Source of the DNA: Candidatus Gastranaerophilales bacterium
GTDB lineage: Bacteria > Cyanobacteriota > Vampirovibrionia > Gastranaerophilales > Gastranaerophilaceae
Direction: 5' to 3'
NCBI GenBank assembly: GCA_944324345.1
Contig: CALUVT010000003.1
Coordinates: 248,001-312,000, forward strand
Length of the DNA stretch: 64,000 nucleotides
Part shown: one piece after another, positions 1-64,000 of the stretch
Numbering within the stretch: position 1 is the stretch's first letter
How the letters are laid out: the number at the start of each line of letters is the position of its first letter
Program-made: the position numbers and the translations under genes
Notes under the pieces: model-generated
What the model saw: the letters and a program-made list of their open reading frames with translations, nothing else
Databases searched by the model: none
Told to the model about the DNA's origin: nothing

Positions 1-1
1 G

Positions 2-433
2 AAACATGAAGAAATGCGACTTGCTAAATGCCCTGCACAAGCAGTTGGATGCACAGGGCTAATAAGCTTTATATATCTTGAGTTGATAGATGCTTCATTC
101 TCACTTGATGGAGTTTTGGGGGCTTTTGCTCTTAGTAAAGATATTATAATAATTTCAATCGGGCTTGCAATAGGAGCTATGTTCGTCAGGTCGCTAACAA
201 TCATGCTTGTTGAGAAAAAAACTCTTAAACAGTTCTTGTATTTGGAACACGGGGCTCATTGGGCAATTGGAGCTTTGGCTTGTTTGATGCTTATATCTAC
301 AGTGAAAGAAATTCCTGAGGTTGTAACGGGAGGAATCGGACTTGGTTTCATCGTTCTTGCCTTTATATCTTCAATAGTCCACAACAAAAAGATGGAAAGA
401 CTTCTTGCACAAGAGGATTCGAAAAATGCTTAA
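2..433 (+). CDS. TerC/DUF475-family membrane protein, 3' end (5' partial)
   Basis: The reading frame is open to the left window edge, so this is the C-terminal part of a longer gene; the ATG at 14 is internal. The visible 140 or so residues contain several hydrophobic helices and the acidic membrane motif ELIDASFSLDGVLGAFA, followed by GAMFVRSLT and YLEHGAHWAIG, which are typical of the DUF475 branch of the TerC family. The family consists of polytopic inner-membrane proteins linked to metal-ion export or tellurite resistance; the substrate of this member cannot be told from sequence. It overlaps the next gene by 8 bases, which suggests translational coupling with the glycosyltransferase. Confidence 0.85.
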   Translation, partial: KHEEMRLAKCPAQAVGCTGLISFIYLELIDASFSLDGVLGAFALSKDIIIISIGLAIGAMFVRSLTIMLVEKKTLKQFLYLEHGAHWAIGALACLMLISTVKEIPEVVTGGIGLGFIVLAFISSIVHNKKMERLLAQEDSKNA

Positions 434-1325
434 GTTTCCTTTGGTATCTTTTGTTGTTACATCGTACAATTACGAAAAATATATCTTGGAAACTCTTGAA
501 AGCATTAAATCACAAACATATAAAAACTTTGAAATTATTGTAGTTGACGATTGTTCTAAAGACAAATCCTGTGATATTGTAGAAGATTTTATTTCCAACA
601 ATCAGAATTTAAAAATTACACTTATCAAACACAAAAAAAATGCAGGGCAGCTTGCAGCAATGATAACCGGCTTAAAAACCTCAAAAGGGCAGTTTATAAG
701 CTTTATAGACAGCGACGACGTGTTGAGTGAAGAATATGCTGCTTCACACATATCAGTACACTTGCAAAGTTCAGTTGCATTTACATCTTGCACAATAGTT
801 GAAATAGGGCAAGAAAATGAAATTCATACAATTAAATCAACAGCATCGCCGTCAAACAAAAATATCAAACTCTTAAAACAAATAAGCAAGAACATTGAAA
901 ACTCAGAAATTCTTGAAATTCCACTTGAATATGAGATTTTAAAAAACAAACATTTTGGAGGCTGGTATTGGTCTCCAAACAGTTCTGCAATGTTTAGGAA
1001 AGCATCTATTGAACTTATTAAAGATTACAAAAATACTGATGCATGGAGAATTTGCCCCGACAAATTTTTATTCAACTTTGCACATCTGATAGGTGGTTCC
1101 GCAATCATTTACTCACCACTTGTCGGATACAGAAGACACAATGATAATGCCGGAAACTGCTCACTCGTTACCGGTGACAAACGATTACACAGTGATTATA
1201 CAACCGAAATTAATATTAAAAACAACTTGAAAATACGCCCTGAAACGATTAAGTTTTTGTGGCAAGAAAGAAAAACTTTAGGATATAGAAATACCCTAAA
1301 GCTAATCTTTTCAACAATGTTGTAA
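426..1325 (+). CDS. Family 2 glycosyltransferase
   Basis: A GT-A fold glycosyltransferase of about 300 residues. The N-terminus reads VSFVVTSYNYEKYI and is followed by EIIVVDDCSKD, the nucleotide-binding region, and by FIDSDDVL, which supplies the DxD-like metal-binding acidic residues at about residue 97. The family transfers a sugar from an NDP-sugar to a glycan or lipid acceptor at the cytoplasmic side; the acceptor here is unknown. I chose the ATG at 426 because AAGAGG lies 9 bases upstream; an in-frame TTG at 405 is less likely. The gene overlaps the TerC-like gene and converges on ahcY. No membrane helix is evident. Confidence 0.88.
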   Translation: MLKFPLVSFVVTSYNYEKYILETLESIKSQTYKNFEIIVVDDCSKDKSCDIVEDFISNNQNLKITLIKHKKNAGQLAAMITGLKTSKGQFISFIDSDDVLSEEYAASHISVHLQSSVAFTSCTIVEIGQENEIHTIKSTASPSNKNIKLLKQISKNIENSEILEIPLEYEILKNKHFGGWYWSPNSSAMFRKASIELIKDYKNTDAWRICPDKFLFNFAHLIGGSAIIYSPLVGYRRHNDNAGNCSLVTGDKRLHSDYTTEINIKNNLKIRPETIKFLWQERKTLGYRNTLKLIFSTML

Positions 1326-1349
1326 ATTATAAGTTTAAAAACTTTCTTT

Positions 1350-2621
<1,272 letters not shown>

Positions 2622-2773
2622 TCAATTCTCCTTTTTCATCAAGATTATAGCAAGGAAATAGAGGAAATAGTAATATTATCATTTTTTGTAAAAATTTCTT
2701 AATAATATAATGTATCATGACAAAAATTTTCCTTCAGTTGAGTTATAAATTTAGAAGGTAAGGAGTGTTTGTA

Positions 2774-5700
2774 GTGAAAGTCAGTCTTAATTTAAACCAG
2801 CCAAAAGTTAGAAATAATGTTAATTTTGAGGGATATACACCGGTTAAATCAGAATATGGGGACAGAGAATACGAATTTAATTACGTCTATGACGACAGTA
2901 AATATGATTGTTATTTGGAAATTTTCGGCGTAGAAAAAGACACCAACGGGAATTACTTTGTCACAGGGATTAGAAAAAGAGATGCCCTAAATCCTGCCGA
3001 CAATGATCCTGATGAAAAAGGAATTAAGTTAGCCAACGGAAAGTCTGTAAAAGTTGACTTAGCATCAGAATTCGGAATATCTCCTGATGAAGCTTTTGCA
3101 TATCACTACAAACTTTATCCGAAAGGAAGACGCAATGATCCAAAATGGGTTATTGAAGCCGGAAATGTTATTAACGAAACTTATAAAAATCCTTGGGAAA
3201 TATATAATATTGTTTCCGACAGAGCTTCTACCGTTTCTAAAGGCGGAGCAATGAAACTTATTATCCCTGATGTCAACAACGTCGCTTGGATTTATGATGA
3301 AAACAACAATATAGTAGAAAATCCCAACATTGAAAAATTAAAAAAGACATCAAAGACATTTGCAAACAAAATTGGCGGTTCACTTGCCGGTATCGAAAAA
3401 GATTTGGATGACGGTAAATTAGACAATTTTACAAGAATAATAACACTCCCGCTTTTTACTGACGACAGCCTTACAGCACACGCTTATTGGAACAAAAACT
3501 GCATGCAAATGGCACACAGTTTGGGGAATATAAATAACTACGCATCACTCCAGAGAAAACTCTTTGCCAAAGGTATAAATCTGGTAGCGGATGGTGCTTA
3601 TGTTAATGAAGGGCTTGAAGGTATACACTTCAAACACATACTTAAATGGGGGACAGAATCTCCTTATATAAATTGGTTTAAAATTTCTGACTTGCAATCA
3701 GGTCCTTTGAGTCTCGGTGTATTTGGGAAGAAAAGCAAATACATTACTCACAGAATTATTAATTCAAAATACACATTTGAAGAAACGTCAGATGGAGTCG
3801 TAAAAATTGGCAGAAATCGAAAATATGACTCCAAATCTCCTACTTACATTCAAATTTACGACAGCAGAATTAAAAATGCTGACAAGATGACAAGCGAAGA
3901 ACTTATTAATGCGTACAACAAAATTAATAAAAACCACATTGAAATAAATACGCACAACGATACAGTAATTCCTTACAGTTTTAGGATTAATCCTGAAACT
4001 TATAAAGAGAATGTTGAAAAGCTTAATGAGTACAACAAAAAAGCCCCTAAAGAAAAACGCATTGACTATAAAAGCGGACAGGGAACACGCGTATTGTCAC
4101 ATTTTGAATACTTTGGACTTGACGGAAAACACGAAAGCGGCTTTGAAACTTGGGATGCAAACCCTGATATCGCAAAATTAAATTTTGTATATTCACATTC
4201 AGATACTCAAAAACTCAAAAATATATTAAATCCCGACAAGCGTATGGAGGCTTCGCATATTCTGCAACAAAATAATATGCAAGTTCAAGACTACGCAATT
4301 TCTTCGGCTAAATTCTGGACTAAGAAAACAAATAACATATTAAATCTTTATGTTGCACAAAATTTGAAAGACATAAAAGGGAAAACTCCTAGTGAAATTT
4401 TCAATAAAATTTTATCTCTTAAAGATGGTAAAACATTACCTAAAGATCTTGATGTCAGCGAAAATATTGTTGAAAATGTAATTAACAATTCATATTTTAT
4501 CCACGGCACAGATTCAAATGATTCTTATGATGATTCAGTGATTCGCGGACTCATGGACGTTCCTTTAGACTCAATTGAAGTAGGAGATGATATTTCTTCA
4601 GCACTTGCATCCCCCTTCATAAGTAAACGTGCTATCAAAGATGATCAGATAGGTGTAAGCAGATTTGACATGTACAAAAACGGCAACAAACATGTACTGC
4701 CTCAATACAGTTATGCCTATAATTTAACAGACAAAATGTACACCAAGGAAATGAAAGATTTTGCAAACGAAGTTTTGACAGATCTTGAAGAAAGAATGGT
4801 AAAAGAAGATGGAAACAGGCTTCGTGATAAGAACGGCAACCTTACAGATTACGGGAAATATGTCATCCCATTTTTAACAGCCGAAATTGCAAGATTTGCA
4901 ATTATTAAATCTGTTGCTCCTGATGCAAAGTTCACTTATAACAGAGAAACAGGCGAAATTGCCTATAATTATAAAGCCCTTAAAAATACTTCACTTATTG
5001 GTATGGGTATTGTACCAGTTAGTCCGGAAGATGAAGCAATATCATTAATTTCTAAAATTCGTCACAGAATTAAAAGAATAGATGCAGCAGACAAAAGAGA
5101 TTTTATGAACATCTTGTGGCGTTCTGTAAAAGGAACCGATGCAAACAGCTTTAAACTTGCAGAGATGATTGTTGACAGATCTCAAGCAGGTTTGGACTGG
5201 AGAATAGATGCAACAAAAGATATTGGTGATATCGGCTCTTTAAGAAACCAAAAAACCGATTTTGAATACACTTGGAACCAAATCATTAAATTTTGGTCAA
5301 AATTTACAGACAATGTCAGAGAATACCACCCTGATGCATACATAGCCGCAGAGGTTACAGACGAAAATAATATCTATGACTTAGGTTACGGTGCAAAATC
5401 CGGCGATAGGTATTCAAATTTTGCCAATCAGGGAGCAAAAGAAGCTGTAAAGAAATTAATAAATGAAGCAGGTTTTACAACTCTTGCAAACTACACTTAT
5501 TTTGCGTCTGATATCACTAAAATATTTGGTAAAGAATTTGAATTTGACGGTAAAAATTCTCCGGATAAGGGTACTGAACATGGAGAACAAATTTTCAAAA
5601 AACTTCTTGATTTCGTAAGTTCAGGTCCTTTAGAATCAATTTTGTATACATACACATTTGCAGGTAACCACGACAAACCTAGAGCTTTAGATGGTTTTGC

Positions 5701-6901
5701 AATGGATATGGATATGGTTTACACCGATTTGACAGACATAAATAACTCGAATTACAGAGAAAGAGCTTACCGAATATTAGAAGCGAAAGGTTATGGAGAT
5801 ACTGTAAGCGAAGAAAGTGTCAATAACTATGACTTCAATAGAGTAAGCAGCCTCGCAATCGCCAAATGCGAATCTATAGCAAGTGGAATGGGAGAAGCTA
5901 CAGGACACATTCACGCCGAAAGAAATAGGAGAACTTATATATATGGTATGATGCTTAAGGCTCTGTCACGTATTGCTAAAGGAAAATTTAAGAACAAAAT
6001 ATTTGAAGCAGAAGGTTTTGGGGCAAAAGATTACAGCACGGCTATAGATATAGTTTTTGCCGAAATGGATTATTTGGAACGTGATTTATCAAAACGCTTG
6101 ACTGCTGAAGAAAAGAAAATCCTCAAAAATAAAGCTCTTGAAAATATTATTGACCCTGCAATGTCAAAACTTCTTGGTCAAACAAAATTCCTTGTAGCAC
6201 TCGTTGGAAATCCAACATTGTTCGCAGGAGATGAGTATGGTTCAACAGGTTTTGAAACAACAACAAAGAATATGCATCTTCAAAACAGGAATATAATCCA
6301 TGAAGAGTGGGCTGATGATAAGGTATTTGTTCAACGCTTTAAAAATTATATAGACCAACAATATAGTTTAAGAAACAAAAAGGAATTAGAACCTTTAAAT
6401 AATGGAACACCATTTATCCTTAAACCACAAGATGCAAAAATAAATACCGAAGGAGGAAGACATACTAGACTGTCAGCCCTATTGAGACAGAGTCCAAATG
6501 GAAGAATGACAGTATCCATCTTCAATACATCAGGTCTAAATCACAAATACAATGAATACTATACACCGGGAACAGTTGAATTGGATAAAATTGATCTCAA
6601 TACTGAAGGTGAAAATATAGGACTTCCAGGAGGTTTGAAAAGCGGGACAAAATTTAAAAATATTGATCCGTCAGATAATACAATATATTATGTTAATGAC
6701 AAAAACCAAATTACAGGGCCTGACGGAAGTTCCATTAAATTTAATGACTCAACAATGATTCTTTATTCTGTACCGGATCAATTAACATTCACCGGCAGAA
6801 AGGTGTTGTATAATCCGCAATACAACTTTGTATCGCAAAATTCATACAAACAAAAACAAGATGTAGTAACAGGTTCAAAGCTCGCTATATTAAGCAAATA
6901 G
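2774..6901 (+). CDS. Very large GH13 alpha-amylase-family protein with a long insertion
   Basis: About 1375 residues, two to three times a normal amylase. The GH13 conserved regions are visible: region I LVADGAYVNEG (about residue 272), region II GLDWRIDATKD with the predicted nucleophile Asp at about 812, region III AYIAAEVTDEN with the acid/base Glu at about 860, and region IV TFAGNHDKPRA with the third Asp at about 967. All three catalytic carboxylates are present, so the enzyme is probably active on an alpha-glucan. About 540 residues separate regions I and II, where 80-110 is usual. There is no signal peptide. The N-terminus has NVNFEGY, resembling other lineage-specific proteins here. 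I prefer GTG at 2774, with AGGAG 8 bases upstream; the GTG at 2765 overlaps that site. Confidence 0.85.
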   Translation: MKVSLNLNQPKVRNNVNFEGYTPVKSEYGDREYEFNYVYDDSKYDCYLEIFGVEKDTNGNYFVTGIRKRDALNPADNDPDEKGIKLANGKSVKVDLASEFGISPDEAFAYHYKLYPKGRRNDPKWVIEAGNVINETYKNPWEIYNIVSDRASTVSKGGAMKLIIPDVNNVAWIYDENNNIVENPNIEKLKKTSKTFANKIGGSLAGIEKDLDDGKLDNFTRIITLPLFTDDSLTAHAYWNKNCMQMAHSLGNINNYASLQRKLFAKGINLVADGAYVNEGLEGIHFKHILKWGTESPYINWFKISDLQSGPLSLGVFGKKSKYITHRIINSKYTFEETSDGVVKIGRNRKYDSKSPTYIQIYDSRIKNADKMTSEELINAYNKINKNHIEINTHNDTVIPYSFRINPETYKENVEKLNEYNKKAPKEKRIDYKSGQGTRVLSHFEYFGLDGKHESGFETWDANPDIAKLNFVYSHSDTQKLKNILNPDKRMEASHILQQNNMQVQDYAISSAKFWTKKTNNILNLYVAQNLKDIKGKTPSEIFNKILSLKDGKTLPKDLDVSENIVENVINNSYFIHGTDSNDSYDDSVIRGLMDVPLDSIEVGDDISSALASPFISKRAIKDDQIGVSRFDMYKNGNKHVLPQYSYAYNLTDKMYTKEMKDFANEVLTDLEERMVKEDGNRLRDKNGNLTDYGKYVIPFLTAEIARFAIIKSVAPDAKFTYNRETGEIAYNYKALKNTSLIGMGIVPVSPEDEAISLISKIRHRIKRIDAADKRDFMNILWRSVKGTDANSFKLAEMIVDRSQAGLDWRIDATKDIGDIGSLRNQKTDFEYTWNQIIKFWSKFTDNVREYHPDAYIAAEVTDENNIYDLGYGAKSGDRYSNFANQGAKEAVKKLINEAGFTTLANYTYFASDITKIFGKEFEFDGKNSPDKGTEHGEQIFKKLLDFVSSGPLESILYTYTFAGNHDKPRALDGFAMDMDMVYTDLTDINNSNYRERAYRILEAKGYGDTVSEESVNNYDFNRVSSLAIAKCESIASGMGEATGHIHAERNRRTYIYGMMLKALSRIAKGKFKNKIFEAEGFGAKDYSTAIDIVFAEMDYLERDLSKRLTAEEKKILKNKALENIIDPAMSKLLGQTKFLVALVGNPTLFAGDEYGSTGFETTTKNMHLQNRNIIHEEWADDKVFVQRFKNYIDQQYSLRNKKELEPLNNGTPFILKPQDAKINTEGGRHTRLSALLRQSPNGRMTVSIFNTSGLNHKYNEYYTPGTVELDKIDLNTEGENIGLPGGLKSGTKFKNIDPSDNTIYYVNDKNQITGPDGSSIKFNDSTMILYSVPDQLTFTGRKVLYNPQYNFVSQNSYKQKQDVVTGSKLAILSK

Positions 6902-6924
6902 CTTACATTAAAGATTTGGTTTTC

Positions 6925-8022
6925 TTAAACAGCAAATCTAAAATGAACCAAATCCCCGTCTTGAACAACATAATCTTTGCCTTCAAGGCGTGTTACACCT
7001 TTTTCTTTACATGCGGCATAGGAGCCGTATTTTACAAAGTCTTCATAGGGTGTGATTTCAGCTCTTATAAAGCCTTTTTCAAAATCTGTATGAATTACAC
7101 CGGCTGCCTGAGGAGCTTTTGCACCTGAAGGAACAGTCCAAGCATGAACTTCTTTTTCACCTGCTGTTATAAATGTCAACAAATTCAAGAGTTTATAAAC
7201 GGATTTTATCATTCTGTTTATTCCGCTATCTTCAACTCCCAATTCTTTCAAATATTCTTTTGCCTCTTCTTCCCCTAGTTCGGCAAGTTCTTCTTCTATT
7301 TTTGCAGAAATTAGAACAACTTCCGCATTATGTTTTGAAGCATACTCTTTAACCTTCGCAGTATAATCATTACCGTCTTTCAAATCGTATTCCGAAACAT
7401 TTGCAGCATAAATTACAGGTTTTGTGGACATCAAATTTAACTGTTTTACAACAGCAATTTCATCCTCATTAAAATGTTCTTTTACATTTATAAAAGTTCC
7501 TTCTGAAAGTAGTTCCGTGAGCTTTTTTAAGACTCCATCTTCCAAAACTGCAGCCTTATCTCCGCCTTTTGCTTGTTTTGAAATTCTAGCCTGACGTTTT
7601 TCAACAGATGCCAAATCTGCCAGAGCAAGTTCTGTGTTTATTGTTTCTATATCATCTAAAGGATCAACTTTCCCTGAAACATGGATAGTATTTGGGTCAT
7701 CAAAACATCTTACAACTTGAATTATAGCATCTACTTCTCTTATATTATGTAAAAATTGGTTTCCTAAACCTTCACCTTTGCTTGCCCCTTTAACAAGTCC
7801 TGCGATATCAACGAATTCTATGGCAGTTGGAATTATAACATCAGTTTTACACAACTTTGCCAATATTGAGAGTCTTTCATCCGGAACATTAACAACCCCG
7901 ACATTAGGTTCAATGGTGCAAAACGGGTAGTTTGCACTCTGTGCATTTTTTGCACTTGTTAAAGCGTTAAATAAAGTTGATTTACCAACATTTGGCAGTC
8001 CTACTATTCCGGTTCTAAGCAT
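6925..8022 (-). CDS. ychF: Redox-regulated ATPase YchF (Obg-family)
   Basis: A cytosolic P-loop protein of the Obg/TRAFAC class that binds ATP rather than GTP and associates with ribosomes. The G1 loop GLPNVGKST is at residues 8-16, DIAGLVKGAS forms the G3 region at about 69, and the C-terminal 80 residues form the TGS domain with VHTDFEKGFIRAEI. The 365-residue length is standard. The start is supported by AAGGAAAT before the ATG. It converges on the GH13 gene and lies upstream of the broken prepilin gene on the same strand, with only 67 bases between them. Confidence 0.97.
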   Translation of the reverse strand: MLRTGIVGLPNVGKSTLFNALTSAKNAQSANYPFCTIEPNVGVVNVPDERLSILAKLCKTDVIIPTAIEFVDIAGLVKGASKGEGLGNQFLHNIREVDAIIQVVRCFDDPNTIHVSGKVDPLDDIETINTELALADLASVEKRQARISKQAKGGDKAAVLEDGVLKKLTELLSEGTFINVKEHFNEDEIAVVKQLNLMSTKPVIYAANVSEYDLKDGNDYTAKVKEYASKHNAEVVLISAKIEEELAELGEEEAKEYLKELGVEDSGINRMIKSVYKLLNLLTFITAGEKEVHAWTVPSGAKAPQAAGVIHTDFEKGFIRAEITPYEDFVKYGSYAACKEKGVTRLEGKDYVVQDGDLVHFRFAV

Positions 8023-8089
8023 TTTTATATTTCCTTATCTAATATTAATTATTATAACCTTATATTAGATTAACACAAAATAATTATTA

Positions 8090-8968
8090 TTAAAACCTTA
8101 TAGGATATCCTTTTGGAACTTTCCAATTATTTTTTACAATTGCGACACCGCAATCCTCCCCACTATGAATAGATGTATCACTAATTCTGCAGTTACCATT
8201 TAATATTTCAGAAATAGACTTAGAATATGCTCCATGGTGCCCTGCATCTGAGCCAAATTTTAAGCCATAATGGTTTCCATCACCCTTTGCAAATTTGGAT
8301 TTACATTTATAGTTAAATAAAGTTATCAAAAAAACATCTTTACCTAAAATACCACTTCCCTTAGCTCCATTTATATCAACGAAAAATTCTACATATTCTA
8401 TTTTATTTGAGCAATCTACATTTTGACTACTTGCACAAGTTCCTGTCGTGACACGAGTTGCGACAGGATAACTGTCAAACAAATAGTAATAATACCCTCC
8501 ATTATTAGCACACTCTCCATCCAATCTTCTCCACCCTTTATCACAAGGGAAATTACACTCTTTAGGAGTTTTACATTTTTTAGCAGTCTTAAAATACGGA
8601 ATAAAATATTTTTCAATAAAAATTGGGGTTGATGACATTGAACCGTAATCCCACTCTCTGAAACTAGCATTATCAGCTTCTGATAACTGAATTGCTTGAT
8701 AAAAAATTTGTATACATTTTATTTAATTCAGCTATTGCAACTTTTTCATTATGTTTTGAGATAAGGCTAGGAATAGTTAATGCTGCAACAACTCCAATTA
8801 CAGCCAATGTTATCAAAACTTCCGCAAGAGTAAATGCAAATCTTTTGAGATAGTGATGTTTCATATCACTATAATAGACTATTTCTGGTTTTCTGTAAAG
8901 CTTCAATATAGACAAGAAGCTTAAAGTGCCCCCCCCCCGAAGCTTTCTAATGATTTAAATATTTTCAT
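8090..8968 (-). pseudogene. Type IV prepilin-like protein interrupted at two homopolymers (OFF state or broken)
   Basis: Three frames together make one prepilin. An ATG at 8968 with AAAGGAG 7 bases upstream starts right after the secA stop, but after ten G residues it runs into a stop at 8921-8923. One extra G would join it to the frame that holds a prepilin leader and transmembrane stretch (KRFAFTLAEVLITLAVIGVV). That frame ends at 8673 just after a run of six T. With five T it would continue through FYQAIQLSEADN into the 183-residue Cys-rich globular part, which ends at 8090. An internal ATG at 8864 could start a shorter leader but has no clear Shine-Dalgarno. The pieces are well preserved, so recent mutation, phase variation or sequencing error all remain possible. 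Confidence 0.75.
8929..8938. repeat. G10 homopolymer tract in the prepilin reading frame (C10 on the + strand)
   Basis: Ten consecutive G (minus strand) lie 27 bases downstream of the start codon at 8968, in otherwise AT-rich sequence. Eight or eleven G would put the start in frame with the prepilin leader; ten does not. Long G tracts close to a start codon are a known site of slipped-strand phase variation in other bacteria. Confidence 0.85.
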
Positions 8969-8981
8969 AATCTACTCCTTT

Positions 8982-11618
8982 CTAGGCAACATCCTCATTA
9001 TCAGGCCCGATAACTTGTATTCCAAACTTGGTCCTGAACAAGTGTTTTACGGTATCACCCTGAATTTCATACATCATTTTATTAAATAAATCATAAGCTT
9101 CTCGTTTATATTCAATCAAAGGATCTTTCTGCCCGTAAGCACGAAGTCCGATACCCTCTCTTAGCATATCGATATTATGGAGGTGATCTATCCATTTGTT
9201 GTCAACAACACGTAAAAGAATATCTTTCTCTAAATTTCTCACAACATTATTTGAGCTAAACGGTTCCTGTGGTTCTGCTTCGGGATCATACTGAGATACA
9301 ACCTGATTATAGAATTGGATAATTTCCTCTTCATGTTGTCTGTATGCTTCTATTGCAAGTGTTTTTAACTTATCATATATTGGTTCAAATCTTAAATTTT
9401 GGATATCTGAAACCTGAACACCTGATAATTGAGGAACAATTGAATGAAGTTCTTTTATTAATGTTTGCAAGTCTTCATAAACGTATTCTTCAGGATGAAG
9501 ATCAGGAGCAATATAACTTCTTAGAAGTCTATCTATCTCTTTTTCAATCATGTAGTAAATATCTTCAGACAAATCCTTTCCTGCGAGAACTTTTCGACGC
9601 TGTGCATAGAACTTTTCTCTTTGGATGTTCATAACATCGTCGTATTCTAAAACGGACTTTCTTATGTCAAAATGATATGTTTCAACTTTCTTTTGGGCAG
9701 ATTGAATTTGTCTTGTAATAAGAGTGTTTTCGATGGCCATGTTTTCTTCAACATTTAGCATATCCATCAATGCCATCATTTTTTCACCACCAAATATTCT
9801 CATAAGATTATCTTCCATAGAAAGGAAAAACCTTGTCGAACCAGGGTCTCCCTGACGGGCTGCACGACCTCTTAACTGGTTATCAATACGACGGGACTCG
9901 TGGCGTTCTGTACCTATTACGTGAAGTCCACCGGCTTCTACAACTTTTGCATGTTCTGCCTCAGTAATTGCTCTTGCCTGTTTCAATGCAGCATTTTTTT
10001 CTTCTTCGTAATTTGGGCTTTCCGGGGTAATACCTTTACTGTCCAGCATATCTTTAGCCAAAAATTCAGCATTACCGCCTAATAAAATATCAGTTCCACG
10101 ACCCGCCATGTTTGTTGCAATAGTGACAGCTCCGACTCGGCCTGCCTGTGCAATTATATAAGCTTCTTTTTCGTGGTGCTTTGCATTTAGGACATGGTGC
10201 GGGATTTTACGCTGTTTCAAAAGTGCAGAAACATACTCTGATTTTTCAATACTTATTGTTCCGACAAGAACAGGACGGCCAGCATTATGCATCTTTATAA
10301 TATCTTCAACAACAGCATTAAATTTTGCTCTTTCAGTCTTATAGATAACGTCCGGATAATTTATTCTTATATCAGGTTTGTTTGTCGGAATAGTTGTAAC
10401 TTCAAGATTATATATTTTCCCGAATTCAGCTTCCTCTGTCATCGCAGTACCTGTCATACCTGCTAATTTGGGGTATAATCTGAATAAATTTTGGAAAGTA
10501 ATACTTGCAAGAGTTTGGGTTTCGTCTTGAATCTTTACGCCTTCTTTTGCTTCTATTGCCTGATGAAGTCCATCTGACCAGCGTCTGCCTTCCATTAGAC
10601 GACCTGTGAATTCATCAACAATCATTACTTCACCGTTTTTAACGACATAATCTGTATCTTTTACAAACAATTCTTTAGCCTTTAATGCTTGCAAAAGGTG
10701 ATGAGCGTATTGAGTATTAATATCAAATAAATCCTTAACACCAATAATTTCTTGTGCTCTATCAATTCCGTCCTCGGTTAAAATTATGTTTTTATTTTTT
10801 TCGTCAACTTCATAATCTTTAATTTTTTCTAACTGAGGGGCAACTTTTGCCATAAGTTTATAAGTTTCTGCTGATTTTTCAAGACGGCCGCTTATGATAA
10901 GAGGAGTTCTGGCTTCATCTATCAAGATACTGTCAACTTCATCAATAATTGCATAATTATAAGGTCTTTGAACAAGCATATCAAGACTTGCAGCCATATT
11001 ATCACGTAAATAATCAAACCCGAATTCATTATTGGTTCCGTACGTAATATCGCAATCATAAGCCGCTTTTTTCGCTGCAAAATCTTCAGCGGTTCGACCG
11101 CCTGAAAGAATTACTCCTACAGACAAACCTAAGAATTTATATATCTTACCCATCCATTCACTGTCACGTTTTGCCAGGTAATCATTGACTGTGATAACAT
11201 GAACACCTTTACCTGTAAGTGCATTTAAATATGCAGGAAGTGTTGCGACAAGAGTTTTACCTTCACCGGTTCTCATCTCTGCAATGTGACCATTATGAAG
11301 GAAATATCCGCCAATAAGCTGGACATCAAAATGACGCATATTCAAAACACGTTTACCAGCCTCTCTCACCGTTGCAAATGCTTCAGGTAAAATCTTATCC
11401 AATGCCTCTTTTTCAAGTTTTCTATCAGTTTTAAAATCAGTAGATGTCGGGCGTTTAGACAATATTTCCTTAAATTCATCAGTCTTTGCCCTCAATTCGT
11501 CATCCGTCATCTTTTCAAACTGGGGTTCAAGAGCGTTAATATGGTCTATAACACCCATTATATTCTTGATTTTCTTCTCATTAGGATCACCTAACAACTT
11601 TAATAAAAAACTTATCAT
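8982..11618 (-). CDS. secA: Protein translocase ATPase SecA
   Basis: The motor of the Sec pathway: it binds preproteins and SecYEG at the inner membrane and drives export by ATP hydrolysis. The Walker A motif MRTGEGKT is at residues 115-122 and the Walker B/DEAD-like stretch [15 protein letters not shown] is near 225. NMAGRGTDI and [14 protein letters not shown] mark the second helicase domain, with the scaffold and wing domains following. At 878 residues it is full length, but it lacks the C-terminal CxCxSGxxxxxC(H/C) zinc tail, ending in [15 protein letters not shown] precedes the ATG. Its stop codon is 13 bases before the prepilin start, whose ribosome site overlaps the end of secA, so the two are probably co-transcribed. 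Confidence 0.98.
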
Positions 11619-11724
11619 TACAAAATTTTCCTCTCCGTCTGGTATAATATATATACAATATTAGCACGGACAAGAAAAAATTGATATTCCTTAAGGAAAT
11701 ATTTATAATCCTGTTGAAATTTCA

Positions 11725-13368
11725 TTATGTACTGAACATTGTAAATACTTTTTCAACATTCTTACTGATAAGGTTTTTAACAGTATCGTATTCTGTTGTT
11801 AAAGCAGACAATTCAGTATCTATGTTTTTCATTTTTACATCAAGAGTTTCTTCTTTATAGTTTAACTTAGTTTTAGTAAGTTCATATTCCATTTCAGCCT
11901 GTGCAATAGCCTCTTCATCAGTAACTTCTGCAACATAGCCGTTTAATGTATACGCTCCTTGATAAAAATAACCGTCTGTATTCAAACTTGAAATAAACAA
12001 TTGACCATTTTTTAAAGCCTGCATAAGATATTCAGGGTCATTAATCATATCACGCTTTATAGAGTCAGTTGTAGCTCCGTTAACACATAATTGGTTAAAT
12101 AATTGGTTGTAAAAATCAGTGGTTAACAAATCTGTCTCAGTGACAGAATTTTCACTCTCGAGGAAAAAGTAATAAGTAACATCATTTGTAACATAAGAAC
12201 TCTTACCAACTTCAGTATCAACATTGAACTGAGTTCTTGATGCCCCATCCATTGCAACCGCAAAATTTGTCAGATAAGACTTTAACATATTTGTTAAACT
12301 TAATGACTGTGTTCCCCCGCTATCTGCTACCATACCGTTGTAATTATTAGCTCCGTTCATACATCCGTTAATTGCATCATACTGAGACTCTGCGGATATA
12401 GAATTTGCATTCCCGGTATATTTTGATTTTGTAAATTCGTAAGCTACAGCCAAAGCATTACTAGATTCATAATCAACATTTAATCCATCTCCACTTGGCG
12501 TAGTTGAACCAGGATTATATCCTAATGCTTTTGCAATTGTTTTTAACATGTAATCTTGAACTTCTTCTGCAGAGAAATTTGAACCCAATTTTGTAATTGT
12601 ATATTTCCCTGACAGTAGATCTCCAAGAGACAATTTCTTTAGCTGCTCCCTTGAAAGTGCAGAACCATTATTGGTTATAACAAATTTGCCCTTGTTTGCA
12701 CCATAAATATCATCCGGATAAGTATTATAACAGAATTTGCTATCGTACGCTGCATCAACATTTCCATCAGAAACAGATATACCAAGCATATCAAGTACAC
12801 TTACCCCGAACAAAGGATTTCCTTCATCATCCTTTGTACCAAGCTTATTTATAAAAGCATTTGTTGTCAAAACATTAGCAATTGTCTTGTCTAAAATCTC
12901 TCCACCTATGCCGGATTTTGTATAGGCATTTGCTATAACAGTCTCAGCCGTAGAAGATGCGACCTCACCATTCTTAGCCAAGAATGTCATAAATTTATCA
13001 CGGGCATCTTTACTTAATGTGCCTATCGGATCGCCATTTTTATCAATAATATTAGCATTAACAGCAGCCTGAAACATTGTATCTGTTAAAACAAGTTTAC
13101 CTTGAGTATCAGTTATTAAATAAGGATTATAATCGTTTAAAGCCGACGGGGTCATTAATAAATTGTAAGACAAATCATAAACTTCATCGGTATCTGTATC
13201 CCAAACAAGTTTTGTAGCATTCATCGCATTTTGATATTTTGTTGCAGCAGACTGCAAATCACGGGTAACGGAAAGTTTGTCTTGTGCAATCTGCATAGAT
13301 TGAAACTCACAATTCATCTTTCTTGATGTTATGGCTAAAAATCTTGCTTGTGATGCTGCCAATCCCAT
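11725..13368 (-). CDS. Uncharacterised coiled-coil protein, MG(L/M)AASQARF family, copy 1
   Basis: Not assignable to a described family. The 547-residue protein starts MGLAASQARFLAITSRKMN and ends in a long charged coiled coil, with LSALTTEYDTVKNLISKNVE closing the chain. The same head and tail occur in the protein at 60830-61969, while the middle differs in sequence and length. There is no Sec signal peptide or membrane segment. Helical conserved ends around a variable middle is the general plan of flagellin-, hook- and type III filament-type proteins, but that comparison is only architectural. Composition is rich in Asn, Ser, Thr and Asp, as in secreted or surface proteins. It is followed on the same strand by the phage cluster, from which it is oriented away. 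Confidence 0.7.
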   Translation of the reverse strand: MGLAASQARFLAITSRKMNCEFQSMQIAQDKLSVTRDLQSAATKYQNAMNATKLVWDTDTDEVYDLSYNLLMTPSALNDYNPYLITDTQGKLVLTDTMFQAAVNANIIDKNGDPIGTLSKDARDKFMTFLAKNGEVASSTAETVIANAYTKSGIGGEILDKTIANVLTTNAFINKLGTKDDEGNPLFGVSVLDMLGISVSDGNVDAAYDSKFCYNTYPDDIYGANKGKFVITNNGSALSREQLKKLSLGDLLSGKYTITKLGSNFSAEEVQDYMLKTIAKALGYNPGSTTPSGDGLNVDYESSNALAVAYEFTKSKYTGNANSISAESQYDAINGCMNGANNYNGMVADSGGTQSLSLTNMLKSYLTNFAVAMDGASRTQFNVDTEVGKSSYVTNDVTYYFFLESENSVTETDLLTTDFYNQLFNQLCVNGATTDSIKRDMINDPEYLMQALKNGQLFISSLNTDGYFYQGAYTLNGYVAEVTDEEAIAQAEMEYELTKTKLNYKEETLDVKMKNIDTELSALTTEYDTVKNLISKNVEKVFTMFST

Positions 13369-13485
13369 TTGAGTAACGATTTCCTTTCAATTTTACTTAG
13401 TAACAACATGTCTGTTATTCGAATTGACGACATTTTTATTTCAAAACTTTAAAAAATCTCTTTTGATTGTAACGAATTTTTAACA

Positions 13486-13716
13486 TTATTTTAAATCTAT
13501 CAACAAATCATAAATCTTATCAATTTTATCTTTTACTTCCGAAAATTGATCTTTCAAATCTATAAAACTATGTATCGTTACAAATTTTTCTTCAATCTCC
13601 TCTATAATTTCCCTATGCTTTTTCTCAAGCTGCTCAGGCGTTACAAATATTCTTTGTTGCACAAAAAACATTAGAACAACAATTATTATAGGAGAATATT
13701 CAATAATTTTTTCCAT
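13486..13716 (-). CDS. Small phage membrane protein with coiled coil (XhlA-like lysis accessory?)
   Basis: A 76-residue protein with an N-terminal transmembrane segment (SPIIIVVLMFFVQ) followed by a charged helical stretch with heptad spacing. A single membrane segment plus an amphipathic helix is seen in haemolysin XhlA-type phage lysis proteins, although those usually have the membrane segment at the C-terminus. It is the last gene of the phage cluster, directly after the large terminase. I prefer the ATG at 13716, which has AAGGG 7 bases upstream; the ATG at 13731 abuts the terminase stop codon. The function is uncertain. Confidence 0.6.
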   Translation of the reverse strand: MEKIIEYSPIIIVVLMFFVQQRIFVTPEQLEKKHREIIEEIEEKFVTIHSFIDLKDQFSEVKDKIDKIYDLLIDLK

Positions 13717-13731
13717 TACATTTCCCTTCAT

Positions 13732-15021
13732 CTAAAGTGTTATAGGCCAATAAAAATCGACCAGATATGATGCTGCATCCATTGGATGTGATAAAAATTT
13801 TAAATCTTTCGACTGTTTTATCTGTTGATAAGTCGGAATATCAATTTTTGATGAACCCTCTTTATAACGAAGATTGTAAATATTATAAAGCAGTTTTTCA
13901 CATTTCTTGTCGACAAATAAACAAATTTCACCATCTGCCGAACGTACCTTAGCATTGAATGCCATAATCCTGTTTTTTATTGGAGGATTAAAAGCTTTAA
14001 TTTGAATTTCTGCATCATAACCGTATTGCAAAAGTTTTTTCTTTATTATTACGTAATTCGTATACTCACTTGTACAACTTCTATTATCTCCTGAGGCATC
14101 ACCGTTTACTATTATTCTTCCTTTGTGATTAGGGTATCTCCTGCAAAATTCATCACAAGCTTTTGCGGTTGTTGTATTTTCCATTGCAATTTCGTCGAAA
14201 TAAAAAACTTTATCATCAGTCTTGTGTGCAAAAACCCAGCACATCGGATCAACGTTAAAGTCACAGGAAATATGTAAATCCATATCCGGCTGATATGTAA
14301 TATCTTTAACATTTGCGTCGCTAAAATCTTTTATGACAAGCCCGTTATTATACTCACCATTCTGTGCCAGTACGAAAATATTATAATACTGCTCGTCATA
14401 AAGTTTTTTAAGTTCATCACAAAAACCTTCCGGTAAATAAATATTTTGAGTAGTGGGAGCAGTTATTAGCCTGTAATTCGGTGCCGAATTTTCAATAAAT
14501 GTTTTATATACCCAGCCTCTATGCATTTCAGGATTTGTATGACCAAATATTCGATAGGTAAAATTTCTCCAAGCCTTTTTTACCCTCTGCCTCATTCTCC
14601 CTAAAAGCATCTTAAATGTATCATAGGGAATGTCTGACATCTCCTCAATTTCTACAAATCCAAGATTTAAAGATTTTAACTTGTTAGGTTCATCAAAATG
14701 TCTGAAAAGAATCTCTGATCCATTCTTGAAAGTCAATTTTTGTAAAGAAGAAGACCATTCATAATCAACTCCTTCAATAAAGCCAAAATTTTCCAAATGT
14801 TCAAAATAAGTTTGTAATGTAGTATCCCTAACCAGAGTGTAAGTTTGGGCTCCTACAAGGCCTCTTACCCCGGGAAACTTTAAAGCAAGCAAAATCCCTA
14901 AAAGAGACCCCGCAAAAGTCTTTCCCGAACCATAGCCTCCCTGATAAACCGCTACATCCAAAGTATAATTATGAGGAATTTCCAAAAATTCCCTCTGTGC
15001 CTTCAATAATTTGTATAACAT
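13732..15021 (-). CDS. terL: Phage terminase large subunit
   Basis: The DNA-packaging motor: an N-terminal ATPase pumps DNA into the procapsid and a C-terminal RNase H-fold nuclease cuts the concatemer. Walker A is GGYGSGKT at about residue 28, Walker B is FVEIEEMSD at about 123. The nuclease domain shows SCDFNVDP near residue 250 and NGDASGDNRS near 305, providing the expected acidic metal ligands. At 429 residues it is the usual length for the Terminase_3/PBSX-like group. It follows the portal gene across a perfect hairpin. All motifs look intact, which argues against decay. Confidence 0.93.
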   Translation of the reverse strand: MLYKLLKAQREFLEIPHNYTLDVAVYQGGYGSGKTFAGSLLGILLALKFPGVRGLVGAQTYTLVRDTTLQTYFEHLENFGFIEGVDYEWSSSLQKLTFKNGSEILFRHFDEPNKLKSLNLGFVEIEEMSDIPYDTFKMLLGRMRQRVKKAWRNFTYRIFGHTNPEMHRGWVYKTFIENSAPNYRLITAPTTQNIYLPEGFCDELKKLYDEQYYNIFVLAQNGEYNNGLVIKDFSDANVKDITYQPDMDLHISCDFNVDPMCWVFAHKTDDKVFYFDEIAMENTTTAKACDEFCRRYPNHKGRIIVNGDASGDNRSCTSEYTNYVIIKKKLLQYGYDAEIQIKAFNPPIKNRIMAFNAKVRSADGEICLFVDKKCEKLLYNIYNLRYKEGSSKIDIPTYQQIKQSKDLKFLSHPMDAASYLVDFYWPITL

Positions 15022-15037
15022 AATTTAACTATCCAAA

Positions 15038-15066
15038 GCAGTAGTACCTTAAAAAGGTACTACTGC
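15038..15066 (-). promoter_or_regulatory. Perfect 13-bp hairpin overlapping the portal stop codon
   Basis: The arms GCAGTAGTACCTT (15038-15050) and AAGGTACTACTGC (15054-15066) are exact inverted repeats around a 3-base loop. The right arm contains the portal gene's last codons. No run of T follows on the minus strand, so it is not a classical terminator; an mRNA processing or stabilising element, or a protein operator, fits better. It sits 16 bases before the terL start. Confidence 0.75.
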
Positions 15067-16724
15067 TTATCATCACTGAGCAAAAAGTTATTTGCATTCT
15101 CTATACCATACTGTTCTAATGCGAATTTAAAACATTCCAACCAATCAATTTTTTCTTCAACTTCGGGGACTTGGGCAAATGAACTTACAACTTCAAAAAG
15201 CTCCTTCAATCTTGCTTTTCGTTCAAATGTAGCTTTTCTGTCACCATACCTGTAAATATAATTTGCATTCCTTATTTCATCAGTTATTTCAAGGAAACTT
15301 GTTTTACCTCTATCATTTACACCAATTACTTCGTTACCTAGTTTGAAATAAGATATAATTTCTGCAGTTTTTTCAACCATTGGAACAATGATTTTCCTGT
15401 TTATGGCATCCAGTATCATATTCAAACGTGCTTCCTGACCGCTTACGGAATAATTTAATTCTGTTGCAGTACGCTGTGCTGATTGAATATTTCCTGCCAT
15501 ATTTTTAAAGATTCCTGTTGCACTCTCAATGGTTGATTTAAAGTAGTTTAAGAAATCCCAGCCAACCATGGCTTTATCAAATGATAAAGGTGTAGGAGCT
15601 GTAGGCATAAGAGCTGCATCATATTCAATAATTTTACCGGGACGTACATCCTGTTGACCTTTAAAACATCCTTTGGGGGCAAGATATGGAGGATTCATCA
15701 TTAGTGCAAGGGCATCTATTTGTTTATTCATTATTGTAGATGCTAGGTTATTTAATACTAATGCAACCCTTAAAGGTGAAATACCCCTTTTTGTCTGAGG
15801 TGATTCAATTATATTTGCGTGGATAAAGGGATTTATTACAAAAGGATTGCTCTCAAATCTTATAATTTCCCTTCTTGCAGCTACTACAATTAACCAATTT
15901 TTTAAAAGCCTGCCGTCTGAAAGTTCAATATCTCCCCAATATTCCAATATTTCAACCTTTTTACCTTCTACGGCTCCATCGTTATCGTCATTGTTTGGAT
16001 ATTTTTTACCGGCCACCACTCCTTTCAATACTTCAAGTTTTCTTTCATCTAAAAGATTGTTAGCTTTATCTGAAAATAATTCATCAATTGTTGAATAAGT
16101 TCGGTAAATTTTTGCACACTTGTCCCAGTTATCACGGTTATATTTATCAAATACAAAGTCTTCCGAATTAATATATTTAACTTTTGCATTATCATAAATT
16201 ACTTTTTCATCTATCACAAAACCCCTTTTTTCAGGATTCATAATCTGTTCTTCAATTGTTTGGGCTCTTCTTATTGATTTGATTTTAGTTTCCCAACCAA
16301 CAAAAAGAGTACTTTCTCCGGTTTCTACAATACTGTCTATAACCTTTTCAATTTCATCTTCAAGCTTCATATTCTCAAAAGTATTTACAAGCATTGCCTT
16401 TTGTTTATTAGCAAAACCTTGAGTTTGCGGAGTTGTTCCACCTACATCAAACATCGCATCAGGATGAGAATATAGGTTTTCACTTATATGAGATTTAAGA
16501 GTTTGTGCAAGCTCATAAATATCCGGGAGTTCAATTGTACTATCCCAACTGTTTATTCTGGATACATTTGAATTATATATCGCATCTCTTACAAGCTTTA
16601 TGTCACTAAGCTGAGTACTACGCTGCTCATTATAACGATCATATTTCTCCGTTATATTACCTAATAAAAAACTTTCCTCTATAGGGGAAAGCGTCTGTGT
16701 TAAATCTTCTGAATCTATTTTCAT
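15060..16724 (-). CDS. Phage portal protein
   Basis: A 554-residue protein recognised as a short-tailed-phage portal, the dodecameric ring at one capsid vertex through which DNA enters and leaves. The evidence is length, an acidic N-terminal head region, the central segment ISPLRVALVLNNLASTIMNK, and the later NYFKSTIESATGIFKNMAG / RTATELNYSVSGQEARLN stretch that forms the long stem and clip helices in portals. It lies between the GNAT gene and terL, the usual place. No frameshift or gap is visible. The exact portal subgroup (P22-like or T7-like) cannot be settled by eye. Confidence 0.82.
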   Translation of the reverse strand: MKIDSEDLTQTLSPIEESFLLGNITEKYDRYNEQRSTQLSDIKLVRDAIYNSNVSRINSWDSTIELPDIYELAQTLKSHISENLYSHPDAMFDVGGTTPQTQGFANKQKAMLVNTFENMKLEDEIEKVIDSIVETGESTLFVGWETKIKSIRRAQTIEEQIMNPEKRGFVIDEKVIYDNAKVKYINSEDFVFDKYNRDNWDKCAKIYRTYSTIDELFSDKANNLLDERKLEVLKGVVAGKKYPNNDDNDGAVEGKKVEILEYWGDIELSDGRLLKNWLIVVAARREIIRFESNPFVINPFIHANIIESPQTKRGISPLRVALVLNNLASTIMNKQIDALALMMNPPYLAPKGCFKGQQDVRPGKIIEYDAALMPTAPTPLSFDKAMVGWDFLNYFKSTIESATGIFKNMAGNIQSAQRTATELNYSVSGQEARLNMILDAINRKIIVPMVEKTAEIISYFKLGNEVIGVNDRGKTSFLEITDEIRNANYIYRYGDRKATFERKARLKELFEVVSSFAQVPEVEEKIDWLECFKFALEQYGIENANNFLLSDDKQ

Positions 16725-16744
16725 TTTTTTGCCCTTTCAATTAT

Positions 16745-17245
16745 TTATTTATATGTATTGAATACAGAATATAATTCTATATCCTGCAAATTTCCTTTTC
16801 TTAAGGTCTCTTGTTTTAATAATGCTTCTTTTTTAAACCCTGCATACTTTAAAAGAGTCTTTACTCTAAAATTTTCGGGGTAAACAAGTGCTTTAATTTT
16901 CACAAAATTGTATTTTTCAAAGCAATAATTTAAAAAAATTTTGGCACAATATTTCGTATAATTACCCCAAAATTTTCTGTCAAAACATGTTGTTAATTCA
17001 GCACTATGAAGTCTTTCTCCATCACCGATTACATTATCTAAATAAACAAAACCGCTAACGTGGTTATTTTCAGTAATTACAAAAAAGAATGGTTGAGTCC
17101 TTAAAATGAGGTTGTAAAAATATTCATAAACGGATAGGCCATTTAAAGCATAGTCATCATCCAGATATTTTGAATATTTTGTATATAAAAACAAAGCCTG
17201 TTCGAAATATTCAGGTTTTGCGAAAGGTGTTATGAATTCTGTCAT
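16745..17245 (-). CDS. GNAT-like N-acetyltransferase in the phage cluster
   Basis: A 166-residue protein with GNAT-fold features: FFFVITENNHVSGFVYLDNV resembles beta strands 2-3, then AELTTCFDRKFWGNYTKY precedes the acetyl-CoA-binding helix, and VYPENFRVKTLLKYAGFKKE is the typical motif B with Asn and the 'L...GF' ending. GNAT enzymes transfer an acetyl group from acetyl-CoA to an amine; the phage target is unknown. Such genes are common next to portal genes. The start codon overlaps the stop of the upstream gene by one base, so the two are translationally coupled. Confidence 0.7.
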   Translation of the reverse strand: MTEFITPFAKPEYFEQALFLYTKYSKYLDDDYALNGLSVYEYFYNLILRTQPFFFVITENNHVSGFVYLDNVIGDGERLHSAELTTCFDRKFWGNYTKYCAKIFLNYCFEKYNFVKIKALVYPENFRVKTLLKYAGFKKEALLKQETLRKGNLQDIELYSVFNTYK

Positions 17246-17595
17246 TAAAATGTTGCCTTTTCAAATTTTATATATGAATCTTCAGTTGTGAAAGCACTTA
17301 ATTCTCCGGCAAGCATTTTTTTTCTGACAGCATCCTGTATCCCTATTAAAGCGTCTGCCTGTATCCCGTTTACAAATGTTTCACACTTTGTATTTCTGTT
17401 GAAACAGCGAAAGACTGAAACTTTTGAAAAAATTTTGTCTTTAGGAACATCTTTTATATTTGTATATTCATGTTTTTCGGGTTTTTCTTTCGATTTTTTC
17501 AAATCTTCCATAAACTCTTTTTCTATACGCATTTTAATCAACTCATCTAAAGATGCATTGTTCAAAAGCATTTCTTCTGCATTATTATTTTTCAT
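17245..17595 (-). CDS. Phage protein of unknown function
   Basis: A 116-residue protein not recognised. It is charged and Lys/Glu-rich at the N-terminus (residues 1-60) and more compact afterwards, with two Cys in a CFNRNTKC arrangement at about residue 63. AAGGAG lies just upstream of the ATG. Its placement between the small terminase and the portal-side genes suggests a role in packaging or head assembly, but that is only positional. Confidence 0.6.
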   Translation of the reverse strand: MKNNNAEEMLLNNASLDELIKMRIEKEFMEDLKKSKEKPEKHEYTNIKDVPKDKIFSKVSVFRCFNRNTKCETFVNGIQADALIGIQDAVRKKMLAGELSAFTTEDSYIKFEKATF

Positions 17596-17613
17596 TAAAT
17601 CTTCTCCTTTTTG

Positions 17614-18048
17614 CTAAATTTTGTCATCATCCAGATTTGAAATAGTTACTATTTTTGCCTGTTTATAACCATCTTCATCCTGATTAGTATTAAAGCCTAA
17701 ATATTTACATAAGCTTTCCAGAGCTTTCAATCCGGCTGAGGTATCTCTTAATTTTTTCTTACCTGTTGCAATCCCCTCCTTATCAAGAATATCTTCTTCT
17801 TCAAGAGAGAATTCAGCTATCTGCAAAAGTTTTTGAATGACATAACCCTTATTTACTCTTAGTGAGGATATCTGTTTTTTTAGCTGATATTTAATCTCGT
17901 TAATAATCGCATCTCTTGACAGGAGATCTGATGCAACAGTTTTTAAATCTTTTGATTTATATCCCGCTTTTTGAGCAGAAAGCTCTCCGTTTAATGATTT
18001 AATGTATTCTAAAACAAATTTCTTTTGTTGGTTTGTTAACTTTTTCAT
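17614..18048 (-). CDS. terS: Phage terminase small subunit
   Basis: A 144-residue DNA-recognition subunit of the terminase, which selects the phage DNA and hands it to TerL. The N-terminus LTNQQKKFVLEYIKSLNGELSAQKAGYK matches the Terminase_2 pattern: a helix followed by a helix-turn-helix with the 'A..AGY' turn (residues 21-29). A central helical oligomerisation part and an acidic C-terminus ending LDDDKI complete the family plan. It is separated from terL by three genes, which is unusual because the pair normally sit side by side. Confidence 0.82.
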   Translation of the reverse strand: MKKLTNQQKKFVLEYIKSLNGELSAQKAGYKSKDLKTVASDLLSRDAIINEIKYQLKKQISSLRVNKGYVIQKLLQIAEFSLEEEDILDKEGIATGKKKLRDTSAGLKALESLCKYLGFNTNQDEDGYKQAKIVTISNLDDDKI

Positions 18049-18179
18049 GGTCTTTTAAATTTGTTTAATTATGTACTTTCGTTACAAATCTTCGTATAAT
18101 TTGTGTTTTTTCAAAAAAAATTGTATAATAATCATGCTATTTATATTTCGGCTAGTGTAAATCTTAACAGGAGGGGAAA

Positions 18180-18254
18180 ATGAATTTTAAACTTCCTGTT
18201 TTTTTTGCCCGACGGAATGTTGGGGAGCCTGCTGGTTTAAAATTAGAACTTTGA
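18180..18254 (+). CDS. Tiny divergent ORF (24 codons) with a strong ribosome site
   Basis: Reading opposite to every other gene in the phage cluster, an ATG at 18180 is preceded by AGGAGG with 5 bases between. It encodes a 24-residue basic peptide beginning MNFKLPVFFARRNVGEPAG and ending at TGA 18252. A TATAAT-like box lies about 50 bases upstream near 18124. The peptide has no recognisable family. It could be a leader peptide, a small toxin or regulatory peptide, or a chance ORF in a structured RNA. The local sequence is richer in GC than its surroundings. Confidence 0.4.
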   Translation: MNFKLPVFFARRNVGEPAGLKLEL

Positions 18255-18260
18255 CATTAT

Positions 18261-18273
18261 GCAAAGACTTTGC
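18261..18273. promoter_or_regulatory. Short palindrome in the phage intergenic gap
   Basis: GCAAAG and CTTTGC face each other around a single A, a compact dyad suited to a dimeric repressor. It is in the 262-base gap 18049-18310 between terS and the connector gene. That gap otherwise holds the tiny + strand ORF, so it may be the control region of the cluster. Function inferred from symmetry only. Confidence 0.35.
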
Positions 18274-18310
18274 CTGTTCAAGTTCACTTTAATTCCCAAT
18301 CTTATTTTTA

Positions 18311-18988
18311 TTATCTTCTGTGGATTTTAACTGAAGGGAAATCATCCATACTTGATGATATTCTTGCACGCAAGTTTGTTAATGCCTCCTTATACATGCT
18401 GTACCAATAGCTGAATCGGACATGTTCCGGATTACCTTTTAATCTCATACAGGAACCATACACAAGTATTGGCTCTACAAAAGGTTCCGGAATCAAAGAA
18501 GAATCATTCTCATCATCCATCAATGATTTTTCTTCACTGTCAGAATTTTTTGCATAATTTTTTGTGTAGTATATAATCTCTAGAGTTTTGTCCTTATTAA
18601 AAACAGGAAACAAAATTTTATCATTAAACAAACTATACGTATTTTGAGGTTGAGCATTAACAAAAAATTCCTCAAAGTCTTGATAATATTCAAACTTGTT
18701 ACCATCTGCAATTACTGCCTCAATTCTTCCATCTATAGTGTTTTCAACTTCTCCGGAACCTGCCGGTAATATGATATCTTTTTTACGAAGCAAAAAATCC
18801 CATTTTTCTGATCCGCAAACATCATTATTTACTATATTCAATATATTCTTTAACTTTTTATGATCATTCTTTGTTAATTCCGAAAATGAATTAACCTGCT
18901 TGTAATTTAGTTCTACAAGACATTTGTTGATAAGTTCTAAGTAATTCATAAATTCCCTTTCATGTAATCTTTCAGGAGAAACAGCCAT
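18311..18988 (-). CDS. Head-to-tail connector/adaptor-like phage protein
   Basis: A 225-residue protein. Its segment LELINKCLVELNYKQVNSFS followed by NDVCGSEKWDFLLRKKDI resembles the N-terminal helical region of podovirus adaptor or tail-tube A proteins (T7 gp11 / P22 gp4-like), with the typical 'L-N-x-x-L-x-E-L ... V-x-S-F' opening and the later 'W-x-F-x-x-R'. Such proteins bind under the portal and close the head after packaging. The first ATG has six G residues upstream; a second start at 18949 has AAGGG and is also plausible. Assignment rests on pattern recognition, not on a profile search. Confidence 0.55.
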   Translation of the reverse strand: MAVSPERLHEREFMNYLELINKCLVELNYKQVNSFSELTKNDHKKLKNILNIVNNDVCGSEKWDFLLRKKDIILPAGSGEVENTIDGRIEAVIADGNKFEYYQDFEEFFVNAQPQNTYSLFNDKILFPVFNKDKTLEIIYYTKNYAKNSDSEEKSLMDDENDSSLIPEPFVEPILVYGSCMRLKGNPEHVRFSYWYSMYKEALTNLRARISSSMDDFPSVKIHRR

Positions 18989-19026
18989 TATATGACTGTT
19001 CCCCCCAAATAGATCCTTGAATTTTG

Positions 19027-19671
19027 CTATTTTATAAGACCCTTTCTTAATTGATCCATAATCATACGTTCGTATTTAGCAAATTCTGCACCACTCATTT
19101 TGCCGATTTGTTCACGAGTGAAAACCAAGTTATTATTACCGTCGTAGGCAGAATTCTGTGCATAAGCACGAAGTTTTTGCTTTGCGGCTTCATTTTCGCT
19201 ATTTAACGTTTTTTCGTGATTTTTTTCTTTCACATATCTTTCGATAGCAGAATTTTCAATTTTTTCTACTAATGCAGATATTTTAGAAAGTTCATCCTCA
19301 TCAAATGCAGCATTAGAATTTTGCAGGTAATCGAAAACATCAACTCTTCCGTCTCTGTTAAAAAATTCAGGGATAACATTTCCCATATTTACACTTTTTA
19401 CAGGAACTTGATTTGCTGTATCAACCGGAGCCTGACTGTTCTGTTGACTTAATGTATACTTTTCAAACGCCTTTTTAGTAACATAATTCATTAAATTTTG
19501 TCCTTGTTCTTGTGTCATAGCTCCCGTTTGCACAAGGTTTTCAATAACCTGAATGTCTTTTAATGCCATTTCTTTTATTGATTGTAATTCATTGTTTAAT
19601 GGCATTAATTCATTTGCCGCAGTTTGATTACCGGCAAGGGATGAAATATTTTCAATATTTGTCGGATTCAT
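19027..19671 (-). CDS. Scaffold-like phage head assembly protein
   Basis: A 214-residue, highly charged, mostly helical protein, rich in Gln, Asn, Glu and Lys, with no hydrophobic core typical of an enzyme. Its position just downstream of the coat gene region and its composition fit a scaffolding protein, which occupies the procapsid and leaves before packaging. The segment FFNRDGRVDVFDYLQNSNAA separates two helical parts and resembles a small EF-hand-like loop (DGRVD). Its start overlaps the stop of the upstream holin-like gene by 4 bases. Confidence 0.5.
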   Translation of the reverse strand: MNPTNIENISSLAGNQTAANELMPLNNELQSIKEMALKDIQVIENLVQTGAMTQEQGQNLMNYVTKKAFEKYTLSQQNSQAPVDTANQVPVKSVNMGNVIPEFFNRDGRVDVFDYLQNSNAAFDEDELSKISALVEKIENSAIERYVKEKNHEKTLNSENEAAKQKLRAYAQNSAYDGNNNLVFTREQIGKMSGAEFAKYERMIMDQLRKGLIK

Positions 19672-19904
19672 AATACCTCACTTTTCATATATTCAACCGC
19701 AAACTCAACTGCATTATCTATAAATGTTGATAACAATATTGAAATTAACGGTTTTAAAGGAGCAAATACCGGAATATGGTTAACAATATATTTAATTGCC
19801 ATTGCTTTTTTCTCTTGACCTTTTTGGCTTCCAAGAGTTTCTTCAGCCTTTAAGACAGCTGTTTTGGCAAGCTCCTTTATTGTTTCTTTTAATTTACTAA
19901 ACAT
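19668..19904 (-). CDS. Holin-like small phage protein (LL-H type)
   Basis: A 78-residue protein with AVLKAEETLGSQKGQEKKAM followed by a hydrophobic stretch (PVFAPLKPLISILLSTF) and IDNAVEFAVEYM. The 'A-x-x-AE-x-x-x-G-x-x-KK' core and the terminal 'I-x-x-A(V/I)-x-x-x-V' match the phage holin LL-H family, in which a short protein permeabilises the membrane. The N-terminal membrane segment usual for that family is missing, so either this is a shortened version or the similarity is superficial. It lies between the coat and scaffold-like genes, an odd place for a lysis gene. Confidence 0.5.
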   Translation of the reverse strand: MFSKLKETIKELAKTAVLKAEETLGSQKGQEKKAMAIKYIVNHIPVFAPLKPLISILLSTFIDNAVEFAVEYMKSEVL

Positions 19905-19993
19905 AATTTACCTCGTTTTTATTTTAAATAATGCATCCTCGAATTAATTATCAAAGATGCATTCGGGGTACGAAAAAGCAAATCGTTGATTGT

Positions 19994-20860
19994 CTATGCA
20001 GACGGTGCTGTAACCACCATTTTAGCCAATGCATTAGGCTGAACAACTTTTGCTCCGTATAAATATAAGCCTCTTACCAAATCTGAAAAACTGTTTTGGT
20101 CTCTCAAACTTTCAATTTTAGCTAATTGTGATGCAAATGTGATAGCATCGTTGGTTCCTGCAAGTACATAATATTTTTGAGAAACAGCGGTTAAATTTGT
20201 GCTTACAAGAACATCCATGCCTGCAATTCTGCCGATTGCACCTTCTCTTAAAGTTTCATCCGCTACATTATGAGCACCGATAAATTCAGAACTTTGTAAA
20301 AGATATGATTCAACTGTTGGATTTATAACTACCCAAGGTCTTGTCCCTGTAGTTACTGCATCAGAGTTTTTCAAGCACAAAGCAAGTTCTACAAATTTTG
20401 AATATATTGTTGTCTTGTCAAGAGTAACTGCTGCTGATTCAGATCCTACTGTGTTTGTTGATGGAACATTTGTATGAAGTGACAACAGATATGCATCTTG
20501 AACTTCTTCAATTGCTTTTTTGGCATTTCTCAAATGAGCTTCCATAATATCAGTATTGGACTGAACCTGAGCAACATCATTAATTTTAAACGCAAAAAAT
20601 TTCTTCTGATCTATCACTAAATCAAGAGAAGTTGGAGCCAATTCACTGTATGAAAGTGTATCAGTTCCTAGAGTAGAAATTGTTACATCTGCAGGTTGGA
20701 TAATTTTTACTTTATCACCTTGATTTTTAATTTCCCCTTCCCAATTTCTGTTTACACATTGGAGCATTACACATTCTTTTGCAAGCATGTTGTTTAACTT
20801 TTGACTCCAAATTTCCGGAATAAATGCGGAGTATGCATTTGTTGAAGATCCTTCTGCCAT
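19994..20860 (-). CDS. Phage major coat protein (P22-coat-like, HK97 fold inferred)
   Basis: A 288-residue protein. NAYSAFIPEIWSQKLNNMLA opens it, GEIKNQGDKVKIIQPADVTI follows, and the second half contains RPWVVINPTVESYLLQSSEF and GRIAGMDVLVSTNLT. This order (an N-terminal 'P-E-x-W' helix, the 'G-D-x-V-x-I' strand and the 'G-x-x-x-G-x-D-V-x-x-S-x-x-L' strand) is characteristic of small coat proteins of the P22 gp5/HK97-fold class. It would form the icosahedral shell. The gene is intact, with its own 89-base spacer downstream and a 58-base spacer upstream. Confidence 0.82.
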   Translation of the reverse strand: MAEGSSTNAYSAFIPEIWSQKLNNMLAKECVMLQCVNRNWEGEIKNQGDKVKIIQPADVTISTLGTDTLSYSELAPTSLDLVIDQKKFFAFKINDVAQVQSNTDIMEAHLRNAKKAIEEVQDAYLLSLHTNVPSTNTVGSESAAVTLDKTTIYSKFVELALCLKNSDAVTTGTRPWVVINPTVESYLLQSSEFIGAHNVADETLREGAIGRIAGMDVLVSTNLTAVSQKYYVLAGTNDAITFASQLAKIESLRDQNSFSDLVRGLYLYGAKVVQPNALAKMVVTAPSA

Positions 20861-20918
20861 TTTTTTTCCCTTTCTTTTTCTAATTTATTGTAAACTCGAG
20901 TGGTGCACATTTTAAAAA

Positions 20919-22427
20919 TTAATCATCGTTATATATTTCCCTAAACTGCAATCCTATGATTGCACAAGACTGACCGGCATTTTCTCCCGAAACACACAAT
21001 TGTATTGAATAGTTTGATTCCGATATTTCCGCTTTTTCAAGAGAATCTTTATTTACTGGCCAGATAGGGAAATCTTCATCATCTGCAGGCCAAAAACAAG
21101 GCATATTGTCCGGAGTATTATCATCTGCCCATATCAAATGTTCTTCATGCACAGAGTAAATTCTCTCGGAATCGTCAGCCATTTCACTGTCGTAATCCTT
21201 ATATACAGTAAAATTAAAGTCATTATCATTTTCTGTATCTAACAAAAAATAAAACTCATCTATTATTTTTCGGTGATGAGCGTTAGAAATCGCAAGAAAT
21301 GGAGACTTCCACATAAATTGAATAACCTGTCCGTTAAAAGTTGTTCCAAAATCTTCGCGATATATATTTCCAAGTTTGTCTGCTGTATAAACATTGCCGT
21401 TGTAAATACAAGCCGTAACAATATCTTGAGGAACAACCCTTTTATACCAAGCTTTATTTACATAATCATTTATCCAAATTGTATGGAAATAGCTATCAGA
21501 AGCATAGGGGAAGAGAAACCACATCTGACTTTTTGATTCGTAGTGCAGGCAAATTGTATCTTCCACTTTCCCAAAAGATGAAAATTCTTCTTTTATTTTC
21601 TGTGATATTTCGCTACCAAGCTGAATTTGATTAAGTTCCCCAACCTGTTCAAGTGCAAAAATTCCATTGCTTAAAAAATACTGTTTATTATCGACATTTG
21701 CAATTGCATTAGATGCCACAGCACCCTTGTTGGCAAATAAAGTTATTGCAAAATCATCCGGGCTTGTACCGGTTAAAAGATAAACACTATCTTTCTTGTA
21801 TATTGCAAGATAATCTTTATACATCTTTAAAGCAGTAATTGAGCCGGTATCTGTATGAAATTCGTTTATGTATCCTGCATCATTTTCTGTAGTAAAATCA
21901 TCGTAAGTTCCAAGTGCTGAATAATATATGGTAGCATCCTTAGCAACCCATATACGTCCTTTGTAAACCGCAAGGACTGCTCCAGTTAAAACATTATCGG
22001 ACAAATCCTTTAAATTGCAATCAACCACTTCATAATTGCTGTTATTTTTGATATAAAAAAGCCCGTCACTTTCACTCATTACAAGTATTCCGTTTAAAAA
22101 ATTTAAAAATACCGGTTTTATACCTGTTAGAGTTTTGTTTACTAGTACAAGTTGTGAACCTGCTTCATCATAAATATATATTTTCCCAGTAACAGTAGTG
22201 ATAACAAGTTTGGATTTGTCATATGCACACATCTCAGCAAGTCCGGTAATTTCTTCATTAACCGAAGTAAATATTGAGTTGCCTAATTGCCTTACAATAC
22301 CTCTGTTTTGAAATATTTCTACATTTTCAGCATCTGACCAATATATCTTTTTAGTATCCAGACCCAATTCTGTTTTTGTTAATGACTGATTTATTCCGCC
22401 AGCTAAGTTGTAATAAGAAACTTCCAT
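20919..22427 (-). CDS. Phage DNA-stabilisation/tail nozzle protein (P22 gp10-like)
   Basis: A 502-residue protein that starts with YYNLAGGINQSLTKTELGLD and continues through repeated beta-blades such as GRIWVAKDATIYYSALGTYD and KDYLAIYKKDSVYLLTGTS, the pattern of a beta-propeller. In P22 the equivalent gp10 stacks below the connector, keeps packaged DNA in the head and carries the tailspikes. It is the only tail-related protein found here; no spike or needle gene follows. The start is 4 bases downstream of the amidase stop codon, indicating tight coupling with the lysis gene. Confidence 0.65.
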   Translation of the reverse strand: MEVSYYNLAGGINQSLTKTELGLDTKKIYWSDAENVEIFQNRGIVRQLGNSIFTSVNEEITGLAEMCAYDKSKLVITTVTGKIYIYDEAGSQLVLVNKTLTGIKPVFLNFLNGILVMSESDGLFYIKNNSNYEVVDCNLKDLSDNVLTGAVLAVYKGRIWVAKDATIYYSALGTYDDFTTENDAGYINEFHTDTGSITALKMYKDYLAIYKKDSVYLLTGTSPDDFAITLFANKGAVASNAIANVDNKQYFLSNGIFALEQVGELNQIQLGSEISQKIKEEFSSFGKVEDTICLHYESKSQMWFLFPYASDSYFHTIWINDYVNKAWYKRVVPQDIVTACIYNGNVYTADKLGNIYREDFGTTFNGQVIQFMWKSPFLAISNAHHRKIIDEFYFLLDTENDNDFNFTVYKDYDSEMADDSERIYSVHEEHLIWADDNTPDNMPCFWPADDEDFPIWPVNKDSLEKAEISESNYSIQLCVSGENAGQSCAIIGLQFREIYNDD

Positions 22428-22430
22428 AAA

Positions 22431-22922
22431 TTATACCCCCTTTAGCAAGTACCATTTTATTTTTGATCTGATAAAAATTCCTACTTCATCAGCACAAACC
22501 CAAGGATATGGTGGAAGATATGTAATATCTATTTTCCCGGCTGAGGTAGTCTTAGGATTTTTTACCCCAAATTCATAGTGCGTCATTACCGTTTGAGCTG
22601 TAATTGGAATATGATATTTTTTACATAATTCAGCACAAAATTTCATAGCACTTTCAAATTGTTTTTTTAAGATAGGATAATTGCCGACATAATTCTTATT
22701 TTTGAACCCTGCCATAGCACAAAATGCAACACCAATACTTTTAGTGTTTCCTCCACCTGTATGTGCGGCATATTTCCCTATCCTACAGATTTCATTGTCC
22801 TCGGGACTAAACTTTCCATTATGAATATTTCCATCTTTATCTACTAAAAAATGATAATGTTCTTTTTCATATTCACTTGGATAATATCCCCCTGCACTCC
22901 AATGTATTATTATTCGCTTCAT
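22431..22922 (-). CDS. N-acetylmuramoyl-L-alanine amidase (phage endolysin)
   Basis: Cleaves the bond between MurNAc and the stem peptide of peptidoglycan. The Amidase_2/PGRP fold is visible in 163 residues: IIIHWSAGG gives the first zinc His at residue 7, GKYAAHTGGGN the next conserved His at about 54, and VMTHYEFG a third at about 114. KIDITYLPPYPW carries the family's final Asp/Lys region. There is no signal peptide, so export would depend on a holin. Overlap of 50 bases with the LuxR-type gene in a different frame is large for a phage and implies linked translation. Confidence 0.86.
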   Translation of the reverse strand: MKRIIIHWSAGGYYPSEYEKEHYHFLVDKDGNIHNGKFSPEDNEICRIGKYAAHTGGGNTKSIGVAFCAMAGFKNKNYVGNYPILKKQFESAMKFCAELCKKYHIPITAQTVMTHYEFGVKNPKTTSAGKIDITYLPPYPWVCADEVGIFIRSKIKWYLLKGV

Positions 22923-23127
22923 AGTATTCTTCTAACCAATCCTTGTTCATAAATTTGTAAACCATAACCGCGTGGGTACGATTTTGGGCATTCAGTTTTA
23001 ATACAGCTTTATCTACGTGATTTCGAACAGTACCGTAGGCAATACCCAATTTCGCTGCTATTTGTTTATCGGAATACCCTAGTGCGACAAAAGATAATAT
23101 TGTTTCTTCTCTTGGAGATAGTGTCAT
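22873..23127 (-). CDS. LuxR/GerE-type HTH DNA-binding protein
   Basis: An 84-residue protein made almost entirely of a GerE-type helix-turn-helix: LSPREETILSFVALGYSDKQ is the first two helices and IAAKLGIAYGTVRNHVDKAV the recognition unit, followed by KLNAQNRTHAVM. No receiver or ligand-binding domain is attached. In this position it is the first regulatory gene upstream of the lysis and head genes and may act as their late activator or, in other phages, as a terminase-like or sigma-like factor. The role is inferred from location. Confidence 0.8.
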   Translation of the reverse strand: MTLSPREETILSFVALGYSDKQIAAKLGIAYGTVRNHVDKAVLKLNAQNRTHAVMVYKFMNKDWLEEYYEANNNTLECRGILSK

Positions 23128-23207
23128 TATTCTTAATCCCTTTTTATTTCATTTTTACATGTAGCGTACTAAAAAATATTCAAACTTAATTCATAATAAT
23201 TCCGCTC

Positions 23208-23233
23208 AAAAAAATAGGGCGGGTAATCCGCCC
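23208..23233 (-). terminator. Rho-independent terminator after the zinc-ribbon gene
   Basis: The stem GGGCGG/CCGCCC with a 5-base loop (23217-23233) is followed on the minus strand by a short T-rich run ending in seven T (23208-23214). It lies between the zinc-ribbon gene and the LuxR-type gene, so the head genes probably have their own promoter in 23128-23207. Confidence 0.8.
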
Positions 23234-23249
23234 AGAGAGTAAGATAATT

Positions 23250-23630
23250 TTAAGGATTTATTTTTAAATCTTTATTTTCAGCGAGTCCTATTTTTAATGA
23301 TCTTAAATTTGAGTAACACCTCTTTTTTACTCCGAACTCGTTATAGTTGAGATAAAATTTTCCTACATTTATCTTATTGTAGTTGATTGAACGAATTTCG
23401 TATAAGATGACTTTTTTTAGTTTTTCAAAAAATAATTTAGCTTTTTTATTAACTTTCCTGACAATAGAAATATTATCACTATCATCAACTCTTGTAAGCT
23501 GCACGATTGTATGCCCGCATATCGGGCACTTTGCAAGATAATCAAGCTCACTCACCACAAAATTATCCTGCGGCACAAGACGAAAAGTCCTTGTCTTATG
23601 CAAAGCTCCGCAGCAGTGTATATAACCCAT
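23250..23630 (-). CDS. Zinc-ribbon phage protein of unknown function
   Basis: A 126-residue protein with HCCGALHK near residue 5 and CPICGHTI near 38, two Cys pairs that can hold one zinc ion in a ribbon. The rest is basic and rich in Lys, Asn and Tyr. No enzyme motif was recognised; a small nucleic-acid-binding protein is a reasonable guess. I chose the ATG at 23630, which has AAGGGG about 10 bases upstream; in-frame ATG/GTG codons at 23666-23669 lack such a site. It is the most upstream gene of the phage cluster and is cut off from the rest by a strong terminator. Confidence 0.6.
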   Translation of the reverse strand: MGYIHCCGALHKTRTFRLVPQDNFVVSELDYLAKCPICGHTIVQLTRVDDSDNISIVRKVNKKAKLFFEKLKKVILYEIRSINYNKINVGKFYLNYNEFGVKKRCYSNLRSLKIGLAENKDLKINP

Positions 23631-23823
23631 ACTACTATCCCCTTGAGTGGTAAACGATTTTGCCATCACAGGGCGTGAACCTTAACCACATTTTTAGTAT
23701 AACTTATATTTTAGATTTGAAAAGTCAGTGATTATATATTCATGCATCCATATCCATGTTTTCATGGAATAATTCAATTTTGAAACACAACTGGGAAGCA
23801 TAAAGTAAATTATCCCTGAAAGA

Positions 23824-24894
23824 TTACTCCACAGTTAGCTCGCAGCACATCTGACATGCCCCAAATACTTTTGATGCTTTTAAATTCTTTCTGAAACATC
23901 TGTAATGCGGAAGATTAAAGACTTCTTTCAGGGACATATCTTTGACATTTCCTATTCTTTGCGAAAGGCAAGGGTAAACATCTCCCTGAGGGTTTATCAT
24001 CATATTTGAATAAGGATAAAGACAAGGTTTATAAATTTCTGAAATCTTTTTATCGCCAGGAGTATTAAAGAATTCTTCAATTTTTGCCAACGGATCTTTT
24101 GAATATTCAAATTTTGGCGAAAATCTGATCTGGACTTTAGAGTTTTTTCTCAAACTCATCAATTCTTTATAAACTTCTTTAAAATGCTCCAAGTCAAAGT
24201 ATTTTTGTATCGGATAATTTGCGTTAAATTCAGGAACAAAACTGTCAAAAAGAACTGAATTTTGCTTTAAATTATTATTCCTCAAAAAAGAAATAGATAA
24301 AAAATTAAATTTCTTTTCATCACACATTTTATAAAGCTTAACCAAATCATCCAAATTATTTTCTAAAACAATAGTTTTTATATCGACCATTGGACGTTTA
24401 TTTCTGGAATTCATGTTATCAAAATTATCCATGATTTTGTCCCAGATACCATCCTTTGCTCTGTTTATATCATGATTTTTCCCGTAACCGTCAAGAGAAA
24501 CAGACAAAAGCATCATTTTGCTTTTTATAAAAGCATCAATTATCTCATCATTTATAAGAATTCCATTTGAAACAACATTTAGCTTTCCAAAAGTCTTCTT
24601 AGAAACTTTCATTAAAATATCTATAAAGTCCTTCCTAATTAAAGGTTCTCCCCCCACGAGAGTGACAAAGGAATAAAAGGGAATTTGTTCAATAACCTTA
24701 TACCACTCATCAGTTGTTAATTCATCTTTCTTTCTATCATCCCCAACGTAACAGTAAGGACAATTCAAATTACATCTATAAGTTAATTCAAAAAAATACC
24801 TTAGGGGAATTGGAGCAAGCCCGCTTCTGCTCATATAAGAAGGTAAAGCATATAAATTTCTTCCGATATCAAACAAATTCGACAAATTTACCAT
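23824..24894 (-). CDS. Radical SAM protein with SPASM-type C-terminus
   Basis: The radical SAM cluster motif CNLNCPYC occurs at about residues 41-48 (Cys 41, 45, 48), followed by the SAM-binding GGEPL at about 87. The C-terminal part has CLYPYSNMMINPQGDVYPCLS and GACQMCCELTVE, the multi-Cys pattern of a SPASM domain that binds auxiliary iron-sulfur clusters. Such enzymes modify peptides or proteins, or mature cofactors; no precursor peptide was seen next to it. I chose ATG 24894, which sits one base after the ZIP transporter stop (TAGTATG) and has GGTGG upstream. Probably in one operon with the transporter. Confidence 0.88.
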   Translation of the reverse strand: MVNLSNLFDIGRNLYALPSYMSRSGLAPIPLRYFFELTYRCNLNCPYCYVGDDRKKDELTTDEWYKVIEQIPFYSFVTLVGGEPLIRKDFIDILMKVSKKTFGKLNVVSNGILINDEIIDAFIKSKMMLLSVSLDGYGKNHDINRAKDGIWDKIMDNFDNMNSRNKRPMVDIKTIVLENNLDDLVKLYKMCDEKKFNFLSISFLRNNNLKQNSVLFDSFVPEFNANYPIQKYFDLEHFKEVYKELMSLRKNSKVQIRFSPKFEYSKDPLAKIEEFFNTPGDKKISEIYKPCLYPYSNMMINPQGDVYPCLSQRIGNVKDMSLKEVFNLPHYRCFRKNLKASKVFGACQMCCELTVE

Positions 24895-24895
24895 A

Positions 24896-25696
24896 CTAAC
24901 CACCAATTAAAACCAAACTAATCCAAATAACAAGAATCCCCGAAATAATACCAATCAAAGACTGGTGCCAATCACCATATTCTTTGGCCAAAGGTAACAG
25001 GGTATCAAAAGATATATAAATCATAATCCCGGCAACAGCAGCCATTAAAACACCAACTAAAGCAGGTGGAAGTAATAACCCAAAGACAAACATTCCGACG
25101 AGTGCACCAATAGGTTCACTAATTCCCGACAGAGCTGCATAAAGCATCGCATAACGTTTTTTCCCAGTAACATGGTACATAGGTAAAGCAACCGCAATCC
25201 CTTCAGGGATATTATGAATGGCAATAGCAATCCCAACTGACAAACCCAAAGTAATGTTCTGTGTCGTTGTAAAAAATGTAGCCATACCTTCCGGAAAATT
25301 ATGAACACATATAGCTATGGCAGTAAATAATCCGGCTCTTTTAATCTTATAATCACGACGTGCAGGCTCATCAGGGTGTAAAACATCATCAGTATCAATA
25401 TGGTCAGGCAAAAAGTAGTCAATCAATATTGCCACAATCAACCCTATTATGAAACCAGCATAAGCAAGCCATTGAGATGTATGGGGGAAATTTGCCGCCA
25501 AAAGTTTTTCAGCTTCTGGCACCATATCCATAAAGGAAACAAATATCATAACACCCGCAGAAAAACCTAAACCTATTGATAAAGCTTTTAAATTATCTTT
25601 TTTCACAATAAATGCAATCGCACCACCTATAGCAGTCGATAGACCTGCAAATAAAGTGATTAACATAGCAGGGCCAAAATTTTGAGGTAGATTCAT
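24896..25696 (-). CDS. zupT: ZIP-family metal transporter (ZupT-like)
   Basis: An inner-membrane transporter taking up zinc or other divalent metals. The 266 residues form about eight hydrophobic helices, and the two metal-path motifs HNFPEGMATFF and HNIPEGIAVALP lie in the fourth and fifth helices, exactly as in ZupT. A cytoplasmic loop HIDTDDVLHPDEPARRDYK connects earlier helices and contains His and Asp that may bind metal. The length matches E. coli ZupT. Coupling with the radical SAM gene downstream may reflect metal or iron supply, but that is speculative. Confidence 0.93.
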   Translation of the reverse strand: MNLPQNFGPAMLITLFAGLSTAIGGAIAFIVKKDNLKALSIGLGFSAGVMIFVSFMDMVPEAEKLLAANFPHTSQWLAYAGFIIGLIVAILIDYFLPDHIDTDDVLHPDEPARRDYKIKRAGLFTAIAICVHNFPEGMATFFTTTQNITLGLSVGIAIAIHNIPEGIAVALPMYHVTGKKRYAMLYAALSGISEPIGALVGMFVFGLLLPPALVGVLMAAVAGIMIYISFDTLLPLAKEYGDWHQSLIGIISGILVIWISLVLIGG

Positions 25697-25745
25697 AATT
25701 TATTCATTTCCTTTCTGAAAAATTCTACCACAAAAGAAAAATATA

Positions 25746-27101
25746 TTAAATTTGCACATCTTTCATCATATCAATAAGTGTACTAACAGTTGTATCCATA
25801 CTTACGATATCAGATGTTCTTTGTTGAAGAAATGCATTTATTTTCGGCATAAGTTCAATTGCGACATCCAACCTTGGGTTAGTTCCCGGCTGATACATCC
25901 CAACATCAATCAAGTCTTTATTTTCACGATACAAAGCCATAAGAGCACGCATTTTTCCGGCAGCTTCTCTATGCTCTGGAGTAACAATGGATGACATAAG
26001 CCTTGAAATACTTCCCAAAACATCTATTGCTGGATAATGGTTCATCTCAGCCACTTTCCTTGAAAGGAAAATATGCCCGTCAACAATACCTCTCACAATA
26101 TCTACAATCGGATCAGAAATATCATCACCTTCCATTAATACCGTATAAAGAGCTGTTATAGAGCCTTTAGGGCTGTTACCTGCTCTTTCAAGAACCTTTT
26201 GAAGCCAAGAAAATATTGAAGGAGGGTAACCTTTCATTGTAGGAGGTTCTCCCAAAGACAAGCCTACTTCACGTCCCGCCATAGCACAACGAGTAACAGT
26301 ATCTGTCATAAGAAAAACTTTCTTACCCTGATCTCTAAAATATTCACAAACAGCAGTTGCTGTCAGAAGAGCTTTTTGACGAATTAAAGGCGGTTGATCC
26401 CCGGTAGAACAGACAAGAACAGACTTTGCCATGCCCTTTTCCCCCAGAGCATCTTCCACAAACTCTTTTACTTCACGCCCACGTTCTCCAATCAGAGCTA
26501 CAACGTTAACATCAGCATCAGAATTTCTTGCAATCATACCTAAAAGAGTACTTTTACCGACTCCTGAGCCTGCAAATAAGCCTAAACGCTGACCGCAGCC
26601 CATTGTCATACAGCTGTCTATAGCTCTTACTCCGGTCGAGAATATTTCCGTTATAATCGGTCTTTCAAAAGGGCCAGGAGGAGGACCTTCAACGGCACGC
26701 CACGTAGCACCTGTTGTATCAAGTGGTTTCCCGTCAATTGGCTCTCCCATAGGGTTTATAAGCCTACCTAGCAAAAAATCTCCAACAGGAATAATAATCG
26801 GGTTGCCTGTGGATGTAACAAGACTCCCTTGTCCTATACCTTCACCATCATAAAGTAAAAGTAATTGTGCAACTTCACCTTTAAAAGCCTGAACTTCAGC
26901 CGGTTTTTTACGTCCATCCTTAGTTTCAACGTAACACAAATCACCAACTTTCAAACCTGGTAATTTTACCTCAACAGTCAAACCTAAAAGTTTTGATACA
27001 CTGCCCTTATAAGTAAACAATTCTGTTTCATCAAGCTTATTTTTTACTTTGACTTTTAAGTCATCTAATCTGCTTGTATCCAATCCTTCCATATCATTCA
27101 T
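25746..27101 (-). CDS. fliI: FliI/YscN-type export ATPase (isolated)
   Basis: The hexameric ATPase that energises flagellar or type III secretion export. Walker A is GSGVGKST at about residue 179, GERGREVKEFVE and MTDTVTRCAMAGREV are the family's next conserved blocks, and QPGTNPRLD is the type III-specific C-terminal motif. The 451-residue length is right, and the family-specific N-terminal domain is present, so it is not an F1 beta subunit. No other flagellar or secretion gene is in the window. No clear Shine-Dalgarno precedes the ATG. Whether it serves a flagellum or another export system cannot be judged here. Confidence 0.92.
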   Translation of the reverse strand: MNDMEGLDTSRLDDLKVKVKNKLDETELFTYKGSVSKLLGLTVEVKLPGLKVGDLCYVETKDGRKKPAEVQAFKGEVAQLLLLYDGEGIGQGSLVTSTGNPIIIPVGDFLLGRLINPMGEPIDGKPLDTTGATWRAVEGPPPGPFERPIITEIFSTGVRAIDSCMTMGCGQRLGLFAGSGVGKSTLLGMIARNSDADVNVVALIGERGREVKEFVEDALGEKGMAKSVLVCSTGDQPPLIRQKALLTATAVCEYFRDQGKKVFLMTDTVTRCAMAGREVGLSLGEPPTMKGYPPSIFSWLQKVLERAGNSPKGSITALYTVLMEGDDISDPIVDIVRGIVDGHIFLSRKVAEMNHYPAIDVLGSISRLMSSIVTPEHREAAGKMRALMALYRENKDLIDVGMYQPGTNPRLDVAIELMPKINAFLQQRTSDIVSMDTTVSTLIDMMKDVQI

Positions 27102-27202
27102 TATAACAATTTTTATTTATAATTCAATCAATTTACAAAATTAACACCTAATTTATGATAACAGGAATTAAATTTTACAAAACTTAGACAAAAATAAATT
27201 AA

Positions 27203-27231
27203 TTGCACCATTAGCAATTTAGTAATATACT
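27203..27231 (+). promoter_or_regulatory. Candidate alr promoter giving a near-leaderless mRNA
   Basis: TTGCAC (27203-27208), 17 bases, then TATACT (27226-27231). Initiation 6-8 bases further on would put the transcript start about three bases before the alr ATG at 27241. No Shine-Dalgarno is present. Confidence 0.45.
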
Positions 27232-27240
27232 AATCCTATT

Positions 27241-28368
27241 ATGAGAAATGTAAGACAAACAAATATAAATATTCATAGAGACAGCTGGGTTGAAATTAAT
27301 TTAGAAAATATTGCATACAATATGTCTTCGATAAGAAAAAATACCCCCAAAGGGGTAAAACTCCTTGCTGTAGTAAAAGCTGATGCATACGGTCATGGTT
27401 CGGTAATGATTGCACCAACCCTTCTTGCCTCAGGAGCTGACATGCTTGGAGTAGCATCCATAGATGAGGGAGTTGATTTAAGGCAGGCAAAAATCAGTTG
27501 TGATATTTTGGTTCTTGGAGCCGTACCGGTTTGGGCTATTGAAAGTGCAGTTAAAGCAAATTTGATAATTGCTATATTTTCAAAAGAGCATCTTCAAGCT
27601 TGTCGTCAGGCTTACGAAAGAACCGGAATAAAGCCTAAAGTCCATGTAAAACTTGATACAGGAATGAATAGAATTGGAGTTTCAATTGATGAAGCCGTTG
27701 GATTTATAAACGAAGTAAAAAGTGCCGATTATCTTGAGTTTGGAGGAATATTTACGCACCTTGCAAACGCTGAAAATAGAGAAAAAACTCAAATACAAAT
27801 TGACAGATGGAACAGTGTAATTTCTAAAATTGATACATCAGGTCTGCTTTTGCACATTTTAAACACAGCAGGAGCTATGTGCTATGATGTTCCAAATTCA
27901 AATATGTATAGAGCAGGTATTGGAATTTATGGACTTTATCCTGACTTGCCAAGTGACGGTGATGTGAAAAAACCTGACTTAAAACCCGTAATGTCTTTAA
28001 AAGCTAGAATAGTAAATATTCATAAGGCCAAAGACGGGGAAGGAATAAGTTATGGACATACCTTTACGGCTCACGGGACAAGAACAATAGCAACAGTTCC
28101 TCTTGGTTATGCAGATGGGGTTCCAAGGGGGCTTTCAAATAAAATTTCAGGATTTTTAAACGGCAAAGAAGTCCTACAAGTCGGCAATATCACAATGGAC
28201 CAAATGATGTTTGATATAACAGGAGTAGAAGCCCATTTGGGGGATATAATAACTTTACTTGATGAACAGCATTCAATTGACAAGTGGGCAAAAATATTAG
28301 GCACAATTAATTATGAATTAACGTGTCGTTTAAAGGTTAGGTTACCAAGAGTTTATACAAGGGAATAG
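27241..28368 (+). CDS. alr: Alanine racemase
   Basis: PLP-dependent interconversion of L- and D-alanine, providing D-Ala for peptidoglycan. VKADAYGHG carries the PLP-binding lysine at residue 46; GISYGHTFTA contains the second catalytic residue, Tyr, at about 266; MYRAGIGIYG is the conserved segment before the C-terminal beta domain. At 375 residues it is full length. It is followed after 4 bases by the lipoamide dehydrogenase-like gene on the same strand, so both should share a transcript. Confidence 0.96.
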   Translation: MRNVRQTNINIHRDSWVEINLENIAYNMSSIRKNTPKGVKLLAVVKADAYGHGSVMIAPTLLASGADMLGVASIDEGVDLRQAKISCDILVLGAVPVWAIESAVKANLIIAIFSKEHLQACRQAYERTGIKPKVHVKLDTGMNRIGVSIDEAVGFINEVKSADYLEFGGIFTHLANAENREKTQIQIDRWNSVISKIDTSGLLLHILNTAGAMCYDVPNSNMYRAGIGIYGLYPDLPSDGDVKKPDLKPVMSLKARIVNIHKAKDGEGISYGHTFTAHGTRTIATVPLGYADGVPRGLSNKISGFLNGKEVLQVGNITMDQMMFDITGVEAHLGDIITLLDEQHSIDKWAKILGTINYELTCRLKVRLPRVYTRE

Positions 28369-28372
28369 TTTA

Positions 28373-29608
28373 ATGAATGAAAAACATGAATTTGATTTGG
28401 GCATAATAGGTGCAGGACCTGCCGGTTACACTGCAGCTTTTCAGGCAAGAGCAAAAGGTATGTCTGTTGTTTTATTTGAAAAAGACAAAGTTGGGGGTGT
28501 TTGTCTTAATCGCGGCTGTATTCCTACAAAAGCAATATTGCATTGTGCTGAATTGTATGAAGAAATGAAACATTCTTCAGAGTTAGGGATAAATGTAAAA
28601 GAATTATCATTTGATTACCGTAAGGTTGTTGAGAGAAAAGACAAAGTCGTTGAAAAAATCAGGAAATCACTTGAACTTGCGTTAAAAAACAGCGGAGTTT
28701 TAGTTGTAAATTTTGAAGGTAAAGTTGTTTCTGAAAATAAAATTTCAGCCAACAATGAACTTTATGAGTGCAAAAATATCATATCCGCGACCGGTTCAAG
28801 TCCGAAAGATTTTCCAAATTTGAGTTTTGACCACGAATTTGTATTAAGTTCTGATGACGTTTTGAATTTGACAACTTTACCAAAGAGTATTTTAATAATC
28901 GGTTCAGGAGCAATAGGAATTGAATGGGCAAGAATTTTTTCGGCATTTGACGTTGAAGTTTCTATTGTAGAGACAGCAGAACGGCTTTTACCTTTAGCGG
29001 ATATTGAAGTTTCAAAGCGAATTGAAAGAATTTTCAAAGCTAAAAAAATCAAAATGTTTTTGTCCAATACTGTTGAAAAAATTGAACACAAGAAGGTATA
29101 CTTATCTACAGGAGAAACTGTGGAGCCTGAGCTTGTTCTACTTGCTGTCGGAAGAAGGCCGAATGAAAGTTTTGAGAACGCTGTATGTATAGGGGATGCT
29201 TGCGGGAAAATTCAACTTGCACATTTCGCGATAAAACAAGCTATAGAAGAAATTGCAAAAGTGGACTTTGATGAAAATTTGGTACCATCCGTGGTATATG
29301 GGTGTCCAGAAGTCGCCTGGGTGGGACTCAGGGAACAAGATTTAGAAGAAGGGACTTATAAAAAATCAAATTTACTCATCTCCGCACTTGGAAAATCCCA
29401 CTGCGATAATTGTTCTGACGGATTTATAAAAATCCTTTCTCAAAACGGGAAAATAGTTGGAGCACATATTGTGTCTAAAGAAGCATCGTCCCTAATTCAA
29501 CAAATCGTAATAGCTATGCAAAACAATATAGCGATAGAAGACTTGAAAAAAGTATGCTTCGCACACCCTACATATTCAGAGGGAATCTTCGAATGCTTGT
29601 TTAAATAG
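28373..29608 (+). CDS. lpdA: Dihydrolipoamide dehydrogenase-like flavoprotein, shortened
   Basis: FAD- and NAD-dependent disulfide oxidoreductase; in 2-oxoacid dehydrogenase or glycine cleavage complexes it reoxidises dihydrolipoamide. GIIGAGPAGYTAA binds FAD, VCLNRGCIPTKA holds the redox-active Cys pair, GSGAIGIEWA binds NAD, and CFAHPTYSEGIFE holds the C-terminal His-Glu pair. At 411 residues it is about 50 shorter than usual. Much of the gap lies after VGRRPN: the normal 35-40 residues before the second FAD motif (usually a '...NVPGIYAIGD') are gone, and NAVCIGDAC follows almost at once. Lipoyl synthase is nearby at 30223, supporting a lipoate link. Whether this short form is active is unknown. 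Confidence 0.85.
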   Translation: MNEKHEFDLGIIGAGPAGYTAAFQARAKGMSVVLFEKDKVGGVCLNRGCIPTKAILHCAELYEEMKHSSELGINVKELSFDYRKVVERKDKVVEKIRKSLELALKNSGVLVVNFEGKVVSENKISANNELYECKNIISATGSSPKDFPNLSFDHEFVLSSDDVLNLTTLPKSILIIGSGAIGIEWARIFSAFDVEVSIVETAERLLPLADIEVSKRIERIFKAKKIKMFLSNTVEKIEHKKVYLSTGETVEPELVLLAVGRRPNESFENAVCIGDACGKIQLAHFAIKQAIEEIAKVDFDENLVPSVVYGCPEVAWVGLREQDLEEGTYKKSNLLISALGKSHCDNCSDGFIKILSQNGKIVGAHIVSKEASSLIQQIVIAMQNNIAIEDLKKVCFAHPTYSEGIFECLFK

Positions 29609-29640
29609 TCCTTTTGAATTCTATTTTGAAATAGGAAAAT

Positions 29641-29886
29641 CTAAATAGTGCCTGTCCAGAATGGGACTTTTCCAAAGTTCCAATATGTATTTGTAGGATT
29701 TAAATCTCTATGGCGTAATATTCTCTTGCGTTCAACTTTTGTTTCAGTTTTTGTTTTATCATTTTCATTCTGTTGAACTTGAACTTCTTCTTCGGTTACA
29801 ATTTCAGAACCCGGAACTTCATAAACTTCCGCATAAGCACAACCTGCAAAACATAATAAGCATAATAAAGTTATTAAATTTTTCAT
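29641..29886 (-). CDS. Small predicted lipoprotein
   Basis: An 81-residue secreted protein. The signal peptide NLITLLCLLCFAGCAYAE has a lipobox-like LCFAGC, so the Cys at about residue 15 may be lipidated. The mature part is acidic then basic, with LNPTNTYWNFGKVPFWTGTI at the end. I chose ATG 29886, which has AGGAG 8 bases upstream, over the overlapping GTG at 29895. No family was recognised. It converges on the flavoprotein gene. Confidence 0.6.
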   Translation of the reverse strand: MKNLITLLCLLCFAGCAYAEVYEVPGSEIVTEEEVQVQQNENDKTKTETKVERKRILRHRDLNPTNTYWNFGKVPFWTGTI

Positions 29887-30222
29887 ATAAATCACTCCTG
29901 ATTTTACTTCCTTAATATTATTATAACGGTTTAACTCATGAAAATCAATATTTTTGCCAGTAAGTTTACTTTTATTTCGTTATATATTGTTTGTACTTAT
30001 TTATTATTCTTTTATTTTCATTAGGATAAATAAATATCGATAAGATAACAATAACATCAATATAATTCACAACGATAGAGAATAAAAATTTTCTAAAATT
30101 AATTTGTAAATTTGTTTAGCTTCCATATTTCTATAATAATTGTTTTTGCAGATATGTCTATACAGTAAACATATTATTTAACAAAGGTTTGTCATATTGA
30201 ATTTTGGTATTATGATTATATT
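29887..30222. other. 336-base gap between the lipoprotein and lipA
   Basis: Very AT-rich and without a gene-like reading frame. It should hold the promoter of the leftward lipoprotein gene and, at its right end, the lipA promoter described separately. No strong hairpin or repeat was seen. Confidence 0.6.
30189..30216 (+). promoter_or_regulatory. Candidate lipA promoter, leaderless start
   Basis: TTGTCA (30189-30194), 16 bases, then TATGAT (30211-30216), and only six bases to the ATG. Transcription would begin at or next to the start codon. No Shine-Dalgarno is present. Confidence 0.5.
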
Positions 30223-31065
30223 ATGCAAAAAAGATTACCTGATTATTTAAAACGACCTATTATAGATACAGATAAAACTCGAACCGTACGTCGGATTTTA
30301 AAGACAAAATGTTTAAATACCGTATGCGAAAACGCCAGATGCCCAAATAAAAATGAATGTTACACAAAAAATACAGCAACATTTTTAATTATGGGAAATA
30401 ATTGTACGAGAAATTGCAGATATTGTAATATTACATGTTCTCGTCCCGAACCATTAGATGTAAATGAACCTATTCACGTGGCTCAAGCTGTCCACGATCT
30501 GGGACTAAAATATGCGGTGATAACATCTGTTACAAGAGATGACTTGACTGATGGAGGAGCAGAACATTTCGCAAATTGTATATATGAAATAAGAAAAATT
30601 ACCCCTGATGTAAAAATTGAAATCTTAACACCTGATTTTAAAGGGAATGAAAATTCATTAAACACAATTATAAAAGCACGTCCTGATGTCTTCAATCATA
30701 ATATTGAAACAGTAAAAAATGTTTTTAAACAAGCCCGTCCTCAAGGAGATTATGATTGTTCTTTAAAAGTTTTAAAATACATAAAAGATAATAGCGACAT
30801 AATAACTAAATCAGGACTGATGATAGGTTTGGGAGAAACCTTTGAAGATATTGAACAAACGCTTTTAGACCTAAAAAATGCAGGCTGCGATATAGTAACA
30901 ATCGGTCAATATATCCAACCCTCAAAAAAACATTTAGAAGTTTCAAAATATTACACTATTGAAGAATATGAAATATTAAAACATATGACAGAAAAAATCG
31001 GGATTAAACATTACCAAATAGGTCCATTAGTAAGAAGTTCCTACCGTGCATCTGAATTAATTTAA
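30223..31065 (+). CDS. lipA: Lipoyl synthase
   Basis: Inserts two sulfur atoms into protein-bound octanoyl groups to make lipoyl cofactor, using SAM radicals and two 4Fe-4S clusters. The auxiliary-cluster cysteines are at 35, 40 and 46 (CENARCPNKNEC) and the radical SAM cysteines at 61, 65 and 68 (CTRNCRYC). The C-terminal RSSYRA supplies the serine ligand of the auxiliary cluster. At 280 residues it is a full enzyme. An octanoyltransferase (lipB) is not in the window. Confidence 0.97.
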   Translation: MQKRLPDYLKRPIIDTDKTRTVRRILKTKCLNTVCENARCPNKNECYTKNTATFLIMGNNCTRNCRYCNITCSRPEPLDVNEPIHVAQAVHDLGLKYAVITSVTRDDLTDGGAEHFANCIYEIRKITPDVKIEILTPDFKGNENSLNTIIKARPDVFNHNIETVKNVFKQARPQGDYDCSLKVLKYIKDNSDIITKSGLMIGLGETFEDIEQTLLDLKNAGCDIVTIGQYIQPSKKHLEVSKYYTIEEYEILKHMTEKIGIKHYQIGPLVRSSYRASELI

Positions 31066-31172
31066 TTATTACGATATATTAAATTATAGTAAATAATAAG
31101 TTTTTCAAAACGCAAAAATGTTTGCTAATTTGTTTTTTTATAATTACTAGGGGTAATAGAAGGAATTTTTCA

Positions 31173-32168
31173 ATGTCAATAGAACAAGTTTCATTTAAAG
31201 GCATAGATACTATTTTAAGAAGCTATGGAATCAAAAGAAAAGAAAGTACATCAACTAATCCCAATGGAGTTGATGAAGAGAAATCTAACGCAACAAAATA
31301 TATGATAGGGGCCACAGCTGTTGCTGCAACTATTGCTTTAGGCATAATCGGGCATAAAAATAATTGGTGGAGAAAAGGTGCAGAAACTGCAGAAGACTTG
31401 TCGGAAAAGGTTGCATCTGCCGTCGATACAACTGAAGTGAAGATAGCTGATACTGTTACCAAAACTGGAGAAGATGCTGGGACTGTAATTCCTGATACTA
31501 AAGTGCATATTACAGATGACAAAGGTGAAGTGGCTGATACTGTTACCAAAGCTGGAGAAGATGCTGAAGATTTAATCCCTGATATTAATTTGCATGTTAC
31601 TGATTCTGAAGGGAAAGTGGTTGATAATGTAACTCACGTTACAAACGATGCTGAAGGAAGATTAGCCCACTCAACACCAGAAGTTGATTATTTTGATTTC
31701 TCTAAAATAAAAGGGGAAGTTAAAAAACTAAGTGATGGTACCGAAGCTATAGATGAATTTGATGACAAAGGCAGACTTGTAAGGACTTTTAATTCATTTG
31801 ATGGGAAGAAAATAAGTACCATAGATGAATTTAATCCTGAAACCGGAGGGATAATAAAATCTACCGAGTACCAGAGTGATGGGAAAAGGATATGGTATAC
31901 TGACGAATTCGATCCTGAAAATGGGAAAAGGATAAAATTTACCAAGTATCAAAGTGATGGGAAAAGGATATGGCATACTGATGAATTTAATCCTGAAACC
32001 GAAGGGAAAATAAAATCTACTTGGTACCAAGGTGATGGGAAAACAATATGGTATATTGATGAATATAATCCTGAAACCGGGAAAATAATAAAAACTACTT
32101 GGTATCAGGAAGATGGCAAAACTGTTGCAAAAATAGATAATTTTACCACTGAAACTAAAAAAGAATAA
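31173..32168 (+). CDS. Repeat protein with membrane segment and tandem 26-residue units
   Basis: The 331-residue product begins MSIEQVSFKGIDTILRSYGI, with the lineage-type V-x-F-x-G motif, and has one membrane helix (about residues 42-60). Three degenerate copies of an ADTVTKxGEDA...IPD...H(I/V)TD motif follow (about 85-160), then, from residue 218, four exact-length 26-residue units with pattern DEFNPETG-IK--YQ-DGK-IW. The later repeats resemble MORN- or YwqK-like beta-hairpin repeats. No catalytic motif is visible. I chose ATG 31173, with AGAAGGA upstream, rather than the frame's earlier start at 31122. A surface or periplasmic role is inferred. Confidence 0.65.
   Translation: MSIEQVSFKGIDTILRSYGIKRKESTSTNPNGVDEEKSNATKYMIGATAVAATIALGIIGHKNNWWRKGAETAEDLSEKVASAVDTTEVKIADTVTKTGEDAGTVIPDTKVHITDDKGEVADTVTKAGEDAEDLIPDINLHVTDSEGKVVDNVTHVTNDAEGRLAHSTPEVDYFDFSKIKGEVKKLSDGTEAIDEFDDKGRLVRTFNSFDGKKISTIDEFNPETGGIIKSTEYQSDGKRIWYTDEFDPENGKRIKFTKYQSDGKRIWHTDEFNPETEGKIKSTWYQGDGKTIWYIDEYNPETGKIIKTTWYQEDGKTVAKIDNFTTETKKE
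31824..32135 (+). repeat. Four tandem 78-bp units
   Basis: Units start at 31824, 31902, 31980 and 32058, each exactly 78 bases and each opening with GA(T/C)GAAT. They differ at many positions, so the array is old or under divergence, but no unit has a length change. It lies entirely in the repeat-protein gene. Confidence 0.85.
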
Positions 32169-32230
32169 GGGAAGTTTGACACAATTCTGAAGGCAATTTT
32201 AATAAAGAAGAATAACAAACTTGCCTAAAT

Positions 32231-32815
32231 TTACAAATCGACAGTAACAGCCCCTTGACGGAAGATTTTTAATTCATCGCCAAATATGCCACAGACCGTG
32301 GATTCCAAACCTTTGCAAATATAACCGTAATCAGGAATTATTATATCTGCAAGCCCATTCATATTTTCAAATGCCTGTTCATAAGTTTTTGCAGACGGCT
32401 GATGAGATAAATTAGCACTGGTAGTTGCAAGAACATGGCCTGGGGTTATCTCGCATATTTCCTTGAAAATTTCGTTATCCGGAACTCTTATACCGACAGT
32501 TTCCATATTTGATGTTACAAAATGGGGAGTCTTATCACTTTTTTCAACAACAAGTGTGAGTGCTCCCGGAAAATATTTTTTTATCAAGCGACAGCCAATC
32601 TTAGGAATTGGCTTTACATATTCTAACAAATTATAGGTTTCATTAGACATTAAAATTAATGGTTTTTGAGCTTCTCTTTTTTTTATCTCATATATTTTTT
32701 TTACAGCTTTTTCTGACGTTGGAAGGCAGCCTAAACCCCATACGGTATCCGTAACGTACGCAATTACTCCATCATTTTCTAATATTTCTTTTATTTTGTC
32801 TCTATTTTCCAGCAT
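32231..32815 (-). CDS. tsaC: Threonylcarbamoyl-AMP synthase (Sua5/YciO/YrdC family)
   Basis: Makes threonylcarbamoyl-AMP from threonine, bicarbonate and ATP, the first step of the universal t6A37 modification of ANN-decoding tRNAs. VIAYVTDTVWGLGCLP binds the nucleotide, KKREAQKPL is the signature lysine/arginine stretch, and FPGALTLVVEKSD and TTSANLSHQPSA are conserved later. The 194-residue length fits a TsaC with no extra Sua5 domain. It overlaps the end of murJ by 14 bases, so translation is coupled. Confidence 0.92.
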   Translation of the reverse strand: MLENRDKIKEILENDGVIAYVTDTVWGLGCLPTSEKAVKKIYEIKKREAQKPLILMSNETYNLLEYVKPIPKIGCRLIKKYFPGALTLVVEKSDKTPHFVTSNMETVGIRVPDNEIFKEICEITPGHVLATTSANLSHQPSAKTYEQAFENMNGLADIIIPDYGYICKGLESTVCGIFGDELKIFRQGAVTVDL

Positions 32816-34415
32816 TTATCTTCCTCATAAATCTTTGGGCCAATTCATTAGCATATTCCATTTTCAAGAACAAATTGAGTCCTGTATAACTTACAAGACA
32901 AACAATACCAACAGAAATTATTTTACAAATTTCAAATACTGTTTTAGGCATATGAATAAATTTGTCGAAACCATGTGCTATCACAAAACATATTGCAAAA
33001 GATATAATTCCTGCAACAAACATTTTTAAAAGATTTGTGAATAAACTTCTATAATCCATTTTAACTTTCTTGTAAATCAAACTACCAAGAACACAAGCAT
33101 TGAATAATGTAACGAGAGATGTAGACAACGTAATTCCGCCGATACCCATTCCCATCTTATTTATAAATATTACGTTAAGGAAATATTTCAATACAATTGA
33201 TGAAAATGCGACAATAAAAGGAGTTTTAGAATCATTAAACGAATAATAAACTCTTGTTATTGAATCTCTAAAAACGTAAGGCAAAATAGAAACAGATAAA
33301 AACCATAAAGCTTCAGTCACCATAAAAGTTGCGGCCTCGTCAAACGCTCCTCTTTCAAAAACCAATCTGACAGCATCCATCCCAACAGTTAAGATTCCTA
33401 TAATTATTGGTATTGCAGCGAAAAATAAAACCCCAACGCCCTTATTAAAATAACTTTTTATTCCATCCAAATCCTTTTCAGCAACAAGTCTTGAAAAAAT
33501 AGGAAACAATGGGACAAGAAAAGCTGTGACCAAAATTCCTACAGGAAACTGAAAAACTCTGTTTGCATATCCAATTGCTGTCCAAGCACCTTCTGAAATT
33601 GAAGATGTAAAAAACATATCAACATATATATGAATTTGCCCAACTGTTGAACTTAAAACGGCAGGGAATAATAATTCATTAATTTCTCTAAAATGAGGGT
33701 TGTTAAAAAAGTGGAAATCAGGTCTCCACTTAAAACCTAATTTTCTAACATTTGGATACTGAATTACAAGCTGTAAAACTGCTCCAATTGTGGTTGCCCA
33801 AGCTAATGCATAACCTTTGTTATCATCAGGTACAGCCATAACTACAGCGATTATTGCCGCACTCATAATTATGGGCGATAAATTCGGGAGCATAAACTGC
33901 TTGTATATAATAAGCAAGCCGTAATAAATCCCGACAATTCCACCTATTATCAAAAGCGGAGTCATAATTTTCAAGTGTTCCGCAGCCAAATTAATCATTT
34001 CCGCAGACCCGCTTGAGATAATTAAACCCATTATTTGACGCGGGAAAATAAACATTAACACTGAAAGTACTAGAAAAAATATAGTAGTTGCTGTCATAAA
34101 AGTTGAATACAACTTGTTAACAGCTTCTTCAGGTTTTTCTCTAAGATTAGGAATAAGTTTTGAAAAAACCGCAACTGTTGCACTATGGAAAGGCCCACCA
34201 ACTCCGCCAAGCAAAATTAAAGACAAAGAAGGTATCTGATAAGCGTAGTAATAAGCATCCGAGACAAGTGTTGCTCCATAATAATTTGCAATAACTATAT
34301 CTCTAATAAAACCTATAAGTTTGCTTATAATCGTCACAACCGCAATAATCCAAGCGGCTTTCAGAACACTTGTAGCCTTCTCTGTATTCCCTTTACCAGA
34401 TGTATCCGTCATCAT
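32802..34415 (-). CDS. murJ: Lipid II flippase MurJ
   Basis: A polytopic membrane protein of the MOP superfamily that moves lipid II across the inner membrane for peptidoglycan synthesis. The 537 residues contain about fourteen hydrophobic helices, and the N-terminal SKLIGFIRDIVIANYYG and GGVGGPFHSATVAVFSK match the MurJ signature with its conserved Arg/Asp in the first helix loop. It overlaps both neighbours: 23 bases with spoIID upstream and 14 with tsaC downstream, a tightly packed three-gene unit. Confidence 0.94.
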   Translation of the reverse strand: MMTDTSGKGNTEKATSVLKAAWIIAVVTIISKLIGFIRDIVIANYYGATLVSDAYYYAYQIPSLSLILLGGVGGPFHSATVAVFSKLIPNLREKPEEAVNKLYSTFMTATTIFFLVLSVLMFIFPRQIMGLIISSGSAEMINLAAEHLKIMTPLLIIGGIVGIYYGLLIIYKQFMLPNLSPIIMSAAIIAVVMAVPDDNKGYALAWATTIGAVLQLVIQYPNVRKLGFKWRPDFHFFNNPHFREINELLFPAVLSSTVGQIHIYVDMFFTSSISEGAWTAIGYANRVFQFPVGILVTAFLVPLFPIFSRLVAEKDLDGIKSYFNKGVGVLFFAAIPIIIGILTVGMDAVRLVFERGAFDEAATFMVTEALWFLSVSILPYVFRDSITRVYYSFNDSKTPFIVAFSSIVLKYFLNVIFINKMGMGIGGITLSTSLVTLFNACVLGSLIYKKVKMDYRSLFTNLLKMFVAGIISFAICFVIAHGFDKFIHMPKTVFEICKIISVGIVCLVSYTGLNLFLKMEYANELAQRFMRKINAGK

Positions 34416-36123
34416 TCTTTTTTACCAATTCCACATATAATCTTAACCCTTTTCTTTGAGAGCTTTCAAAAAACTCCGGAGATGAAAAGGTTATTGTATT
34501 CCGTCCTTTTTTAACATACTTTGAAATATCTATTTCAACGTATCTTTTAAACCCAAACAAATCATTCGGTAGTTCAAATACTTCTTTCCTGCCGTTGATG
34601 TCAACACTTAAACTGCCTACACCAAATTTGTTATCAATAATAATTCTTGCACTTTTCTCTTTTAAGTAAAAATGCTGAGTTACAGACTGTTGTCCGACAT
34701 CTGTAGAGACAACAACAGGCTTTGTTGAAAGAGTAATTCCACTATAATAATGCTGCAAGATTTTCTCATACGGAATATGCATTTCAGATCCCATAAATCC
34801 TGCACCATACTGGCTCATCCCAACACCATGCCCGAATCCTCCTCCATAAGCATGGACACTTATAAGATTTCCATACTCATCTTGAATGTTATCAAACACG
34901 ACATTCGCACTTGGCAAAGCTTTGCCGTCTTTTGTCAAAAGCCTTCTTACAACGAGTTCTTTAAAAATCTTGTACTTTTGAGACCGAGTAACAACTTCCA
35001 TTTCAATAATTTTACCTGAGTCGCCACGTTTTATAACCTTCAATTCCACCAGATCATCCAATTTGTCGCCTTTCGAAAATGCAGGATGAACAAACCCTGT
35101 AGCAGATTGAGCAACAAGAGTCGTTTCAAGAACATTTTTAAGCTCTGAACTATTCCACTCTCTTTCCCACCTAAAATAAGGAGATCTTACATCATACGCA
35201 TCGGGCCTGGATTTATAATATTTTTGAGCTTCTTCTTCATTATTTAATGGGGTTTGACCAATAATATCAGGCTTCGCTTTCAAATAAGGTTTTTCATGAG
35301 AAGGAAACTCTTTTGTTTTAGGGTCAGAAAAAGCATTTGAAAAACTTTCCGTGTACCCTCCCGCTGTTGATGAATATTGGGCAAGGATTAAATCCCAATT
35401 ATATATAGCTACAATACCTTCAGTTTCTTCAACTGCCTGATTTGAAAGCTCCTTTTCTGTATTTGCACCAAAATATACCTGACTTGCAACACTGTCAACC
35501 ACATCATAATTTGGAGAAGACTTAACCCTTGGAGAAAGAACATAATTTCGGGCAGCTACAGTTTGTGCTTTTAAAGCTTCCAAACCAAATGCCACAGGCA
35601 TTTCATTTGGGACAACACCTTTCAAATAATCTTCAACCTCTATCATATTAACAAGATTAAAAGTTCCGTTCTTATTCGGAGTAAGCTCAAATGCACCATG
35701 ATATAATGCTTGCTTACCAGCTCTTTTTAACCCTGATACACCTAAAAGACCAAAGTTACTTGTTATTTGAACAGGTCCGTCAATCTTTTCGGGAAAAATA
35801 TTTCCGGGCGTATATATACTGAACTGTCCATCACTATACGATATTGAAATTTCCTGATTTGGCGGATAATTGCCAATTAGCATCTTATTATCATAAACCT
35901 GAGTGTCGCCGGTACCGAAAATCTTAATGTTTTTATACTGATATGTCCCAAAATTTTGAGACCCGATACCAACTCTAACCACTTCTGAAGACGGGCCCTG
36001 ATGTTCCATTATAGACTGCTGAGCTGCCATAAGTGTTGTTGTCGGAATATTTGGCATAACTTGAGCCTTAACAGGTAATAATATAAAATTCAAAACTAAA
36101 ATCGCATATAATAACTTTTTCAT
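34393..36123 (-). CDS. SpoIID/LytB-domain protein (peptidoglycan amidase activator type)
   Basis: A 576-residue exported protein. The signal peptide is KLLYAILVLNFILLPVKAQ; the SpoIID domain shows NMIEVEDYLKGVVPNEMPVA, ALKAQTVAARNYVL and the C-terminal GGGFGHGVGMSQYGAGFM. SpoIID cleaves or trims peptidoglycan glycan strands in sporulation and related proteins occur in non-sporulating cyanobacteria, where they help cell-wall remodelling. The ATG at 36123 comes six bases after a good -10 box and has no Shine-Dalgarno; earlier in-frame starts exist at 36147 and 36159. The gene is followed closely by murJ. Confidence 0.86.
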   Translation of the reverse strand: MKKLLYAILVLNFILLPVKAQVMPNIPTTTLMAAQQSIMEHQGPSSEVVRVGIGSQNFGTYQYKNIKIFGTGDTQVYDNKMLIGNYPPNQEISISYSDGQFSIYTPGNIFPEKIDGPVQITSNFGLLGVSGLKRAGKQALYHGAFELTPNKNGTFNLVNMIEVEDYLKGVVPNEMPVAFGLEALKAQTVAARNYVLSPRVKSSPNYDVVDSVASQVYFGANTEKELSNQAVEETEGIVAIYNWDLILAQYSSTAGGYTESFSNAFSDPKTKEFPSHEKPYLKAKPDIIGQTPLNNEEEAQKYYKSRPDAYDVRSPYFRWEREWNSSELKNVLETTLVAQSATGFVHPAFSKGDKLDDLVELKVIKRGDSGKIIEMEVVTRSQKYKIFKELVVRRLLTKDGKALPSANVVFDNIQDEYGNLISVHAYGGGFGHGVGMSQYGAGFMGSEMHIPYEKILQHYYSGITLSTKPVVVSTDVGQQSVTQHFYLKEKSARIIIDNKFGVGSLSVDINGRKEVFELPNDLFGFKRYVEIDISKYVKKGRNTITFSSPEFFESSQRKGLRLYVELVKKNDDGYIW

Positions 36124-36129
36124 AAAATT

Positions 36130-36159
36130 ATTATATGACAAAACCATAAAAAGTAACAA
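36130..36159 (-). promoter_or_regulatory. Candidate promoter for the SpoIID-like gene
   Basis: On the minus strand TTGTTA (36159-36154), 18 bases, TATAAT (36135-36130), then six bases to the ATG at 36123. This predicts a leaderless message and supports 36123 as the start rather than the codons upstream. Confidence 0.45.
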
Positions 36160-36684
36160 TTATTGTTTTTCTGTTTTAGAAAGTTCTTTTACTTCAGTTT
36201 TAGAAGTTCTTTCACCAGCTTCCCTCAGCATAGGATTATTTTCTATTAATTTATATCCCATATTTTTAAGTGTTTTTGTATATTTTATTAACGGATAAAA
36301 TACCGCAGTTGTAAGAGCCGCAACGGCAATAACACTACCACCCAAAGCTCCGCCAATTGTTTTAGCGAATCTGCCAATTTTTGACTTGGTCTTGATTAAG
36401 GATGCTGTTAACGCACTGCCTAATATGGCCCCACCCAGAACAGCAAGGTTCAATGAACGCACAAAAACTTTCTCAGGCTCTGCATCATATTTTCCATATT
36501 TTTTGTGAATTTTATCAACTAATTTTTCAAATTTGTCTTTATTTTCCTCTGGAATTGAAAACTTTGTAATATTTCCGGTCTTATTGGACTTTGTCTCGTA
36601 AATAATTTCCCCATCAGGAGTTTTTCCAATTTCTTTAGGAATTTCGAGCAAGTTCAAATTTAACTTAGGATTCATTTCAACCAT
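36160..36684 (-). CDS. Two-helix membrane protein of unknown function
   Basis: A 174-residue protein not recognised. Residues 1-75 are charged and soluble; then come two Gly/Ala-rich membrane segments (LAVLGGAILGSALTASLI at about 81 and GGALGGSVIAVAALTTAVFY at about 110) joined by a basic loop, and a charged tail rich in Lys and Glu. Gly-rich packed helices suggest association within the membrane. It lies upstream of the SpoIID-like gene on the same strand, but that gene appears to have its own promoter. Confidence 0.6.
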   Translation of the reverse strand: MVEMNPKLNLNLLEIPKEIGKTPDGEIIYETKSNKTGNITKFSIPEENKDKFEKLVDKIHKKYGKYDAEPEKVFVRSLNLAVLGGAILGSALTASLIKTKSKIGRFAKTIGGALGGSVIAVAALTTAVFYPLIKYTKTLKNMGYKLIENNPMLREAGERTSKTEVKELSKTEKQ

Positions 36685-36735
36685 AGTAGTACTAAGTTGT
36701 AAGAAAAAATTTTTTGTCAGTTTATTAAGAAATTT

Positions 36736-38109
36736 TTACTTCAAATCCCAAGTAGTACCGTCTTTAGAATCTTTCAAAATAATATTGAATTCATCCAAAG
36801 CATTTCTAATTTTATCGGAAACTTCCCAATTTTTAGCATCACGTGCTTGTTTACGGAATTCTATTAAATCTTCCATTGTATCAAAATTTTCACCCAGAAT
36901 CTCTGAAACATGTTTTAATACATTTTCAAGTTCTTCCTTTGACAGCTCAGCTTTATCGAAACTAAAACCAAGAACTGTTGCAAGTTTATACAAAATAGTG
37001 AACGCATCCTTATCATCTTTATTAGCTTTATTTGCGAGCTCAAAAAGAACTGCCAAAGCTTTTGATGTATTTAAGTCATCATCCATTGCATCAACAAAAG
37101 CTTTGTATTCAGCCGTTTGAGTAATATCAAGATTCTCGTTAACAACGGTTCTTTTAGCATTTAACATCCTTTTCACACCTGCCTGAGCAGAAGTCAATGC
37201 CTCATCAGAAAATTCTACAGGCATTCTATAATGATTTGTCAGAATAAAAAACCTTATAGTATTTGAATCATACTTCTTCAAAAGTTCATCAATGGTTAAA
37301 AAATTCCCCAAAGATTTAGACATTTTTTCTTTATTAATAGTTACAAAACCATTATGCAACCAATAGTTTACAAATTTACATCCGTTTGCACACTCTGATT
37401 GTGCTATTTCATTCTCGTGATGCGGAAATATCAAATCAGCTCCGCCAGCGTGAATATCAATAGTTTTACCCAAATATTTTCGGCTCATTGCTGAACATTC
37501 AATATGCCAACCTGGACGACCCACACCCCATGGTGATTTGTAGCCAAATTTTTCATCCTTTTTCCATAAAGCAAAATCCAGAGGGTCTTCCTTATGCTCT
37601 CCTATTTCTATTCTTGCACCGCTTTCAAGTTTGTCAATCGGCTGTTTTGACAGACAACCGTATTGAGGGAATTTCTTTACCCTAAAATATACATCTCCGT
37701 CAGCTTCGTATGCATAACCTTTGCTAATCAAATCTTTTACCATACCAATCATTTCACCTAAAGTTTTTGTAGCAAACGGTTCAATATCCGGTTTTAAAGT
37801 GTTTAGAGCCTTCATAGAATTTTCAAACTGTTTATACCAATACTGAGAAACCTCTTGAGGAGTTTTACCTTCATTTTGAGCTTTTTTAAGAATCTTATCA
37901 TCAACATCCGTGACATTACGGCAATATGTAACGTCATACCCTTTAAACTTCAAATATCTGTATAATACATCCCAAGTAATATAACATCTTGCATGTCCCA
38001 AATGTGCAAAATCATAAACGGTAGGACCGCAAACATACATCTTAACTTTATTTCCATCAATAGGAACAAACTCTTCAATCTTGTTTGTGTACGAATTATG
38101 TAATTTCAT
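36736..38109 (-). CDS. cysS: Cysteinyl-tRNA synthetase
   Basis: Class I aminoacyl-tRNA synthetase charging tRNA-Cys. CGPTVYDFAHLGHARCY carries the HIGH-type motif HLGH at about residue 36 and the first zinc Cys; GWHIECSAMSRKYLGK and IFPHHENEIAQSE give the other zinc ligands; KEKMSKSLGN is the KMSKS loop at about 265. At 457 residues it is full length. AGAGGG precedes the ATG. Single gene with no evident partner. Confidence 0.97.
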   Translation of the reverse strand: MKLHNSYTNKIEEFVPIDGNKVKMYVCGPTVYDFAHLGHARCYITWDVLYRYLKFKGYDVTYCRNVTDVDDKILKKAQNEGKTPQEVSQYWYKQFENSMKALNTLKPDIEPFATKTLGEMIGMVKDLISKGYAYEADGDVYFRVKKFPQYGCLSKQPIDKLESGARIEIGEHKEDPLDFALWKKDEKFGYKSPWGVGRPGWHIECSAMSRKYLGKTIDIHAGGADLIFPHHENEIAQSECANGCKFVNYWLHNGFVTINKEKMSKSLGNFLTIDELLKKYDSNTIRFFILTNHYRMPVEFSDEALTSAQAGVKRMLNAKRTVVNENLDITQTAEYKAFVDAMDDDLNTSKALAVLFELANKANKDDKDAFTILYKLATVLGFSFDKAELSKEELENVLKHVSEILGENFDTMEDLIEFRKQARDAKNWEVSDKIRNALDEFNIILKDSKDGTTWDLK

Positions 38110-38255
38110 AAAAATCCCTCTTTCTGCATTATTTTACAACAAAAACAGATTTATATTAACTAATGTAAACAATATTTAAATTTACGGCAATTATATATAT
38201 AAAAATTATTTATTAAATATATACGTAATAGTTAAAGCAATATAGGAGACATGCA

Positions 38256-38990
38256 ATGGTTGACAAAACTACATCCGTAGGTGCAAATACACGTTTAACA
38301 CCGGCAAACAATAGTAATACTAGAGCTAGGAAAACAGAATCGAAACCTAACTCCATATACACAGAAGCTAACAACAGACAAGAAACACAAAACTTAAAAC
38401 CTGTTGAAAAACCAAAACCAAAAAAAATAGAAATTACAGTCGGTCACGGAGACAATCTTGGTTCTATCACCGAAAGATATAATACATCTCTATCGGAGAT
38501 TATGGAACTCAATAACCTGAAAGACCCGAATAAATTAAAAGAAGGACAGAAACTAATAATTAATACTTATGATAAGGCTGAATTAGAAGCATACACAGAA
38601 TACCAAAATAATCTTTCTGAGCAGGAATACACTCAGGCGAGAATACAAAAAGCAGAATCAGCTATAGATTTGGCTAAAGAGCTTGGCTATACCAAAGATT
38701 ATGATATTCGAAGAACCACTAATGGCGACATTTTGTTAATACCAAAAGCTCCAAAAGAACTTGGGCAAGTCCGATCTGATTTTCAAATTCCACCAGGTTC
38801 ATTATCATCGACTAATGATATAAAAGGGAAATATGAACCTCAAAAGAATTTGTCTTCAAGTATGCATATTGTTAATAACTATGACAAAGCAAAAGTTCCG
38901 GCCGGAGATACTTTATTAATTAAAGTAGAAGATTTCAACCCAAATCCAAGCATAACAACTTGGGATAGGATTTTGGATAACTTTTTTTAA
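38256..38990 (+). CDS. LysM-domain protein without a signal peptide
   Basis: A 244-residue protein. Residues 1-65 are disordered-looking, rich in Asn, Thr and Pro-Lys; a LysM domain follows at about 68-110 (GDNLGSITERYNTSLSEIME and NKLKEGQKLIINT). The rest is charged and unrecognised. LysM modules bind N-acetylglucosamine in peptidoglycan, which suggests an extracytoplasmic job, yet no Sec signal or membrane helix is present. ATAGGAG upstream supports the start. It is followed by the 67-residue gene at 39035, probably on the same transcript. Confidence 0.8.
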   Translation: MVDKTTSVGANTRLTPANNSNTRARKTESKPNSIYTEANNRQETQNLKPVEKPKPKKIEITVGHGDNLGSITERYNTSLSEIMELNNLKDPNKLKEGQKLIINTYDKAELEAYTEYQNNLSEQEYTQARIQKAESAIDLAKELGYTKDYDIRRTTNGDILLIPKAPKELGQVRSDFQIPPGSLSSTNDIKGKYEPQKNLSSSMHIVNNYDKAKVPAGDTLLIKVEDFNPNPSITTWDRILDNFF

Positions 38991-39034
38991 CGCAGAATAA
39001 CAAAAAACAATTTATACAACAGAGGAGATTACAA

Positions 39035-39238
39035 ATGTCAAACATCAACGATTACAAAAATATCGGAATACCTGAAGGGTACACCAAAATTAAAATGTAT
39101 GATGAAAAGACAAAAAAAACTAAAACTTATCTTGTTCCACTTGAAGAAGAGATAAGTATAAACAACAAAATCTTTGATTTTAAAAACAATGAATTTCCTT
39201 TTTTCAACACTTTAAACCCAAAAATTGTCACAGTTTAG
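39035..39238 (+). CDS. Small protein of unknown function
   Basis: A 67-residue, Lys- and Ile-rich soluble protein with no recognised motif. It has a good ribosome site (AGAGGAG, 8 bases before ATG) and lies 44 bases after the LysM gene, so it is likely translated from the same message. The middle YTKIKMYDEKTKKTKTYLVP reads like a short beta-hairpin segment. Confidence 0.6.
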   Translation: MSNINDYKNIGIPEGYTKIKMYDEKTKKTKTYLVPLEEEISINNKIFDFKNNEFPFFNTLNPKIVTV

Positions 39239-39299
39239 GGAATTGTACTAAATCATTTTAATTTATTAACATAAAGCCCTAAACAAAAATACCAATTCG

Positions 39300-39908
39300 T
39301 TAAAGAATCTCAAAAATTCTATGAACCGGTTTTAATAAGCAATCAACGGGACAGGTTTCGTCTAATTCAAGAGTAATTGTCGGAATCTGTCTTTCTATGC
39401 CCGCATAAGTTCCAAAACTTCCGGGAGTAGGGTACCCTATAGAAGGTTCAACAGGATATTTAATTATTTCAGAAATTTTCTCGGATATTTCTTTTGCGGG
39501 GCCATCGTAGTTCACCACTTTGAAAGGTGCATGAAGCGTTAGTATCAAAGATGGCTTATATTCTTCAATTATATCAATCAAAAATTGAGTTTCGATTTCA
39601 CTTGCAGCACTTTCACCACCGAAAAATTCATTTTTGTCTGTCAACTGCCAGTTTTTTGTCGGAAAATTTCTGTTTAAATCAACTCCGTTTGCATTTACCC
39701 TCACGCCAAGCTCCAAACCATCAGGATTTAAACAAGGAATAAAAAGTAAATTGTCAACTCGATGATACTTTAGATATTCTTCTATTATAAATTTCCCCTG
39801 AGGCTCATCCCCGTGAAAAACTCCAATGATAAGAACTTTAGCATTTTTATCACCCAAAAGTCTTACTATATTTCCATTTTTTGTCTTAACTTCTTTTAAA
39901 CTATTCAA
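39300..39908 (-). CDS. M14-family zinc peptidase (MpaA-like)
   Basis: A 202-residue short carboxypeptidase-fold enzyme. FHGDEPQ supplies zinc ligands His 32 and Glu 35; NPDGLELGVRVNANGVDLNRNFP is the substrate-binding stretch typical of the MpaA/DUF2817 type; His 126 in LTLHAPFK is the third zinc ligand; Glu 181 in LELDE is the general base. MpaA removes diaminopimelate from gamma-D-Glu-DAP dipeptides during murein recycling. Substrate here is inferred. The gene start overlaps the ftsY stop by 8 bases, an unusual partner. Confidence 0.85.
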   Translation of the reverse strand: MNSLKEVKTKNGNIVRLLGDKNAKVLIIGVFHGDEPQGKFIIEEYLKYHRVDNLLFIPCLNPDGLELGVRVNANGVDLNRNFPTKNWQLTDKNEFFGGESAASEIETQFLIDIIEEYKPSLILTLHAPFKVVNYDGPAKEISEKISEIIKYPVEPSIGYPTPGSFGTYAGIERQIPTITLELDETCPVDCLLKPVHRIFEIL

Positions 39909-40812
39909 ACAACGCCTCGATAAAATCTTGAGGATTAAATTCTTTTAAATCCTCCATCTTTTCTCCAACCCCTATCAATTTAACGGGAAGTTTTAATTCT
40001 TTTGCAATAGCCAGAACAATTGCACCCTTTGCAGAACCATCAAGTTTTGTAAGAGCAACAGATGTAAGATTAACTGCCTCTGTGAAAACTTTTGCTTGCT
40101 GTAAGCCATTTTGACCGGTATTTGCGTCCAAAACAAGCATACATTCCCTTAATGCATCTGGAGCTTTTTTATCTATAACTGATTTAATTTTCTTTAATTC
40201 TTCCATTAAGTTGAACTTATTTTGAAGACGCCCAGCAGTATCCACAAGAATAACATCAAAATTTTCTCTCTGTGCTTTTTCAATTGCTTCGTATACAACT
40301 GAGGCCGGATCTGCTTTATCTCTTCGAACAATAGATGCACCTGCACGTTTTGACCAAATATCCAACTGCTCCTCTGCGGCTGCTCTGAATGTGTCACCTG
40401 CAGCAATTAGAACCTTTTTCCCGTTATTTTTAAATTTGTATGCAAGCTTACCGATTAATGTAGTTTTACCAACTCCATTTACTCCGCATATAAAATAAAT
40501 ATTTAATCCACTATGAAAAGCTAACTCAGTATTTCCTGCATCCAAAAGAGTTTTTAAAAATTCATCCTTGAGATATTTTTTCACCTCAGAAGGTTTTATT
40601 TTTGTTTGATTTCTCAACTTATCAACAAGTTCACATGCATAACCCACACCCAAATCAGCACTTATCAGCATATCTTCCATATCATCAAGTACAAATTCAG
40701 AAAATTCTTCTTCATTTTCAACAGAATTAACAACATTATTAACGAGAGCCTGTGCTGTGTTAGAAACTGTTTCTTTGAGATTATTAAATTTGTCTTTAAA
40801 AAATCCGAACAT
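39901..40812 (-). CDS. ftsY: Signal recognition particle receptor FtsY
   Basis: GTPase that docks SRP-ribosome complexes at the inner membrane. The NG domain shows GVNGVGKTTLIGKLAY (G1), DTFRAAAEEQLDIWSKRAGA (G2), DTAGRLQNK (G3) and TKLDGSAKGA (G4). The short N-terminus MFGFFKDKFNNLKET is the membrane-binding helix; the acidic A domain of E. coli FtsY is absent, as is common outside the enterics. I chose ATG 40812 rather than 40851 because it gives the family's normal N-terminus. The stop codon is inside the start of the M14 peptidase gene. Confidence 0.94.
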   Translation of the reverse strand: MFGFFKDKFNNLKETVSNTAQALVNNVVNSVENEEEFSEFVLDDMEDMLISADLGVGYACELVDKLRNQTKIKPSEVKKYLKDEFLKTLLDAGNTELAFHSGLNIYFICGVNGVGKTTLIGKLAYKFKNNGKKVLIAAGDTFRAAAEEQLDIWSKRAGASIVRRDKADPASVVYEAIEKAQRENFDVILVDTAGRLQNKFNLMEELKKIKSVIDKKAPDALRECMLVLDANTGQNGLQQAKVFTEAVNLTSVALTKLDGSAKGAIVLAIAKELKLPVKLIGVGEKMEDLKEFNPQDFIEALFE

Positions 40813-41001
40813 ACGCAGATGATAACATGAAATTATTTTATTTTCATCCATTTATAATGTATTTTGATTTGCCTTATTAGAATTAAAACTTTTTCTTTAC
40901 GATGTTCTTGCTGCTTAATAATATTTTTAATACAGAAAAGTATGTATAAAAGTTCTCCCCAGTATGTATCAAGCAAAATTATATCATCTGCTTTGTTTTA
41001 G

Positions 41002-41064
41002 CTATCATTGATTGATATTTGTAATAATTGATTGTTTATATCTATCATGATTGATATGTTATAT
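41002..41064. repeat. Iterated TGATTGAT-type motifs upstream of a small regulator gene
   Basis: CTATCATTGATTGATAT at 41002 and CTATCATGATTGATAT at 41042 are near copies 40 bases apart, and AATTGATTGTTTATAT lies about midway. Spacing of about 20 bases places them on one face of the helix, a layout seen in operators. They are just upstream of the 72-residue gene at 41115. Confidence 0.55.
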
Positions 41065-41114
41065 CGCGTATTTATAAATTTGTCAAGCACTCAATCAATA
41101 ATTAGACTATTGTT

Positions 41115-41333
41115 ATGATGAATTTAAAAGAAGAATTGGTTATTTGTTTATTACGCAGGGGACTTTCTATGAGAAAGGTTGCCAAAATATTGCGTGATAA
41201 AGGTTTAGATATTCCAAAAGAAAGCGGATTATCCGACTCCATAAATAAAAAGAGAATTCGTTTTGAAACCGTTCAGGAAATTCTTGATTTCCTCGGTTAT
41301 GAATTAGTGATTCGGGAGAAAAAAGGAAAATAA
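41115..41333 (+). CDS. Small HTH-like regulator
   Basis: A 72-residue basic protein. LLRRGLSMRKVAKILRDKGL reads as the first helices of a helix-turn-helix, and RFETVQEILDFLGYELVIRE matches the C-terminal part of small Xre/Cro-like proteins ('T...IL..LGY.L'). The middle loop (ESGLSDSINKKRI) would be the recognition region. No Shine-Dalgarno; two ATG codons in a row (41115, 41118). The iterated motifs upstream suggest autoregulation. Alone on the + strand between ftsY and nusB. Confidence 0.6.
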   Translation: MMNLKEELVICLLRRGLSMRKVAKILRDKGLDIPKESGLSDSINKKRIRFETVQEILDFLGYELVIREKKGK

Positions 41334-41376
41334 AAAAAGAGTAACATTTTAATATAAAAAAGTTACTCTCTTTTAA
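41334..41376. terminator. Bidirectional terminator between the small regulator and nusB
   Basis: GAGTAAC (41339-41345) pairs with GTTACTC (41362-41368), with A-rich sequence on the left and CTTTT on the right, so it can stop both converging transcripts. Confidence 0.7.
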
Positions 41377-41392
41377 TGTTTTTTGCACTTAA

Positions 41393-42052
41393 TTAATTGA
41401 TACCGTAATCAACAATTACTTTTGCAAGAATTCCGTTTATGAATGCGGCACTGTCATCTGTTGAATATTTTTTAGCGAGCTCTAATGCTTCATCAACAAC
41501 CACTTTCATCGGAGCTTCTTTCATATAAAGCAGTTCAATGATTGCTATACGCAAAATATCCTTATCCATTCTGATAAGACGTGTAACATCCCAATTTTTA
41601 ACGTACTTTTGAATAATATCATCAATTTCTTTATGATTTTTCTGGAAAAGTTCTGCAATTCTTATAGCGTACTCTTTTACTTCATTTTGAGAATCAAGAG
41701 TCGTGAATTCAGCTATCTCTAATGCAGTAAGAGCCTTTTCAGCAATATCTATCATTTCATTAATGCTTTTTATCATATCCGATGTCATCGGAAGTTGGAC
41801 AGGAATATTTACAGCCCCGATAGGCCTTTTCAAATTTATTTCTGCATCTGCTTCATAATTTTCAACGTTATCACGCATTACAATCAGTGAACCTACTGCT
41901 GTTTTCAAATCATCTGTTGCACTGCTTTTTAAAATTCTTACCGACTTCAAAATTATATCTTCCAAATCTTTTTTGGAATATGTTGTAATCTTTTTATCAA
42001 ACTGTGAAAAAAGAATAAACGCTAATTCTCTTGCTGCTCTGCGGGCTTGCAT
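41393..42052 (-). CDS. nusB: Transcription antitermination factor NusB
   Basis: All-helical protein that binds boxA RNA with NusE/S10 and keeps RNA polymerase elongating on rRNA operons. RRAARELAFILFSQFD is the N-terminal signature and DVTRLIRMDKDILRIAIIEL plus PMKVVVDEALELAKKYSTDD and AAFINGILAKV form the C-terminal core. At 219 residues it is longer than E. coli NusB (139) because of an acidic helical insertion between, as in cyanobacteria. It stands alone between terminators. Confidence 0.92.
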   Translation of the reverse strand: MQARRAARELAFILFSQFDKKITTYSKKDLEDIILKSVRILKSSATDDLKTAVGSLIVMRDNVENYEADAEINLKRPIGAVNIPVQLPMTSDMIKSINEMIDIAEKALTALEIAEFTTLDSQNEVKEYAIRIAELFQKNHKEIDDIIQKYVKNWDVTRLIRMDKDILRIAIIELLYMKEAPMKVVVDEALELAKKYSTDDSAAFINGILAKVIVDYGIN

Positions 42053-42246
42053 ATATTTTACCTCTTTACTATTCTATTTTAAATACTATTATACAAGCTT
42101 TATGCTAACATGAAAAATTTTTATCTACAAGAAAATTTGGAGTTTATAAAAATTTTTATCCTGAATTTAAAACTTTTAAATGTTTTATTGACTCACTTGT
42201 TAATATACATATTTTCTATTATAATGAAAAAAAAAGGTGGTTTTGT

Positions 42247-43035
42247 ATGAAAAAGAGTATTTTACTATTAACAGCAATATTACTTTCGGTCGCTTCTGCA
42301 AATGCTGTTGAATGGCAAACAGTTGAAACTAATATTCCGAATTTTAATCTTTTCGTCGACAATGATTCAATACAAGTTGATGATAATGGAAATTATTTAT
42401 ATGCAATTAAATACTTTTTCACTGGTGAAAAGCAAAAAGTTGCATTTATAAAATCAAGTTCTGACAACTATATTGGTATAATAGAAGCCGGTGATTTTGA
42501 AGAAAGTAACTACCGTCCCAAAGCGGTATTTTCTACCCCTCACGTGTTTATGAAACCAATTAATGATAATTCATTTTTAACTTTTTCACATAAATATATT
42601 TTAAATTCTGCAGACTCTGACTATAAAACAGCTGAAAAGCCTGCAACAGAATTAAATAAAAAAACTTCAGAAAATAAACACGAAAACAATATTATCCCCG
42701 CAAAATATGAAAAGAAAAATTACGGCAACCAAAACTATACAAATATGAAAGATTTTGTCTCTACTGTCGGGGAATCACTAAATAGCAATTGGCAACCACC
42801 AGTATCAGGAAAAAATACTCAAGCAATAGTTATTATATCAATAGGTGGTGACGGGAGTTTAAGTGAGTACAGATTTGCAAAATCTTCCGGAGATGAAATG
42901 ACAGATAGGTCTATAGTCAGTGCTATAAAACAAACAGTACCATTTCCAAAAATGCAAAATATGAATGTAAACGAGAAAAATTACAACTTCCAATTTGTAT
43001 TTGAATACAAAACATTCAAAAAATCTGTCCTATAA
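42247..43035 (+). CDS. TonB/TolA C-terminal-like periplasmic protein
   Basis: A 262-residue exported protein. The signal peptide KKSILLLTAILLSVASANA is followed by an N-terminal beta-rich domain (residues 20-125), an Asn/Lys linker, and a C-terminal TonB-like domain where NSNWQPPVSGKNTQAIVIIS and GDGSLSEYRFAKSSGDEMTD reproduce the conserved 'W.PP....V.......DG.......SG....D' order. No N-terminal membrane anchor remains after cleavage, so it is not a classic energy transducer; a TolA-like envelope link is possible. AAGGTGG precedes the ATG. Confidence 0.75.
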   Translation: MKKSILLLTAILLSVASANAVEWQTVETNIPNFNLFVDNDSIQVDDNGNYLYAIKYFFTGEKQKVAFIKSSSDNYIGIIEAGDFEESNYRPKAVFSTPHVFMKPINDNSFLTFSHKYILNSADSDYKTAEKPATELNKKTSENKHENNIIPAKYEKKNYGNQNYTNMKDFVSTVGESLNSNWQPPVSGKNTQAIVIISIGGDGSLSEYRFAKSSGDEMTDRSIVSAIKQTVPFPKMQNMNVNEKNYNFQFVFEYKTFKKSVL

Positions 43036-43061
43036 AATGCAAAAATAAACAAAAAATAGAC

Positions 43062-43094
43062 AAAAAAAAGAGAACCTTAAAGGTTCTCTTTTTT
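43062..43094. terminator. Bidirectional terminator between the TonB-like gene and rpmB
   Basis: AGAGAACC and GGTTCTCT form a stem with A-run on the left and T-run on the right, so it ends both converging transcripts. Confidence 0.85.
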
Positions 43095-43112
43095 GTCTAT
43101 CAATCTGTTGAA

Positions 43113-43304
43113 TTAAACAGCTTTTTGAACTTTACCAGCTCTTAAACAAGATGTACAAACTTTAATCCTCTTTACAGTACCATTCAAGTTAACCTTTACA
43201 GACTGCAAGTTAGGTTCTTGTGTATGAACTATCTGTTTATGCGAGAAAGTTAATTTCGCTGCTTTAATCGGTGCTTTACCACATATTTCACATTTTTTTG
43301 CCAT
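43113..43304 (-). CDS. rpmB: 50S ribosomal protein L28
   Basis: A 63-residue ribosomal protein. CEICGKAPIKA at the start and CTSCLRAGKVQKAV at the end give two Cys pairs that can hold zinc; the middle has the conserved FSHKQ and NLNGTVKRIKVC stretch. This is the zinc-binding (C+) version of L28. It is not next to rpmG, which is often its partner. An 'AAGGAAA' site precedes the ATG. Confidence 0.94.
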   Translation of the reverse strand: MAKKCEICGKAPIKAAKLTFSHKQIVHTQEPNLQSVKVNLNGTVKRIKVCTSCLRAGKVQKAV

Positions 43305-43502
43305 AATCTAATTTCCTTTTCTAGCTAGTTAGTGTATTCTCATAATATATGAAAAATATGAAAAATCAAGTTGCATGTTAAAATAGATTAAGTCCTCAAA
43401 GATTATAAGACTTTGTAACAATTTCTCAAATACTTGAATTAAAAATATTATCATGATATATTTCACCTATGAACAATTTATAATTTTATTAGGGTATGGA
43501 AA

Positions 43503-44069
43503 ATGAAAAGTTCAACTATCAGAAGATCTAATTTATCTAAAGAAAAAATGGCAGTTTTAGAAGCACTCTCTAATTATAAATCAGCTTACTATGACAACTC
43601 TCCAAGCGTCTATGTAAGACCGAATAAAGAGAAAGAATTGGATTTGTTGTGGCAAAATTTCAAAGTTAATCAGAAAAATGACAAATCTCCTAACATCTAC
43701 CTTGCTGCAGGTTTCATAACCGGAGCGGTTGTGATGCTTTTGCTTGTGGTTGTTATAAGCCTTTCTGCCAAGGGGCTTAATTCTGTTGGAGAAAAACTTT
43801 CATCAACCCCTGCACCAATGAAAAAAGAAAAATTGAGCTTGAATTTTATTCCTGCATCAACTGAAAAGTCGGAAGAAGCAGCCGTTGCTAATGAACAATA
43901 CACAGTTCAAAGCGGAGACACAATGGAAGCTATTTTGGTAAGATTTTACGGATCTTACTCTAAAGAGAAAGAAGCTCTTGTGCTAAAGACCAATAATCTG
44001 ACAAATCCTAACAAATTGTCCATAGGGCAAAAACTCATAATCCCTATGGAAGAAGTACCGGCTCAATAG
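43503..44069 (+). CDS. Single-span membrane protein with C-terminal LysM domain
   Basis: A 188-residue protein with a cytoplasmic N-terminal part (about 1-65), one membrane helix (GAVVMLLLVVVISLSA, about 75-90), a Pro/Lys/Glu linker and a C-terminal LysM domain (YTVQSGDTMEAILVRFYGSY and NKLSIGQKLIIPM). This places the LysM in the periplasm, bound to peptidoglycan, and the N-terminus in the cytosol. It is followed 12 bases later by the substrate-binding protein gene and should share its transcript. Confidence 0.82.
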   Translation: MKSSTIRRSNLSKEKMAVLEALSNYKSAYYDNSPSVYVRPNKEKELDLLWQNFKVNQKNDKSPNIYLAAGFITGAVVMLLLVVVISLSAKGLNSVGEKLSSTPAPMKKEKLSLNFIPASTEKSEEAAVANEQYTVQSGDTMEAILVRFYGSYSKEKEALVLKTNNLTNPNKLSIGQKLIIPMEEVPAQ

Positions 44070-44081
44070 GGTTATTTAAAA

Positions 44082-45317
44082 TTGAAAACTTTGTTATTAA
44101 AATTTGTTTTGTTGCTCATAATAGTCTTTGTGGGAGTGTTTGCGTTTGTGGCACCGACAAGACAAAAAACGGATGACAATGAAGTTGTTTTTTGGACACT
44201 TCAAATGAGCGATTTTTCGGATTATATGAACAAAGTTATTACAAACTTTGAAAAAGAAAACCCGGATATAAAAATCAAATGGATTGATGTTCCTTTCTCT
44301 GAAGGTGAAAAAAGAACACTGGCTTCTGTCTTGAGTAACAATCCACCAGATTTAATTAATCTAAATCCGGATTTTGCGGCACTGTTAGCCCAAAGGGGAG
44401 CACTTTTTGAGATTGAAGAAAAGTACACATCACAATTTAACAAATCTATAATTAATTCACTAAAAACTGACGGGAAATTATATTCACTTCCTTGGTATGC
44501 AACATCCGCCATCACAATTTACAATAAAGACCTACTCAAAAAGGCAAATGTAAATTTACCTACAACGTATGAGGATATTTCAAAAATCGCACCAATTATA
44601 AAGGACAAAACAAATAAGTATGTCATGCTCCCAAATATCACTGAAAATGATACAATGGTAAAAATCCTTAATAAATATGGTATAAATTCTGCTGAAAATA
44701 TAAATTCCGAAAAATCTCAAGAAGTATTTAATATGTTTAAAAATCTGTACGAGAAAGACCTTATCCCCAAAGAATCAATAACACAAACTCACAGAGAAGC
44801 TTTGGAAAAATACATGGCAGAAAATATAGTATTTTTTCAGGCGGGTGCTAATTTCTTAACTATGATTAAAGAAAATGCACCTTCAACTTACCAAAATACT
44901 GATGTTGCACCTCAAATAACAGGAGATTTAGGACAAAATGATTTTTCTCTTATGAATTTTGTAATTCCTTCACGTGCAAAACATAAACAAGAAGCCTTGA
45001 AATTTGCTCTTTACCTCACAAATAAAGAAAATCAACTTGAACTTGCAAAACTAACAAATGTTATTGCAGTTAATAAAGAAACTTTAAAAGATAATTTTTA
45101 CAAAGAATACGAAGAAAATGACTTAATGTCTAAAGCTCGAGTAATAAGTGCTAACCAACTTTATAACATAGATCCCCCAATGAAACCTCAAAGAAACCAA
45201 AAAGAAATCAATACACTTATAAATACTGCAGTACAAGAAATTCTAATAAACAAAAACACCACCAAGAATATTCTTGATGATGTTTCTATCAAATATAAAA
45301 AACTCATTGCTGATTAA
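44082..45317 (+). CDS. ABC-type extracellular sugar-binding protein (family 1), orphan
   Basis: A 411-residue solute-binding protein. After an N-terminal hydrophobic anchor (KFVLLLIIVFVGVFAFVAP) the sequence VVFWTLQMSDFSDYMNKVIT and FEKENPDIKIKWIDVPFSEG matches family 1 sugar-binding proteins, and PPDLINLNPDFAALLAQRGA follows. No lipobox Cys is present, so the helix may act as an uncleaved anchor. No permease or ATPase gene is adjacent. The start is TTG 44082, with AGGG about 10 bases before. Its stop overlaps the end of the convergent gene. Confidence 0.87.
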   Translation: MKTLLLKFVLLLIIVFVGVFAFVAPTRQKTDDNEVVFWTLQMSDFSDYMNKVITNFEKENPDIKIKWIDVPFSEGEKRTLASVLSNNPPDLINLNPDFAALLAQRGALFEIEEKYTSQFNKSIINSLKTDGKLYSLPWYATSAITIYNKDLLKKANVNLPTTYEDISKIAPIIKDKTNKYVMLPNITENDTMVKILNKYGINSAENINSEKSQEVFNMFKNLYEKDLIPKESITQTHREALEKYMAENIVFFQAGANFLTMIKENAPSTYQNTDVAPQITGDLGQNDFSLMNFVIPSRAKHKQEALKFALYLTNKENQLELAKLTNVIAVNKETLKDNFYKEYEENDLMSKARVISANQLYNIDPPMKPQRNQKEINTLINTAVQEILINKNTTKNILDDVSIKYKKLIAD

Positions 45318-45763
45318 CAGTAAAAACCGCATGGTCCAAAAAAGCTCGGTAATCCTAAACCACAACCAAACGGATTAAAACTTGGTGTAAAATTAAAAAA
45401 TCCTCCCATATAAGTATAAGGGTAACCATAAATTGCCGAAGTCATAAAAGGATTACACCCGAAAATTCCAAAAGGAGATGATACCATAGCAGCTCCTATA
45501 GAACCTATAGTCCCCGCATAATTTGAAACTGGGTCTCCATAACCAGCTATACCATTAACAGCATATCCAAGATAACTGCCTGTGCTTTGTTGAATTGCTC
45601 TGGATACTTCATTTCTTGCAGCTCCATTCAAAACATTTAAACCAAAGCCTATTAAAGCATCACCTATTGAGGCACCGTTATTTTTGGCCTCCACCATGCC
45701 TAATGTACTTCCCATTAAAGCATTAACATTACTAAGTGCATATATTGCGTTGTCTATACTCAT
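45314..45763 (-). CDS. Gly/Phe-rich small protein of unknown function
   Basis: A 149-residue protein. The N-terminal half is helical (ALIGFGLNVLNGAARNEVSR), and the C-terminal 50 residues are strongly enriched in Gly, Phe, Pro and Tyr with four Cys (FGCNP, FGCGLG, FGPCGFYC at the very end). This composition is typical of adhesive or structural surface proteins and of self-associating segments. No signal peptide or family was recognised. It converges on the substrate-binding protein with 4 bases of overlap. Confidence 0.6.
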   Translation of the reverse strand: MSIDNAIYALSNVNALMGSTLGMVEAKNNGASIGDALIGFGLNVLNGAARNEVSRAIQQSTGSYLGYAVNGIAGYGDPVSNYAGTIGSIGAAMVSSPFGIFGCNPFMTSAIYGYPYTYMGGFFNFTPSFNPFGCGLGLPSFFGPCGFYC

Positions 45764-45935
45764 AATTATTCTCTCTATATATACTATATATATATAAAGT
45801 ATTTTATTATATTTTTATTGCTCAAATTTTATAATTTATTAAGTAATGTAAAGTTCAATATTTCAAAAGTTAAAGTTTTTCACGAAATTAGCCGTTCAAA
45901 ATACTAAGGAAACAATAAAAAAGGGATTTGATGTT

Positions 45936-46433
45936 ATGGCAATGAGTGTTTACAATGCACAATACAAATTAGGAATTGACACAAGTGTTTTAAAACAAGT
46001 TTCACAAGAAATTTTGAAACGTGCTGCAGAAAAAAACAGTCAATATAACACTTCCGCATCAAGCAATAACATCTTTAAAACAACAGATTTGGGACTTGAT
46101 TTGTACAAAGGCAATGTCGATACAAATGTTGCAAGACAAGTAGCAATGAACAATTCAGGTTTTCAAATTCAATTAAATTCAAATGTTTTACAATCAATTC
46201 AATATTTGAATGCAAAAGCTGCACAAAATGTACAGAAAAATGTTGAAGGCAAGATTACAATGGCCCTCAATGAAGGAGTTGGACACGTTCAAAATAGAGA
46301 TGCAGCACCAAAATTTAACAGTATTATAAGTATGTCAACCGGTAAGGATAAAAACGGTTCGGCACCATCATACAAAGGAGAATTCCTTTTCATAAAAAAA
46401 GATAAAGAACAGGAAGAAGCAAAAGCAATTTAA
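45936..46433 (+). CDS. Uncharacterised Asn/Gln-rich protein
   Basis: A 165-residue protein with no recognised family. It is rich in Asn, Gln and Ser and mostly helical, beginning MAMSVYNAQYKLGIDTSVLK. No signal peptide or membrane segment. Composition resembles the coiled-coil proteins elsewhere in the window. A 15-bp hairpin ends it, shared with the convergent neighbour. Confidence 0.6.
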   Translation: MAMSVYNAQYKLGIDTSVLKQVSQEILKRAAEKNSQYNTSASSNNIFKTTDLGLDLYKGNVDTNVARQVAMNNSGFQIQLNSNVLQSIQYLNAKAAQNVQKNVEGKITMALNEGVGHVQNRDAAPKFNSIISMSTGKDKNGSAPSYKGEFLFIKKDKEQEEAKAI

Positions 46434-46459
46434 AACAACACTAAAATACTTTTATTAAA

Positions 46460-46495
46460 AAGAAGATGAAAAATATTATTTTTCATCTTCTTTTA
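46460..46495 (+). terminator. Perfect 15-bp terminator hairpin
   Basis: Arms AAGAAGATGAAAAAT (46460-46474) and ATTTTTCATCTTCTT (46478-46492) are exact inverted repeats with a 3-base loop, followed by T residues. The right arm also encodes the last residues of the convergent gene at 46476-46868. Confidence 0.75.
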
Positions 46496-46868
46496 TTTCA
46501 TTTACCAGATTATAAAACTCTTGTTCCAAATCCTTTTCAGCATTTTTCTGTTTTTCATCTTCTTTATTTGAAGAATTTCTCTCACGTTCTTTTTGTTCTT
46601 CAAGAGCCTTTTTTCGGGCATTTATAACATTTGCAACATTCATCATAGCAAGAGAGTTGAGTGTCGCTCTAAGCTGTGCACTTCTATCTGTATATTTTTC
46701 ACTATCGGAATTTTCTGATTCATCAGACTGACTTTGCTGGGCAAAATATTCGCCGCCTTGTCCCATTTTGTCATCCTGGGTTTTTGCCGCCGTTCCTGAA
46801 ATATCTCCGCTTTTGAAATTGAAAGAGCCACCGATTCCGAAGAATCCTGCTGATCTATTATCGACCAT
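46476..46868 (-). CDS. Uncharacterised charged protein
   Basis: A 130-residue protein not recognised. The first third is Gly- and Phe-containing (AGFFGIGGSFNFKSGDISG); residues 45-60 are Ser/Gln/Glu; the rest is a highly charged helix (KKALEEQKERERNSSNKEDE) that looks like a coiled coil or disordered tail. No signal peptide. The gene converges on its neighbour and shares a hairpin with it. Confidence 0.55.
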   Translation of the reverse strand: MVDNRSAGFFGIGGSFNFKSGDISGTAAKTQDDKMGQGGEYFAQQSQSDESENSDSEKYTDRSAQLRATLNSLAMMNVANVINARKKALEEQKERERNSSNKEDEKQKNAEKDLEQEFYNLVNEIKEDEK

Positions 46869-47090
46869 ATTTCTAACCCTCTATGTGTGTTTATCAAATT
46901 TCCTGATAAATGATACCAGATTTAATAGTATATTAACTCGTCTGAACGGATTATTTTGCTAGATTATTAATAAAATGTTACATATTTATACTTTTTACAA
47001 AACTATTTCATACTCTGCTTCTGCCTTGAAAAAAAGGGGATTATATGTTATTATAATATTATATTTTTCAAGTAACAAGGAAGGATATTT

Positions 47091-47747
47091 ATGAGAAGAT
47101 TTAAGGGTTTTACACTAACGGAACTTATGGTTTCTCTTGCAGTAATAGGTATTATTGTTGCAGTCGTAACTCCAGCCATAGTTCGGTTAAGGCCAAATAA
47201 AACAAAAATGATGGTTAAAAAAACTTTCTACACAACAGAGCAAATTGTCAGCACTCTAATCAACGACCAGAGGTTTTATCCTGACATGCATTTGGCGTGT
47301 GATTTAGACGCAGGGGCTGTTGATTACGAATGTGCCTGGGGGTTTGATTATGAAGAATCTGTTAGACATGAAGGCGAAGATTACTCCGGAGACGAAAAAT
47401 TTGCAGGCCTGTTTAAAAGTATGCTTAATATAAAATCCGGCGGAAGCGGAACTGATGAATACATTGTTACAACAAACGATGGTGTAACTTGGGATTTAAA
47501 CGGGACAATCGGAGCTTGGACAAGCGGTCAAAGATCTGGTGTTGAAGACGCCGGAATAGGTACTTTACTGATAGATGTTAACGGAGATGAAGCTCCTAAC
47601 TGTCGAGAATCAGATAGCGAATGCAGTGCCGAAGATTTTGACCAATATGAAATAGAAATTTTGGCAAACGGCAAAATGCGTATCAATGAAGATGATGCAA
47701 AAGCTATTGAATACGCAACAATAAACACTTCTATAAGAGATAATTAA
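47091..47747 (+). CDS. Type IV prepilin-like / pseudopilin protein
   Basis: A 218-residue protein with a class III leader: MRRFKG|FTLTELMVSLAVIGIIVAVV, with the Gly-Phe cleavage site, the Glu at +5 and a 20-residue hydrophobic helix. The globular part is acidic, with two disulfide-capable Cys pairs (CDLDAGAVDYEC and CRESDSEC). Such subunits are processed by prepilin peptidase and assembled into type IV pili or type II secretion pseudopili. A good ribosome site (AAGGAAGG) precedes the ATG. The stop codon overlaps the 5' end of the RNase P RNA. Confidence 0.85.
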   Translation: MRRFKGFTLTELMVSLAVIGIIVAVVTPAIVRLRPNKTKMMVKKTFYTTEQIVSTLINDQRFYPDMHLACDLDAGAVDYECAWGFDYEESVRHEGEDYSGDEKFAGLFKSMLNIKSGGSGTDEYIVTTNDGVTWDLNGTIGAWTSGQRSGVEDAGIGTLLIDVNGDEAPNCRESDSECSAEDFDQYEIEILANGKMRINEDDAKAIEYATINTSIRDN

Positions 47748-48098
47748 AGCAATCGAATAATCGCGCTTGAAAAATTTCAAGTGAGGAAAGTCCGTGCATT
47801 CAAGGACAAACAGCCGGGGAAAGCCCGGACGGTGTGAACCGGTGGATAAGTGCTACAGGAAATATACTGCTAACGGCTTTAATAAAAAAGGTACGAGCGA
47901 TGGTGCAACGGTGAGTTAAGAGCTTCACCAGCAATACTGAGAAGTATTGGCTAAGTAAACCCCTGTTGAATGCAAGGTTAAATTGAGGGTTATAAAGGCT
48001 GTCCGCCAACTTCAGAAAAACCGCTAGAGATTGAAAGTAATTTCAATACCAGACAGATGATTATTTAGAAACAGAACACGGCTTATGAGTTGCTTTAT
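47748..48098 (+). ncRNA. rnpB: RNase P RNA (class A)
   Basis: Catalytic RNA that removes tRNA 5' leaders. Recognised by the universally conserved GAGGAAAGTCCG at about 47783 and the 3' ACAGAACACGGCTTA at about 48071 (canonical form ACAGAACCCGGCTTA). The ends pair through AAAGCAA (47746-47752) and TTGCTTT (48090-48096), forming P1. Exact ends are inferred from P1; the first bases coincide with the stop codon of the prepilin gene. Confidence 0.95.
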
Positions 48099-48109
48099 TT
48101 TATAAATAA

Positions 48110-48140
48110 AAATACCTCTATGAAAATAGAGGTATTTTTT
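48110..48140. terminator. Terminator after rnpB
   Basis: AAATACCTCTA (48110-48120) and TAGAGGTATTT (48127-48137) form an 11-bp stem with a 6-base loop and a T-run. The A-run on the other side lets it also stop the convergent PrsA-like gene. Confidence 0.85.
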
Positions 48141-48157
48141 ATTCTTTGCTTTTAAAT

Positions 48158-49321
48158 TTATTTTTTACTATTTTTTGATTTTTTAGCCTCAGCTTCTTGT
48201 TTTGCTTTTTTGGCAAGTTCTGCACTATTGTCAATTGATTGTTTAACTTCTTTTTTTACATAAGCAGGATCATATTCCTGATTTACATATTCTATTTTTG
48301 CAGTCTTCTTCAATGATTCTGTTAAATTATCCAACATTTCCAGTTGTTTTTGATTTTCCAAATAACCTTTGATGTCGCTTTTAGCCTTTTCAAAAGGTGT
48401 TTGTCCAGCTGCGGCTCTATCTGTAACCATTATAATATGGTAGCCAAATTGAGTTCTTACAGGTTTATCTGAAATTGTGTTGGGTTTCATTGCAAAAGCT
48501 GCTTTGGAAAATTCCGGAACCATTTCTTTTGCCGCAAAGAAGCCTAAATCTCCGCCTTTTACAGCAGTTGCAGTATCTTCTGAATTTTCTTTTGCCAGTT
48601 TAGCAAATTGAGATGGGTCTTTTTTTACTTCGGCAAGCAACTTATTAACTTTAGCTTCTCTAGCTTTGATTTCTTCATTTACTTTTGCTTTCACTGCGGC
48701 ATCATCCAATTTCGCATTTTTTGAATCAGACTTAATTATCTCTGCAATTTCGGCAGGATTTACTGATATCAAAATATGGGAAGCTCTTACTTTGTCAGGG
48801 TGCTTAAATTTGTTTATATTTTCATTATAAAATTTCTTTGCTTCAGCATCAGAAACTGATGAATTTCCAAGCTCCTTAGCTAATTTTTTCATTTTTACTT
48901 CTTCTTTCAAATCATCTTTAAATTGAGAATTTGAAATACCATTTTGTTTTAACAATTCGTTTAATTGTTCTTTAGAACCTACTTTGTCGATAATTGTTTT
49001 GATTGCATCATCTACATCAGCGTTAGTAACCTTAATGCCACGTTTTGCAATTTCTTCATCAAGAAGTGTTTTTACAATCAATTCATTAACAATACGATCC
49101 TTTAAAAGAAGATATATAAAGCTGTTTTTATCGCTTTTTACATCAACACCCATTGCTGCTAACATGCCACCACCAGCTTGTTTGTCCATCATTTTGTCAA
49201 ACTGAGCCTGTGTAATTGTATGATCATTTACTTTTATAATAGCCTCATGCGATTTCAGCCCGCATCCTGAAAAAATAACTGCTGAAACAGCTAATACGGC
49301 TAATAATTTTTTCCCTCTCAT
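48158..49321 (-). CDS. PrsA/SurA-type peptidylprolyl isomerase lipoprotein
   Basis: A 387-residue exported foldase. The signal peptide KKLLAVLAVSAVIFSGCG has a lipobox with Cys at about residue 20, so it should be a lipoprotein. An N-terminal SurA-like helical domain follows, then a parvulin domain at about 180-310, with RASHILISV, GGDLGFFAAKEMVPEFSKA and TQFGYHIIMV as signature pieces. The tail is a Lys/Glu-rich helix. It assists folding of exported proteins. It follows mfd after 46 bases on the same strand; AAAGGAG precedes its ATG. Confidence 0.92.
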   Translation of the reverse strand: MRGKKLLAVLAVSAVIFSGCGLKSHEAIIKVNDHTITQAQFDKMMDKQAGGGMLAAMGVDVKSDKNSFIYLLLKDRIVNELIVKTLLDEEIAKRGIKVTNADVDDAIKTIIDKVGSKEQLNELLKQNGISNSQFKDDLKEEVKMKKLAKELGNSSVSDAEAKKFYNENINKFKHPDKVRASHILISVNPAEIAEIIKSDSKNAKLDDAAVKAKVNEEIKAREAKVNKLLAEVKKDPSQFAKLAKENSEDTATAVKGGDLGFFAAKEMVPEFSKAAFAMKPNTISDKPVRTQFGYHIIMVTDRAAAGQTPFEKAKSDIKGYLENQKQLEMLDNLTESLKKTAKIEYVNQEYDPAYVKKEVKQSIDNSAELAKKAKQEAEAKKSKNSKK

Positions 49322-49367
49322 AATTTCTCCTTTTTTTAAATATTATGTTTTTAAATTGCTTTCGGGT

Positions 49368-52300
49368 TTATACAAACTCATTACGAGTCTTGTTTATATA
49401 ATAAAACAAATCTGTTAAAATGTTAAATACTTCATTAAAATTCATATAAGAATTATTTAGTAACAAGATAGAATTACCCTCAATACAGGATGATGGAGCT
49501 ATTGTATATTTTATCCGTTTGAGGATTTCTGATGGAAGTTTATGTTGAATTAATTTCCACTCTGCTTGCAAATATGGGGTATAAATTCTTATATTATCGT
49601 CGGTTTCTCGAATTAAAGAAATTTTTGCCTCAGTTGCCGCAAGCCTTAATCTTATCAATTTAATTAAATTTTCAACACTTTCAGGAGGCTTTGCAAAACG
49701 GTCTTTCCACTCTTCTGTAATATAATCAAGTTCTACTTCAGATTTTACATCCGCAAGTCGTTTATATTCAATCATCTTCTGCTCTGAAGAACCTACCCAT
49801 TCATCAGGGATAAAGGCTGTTACGTTAATATCAACAATCGTAGGCGGAGTTTTATCAACAATTTCTCCTTGAAGTTCATGAACAGTTTCTTCCAATAGTT
49901 GGCAATAGGTATCAAATCCTACATTAACCATATGTCCATGCTGTTTTGTTCCCAAAATATTTCCAACACCCCTTATTTCCACGTCACGCATTGCTATTTG
50001 GTATCCGCTTCCTAAAGTTGTAAATTCTTTTATTGCTTTAAGACGCTGGACTGCATCAGAAGTTATTTCTTTTGATTTAGTATATAAACAATAGCAATAA
50101 GCTTGACGTTGAGAGCGGCCTACTCGTCCTCTTAATTGATAAAGCTGAGCCAACCCAAATTTGTCAGCATTATGTATAATCATAGTGTTGGCATTTGGAA
50201 TATCAATACCGTTTTCAATAATTGTTGTAGCTAAAAGAACGTCATATTCATGATTTGCAAAATCAATAATAACTTTTTCCAAAGTTTTTTCATCCATTTG
50301 CCCATGACCTATTGCAATTCTGGCGTTTGGAACAAGTTTTTGCAGCTGCATTCTAAATTCATCAATAGTCTCCACCCTATTGTACAGATAAAAAACCTGT
50401 CCTTCTCTATCCAATTCATGAATAATCGCATTTTTAACTATATTTTCATTCCATTCTCCGACATAAGTCTTTATTGGAAGCCTATTTTTGGGCGGTGTAT
50501 TTATTATCGACATATCCTTAATCCCGGATAAAGACATATACAATGTTCTTGGGATTGGAGTTGCTGACATGGTTATAATGTCTATGTTTTCCCTAAGTTG
50601 CTTTAATTTCTCCTTATGCCTTACCCCAAATCTATGCTCCTCGTCTATCACAAGAAGACCTAAATCTTTAAAAATTATTCCATCCTGTAAAAGTCTGTGA
50701 GTACCTATTACAACATCACATTCTCCCGTCGCCAGATGTTTTACAGTTTCTTTCTGTTCTTTTTGGCTTCTAAAACGGGATAAAAGCTCTACGTTGACTC
50801 CAAAAGGCTTAAACCTTTCAGAAATAGTCTGGTAATGCTGAAAAGCCAATATCGTAGTTGGCACAACAACAGCTACTTGCTTCCCTGAAGTTACCGCCTT
50901 AAATATCCCACGCATTGCAACTTCAGTCTTGCCAAAACCAACATCCCCGCATATTAGTCTGTCCATAGGCTGTTCGCTTTCCATATCTGCTTTAACATCA
51001 TTTATTGCCTTCATTTGATCCGGAGTTTCCGTGTATTCAAACGCCTCTTCCATTTCAACCTGCCAAGTTGTATCAGGCAAAAATTGAATTCCCTTTTGCA
51101 TCTTACGTTTTGCATATAAACGTAAAAGATCATAAGCCACCTGCTCTACTTCTTTTTTTACACGTGTTTTGGTATTTTCCCAATCTTTGCCGCCCATCCT
51201 TGAAAGTTTTGGCTTTATTGAGCCGGAACCGCGGTACCTTACAAGTAAATTTATCTGTTCTGCAGGAATATGAAGTCTATCTTTGTTTGCGTATTCAATA
51301 GTCAAATAGTCTTTTAACTGACCGTCAATTTCCTGTTGAGAAAGTCCTTTATAAATACCAACTCCATGAACACTATGAACTACATATTCCCCTTCTTTAA
51401 TATCGTTAATATTTTCAATATATTCAGGCTTTTCTTTGTAATAAGATCTTTTAGATGCCGTAACTTCTTTTGTTCTTTTATTAAATAACTCTCTATCCGT
51501 TAAGATAACTGTTTTAAAATCATTTAATATTGAACCAGCTGAAGAAATACTTTCATTATACTCAATATCAAAAATATTACGCTCTGACAAAATTTCTTTT
51601 ACACGTTCAGGATAATCCGTTGCAATTACTACCCTATAGCTATTTGGGCTTTCGGCCGAAGATTGCTGATATTTATGTATAAATGATGCAATTTCATCAA
51701 GATTTGCTCCAAAACTTTGCACAGGTTGTGAATCAAATTCAACAACATCATCCATTTCACTATCTAAAAAATTATTTAATGCAACCTTGAAAAATCCGGC
51801 ACTCTTTTGAATAAATTCCTCAAAAGTAACATGATTCCTGCTTTTTAATTCAATATTTAACCCAAGTTTCAAATTTTCCTGAAGTTGTTCCTCAAAATTT
51901 TTATCGACATATTCATACTTCGCATAAAGTTCAGAAGTTTCATCATAAACAAGAACATAATCTTTTAAATAATCCAAAACACTTACTAAATTATCATTAA
52001 AGTAACTTTGGTAAACATCTATTCCCTCAAAATACCCTTCTTCATCATCTTTCTTTATAACATCAGGAATTCCGTCATTAAGAGTAAACTTATACAACGG
52101 CATAATTTTAGCAGATTTTACTTTTTCTATGGATTTTTGAGTTTCATTATTGAAATATCTTATATCAACAATTTCGTCACCCCAAAGTTCTATTCTCACA
52201 GCATTTTTATCAAGTGAAAAGATATCAATAATATCCCCTCTTATGCTAAACTCACCGATATCACTTACCATTGTTGAATGTTTATAGCCTAAATCTACAA

Positions 52301-52748
52301 ATTTTTGAGCAATTTCCCTTACATCAATTTCATCACCGACTTTTAAATTTATAGAATTTTTTTTATAAAATTCTGCATCCGGAAACTTTTCCAACAACGT
52401 TTTAACCGGAGCAATAACAACATCGGGTTTGTCAAGAAGGATTCTAACCTGTTCAGCGTAATCATAACGATTCGGCGGTACACTTTCATACATTGAAATG
52501 TTTTGAAAAGGTAATAAATCTGATTCGACACCAAAGGCTTTTTTCAAATCGTTTTGATATTTTAATGCATTTTGCTCGGTCGAAGTAATTACAAGGATTT
52601 TTTTATCCGTAATTTTTTGTATTTTTTGAATCAACAAAAGCCTTAAAATAGTTGTAAGTCCTGTTACTGCAAACGAAAAAGACTTTGCAAGATATCTTTC
52701 AAACAAAGCATAATTCATATCATTTTCAGGACTTTGAATTTTAAACAT
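49368..52748 (-). CDS. mfd: Transcription-repair coupling factor Mfd
   Basis: Displaces RNA polymerase stalled at DNA damage and recruits UvrA. The 1126 residues follow the standard order: UvrB-like N-terminal domains, the RNA-polymerase interaction domain at about 460-520 (EYVVHSVHGVGIYKGL), the RecG-like helicase with Walker A GDVGFGKTE at about 600, VIDEEHRFG and the TRG motif region (GRVGRSQRQA), and a C-terminal autoinhibitory domain. Slightly shorter than E. coli Mfd (1148). No Shine-Dalgarno is evident before the ATG at 52748. Confidence 0.96.
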   Translation of the reverse strand: MFKIQSPENDMNYALFERYLAKSFSFAVTGLTTILRLLLIQKIQKITDKKILVITSTEQNALKYQNDLKKAFGVESDLLPFQNISMYESVPPNRYDYAEQVRILLDKPDVVIAPVKTLLEKFPDAEFYKKNSINLKVGDEIDVREIAQKFVDLGYKHSTMVSDIGEFSIRGDIIDIFSLDKNAVRIELWGDEIVDIRYFNNETQKSIEKVKSAKIMPLYKFTLNDGIPDVIKKDDEEGYFEGIDVYQSYFNDNLVSVLDYLKDYVLVYDETSELYAKYEYVDKNFEEQLQENLKLGLNIELKSRNHVTFEEFIQKSAGFFKVALNNFLDSEMDDVVEFDSQPVQSFGANLDEIASFIHKYQQSSAESPNSYRVVIATDYPERVKEILSERNIFDIEYNESISSAGSILNDFKTVILTDRELFNKRTKEVTASKRSYYKEKPEYIENINDIKEGEYVVHSVHGVGIYKGLSQQEIDGQLKDYLTIEYANKDRLHIPAEQINLLVRYRGSGSIKPKLSRMGGKDWENTKTRVKKEVEQVAYDLLRLYAKRKMQKGIQFLPDTTWQVEMEEAFEYTETPDQMKAINDVKADMESEQPMDRLICGDVGFGKTEVAMRGIFKAVTSGKQVAVVVPTTILAFQHYQTISERFKPFGVNVELLSRFRSQKEQKETVKHLATGECDVVIGTHRLLQDGIIFKDLGLLVIDEEHRFGVRHKEKLKQLRENIDIITMSATPIPRTLYMSLSGIKDMSIINTPPKNRLPIKTYVGEWNENIVKNAIIHELDREGQVFYLYNRVETIDEFRMQLQKLVPNARIAIGHGQMDEKTLEKVIIDFANHEYDVLLATTIIENGIDIPNANTMIIHNADKFGLAQLYQLRGRVGRSQRQAYCYCLYTKSKEITSDAVQRLKAIKEFTTLGSGYQIAMRDVEIRGVGNILGTKQHGHMVNVGFDTYCQLLEETVHELQGEIVDKTPPTIVDINVTAFIPDEWVGSSEQKMIEYKRLADVKSEVELDYITEEWKDRFAKPPESVENLIKLIRLRLAATEAKISLIRETDDNIRIYTPYLQAEWKLIQHKLPSEILKRIKYTIAPSSCIEGNSILLLNNSYMNFNEVFNILTDLFYYINKTRNEFV

Positions 52749-52769
52749 AACATTATTTTATCATAAAAT

Positions 52770-52797
52770 AAAAAACCGGCTTGAAAGCCGGCTTTTT
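52770..52797 (-). terminator. Terminator at the end of the ribosomal protein operon
   Basis: CCGGCTT and AAGCCGG form a tight stem, followed on the minus strand by TTTTTT. It lies between rpsI and mfd and should end the ribosomal transcript there. Confidence 0.88.
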
Positions 52798-52814
52798 GTA
52801 TATCGCTTGAAATA

Positions 52815-53210
52815 TTAACGTTTTGAGAATTGGAAACGTTTTCTTGCACGTTTGCGACCATATTTCTTACGTTCTTTAACACGTGGATCACGAGTTAAAA
52901 GTCCTTCCAAACGTAACACGTTTCTATATTCTTCATTAGCTTTAACCAATGCTCTTGAAATACCATGTCTGATAGCTCCGCATTGAGCAACAACACCGCC
53001 GCCTACTGCTTTTACTTTTACATCGTATTTTTCTTGGTTGTCTGTTAATACTAAAGGTCTGTATACTAACATTTCTATAGCAGGTCTGTTACCGATATAA
53101 TTCTTTAATGTTTTACCGTTAACGAAAATTCTGCCTTTTCCTTTTACTAATTTTACAACCGCAATAGAGGTTTTTCTGCGGCCTGTTGCCATAATTTCTT
53201 TATCTGCCAT
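52815..53210 (-). CDS. rpsI: 30S ribosomal protein S9
   Basis: A 131-residue small-subunit protein whose C-terminal tail contacts P-site tRNA. ATGRRKTSIAVVKLVKGKG opens it, and GISRALVKANEEYRNVLR and VKERKKYGRKRARKRFQFSK close it, with the universally conserved basic tail ending in Lys-Arg. Adjacent to rplM with a one-base overlap, the conserved pair. Last gene of the operon. Confidence 0.98.
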   Translation of the reverse strand: MADKEIMATGRRKTSIAVVKLVKGKGRIFVNGKTLKNYIGNRPAIEMLVYRPLVLTDNQEKYDVKVKAVGGGVVAQCGAIRHGISRALVKANEEYRNVLRLEGLLTRDPRVKERKKYGRKRARKRFQFSKR

Positions 53211-53647
53211 TATTTAGCCTCCTTTTCAAGCACAATAGGTTTTTGTGCTGCATGCGGATGTTCAGGTCCGTTATATACCTTCAATTTAGTAAATTGTGTG
53301 TCACCCAATGTGTTGTGCTGAAGCATTCCTTTTACTGCTTTTTCTATTAAAAGTCTTGCATCTTTTTCACGTAATTCCTTTACGCTTGCACTCTTTAATC
53401 CACCTGGATAACCTGTGTGGTGATAATATATTTTATCTGTTTCTTTTTTACCTGATACCAAAACTTTGTCAGCGTTGATTACAATAACGAAATCACCGGT
53501 GTCTACATTTGGTGTGTATTCAGGTTTATTTTTGCCTCTTAATATATTAGCGACTCTGGTAGCCAATCTGCCAAGGATTTCTCCTTCTGCATCAATTAGA
53601 TACCATTTTCTTTCTACTTCAAGAGGTTTTGCTGAATATGTTTTCAT
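53210..53647 (-). CDS. rplM: 50S ribosomal protein L13
   Basis: A 145-residue early-assembly protein of the large subunit. [20 protein letters not shown] at the N-terminus and KTYS are the family hallmarks, with [20 protein letters not shown] and [11 protein letters not shown] in the later part. It directly precedes rpsI and follows truA after 40 bases, as in cyanobacteria. Confidence 0.98.
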
Positions 53648-53687
53648 GCTTAGTCTCCGTTTTTTATTCTTTGCATATGAGCAAAGC

Positions 53688-54458
53688 TTAATTATATGTT
53701 ACTTCAATTAACGTCAATCCATAAGGACTGACAGTCTGCCCCGCTTTTGTCCTGTCACAAGCATCAAGTACTTGTTTCATATGCTCAGCAGGCAGATTGT
53801 GTCCTTCTATCTCAAGAAGGGTTCCGACGATTGCTCTTACCATATTGTAAAGGAATCTATTCCCTGCAATATCAATAATCACTTTATCGCCAGTTTTTTT
53901 ACACTCGGCTAACTCAATATTACAGACTGTGCTCGGGTTTAGCGTTCCGGAACTTTTGAAACTCGAGAAATCATGCTCGCCTATCAAGTAGTTTAAAGCT
54001 TTTTGCATTCTTTCAATATTTATATCAAATTTTACCCTCATTAAGTCACCGTCAAAAGCATTTTTACACTTTCGATTTACGAAAATGTACCTGTAATGTC
54101 TGCATCTGGCGGATTTTTGAGCGTGAAACTGACTATCAACAAGTCTCAAATTACTCACCGATATATCCTTTGGCAAAATTTCATTCAACTGATATACAAA
54201 CTTTGAAGCAACAATCGGTTTGTCAATATCAAAATGAACCGTCTGCCCTAGAGAATTAACTCCTCGGTCAGTTCGTCCGGAAAAGACTGTCTTGAATCGC
54301 CGGTTATTATTTGCGGTATCACCGCTTATCAATGTACTGATTGCTTTTTCAAGTTCTCCTTGTATAGTCGGTAGTTCAATTTCTACACCATCTTTTAATT
54401 GGATTTGACTTCCGGCATAGTTCTTACCAATATACTGAACCTGCATTGCATAACGCAT
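53688..54458 (-). CDS. truA: tRNA pseudouridine synthase A
   Basis: Converts uridines 38-40 of tRNA anticodon arms to pseudouridine. The catalytic Asp is in [18 protein letters not shown] at about residue 63; RHYRYIFVN and [12 protein letters not shown] are conserved further on, and [20 protein letters not shown] marks the C-terminal core. At 256 residues it is standard. It sits between rplQ and rplM, an arrangement conserved in cyanobacteria. Confidence 0.96.
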
Positions 54459-54464
54459 TTTAGC

Positions 54465-54893
54465 TTATACCAATTGGATTAAAGCCATTTCTGATGCGTC
54501 ACCGCGTCTTGGAGGTAATCTGAATATTCTTGTATATCCTCCTTGACGGTCAGAATATTTTTTGCCTATTACAACGAAAAGTTTTCTTAGAACCGTTTCT
54601 TCTGCCAATTTTTTATCAGCTGAAGGAGCTTCAAAAACTTCTCCTGTAGCTAAATCCATAAATTTACCTGTTTCTTTGTCAAAAATGAACTTAGCAGCCT
54701 GACGACGTGCGTGTAAGTCGCCTCTTTTTGCAAGGGTGATAATTTCTTCAGCGTATGGTTTCAAAGCTTTTGCTCTTGCCATAGTTGTTTTGATTTCACC
54801 ATGTACAAAAAGTTCTGTCGCTAAGGAACGCAACAAAGCATCTCTTTGATCCTTTGCCTTTCCGAGCGTATTTTTCTTAGTTTGGTGTCTCAT
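54465..54893 (-). CDS. rplQ: 50S ribosomal protein L17
   Basis: A 142-residue protein lining the peptide exit tunnel region. MRHQTKKNTLGKAKDQRDAL and VHGEIKTTMARAKALKPYAE are the conserved opening, and DRQGGYTRIFRLPPRRGDAS the conserved end. It is about 25 residues longer than E. coli L17 because of an insertion around DKETGKFMDLATGE. The upstream spacer of 121 bases is long for a ribosomal operon. Confidence 0.97.
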   Translation of the reverse strand: MRHQTKKNTLGKAKDQRDALLRSLATELFVHGEIKTTMARAKALKPYAEEIITLAKRGDLHARRQAAKFIFDKETGKFMDLATGEVFEAPSADKKLAEETVLRKLFVVIGKKYSDRQGGYTRIFRLPPRRGDASEMALIQLV

Positions 54894-55014
54894 TTTTTGT
54901 ATCCTTTATTTTTATTTTTACTTTTTTCTTTTTTGTTTAGCTTTCTGAAACAGTGACTAAATAATTCGGGTTAAAAATATTTACCATCTGCCTCATCAGG
55001 CTAGTTTTATTTGA

Positions 55015-55983
55015 TTAACCAACTTCTTCTTCTGTTTCTGGATTTGGAGCCAAATCCAAGCCAAAATGATGAAGTCTTTCGATTACTTCGTCAGAAGATT
55101 TCTTTCCGAAGTTTTTAATATTCAATAAATCATGTTCTGATTTTTTCAATAATTCTGCCATTGAATTAATGCTTGCACGTTTCAAACAATTGTATGCTCT
55201 TACTGAAAGTTCAAGTTCTTCAATTGTCATTGAAGGTGTATTGGAATCTTCCTCTTTTTCTTCCTCAACAATCATTGAAGGAGCTACAACAGGTTGACCG
55301 GCAATTGCTGCTATTTGCATGAAGTGTTCAATCAACAAGTTTGAAGCTTGACTTAATGCGTTTGTTACATCAATTGATCCGTTTGACCAAATTTCAAGAG
55401 TTAACTTATCAAAATCAATAGAATCACCTACACGAGTACTTTCTACATTGTAGCTTACACGTTTGATAGGCATAAATGTTGCATCTATAGGAAGAACATC
55501 TATTGAAGTCCCTTTAGAATCCCTTGGAACGTCATGTGCAACGTAACCTTTGCCTGTTTCTACGGTAACATCAGCGTGGAAGCTGCCACCATCTGCAACA
55601 GTACAAATTAACCAGTCAGGGTTTACAACTTTTACACCTGCAGGAAGCTGAATATCACTTGCCAAAACAGGGCCCGGACGGTCTACATCTATTCTTAATG
55701 TTTGAGGTTCTTTGGAATCAGTTTTTACAACCAATCCTTTAAGGTTTAGCATAACATCAATAACATCTTCCAAAACTCCCGGAATAGCTGTGTATTCGTG
55801 AGTTATACCTTCAATTCTTGTAGCTGTAACTGCTGTTCCTTCAAGGCTTGAAAGAAGAACTCTTCTTAAGGAATTCCCAATTGTTGTACCAAAACCTTTT
55901 TCTAACGGTTCGATTACAAATTTTCCGTATTGTGAACCGTCAGAACTTGTTGTTGTATTAACACATTTAATTTTCAATTCCAT
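55015..55983 (-). CDS. rpoA: DNA-directed RNA polymerase subunit alpha
   Basis: Assembles the polymerase core and contacts promoter UP elements and activators. The N-terminal assembly domain shows GTTIGNSLRRVLLSSLEGTA and the rest of the dimerisation fold; an acidic linker (VEEEKEEDSNT) leads to the C-terminal domain with LELSVRAYNCLKRASINSMA and NIKNFGKKSSDEV. The 322-residue length is normal. Preceded by a hairpin and followed by a long spacer to rplQ. Confidence 0.98.
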   Translation of the reverse strand: MELKIKCVNTTTSSDGSQYGKFVIEPLEKGFGTTIGNSLRRVLLSSLEGTAVTATRIEGITHEYTAIPGVLEDVIDVMLNLKGLVVKTDSKEPQTLRIDVDRPGPVLASDIQLPAGVKVVNPDWLICTVADGGSFHADVTVETGKGYVAHDVPRDSKGTSIDVLPIDATFMPIKRVSYNVESTRVGDSIDFDKLTLEIWSNGSIDVTNALSQASNLLIEHFMQIAAIAGQPVVAPSMIVEEEKEEDSNTPSMTIEELELSVRAYNCLKRASINSMAELLKKSEHDLLNIKNFGKKSSDEVIERLHHFGLDLAPNPETEEEVG

Positions 55984-56026
55984 ATTTTTAAATCTCCTAG
56001 TTGTTGCTAACTGATTTTCGAGGGTA

Positions 56027-56062
56027 GGAAGATAGAATTAAAAAATTATCTCCCTATCTTCC
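56027..56062 (-). promoter_or_regulatory. Hairpin between rpsD and rpoA
   Basis: GGAAGATAG (56027-56035) and CTATCTTCC (56054-56062) are perfect 9-bp inverted repeats around an AT-rich loop, starting two bases after the rpsD stop codon. It could attenuate or process the message between the ribosomal protein and the polymerase subunit. It lacks a terminal T-run, so it is not a simple terminator. Confidence 0.65.
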
Positions 56063-56063
56063 G

Positions 56064-56666
56064 TTATTTAGAATAGTACTCAATTACGAGCTGTTCTTTG
56101 AATTCAGGATCCAATTCTTCTCTTTCGGGAATTCTGTCGAAAGTGATTTTTAAAGCTTCTTTGTCTATTGTCATCCAAGCAGGAGCACAAGCCATATCTA
56201 TCATTTCTGTAACACTCTTCAAGAATGCATTGCTCTTTGCTCTTACCGTTACAACATCACCTGCTTTTAACAAGTATGAAGGAACATCTACTTTCTTGTC
56301 ATTTACAAGAATATGACCGTGGTTAACAATTTGTCTTGTCTGTTTACGAGTTATACCAAGTCCTGCTCTGTAAAGAACATTGTCTAATCTTGATTCAAGA
56401 ATTTGTAACAAAATAGTACCTGTTACACCTTTTCTTCTTGCTGCTTCATTATAATATTTTGCAAACTGTTTTTCACTTACAAGATAAGTAAATCTGATTT
56501 TTTGCTTTTCTGCCAAATGGATTGCGTATTCAGAAAGTTTCTTTCTTACTGCACCATGTTGGCCTGAAGCAGTCTGTCTCATAGAAGATGTCAATTTTCT
56601 GTTTGACAAATCCTTAACCTTTTTATTTCTAAATAATTTGTTTGTTGGTCCTGTATACCTAGCCAT
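56064..56666 (-). CDS. rpsD: 30S ribosomal protein S4
   Basis: A 200-residue primary 16S rRNA-binding protein. MARYTGPTNKLFRNKKVKDL at the N-terminus, LESRLDNVLYRAGLGITRKQ and TRQIVNHGHILVNDKKVDVPS, the S4 RNA-binding fold. No zinc-finger Cys cluster is present in the N-terminus, so this is the C- version. Its location between rpsK and rpoA is the enterobacterial/Bacteroidetes-type order; in cyanobacteria rpsD usually lies elsewhere. Confidence 0.97.
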   Translation of the reverse strand: MARYTGPTNKLFRNKKVKDLSNRKLTSSMRQTASGQHGAVRKKLSEYAIHLAEKQKIRFTYLVSEKQFAKYYNEAARRKGVTGTILLQILESRLDNVLYRAGLGITRKQTRQIVNHGHILVNDKKVDVPSYLLKAGDVVTVRAKSNAFLKSVTEMIDMACAPAWMTIDKEALKITFDRIPEREELDPEFKEQLVIEYYSK

Positions 56667-56690
56667 TTTCTATTTTCTCCTTTTCATTTT

Positions 56691-56737
56691 GCAGGGCATC
56701 TGTGGTTTACTTTTCGGCTTATAAAGCAAGCCCCTGC
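56691..56737 (-). promoter_or_regulatory. Structured leader upstream of rpsD (possible S4 autoregulation site)
   Basis: GCAGGG (56691-56696) pairs with CCCTGC (56732-56737), and inside it GGCTT/AAGCC (56716-56732) forms a second hairpin, in the 139-base spacer between rpsK and rpsD. S4 is known to bind and repress its own message in other bacteria through an mRNA fold. Shared position suggests the same here, but the fold itself is not one I recognise. Confidence 0.5.
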
Positions 56738-56805
56738 GATTGTTATAAATCAAATACTAACAAAATACCGCTACATCTTACGATATAAGCTGAACTTGAC
56801 TTATA

Positions 56806-57192
56806 CTATACTCTACGTTTTTTAGGTGGACGGCATCCGTTGTGAGGAATAGGAGTTACGTCTTTGATTAACGTAATTTCCAAACCTGCAGCTTGGATTG
56901 CACGGATAGCAGTTTCTCTGCCTGATCCAGGTCCTTTAATGTGAACTTCTACTTTTTTCATACCTTGGTCGATTGATTTTTTAGCAACAAGCTCAGCTGC
57001 TGATTGAGCTGCAAATGGAGTACCTTTTCTTGCACCCTTGAAACCTGTTGCACCTGCTGTTGCCCAGGCAATAGCATTACCTTGAGTATCTGTTGAAGTT
57101 ACGATTGTATTGTTAAATGTTGATTGAATATGCACAACACCTTGCAATACGTTCTTTTTTTCTTTTTTCTTTGTTTTTACTGGTCTTGCCAT
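56806..57192 (-). CDS. rpsK: 30S ribosomal protein S11
   Basis: A 128-residue protein of the small-subunit platform. [40 protein letters not shown] and the final [14 protein letters not shown] are the universal signatures. Preceded by rpsM after 108 bases that contain a GTACCG/CGGTAC inverted repeat. Confidence 0.98.
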
Positions 57193-57300
57193 TTTTTACT
57201 TTCCTTTATGTTTTGTTATTTATATTTTCTTTGTGTATTGAATTGCCGTCTGTACCGAAAGCCATTTTTTTTAAATGTTATACGGTACTAAGCCAACTCA

Positions 57301-57672
57301 CTAAACTGTTTTCTTCTTAGTGATTGCCAATCCTTTTTTACCGCGTCTTGTTCTGGCATTTGTCTTCGTTCTTTGTCCACGGCAAGGAAGATTGCGTTTG
57401 TGTCTTAAACCTCTGTATGAACCGATTTCTTGAAGACGTTTGATGTGCAAAGAAACTTCACGACGCAAATCACCTTCAATGTGATAATTTGCCAATTCGT
57501 TTCTTAACAATTTAATGTCTTCATCTGTTAAATCGTCTGTTCTTAAATCCGGTGATATTTTAGTAGCTTCAAGAATTTTTTTTGCTCTTGTAGGCCCTAT
57601 ACCGTAAATGTAGGTTAATGCTACTTCCATTCTTTTGTTACGAGGTAAATCTACCCCTGATAATCTTGCCAT
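57301..57672 (-). CDS. rpsM: 30S ribosomal protein S13
   Basis: A 123-residue protein at the head of the small subunit that contacts the large subunit and P-site t[54 protein letters not shown] and the basic C-terminal tail are characteristic. A long 268-base spacer separates it from rpmJ upstream. Confidence 0.98.
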
Positions 57673-57940
57673 TGTAATTTTTCTCCTTTTCTTGGCTTCT
57701 TGTGCGGGAATAAAGGTTTTTATGTTCCTACTTTCCGCAACTCTGTTGTTAGATTTTTTTGGGTATGAGGCTTAAATACTTCCTCACCATTGACCGTTAA
57801 TTAAGTCCGTCAATTCGACTTGTAATGTAAAGTCTTGCTGACTTATTCGACTGTGACACTCCGGTTTTAAACTCATCTTAGAATTTAACTCAAACAGGAG
57901 GACCGCGAATTCATCACACCCATCACAAACCAAACAAGAA
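57673..57940 (-). other. Spacer between rpmJ and rpsM
   Basis: 268 bases without a convincing gene. In bacteria with this cluster the two genes usually lie tens of bases apart. A GGAACATAAA ... TTTATTCC imperfect stem flanked by GCGG/CCGC lies near the rpsM end (about 57715-57750). An ORF at 57784-57975 overlaps rpmJ and has no supporting evidence. Confidence 0.5.
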
Positions 57941-58054
57941 CTAGCCTTGTCTTTGCTTATGTTTTGGGTTTTCACAAATTACTGCGATTCTGCCTTTTCT
58001 TTTAATACATTTGCATTTATCGCACATTGGTTTTACTGATGATCTTACTTTCAT
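57941..58054 (-). CDS. rpmJ: 50S ribosomal protein L36
   Basis: A 37-residue zinc-binding protein of the large subunit, too short for the usual ORF cut-off. [20 protein letters not shown] begins it and [12 protein letters not shown] ends it, with Cys 11, 14 and 27 and His 32 as zinc ligands (the C+ form). It lies 33 bases after infA, the conserved neighbour. Confidence 0.96.
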
Positions 58055-58087
58055 TGTTTTTTCCTTTATTTTTGTACTTTTGTTTAT

Positions 58088-58303
58088 CTATTTTAGCCTA
58101 AATGTAATTCTGCCTCTGCTTAAATCATAAGGCGTCATTTCTACTTTCACTCTGTCACCAGGCAAAATTCTGATAAAATTCTTTCTTATCTTACCTGATA
58201 TGTGTGCCAGAATTTCGTGGTCGTTTTCAAGCTTTACACGAAACATTGCATTCGGCATAGCTTCAAGTATCGTACCTTCTATTTCTATTACGTCTTTTGA
58301 CAT
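58088..58303 (-). CDS. infA: Translation initiation factor IF-1
   Basis: A 71-residue S1-fold (OB) protein that binds the A site of the 30S subunit and regulates initiation. [40 protein letters not shown] and [20 protein letters not shown] are conserved throughout. First gene of this cluster; adk, map and secY, which usually precede it, are absent, so the cluster has been split and must have a promoter in 58304-58653. Confidence 0.98.
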
Positions 58304-58653
58304 ATATTCCTCTTTTTCGGCTGTACATGATACACCTATTTTCAGGCGTTACATTTATCATACTTGCAAAATATTACTTTGCAAGCAGTTTAGTCATGTT
58401 TTTTTAGAAATTTATTTATTATTTTTTAAATGTTTTTATAATAATACCACTCTTTCAATATTTGTAACTATGTTTAAATGATTTGATTTCTGTAACTTTT
58501 CGGTTTTTTGTAAACTTTTCTTAATATTTTTAATTATTTAATTTTTAATTAAACAAACTTGTATGTTAAGTTTTTTTACATCTTTTTTATTTTGTGAAAT
58601 TCGATGGGAATAATATACTTAATATATTTAGAGTATTAATTCCGGAGAGATTT
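58304..58653. other. 350-base gap upstream of infA holding a hairpin
   Basis: No gene seen. CTTGCAAA (58363-58370) and TTTGCAAG (58378-58385) form an 8-bp inverted repeat around a 7-base loop, 60 bases upstream of infA, which may be part of its leader or an operator. The remainder is highly AT-rich and should contain divergent promoters for infA and the + strand gene at 58654. Confidence 0.55.
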
Positions 58654-59040
58654 ATGGCAATTAGAGTAGACGGTATTGAATCTGAAGACGAACTTAGAAA
58701 AGCCCAAGCTGCCGCTCAGGCTCAAGGTACATCTATAACCAATTATAATGAATGGGCTGAAATCCTCAAAGATTTCGCTGAAAACGGTATTGAATCAACA
58801 GGCTCATATGCTGGAGATAAAGCCAGAATGCAAGAAATTCAACTTCAAGTGGAAGAATATGTTAACGAGCTCCAGCAACAAGAAAAAATTCAGCAAAATA
58901 CCCCAGAAAATAGAGAAAACAGCAAAATCCAACAATCAACAGAAAACGATAGAAATCAGGATATCAAAGCAACTGTAGCAAATGCAACAAGTTCTCAGAT
59001 TTTGGCAGATTATATGAAATATTATCATATGCTAATGTAA
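58654..59040 (+). CDS. Uncharacterised Gln/Glu-rich helical protein
   Basis: A 128-residue acidic protein beginning MAIRVDGIESEDELRKAQAA. Residues 20-80 are helical and charged; a Gln/Asn-rich stretch (QQQEKIQQNTPENRENSK) follows, then a short hydrophobic C-terminus (ILADYMKYYHMLM). No family or signal was recognised. I chose ATG 58654, with GGAGAG 6 bases upstream, over the earlier in-frame codon at 58594. A terminator follows at 59072. Confidence 0.6.
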   Translation: MAIRVDGIESEDELRKAQAAAQAQGTSITNYNEWAEILKDFAENGIESTGSYAGDKARMQEIQLQVEEYVNELQQQEKIQQNTPENRENSKIQQSTENDRNQDIKATVANATSSQILADYMKYYHMLM

Positions 59041-59071
59041 TTAAACACGGCAAATACACAGATATAAAATG

Positions 59072-59098
59072 GAGCAGCAAAAGGTGCTCTGTTTTTTT
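59072..59098 (+). terminator. Terminator after the 58654 gene
   Basis: GAGCA and TGCTC form a short stem followed by a run of seven T on the + strand. Confidence 0.7.
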
Positions 59099-59744
59099 AT
59101 TTAAATACATTTACCCTATTTAGAGGCCAAAATAAAATTACTGCACGGCCAACGAATCTGTCATCAGGCAAAAATCCCCACCACCTGCTATCATAGGAAT
59201 TGCCCCTGTTATCGCCCATCATAAAGTACTTGTGCTCTGGAATTATAACAGGACCGCATAACATGTCTTCAGTACAGGGTTTTTCATAATAAGCACTCAT
59301 GATATACTTTTCTTCCAACGGTTTATCATTGATAAAAACAGTACTCTTACCATTACTATCAGTCTTTATCTCAAATTTATCCCCCGGAACACCAACAACT
59401 CTCTTGATATAAGCAACATCTTTACAGAAAAAGCCCGTCAAACGTGAAAAAATTCGCCAAGGAGTATTTGGAAGTTTTTCAAAAGGCGGATAAAAAACCA
59501 TTATGTCGCCGCGTTCTGGGGATTTATAAAATCTTGAGAACCTCTCCACTATAATCCTATCACCCTCTATTAGCGTAGGACGCATTGAACCTGAAGGAAT
59601 CCAACGAATTTCCCCTATAAAAAATCTGATTATAATGACCATAACGACCACAAAAACAACTGTTTCTATAATCTCTCTGGCCATAGGATTAATCTTCATA
59701 TATTCATTCTTTAAATTTTTTATTAATTCTCTAATACTCTTCAT
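59097..59744 (-). CDS. lepB: Signal peptidase I
   Basis: Cleaves Sec signal peptides at the outer face of the inner membrane. The catalytic serine is in WIPSGSMRPTL and the general-base lysine in AYIKRVVGVPGD; a membrane anchor (TVVFVVVMVIIIRFF) precedes the domain, and GDNRGNSYDSRWWGFLPDD is box E. About 215 residues, standard. I chose ATG 59744; it overlaps the end of the polyprenyl synthase by 14 bases. Its substrates here would include the TonB-like and SpoIID-like proteins. Confidence 0.94.
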   Translation of the reverse strand: MKSIRELIKNLKNEYMKINPMAREIIETVVFVVVMVIIIRFFIGEIRWIPSGSMRPTLIEGDRIIVERFSRFYKSPERGDIMVFYPPFEKLPNTPWRIFSRLTGFFCKDVAYIKRVVGVPGDKFEIKTDSNGKSTVFINDKPLEEKYIMSAYYEKPCTEDMLCGPVIIPEHKYFMMGDNRGNSYDSRWWGFLPDDRFVGRAVILFWPLNRVNVFK

Positions 59745-60591
59745 CTGCCAATAATCTCGCAAGCTCTACTAATTTTTGTTTATAAATGTTATCCTCTATA
59801 TTTTCTAGAGAACATAAGACTTTTTCAACGTAATTATTTAACAAAGAAACCGTTTTTTCAATACCTTCGTCAATATCATCGGGATTTTGAGAATATATGA
59901 CAGGAGCCGTATAAACTCCGTTTTTAATATCCGATTTTGTCGTTTTTGCGTTTATTAAGTCATCCCTTATTTGAAAGGCAATACCAAAATTGCGGGCAAA
60001 ATTTGAAGCATCAATTTTTATATCTGCCAACATCAAACTCCCGCAAACAGCTGTTTCAAATAATGATGCAGTCTTTTGCTCTGATTTTTCTATATATTCA
60101 GAAATTGTCGGAATTTTATATTCTCCAAAATACTGATTTATTTCACCTCTACACATCACATCAAGCGTTTTAGCAAACATTTCAGTTAATTCAAATGAAT
60201 TCAACATGCATATCTTTTTTAAAGCTATTGAAAGCAGGTAATCTCCGGATATTACTGCAAGTTGATTTCCAAATTCACTGTTAAGTGTATTTTGGGTTCG
60301 CCTTTCTTTTGCATCATCAATTACATCGTCATGAATTAAAGATGCATTATGCACTAACTCAACAGCAATTTGCAACAAAGTTTGTCGTTCATTAATATCT
60401 TCTCCCAAAGCCTTTAGATACAAAAAGGAAACAGCCGCCCTAATATGTTTGGACGGGGCATTCAATAAGGCTGAAACTTTGGCCTTTAAAGGATCCGGAA
60501 GGTTCAAGTCAGATGCTATCTGTGAACAGACTTTATCTATGTTTTCTTGAACAGGAAAGATAATTTGTGAATATTTTTTTATAAAGCTCAT
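59731..60591 (-). CDS. Polyprenyl synthase family protein
   Basis: Head-to-tail condensation of isopentenyl diphosphate with an allylic diphosphate, making isoprenoid chains. The first Asp-rich motif HDDVIDDAKERR binds magnesium and the allylic substrate; the second, in FGIAFQIRDDLINAK, reads DDxxN instead of DDxxD. At 286 residues it fits the farnesyl/geranylgeranyl to longer-chain class; chain length cannot be read from sequence alone. The upstream region before the first motif has PSKHIRAAVSFLYLKALGE in place of the usual GKRLRP-type block. Confidence 0.85.
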   Translation of the reverse strand: MSFIKKYSQIIFPVQENIDKVCSQIASDLNLPDPLKAKVSALLNAPSKHIRAAVSFLYLKALGEDINERQTLLQIAVELVHNASLIHDDVIDDAKERRTQNTLNSEFGNQLAVISGDYLLSIALKKICMLNSFELTEMFAKTLDVMCRGEINQYFGEYKIPTISEYIEKSEQKTASLFETAVCGSLMLADIKIDASNFARNFGIAFQIRDDLINAKTTKSDIKNGVYTAPVIYSQNPDDIDEGIEKTVSLLNNYVEKVLCSLENIEDNIYKQKLVELARLLADEEY

Positions 60592-60644
60592 AGAGCTATC
60601 TTAGCACAAAATATATTCAAAATTCATTGAATGATTGGTTAGGC

Positions 60645-60673
60645 AAAAAAAACGACAAACTTACGCTTGTCGT
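60645..60673 (-). terminator. Terminator after the coiled-coil paralogue
   Basis: ACGACAA and TTGTCGT form a stem with an 8-base loop on the minus strand, followed by eight T (60645-60652 as A on the + strand). Confidence 0.85.
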
Positions 60674-60829
60674 AGGAAAATCAATAGGAAAAAGGGAAAG
60701 GAAACATATTAAGTTTTTTTTATTATGCCAAATGTGATAAATCTGGCATAGTCTATTATTAAAGCCGTTATGCTTTGTTTATCGTATATTAAAGTTACTA
60801 TTTAACTTTATTTGGCGGATAAATTTGTA

Positions 60830-61969
60830 TTATCCGAATGTCTTGAATGTTGATTCTGTGTTCTTTTCAATAACTTTCTGAACCGCATCCATTTCTGTTT
60901 GAATTGCATCTTGCTCTGTGTCAAGCTGTTTTAATCTCAATTCAAGGTTTTTATCTTGTGCTTGAATGATTTCTATCTTGGCATTAATATCGTTTATTGA
61001 CTGATCATACTCTTGTTTGTCAAATTCATATTGATTCATAGCATCCTCATATGCTGCCTGATCAGTTACGGTGGATGTAGTTAAGGAATAGGTTATTTCA
61101 TTTGCCCCATCACCGCTTGGTATAGTGATATTAATATACCTTCCAGAACTGTCTTTTTCTAATTTACAGCCTTCAACAGCCTTTACTTCTTCAGTTTTTG
61201 TTTCACTGCCTACAGAGTAACAGTTGATATTTGACTGAGAATTGCCGTTTGCATCGTAATTAGCGACTTCCAAATCAGATTGTTTATAGAAATAAGGGAC
61301 GTATTCTCCTGTTGAAGAATTTTTAACATATCTGATTAGATAATCTCCATCACCATATTTCTGTTTTAGAAGCTCAAGATATTCTTCTTCTTCTTTTTGA
61401 AGATTTGCAAGCTGATCAGCTGATAAAGAATTTAAGTATTCATCGTCACTGTTAAGCTTAACTTCTTTGTCCTTTGCATCTACTTCAGAGCCCGGTTGGA
61501 AATCTTCAGTAGAATAATATTTTTTGTCTTGAGAATTGTAATAAGCAATTGTGCCATCAATAGTGTAAGAAAGTTTATCTGACATATTTCTCAAAGTTGT
61601 AGCACCAACTCTGTAAACCCAATTCCCTTCAGTACCGGATTTGTTTACAATACTTGTAGCTGCAGTAACAACTGAAAAATCATCTTTCCACTGTCTTGTA
61701 TAACTTACAGAATAAGTTCCGTTTGCTTGTGCAATCATTGCTGTAATTTGGTTTGTTAAAGCTCCATCTTCGAAAGTGTACACAGTTTTTGTGTAATCGT
61801 CGACAGACGGAGGTACAGGTACTGACATACCCAACAGATCGTTGTAGTAGTTAGCTGACTGATTTGACAATGTTGTTCTCTGTTGGTTAATCTGTTGACC
61901 TTCATACTCAACATTGGTTTTTCTGGCTGTCAGACCTAAAAATCTAGCTTGTGACGCTGCCATTCCCAT
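60830..61969 (-). CDS. Uncharacterised coiled-coil protein, MG(L/M)AASQARF family, copy 2
   Basis: Paralogue of the protein at 11725-13368: it starts MGMAASQARFLGLTARKTNV, then QQINQQRTTLSNQSANYYND, and ends LRLKQLDTEQDAIQTEMDAV followed by KNTESTFKTFG. Only the two ends match; the 379-residue protein has a much shorter middle. There is no signal peptide or membrane segment. The terminal coiled coils suggest self-assembly, as in filament-forming proteins exported by type III-type systems, but no direct evidence. AAGGAAG lies upstream, and a terminator follows. Confidence 0.7.
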   Translation of the reverse strand: MGMAASQARFLGLTARKTNVEYEGQQINQQRTTLSNQSANYYNDLLGMSVPVPPSVDDYTKTVYTFEDGALTNQITAMIAQANGTYSVSYTRQWKDDFSVVTAATSIVNKSGTEGNWVYRVGATTLRNMSDKLSYTIDGTIAYYNSQDKKYYSTEDFQPGSEVDAKDKEVKLNSDDEYLNSLSADQLANLQKEEEEYLELLKQKYGDGDYLIRYVKNSSTGEYVPYFYKQSDLEVANYDANGNSQSNINCYSVGSETKTEEVKAVEGCKLEKDSSGRYINITIPSGDGANEITYSLTTSTVTDQAAYEDAMNQYEFDKQEYDQSINDINAKIEIIQAQDKNLELRLKQLDTEQDAIQTEMDAVQKVIEKNTESTFKTFG

Positions 61970-62077
61970 CTCTGTCGATCTTCCTTTCGTTTGTTTTTGT
62001 ACTCGTAGTCATGTTATCGACACATGGGTTTGAAAACTTTAATCATGCTTTAAATCATGTTAAGAAATTGTAACATA

Positions 62078-62599
62078 TTATATCTGAGGTTGGTTCCTAA
62101 AACGGTCTGAAATGTACGATAGGATTGCTCCTCCAATTTCTTCATTAGGGTCAAAATTTGAAGTCTGTGGACGCAAAGAATTTTGAATAAGCATCTTCAC
62201 AAGTGGCCCAAATGCGTCAGGAATTTGTGTTTTTCTGTATATTCCTGCCAAAAATGTTTGGATATTGGGGGAGGTTGTGTTATTAAAACGTGCCAAAACA
62301 GGATACATCTTGTCTATACCTTTCACCCCAGAATCCGCCATTCTATTTATTATATACAAAGTTTCAGTAATTTGTGCTTCATTATTCGAATGATTTAAGA
62401 TATCTGTTAAATAAGGCAAAGAAGACTCTTTTTGTGCAACAAAACAATCTACCTTATTTTGATCAAAAAGAGCGTAATTTCTGTTCCCTTGAGGAAGCTG
62501 GCAAGTACATGCATTGCATGCATAATTTCTATGATTATTATATGTGTAAGGTCTTATATAAGAACTTTGTATACTAAAAGTCAAAGGATTTAATACCAT
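62078..62599 (-). CDS. Helical repeat protein of unknown function
   Basis: A 173-residue protein. The N-terminal 45 residues are Tyr/Asn/Cys-rich (RNYACNACTCQLPQ), and the rest consists of paired helices (SLPYLTDILNHSNNEAQITE, KMYPVLARFNNTTSPNIQTF, DAFGPLVKMLIQNSLRPQTS) resembling HEAT-type repeats. No signal peptide. I chose ATG 62599 with AAGGAG 6 bases before it. It lies 10 bases after the next gene upstream and shares its strand. Confidence 0.6.
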   Translation of the reverse strand: MVLNPLTFSIQSSYIRPYTYNNHRNYACNACTCQLPQGNRNYALFDQNKVDCFVAQKESSLPYLTDILNHSNNEAQITETLYIINRMADSGVKGIDKMYPVLARFNNTTSPNIQTFLAGIYRKTQIPDAFGPLVKMLIQNSLRPQTSNFDPNEEIGGAILSYISDRFRNQPQI

Positions 62600-62609
62600 T
62601 TCCATCTCC

Positions 62610-63998
62610 TTATGAATAAACAAACGGAGGACCGTTTTTGATTTCCAACAATATATTGTCTGCCATGACTTTTAATTCTTCTTTTGGCTTTCCGTTGTCG
62701 ACTTGTTTATAAAATTCATCTACCAACGGTTGTATTGCTGCATCTTTCTTTGATTTAAAATTCCTTAATTCCGTTGAAACAAGTCTATTTTGGAGTTCAA
62801 CTTCAGTTTTTGCATTCAATTTTTTAACCTGAACTTCTTTAATAGCCTCCCCTGCAAGCTTTCCGCCATAACTGAGAGCAGTCAACCCTGTTATACCGAA
62901 GAACAACTGCTTGAACTGTTTGTTATCCGTATCTAAAAGCCAGTTGTAGAAGAATGCTCTATAATCATCAACGTGTGAATAAAATGTAGGTTTAGGAGTT
63001 CCGTCACCACCAATTGTTTCGTTTACTTTTGTTGTTGATGTTTTAGATTTTTTAACCAATTTTTGGATAAATTCGTCTAATTCCTTTTTATCCCAATTAA
63101 GGTTACCCAAAAATTCCTTTATAGTATCTTCTTTAGCGTCTATTGATTGCAAATAGGCTTCTAAAAGTTTTTTATCATTATCTTTTGTGTCGGCCGAAGA
63201 ATGCTTTACAATAGAACCAATCTTATCTTCTGTTTCTTTAACTGCTTTTTCAAGGTAATTTTTGCTTTTGCTCAAATTTTTCAACGACAAGTAACCCAAA
63301 CCAACTATTGAAGCTAGCGTTGCGATACCTAAAAGAAAATAGTTTATATTACTGTTACTACTAGCTTCTTGTCCTTTTTTGCCTGTAAATTGAAGATGTT
63401 TCCCAAAGTTTGGCAGAATTTTTTCCCTATCATCAGACAAGTATCTGCCAAATTCCTGAACTTTTTCAGAGAGCATACTTCGAGTTATTTGAATTTTTCC
63501 GGCAAAGGATTGCGTTTCAATATTAATGAGCTGTTCCTGCATATTTTTTTGAATATCTGCTTCGCGTTTTTTTACCCAGACTTCTTTAAATCCGTCAAAA
63601 AACGTTTTTCCCATAAACGCCATAGCTGTCAGAGTTAAAACTCCGACACCCGCAAGAATTGTCTTTCTCGTAGGGCTTTGTATCATTTGATATAAAGCCT
63701 GGTGAGTTTCTTCATTAAGAGCGACATTTCTGGTTGTTGCTGGAAGGCGTTTTTCATTTGAAATTTTCAAATTAATTCTGGTATTCCTTCTTACAAAGGC
63801 AGATGCTAGAGCAACCACTCCCATTACTCCAACTGCCAATGCACTTATTGGCAAAAGACTCTTATTGGAATTGTTATCTTGTTCATACAACCTTGAAGGC
63901 ATTTTTACACTTTCGGATATAACAAGAGTATCACATGTACTGTCAAGATTTGTAGCACAATCCGGGCAGTCCTTTATAAAATTGTTTACAAGCACACC
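62610..63998 (-). CDS. Multi-span membrane protein of unknown function, 5' partial
   Basis: The frame is open to the right window edge; the GTG at 63995 has no properly spaced ribosome site, so the gene probably starts outside. About 460 residues contain an N-terminal cytosolic-looking part with CPDCATNLDSTC, then four hydrophobic segments (around residues 50-66, 113-129, 222-240 and 368-386) alternating with long charged helices. Two related blocks each carry 'E-W/V-x-V-K-x-x-x-A' and LVSTELRNF/INIETQSFAG-like helices, suggesting an internal duplication. Not assigned to a family. Confidence 0.6.
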   Translation of the reverse strand, partial: GVLVNNFIKDCPDCATNLDSTCDTLVISESVKMPSRLYEQDNNSNKSLLPISALAVGVMGVVALASAFVRRNTRINLKISNEKRLPATTRNVALNEETHQALYQMIQSPTRKTILAGVGVLTLTAMAFMGKTFFDGFKEVWVKKREADIQKNMQEQLINIETQSFAGKIQITRSMLSEKVQEFGRYLSDDREKILPNFGKHLQFTGKKGQEASSNSNINYFLLGIATLASIVGLGYLSLKNLSKSKNYLEKAVKETEDKIGSIVKHSSADTKDNDKKLLEAYLQSIDAKEDTIKEFLGNLNWDKKELDEFIQKLVKKSKTSTTKVNETIGGDGTPKPTFYSHVDDYRAFFYNWLLDTDNKQFKQLFFGITGLTALSYGGKLAGEAIKEVQVKKLNAKTEVELQNRLVSTELRNFKSKKDAAIQPLVDEFYKQVDNGKPKEELKVMADNILLEIKNGPPFVYS

Positions 63999-64000
63999 TT

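What the first reader, a model, noticed from the sequence alone, without database searches (positions are those of the whole stretch)
11725..13368. Two paralogues with matching ends but unrelated middles, and a lone FliI ATPase
Seen: the proteins at 11725-13368 and 60830-61969 share MG(L/M)AASQARFL at the start and (Q/A)L-T-E-D...I-KN-E-F at the end, with coiled coils, but differ in the centre and have no Sec signal. The window also has a FliI/YscN ATPase (25746-27101) without any other flagellar gene. Flagellar and type III filament proteins have helical conserved ends and a variable middle, and are exported without a Sec signal. Inference: these could be substrates of a FliI-driven export system in a largely non-flagellate lineage.
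Basis: inference. Interest (0 to 1): 0.55.

Follow-up and report, generated by a model that had tools for sequence, protein, structure and literature searches.

The report
Second flagellum-like export machine, without flagellum
These gut bacteria, relatives of cyanobacteria, keep a flagellum-type protein export machine but no flagellin and no motor parts that we could find, together with a large family of flagellin-shaped proteins that it probably exports, so genes usually read as leftovers of a lost flagellum look like a working organelle of a new sort.

Summary
The two window proteins are paralogues with matching ends (BLASTP E 1e-9 and 3e-8), from a family of 11 detected genes in this Gastranaerophilales genome. 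The genome encodes an export gate (FlhA, FlhB, FliP, FliQ, FliR), FliE, FliF, FliH, FliI, a FliN/SctQ-type ring protein, rod proteins and a FliA-type sigma factor. Searches found no flagellin, FliG_C or MotB. It is not a decayed flagellum: relatives with a true flagellum carry this machine as a separate second operon, and FlhA and FliI trees separate the two with full support. The window FliI belongs to the second system. AlphaFold2 models the 379-aa protein as a long N-terminal helix, beta-rich middle and long C-terminal helix; its eight best Foldseek matches are flagellar filament chains, at low global TM-scores. Both window genes have a sigma-28-type promoter, as do 58 of 90 family genes in relatives (1 of 376 other frames). 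Most likely the family are axial, filament-like substrates of a non-rotary, flagellum-derived export organelle. Export and assembly are inferred, not shown.

The parts
60830..61969 (-). 379-aa member of the MG(M/L)-A-A-x-Q-A-R family: predicted N-terminal helix (residues 2-47), beta-rich middle, C-terminal helix (304-378)
11725..13368 (-). 547-aa member of the same family
62014..62042 (-). sigma-28-type promoter-like site TTAAAG-N14-TGTCGATAA, ending 44 bases before the ATG of the 379-aa gene
   Evidence: score 31.4 with a matrix trained on loci of other genomes; pattern match
13424..13452 (-). sigma-28-type promoter-like site TTAAAG-N14-TGTCGTCAA, ending 55 bases before the ATG of the 547-aa gene
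   Evidence: score 25.7; pattern match
25746..27101 (-). FliI-type export ATPase of the second (non-flagellar) system; in several relatives its orthologue lies directly after the second-type FlhA

Best explanation
The window's FliI and the two paralogues belong to a dedicated flagellum-derived type III export organelle that is separate from the flagellum. Shown by sequence: the genome has gate, FliH and FliI, MS-ring protein FliF, FliE, rod proteins FlgB, FlgC and FlgF/G-like, probable FliK and FliJ, a FliN/SctQ-type ring protein and a FliA-family sigma factor. In the FliG position of the operon lies a 340-aa protein of no known family. Flagellin, FliG_C and MotB_plug were not found in any of the 35 family-f1 genomes searched. 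Shown by prediction: the 379-aa protein has the helix, variable middle, helix plan of flagellar axial proteins. Shown by promoter anatomy: most family genes are preceded by sigma-28-type sites, the late class in flagellar regulons (recalled knowledge). Inferred: a sigma-28-type factor switches the genes on late, the proteins leave through FlhA/FlhB/FliPQR and the rod channel, and their terminal helices pack into a non-rotating filament or tip that displays the variable beta domains. The 108-aa member, two helices with almost no middle, may be the basal, needle-like subunit.
For: Gate and core: FlhA intact in the own genome and matched in 57 of 58 genomes, FliP 57 of 58, FlhB; FliE, FliF, FliH, FliN-type, FliO, FliQ, FliR over Pfam cut-offs; FlgB, FlgC and three FlgEFG-family proteins over NCBIfam cut-offs, FlgB and FlgC only just; FliK and FliJ below cut-off. 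Not found: flagellin 0 of 35 f1 genomes against 21 of 22 of other families of the order; FliG_C 0 of 35 against 20 of 22; MotB_plug 0 of 35 against 20 of 22. Second system, not remnant: FlhA tree with 17 second-type rows as one group at 100/100 and nine genomes with a row in both groups; FliI tree, window row with five FliI next to second-type FlhA, apart from four flagellar FliI at 100/100; five genomes carry FlgB-FlgC-FliE-FliF-FliG-FliH and, separately, FliE-FliF-X340-FliH-FlhA. Fold: pLDDT 86.8; Foldseek ranks 1-8 are flagellin, filament or cap-filament chains, best E 7.7e-4. Promoters: spacer-14 pattern before 58 of 90 family genes against 1 of 376 other frames, 13 other spacers 0-5 of 90; 9 of 10 own members other than the 108-aa gene have it. 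Motifs read in the sequence (names recalled): NPTH in FlhB, GSGVGKST in FliI.
Against: No experiment shows export, a filament or a basal body. Global fold agreement is poor (Foldseek ranks 1-8: TM 0.09-0.16, rmsd 26 A or more; VIA Z 7.0-9.9 for the flagellar rows, with an unrelated channel at 8.5, in a range that the tool itself calls middling), so the likeness rests on the helical ends and their order; the alignment had 14 rows. The eight f9 and one f11 genomes of the class have FlhA (three of them in the tree, next to the second type) but no detectable family member, so machine and family are not strictly coupled at this sensitivity. 32 of 90 family genes lack the exact spacer-14 pattern, and so does the own 416-aa member near the FlhA operon. 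The 90 genes are related and come from one capped retrieval, so they are not independent. No dedicated outer-membrane exit was found: the one secretin lies beside a PilB-type gene. FlgH, FlgI, FlgD, FliD, FlgK, FliS and further FliM/FliN proteins were not searched.
Confidence: 0.75

Rival explanations
1. The genes are the remains of a degenerating flagellum, as earlier genome papers read them, and the paralogues are unrelated to them.
For: f1 genomes of the relatives sample lack flagellin, FliG_C and MotB_plug. [quoted passage not shown]
Against: The retained FlhA and FliI are not the flagellar copies: both types coexist in flagellated relatives and form separate, fully supported groups. In the phylum sample 119 of 170 f1 genomes show no flagellar-type FlhA by E-value, and 117 of these 119 still have a strong match (E 1e-180 or lower) at second-type scores (counted by eye; G107 and G262 have only partial matches). 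The 17 second-type FlhA of the tree are whole frames of 691 to about 705 aa.
Confidence: 0.08
2. The system is a type III export apparatus, but the family proteins are secreted soluble effectors or adhesins, each with its own middle as the active part, not subunits of a filament.
For: Many members per genome (2-16 matches in f1 genomes), lengths from 108 to 762 aa with middles that do not align, own genes mostly scattered singly over the chromosome.
Against: Conserved helical ends at both termini are what assembly needs and export does not (reasoning). Fold matches are flagellar axial chains. Twin copies are identical as proteins within 3 of 3 genomes looked at but differ between them (0.73-0.89 identity), as for abundant structural subunits, though this is no proof.
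Confidence: 0.15
3. The retained components do another job, such as supporting type IV pili, as reported for a non-flagellated Lysobacter, and the family has nothing to do with them.
For: Precedent PMC7277350 (abstract and outline seen). The one secretin of the own genome lies by a PilB-type gene.
Against: Rod proteins and FliE would not be needed for that (reasoning). Sigma-28-type sites and the near-identical distribution in the order tie the family to a flagellar-type regulon.
Confidence: 0.06

Closest known systems
Bacterial flagellum (fT3SS and basal body)
   Same: Gate, FliE/FliF/FliH/FliI, probable FliJ and FliK, FlgB/FlgC/FlgF-G-like rod proteins, FliA-type sigma factor and sigma-28-type sites before axial-type genes
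   Different: No flagellin, FliG_C or MotB_plug found in f1; a 340-aa protein of no family in the FliG position; a new family in place of flagellin
Non-flagellar T3SS (injectisome)
   Same: Export core without motor; the 108-aa member is predicted to be a helical hairpin, as needle subunits are (recalled)
   Different: FliE and rod proteins of the flagellar kind; FliI below the SctN equivalog cut-offs shown; no secretin beside the system. Needle and translocon families were not searched genome-wide; none matched the proteins scanned
FT3SS-like genes of non-flagellated Lysobacter enzymogenes (PMC7277350, abstract)
   Same: Flagellar export genes kept without a flagellum; export of a heterologous flagellin reported there
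   Different: There the abstract ties them to twitching; here a separate paralogous system that also exists beside a true flagellum, with its own substrate-like family
Flagellin, FliD, FlgL, FlgE and FlgG axial proteins
   Same: Predicted plan of N-terminal helix, beta-rich variable middle, C-terminal helix; no Sec-like N-terminus
   Different: No Pfam match over cut-off, PF00669 included; low global TM-scores

Membership tests
Type III export core (flagellar or non-flagellar) | FlhA/SctV, FlhB/SctU, FliP/SctR, FliQ/SctS, FliR/SctT all encoded | tested here: met
Type III export core (flagellar or non-flagellar) | FliI/SctN-type ATPase with FliH-type stator | tested here: met
   TIGR01026 540.8 bits over 379.5; FliH PF02108 82.3 over 24.1
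Bacterial flagellum | Flagellin (PF00669) | tested here: not met
   0 of 35 f1 genomes; 21 of 22 other-family genomes of the order as positive control
Bacterial flagellum | FliG torque domain (PF01706) | tested here: not met
   0 of 35 f1; one copy each in 20 of 22 others, most of which hold both systems
Bacterial flagellum | MotB stator (PF13677) | tested here: not met
   0 of 35 f1, 20 of 22 others
Bacterial flagellum | Rod proteins and FliE | tested here: met
   FliE 65.3 over 22.4 bits; FlgB 59.3 over 59.05, FlgC 102.2 over 102.1, three proteins over the FlgEFG cut-off 70.25
Injectisome | Secretin in the outer membrane belonging to the system | tested here: inconclusive
   one secretin match in the genome, beside a PilB-type gene; sharing not excluded
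Injectisome | Needle subunit (SctF) | tested here: inconclusive
   108-aa hairpin protein; Foldseek top rows are an IpaB coiled-coil fragment at E 0.02, level with generic hairpins in VIA
Flagellin family | Sequence match to flagellin models | tested here: not met
   no flagellin model among matches at E 0.1 for 14 members; PF00669 0 matches in the own genome
Flagellin-like axial protein (works like) | Long N- and C-terminal helices around a variable middle | tested here: met
   predicted structure of one member only; flagellar filament chains at Foldseek ranks 1-8
Type III substrate | Export through the gate | not testable with these tools
   needs a bench experiment

The most novel reading that the evidence does not exclude
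Gastranaerophilales carry a third kind of type III nanomachine besides flagellum and injectisome: a motorless, flagellum-derived organelle whose filament is built from a large, sigma-28-controlled family of pseudo-flagellins with exchangeable surface domains, kept homogeneous or shuffled by gene conversion, and retained even where the true flagellum has been lost.
Probability: 0.5. Interest if true: 0.9.

Novelty: new variant of a known kind. Interest (0 to 1): 0.78.

Why it matters
Gastranaerophilales live in human and animal guts and are mostly uncultured (background knowledge and the papers seen in passages). Those papers read their partial flagellar gene sets as flagella being lost. If these genes are a separate working organelle, an order of gut commensals has an unstudied surface machine with up to 16 variable family members per genome, which would bear on host contact and immunity. 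It also offers a flagellum-derived export system, apparently without rotation, for asking how type III machines arise and what they do without a motor.

Tried and rejected
Pfam, NCBIfam and PHROGs gave no family for the paralogues. Profile searches of solved-structure sequences with the family (best E 0.32) and with the 108-aa members (best E 0.41) gave only chance-level hits.

The 108-aa hairpin matched an IpaB coiled-coil fragment in the top three Foldseek rows, but VIA scored it level with generic coiled-coil hairpins, so I do not read it as a translocator. Needle proteins are not among the rows shown; that absence proves nothing.

The 340-aa protein in the FliG position was compared with seven flagellar FliG sequences by hhalign: 29 columns, probability 3.4%, E 0.013 for one comparison; reversed control E 0.28. 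Inconclusive.

I suspected that the 17-19 kb between identical twin genes was a mobile element. In three genomes it holds largely the same genes in the same order, so the twins look like two fixed loci that evolve in concert.

Papers: Melainabacteria with type III secretion (3 papers), Gastranaerophilales with type III secretion (2), Melainabacteria with flagell (56, 25 listed), three of type III secretion/Cyanobacteria/non-flagellar/FlhA (85, 15 listed), Vampirovibrionia with flagell (6), Gastranaerophilales with flagell (25, 15 listed) and a general flagellin/export search (167, 15 listed). In these listings and in the passages read I saw no description of a second export system or of this family; unlisted papers and most subscription journals were not seen.

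Full report
Observation. The window is G000:C3:248001-312000 of a 1.76 Mb genome in five contigs, 99.93% complete. The 547-aa and 379-aa proteins share their ends and nothing else that BLASTP finds at E under 0.03. An N-terminal profile built on four members finds 11 places in the genome: nine complete genes and two cut by contig ends; the nine are 108 to 762 aa long. In an alignment of 14 members, M1, G2, Q7, R9, L11, E21, E359, K369, N370 and F375 (379-aa numbering) are invariant and D350, T351, E352 nearly so.

Where it occurs. The 379-aa query matches 57 of 58 genomes in the relatives sample at E 0.001, the weakest being one match of E 7.5e-4 in G049. In a sample of 386 genomes of the phylum the N-terminal profile matches 175: by my count all 170 of the own family f1, 3 order members of other families (G039, G040, G045), one f10 genome of the class (4 copies) and one distant genome with a single weak match (E 5.3e-5), which I take as chance. 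None of the eight f9 genomes nor the f11 genome matches.

The export machine. FlhA is matched in 57 of 58 relatives, the miss being G057 of another family of the class; FliP likewise. The own genome has FlhA at C1:447100-449088, FliP at C1:215611-216186 and FlhB at C2:385734-386759. Around them lie FliE-FliF-340 aa-FliH-FlhA; FliN-type-FliO-FliP-FliQ-118 aa-FliR; FlhB followed by a small sigma factor and, 5 kb on and on the other strand, FlgEFG, FliK, FliJ; and FlgF/G-FlgF/G-FlgB-FlgC with a FliA/WhiG-family sigma factor about 4 kb away. FliK and FliJ match below their Pfam cut-offs (28.7 of 29.8 and 22.3 of 28.4 bits). The FliN-type protein passes the Pfam FliMN_C cut-off but not the NCBIfam FliN or SctQ cut-offs, and I did not search for further ring proteins. 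The window FliI is thus one dispersed piece of a set.

What is missing. Flagellin_N matches 0 of 35 f1 genomes and 21 of 22 genomes of other families of the order. FliG_C matches 0 of 35 and 20 of 22, one copy each. MotB_plug matches 0 of 35 and 20 of 22. G047, outside f1 and 87% complete, also shows none of the three but keeps FlhA, FliP and seven family matches; that may be a separate flagellum loss or an incomplete assembly.

Not a remnant. In a 44-row FlhA tree, 17 second-type rows including the own FlhA form one side of a branch at 100/100, next to three f9/f11 rows; 23 other rows, among them the flagellar FlhA of the same order, lie apart with E. coli FlhA on their side (long branch). 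The groups were named by score to the own FlhA before the tree was made. Nine genomes have a row in both groups: G377, G180 and G379 of f1, and G037, G042, G043, G044, G045 and G049. In G045, G039, G044, G037 and G042 a classic order FlgB-FlgC-FliE-FliF-FliG-FliH is seen, with FliI in four of the five stretches. The second order FliE-FliF-340 aa-FliH-FlhA is elsewhere in the same five genomes, and in several genomes it is followed by FliI, FliJ, FliK and FlgEFG or preceded by FlgG-FlgG-FlgB-FlgC. An 11-row FliI tree puts the window FliI with five FliI next to second-type FlhA, away from four flagellar FliI, at 100/100; one f9 FliI joins the second side on a long branch. In the phylum sample 51 of 170 f1 genomes keep a flagellar-type FlhA by E-value (3.2e-246 or lower, counted by eye) and 119 show none; two of the 119, G107 and G262, show only partial FlhA matches.

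Structure. The AlphaFold2 model of the 379-aa protein (14-row alignment, pLDDT 86.8, pTM 0.51) has helix 2-47, mostly strands in 60-302 with one longer helix at 184-205, and helix 304-378. Foldseek against 350,542 PDB chains ranks flagellin, flagellar filament or cap-filament chains first to eighth, only the first under E 0.001; their TM-scores are 0.09-0.16 and rmsd 26 A or more. VIA-align puts flagellar chains (cap, filament, junction, hook, rod) in 23 of the first 24 rows, Z 7.0-9.9, the other being an unrelated channel at 8.5; the tool warns that Z under 8, or under about 13 for long helices, may mean only a common arrangement. I read this as agreement in plan and in the ends, not as proof of homology. 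The 108-aa orthologues (eight rows) model as a hairpin of helices 2-46 and 53-106, pLDDT 86.2.

Promoters. Nine of the ten own members other than the 108-aa gene have YTAAAG-N14-TNNCG shortly before the start; the exception is the 416-aa member near FlhA. In loci of other genomes, 58 of 90 family genes with at least 120 bases upstream have it, against 1 of 376 other frames of 200 aa or more; 13 other spacers give 0 to 5 of 90, and shuffled upstream regions 0.07 on average. The 90 genes come from the 80 loci kept by one capped retrieval and are related, so the count is not one of independent events. A weight matrix trained on 57 of those sites scores the two window sites 31.4 and 25.7; in 257,509 bases of own DNA, chosen around hits, the only site of 17 or more not before a family gene is one in L052 (17.3). 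In the window alone the bare pattern occurs 3 times with 1.24 expected, so the count there is weak evidence and the positions are what matters. The likeness to the FliA/SigD consensus is recalled. The genome has a FliA/WhiG-family sigma factor over its NCBIfam cut-off (247.9 of 189.6 bits).

Neighbours. In three of three same-genus FlhA stretches (L155, L159, L160) a cluster of a 324-419-aa family member, a 272-aa glycine-rich protein, a 90-aa protein and the 108-110-aa member lies about 4-8 kb upstream of FliE, as in the own genome. The 108-aa gene appears in 9 of the 80 retrieved loci, within the flanks held. In G033 and G034 the stretch held does not show the cluster.

Evolution. Two loci 17-19 kb apart hold copies that are identical as proteins within each of three genomes and 73-89% identical between genomes, while three flanking genes are 87-97% identical. 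Two adjacent members in L056 share 99.0% DNA identity over the first 288 bases and 95.9% over the last 461, and BLASTN finds no other similarity between them. Gene conversion or recombination through the conserved ends is the simplest reading.

Literature. Passages of PMC3787301, PMC5877343 and PMC4040986 describe flagella or their loss in these bacteria. PMC3787301 lists two flhA genes for one genome among its flagellum-related genes, without naming a second system in what I read. PMC9380563 and PMC7277350 were seen as abstract and outline.

Judgement. That this is a conserved second flagellum-related export system is well supported (about 0.9). That the paralogues are its axial or surface substrates is likely (about 0.75). 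That they build a filament is plausible (about 0.5).

Noticed in passing
L031:5223-6701 (5.2 kb beyond the window end, G000:C3): A 492-aa protein with only the cytoplasmic half of FlhA (PF00771 positions 321-655) behind about 140 unmatched residues; 34 of 35 f1 genomes have two or more FHIPEP matches. A soluble second docking platform?
   Followed up: partly
window 13732-18988: Phage-like genes (large and small terminase, head-tail adaptor, weak tail match) upstream of the 547-aa gene.
   Followed up: partly
window 45870-46433: Weak sigma-28-type site (score 14.0) 37 bases before a 165-aa frame; may be a further late gene.
   Followed up: no
L035:10792-11148: A 118-aa protein with a weak T2SS/T3SS pilus N-domain match (E 0.12) between FliQ and FliR.
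   Followed up: no
L032:5293-6315: A 340-aa protein of no family in the FliG position between FliF and FliH, found in the second operon of relatives; two neighbouring matches in G045 and G040.
   Followed up: partly
L056:4914-9235: Two adjacent family genes with nearly identical DNA at both ends and different middles, as if middles were exchanged as cassettes.
   Followed up: partly
L172, L173, L175: f9 and f11 genomes with FlhA next to the second type in the tree (FliI beside it in L172 and L173) but no detectable family member; their substrates may differ.
   Followed up: partly
L164-L171, L182, L183: Five distant genomes of the phylum each hold two full-length FlhA of different groups in the tree.
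   Followed up: no
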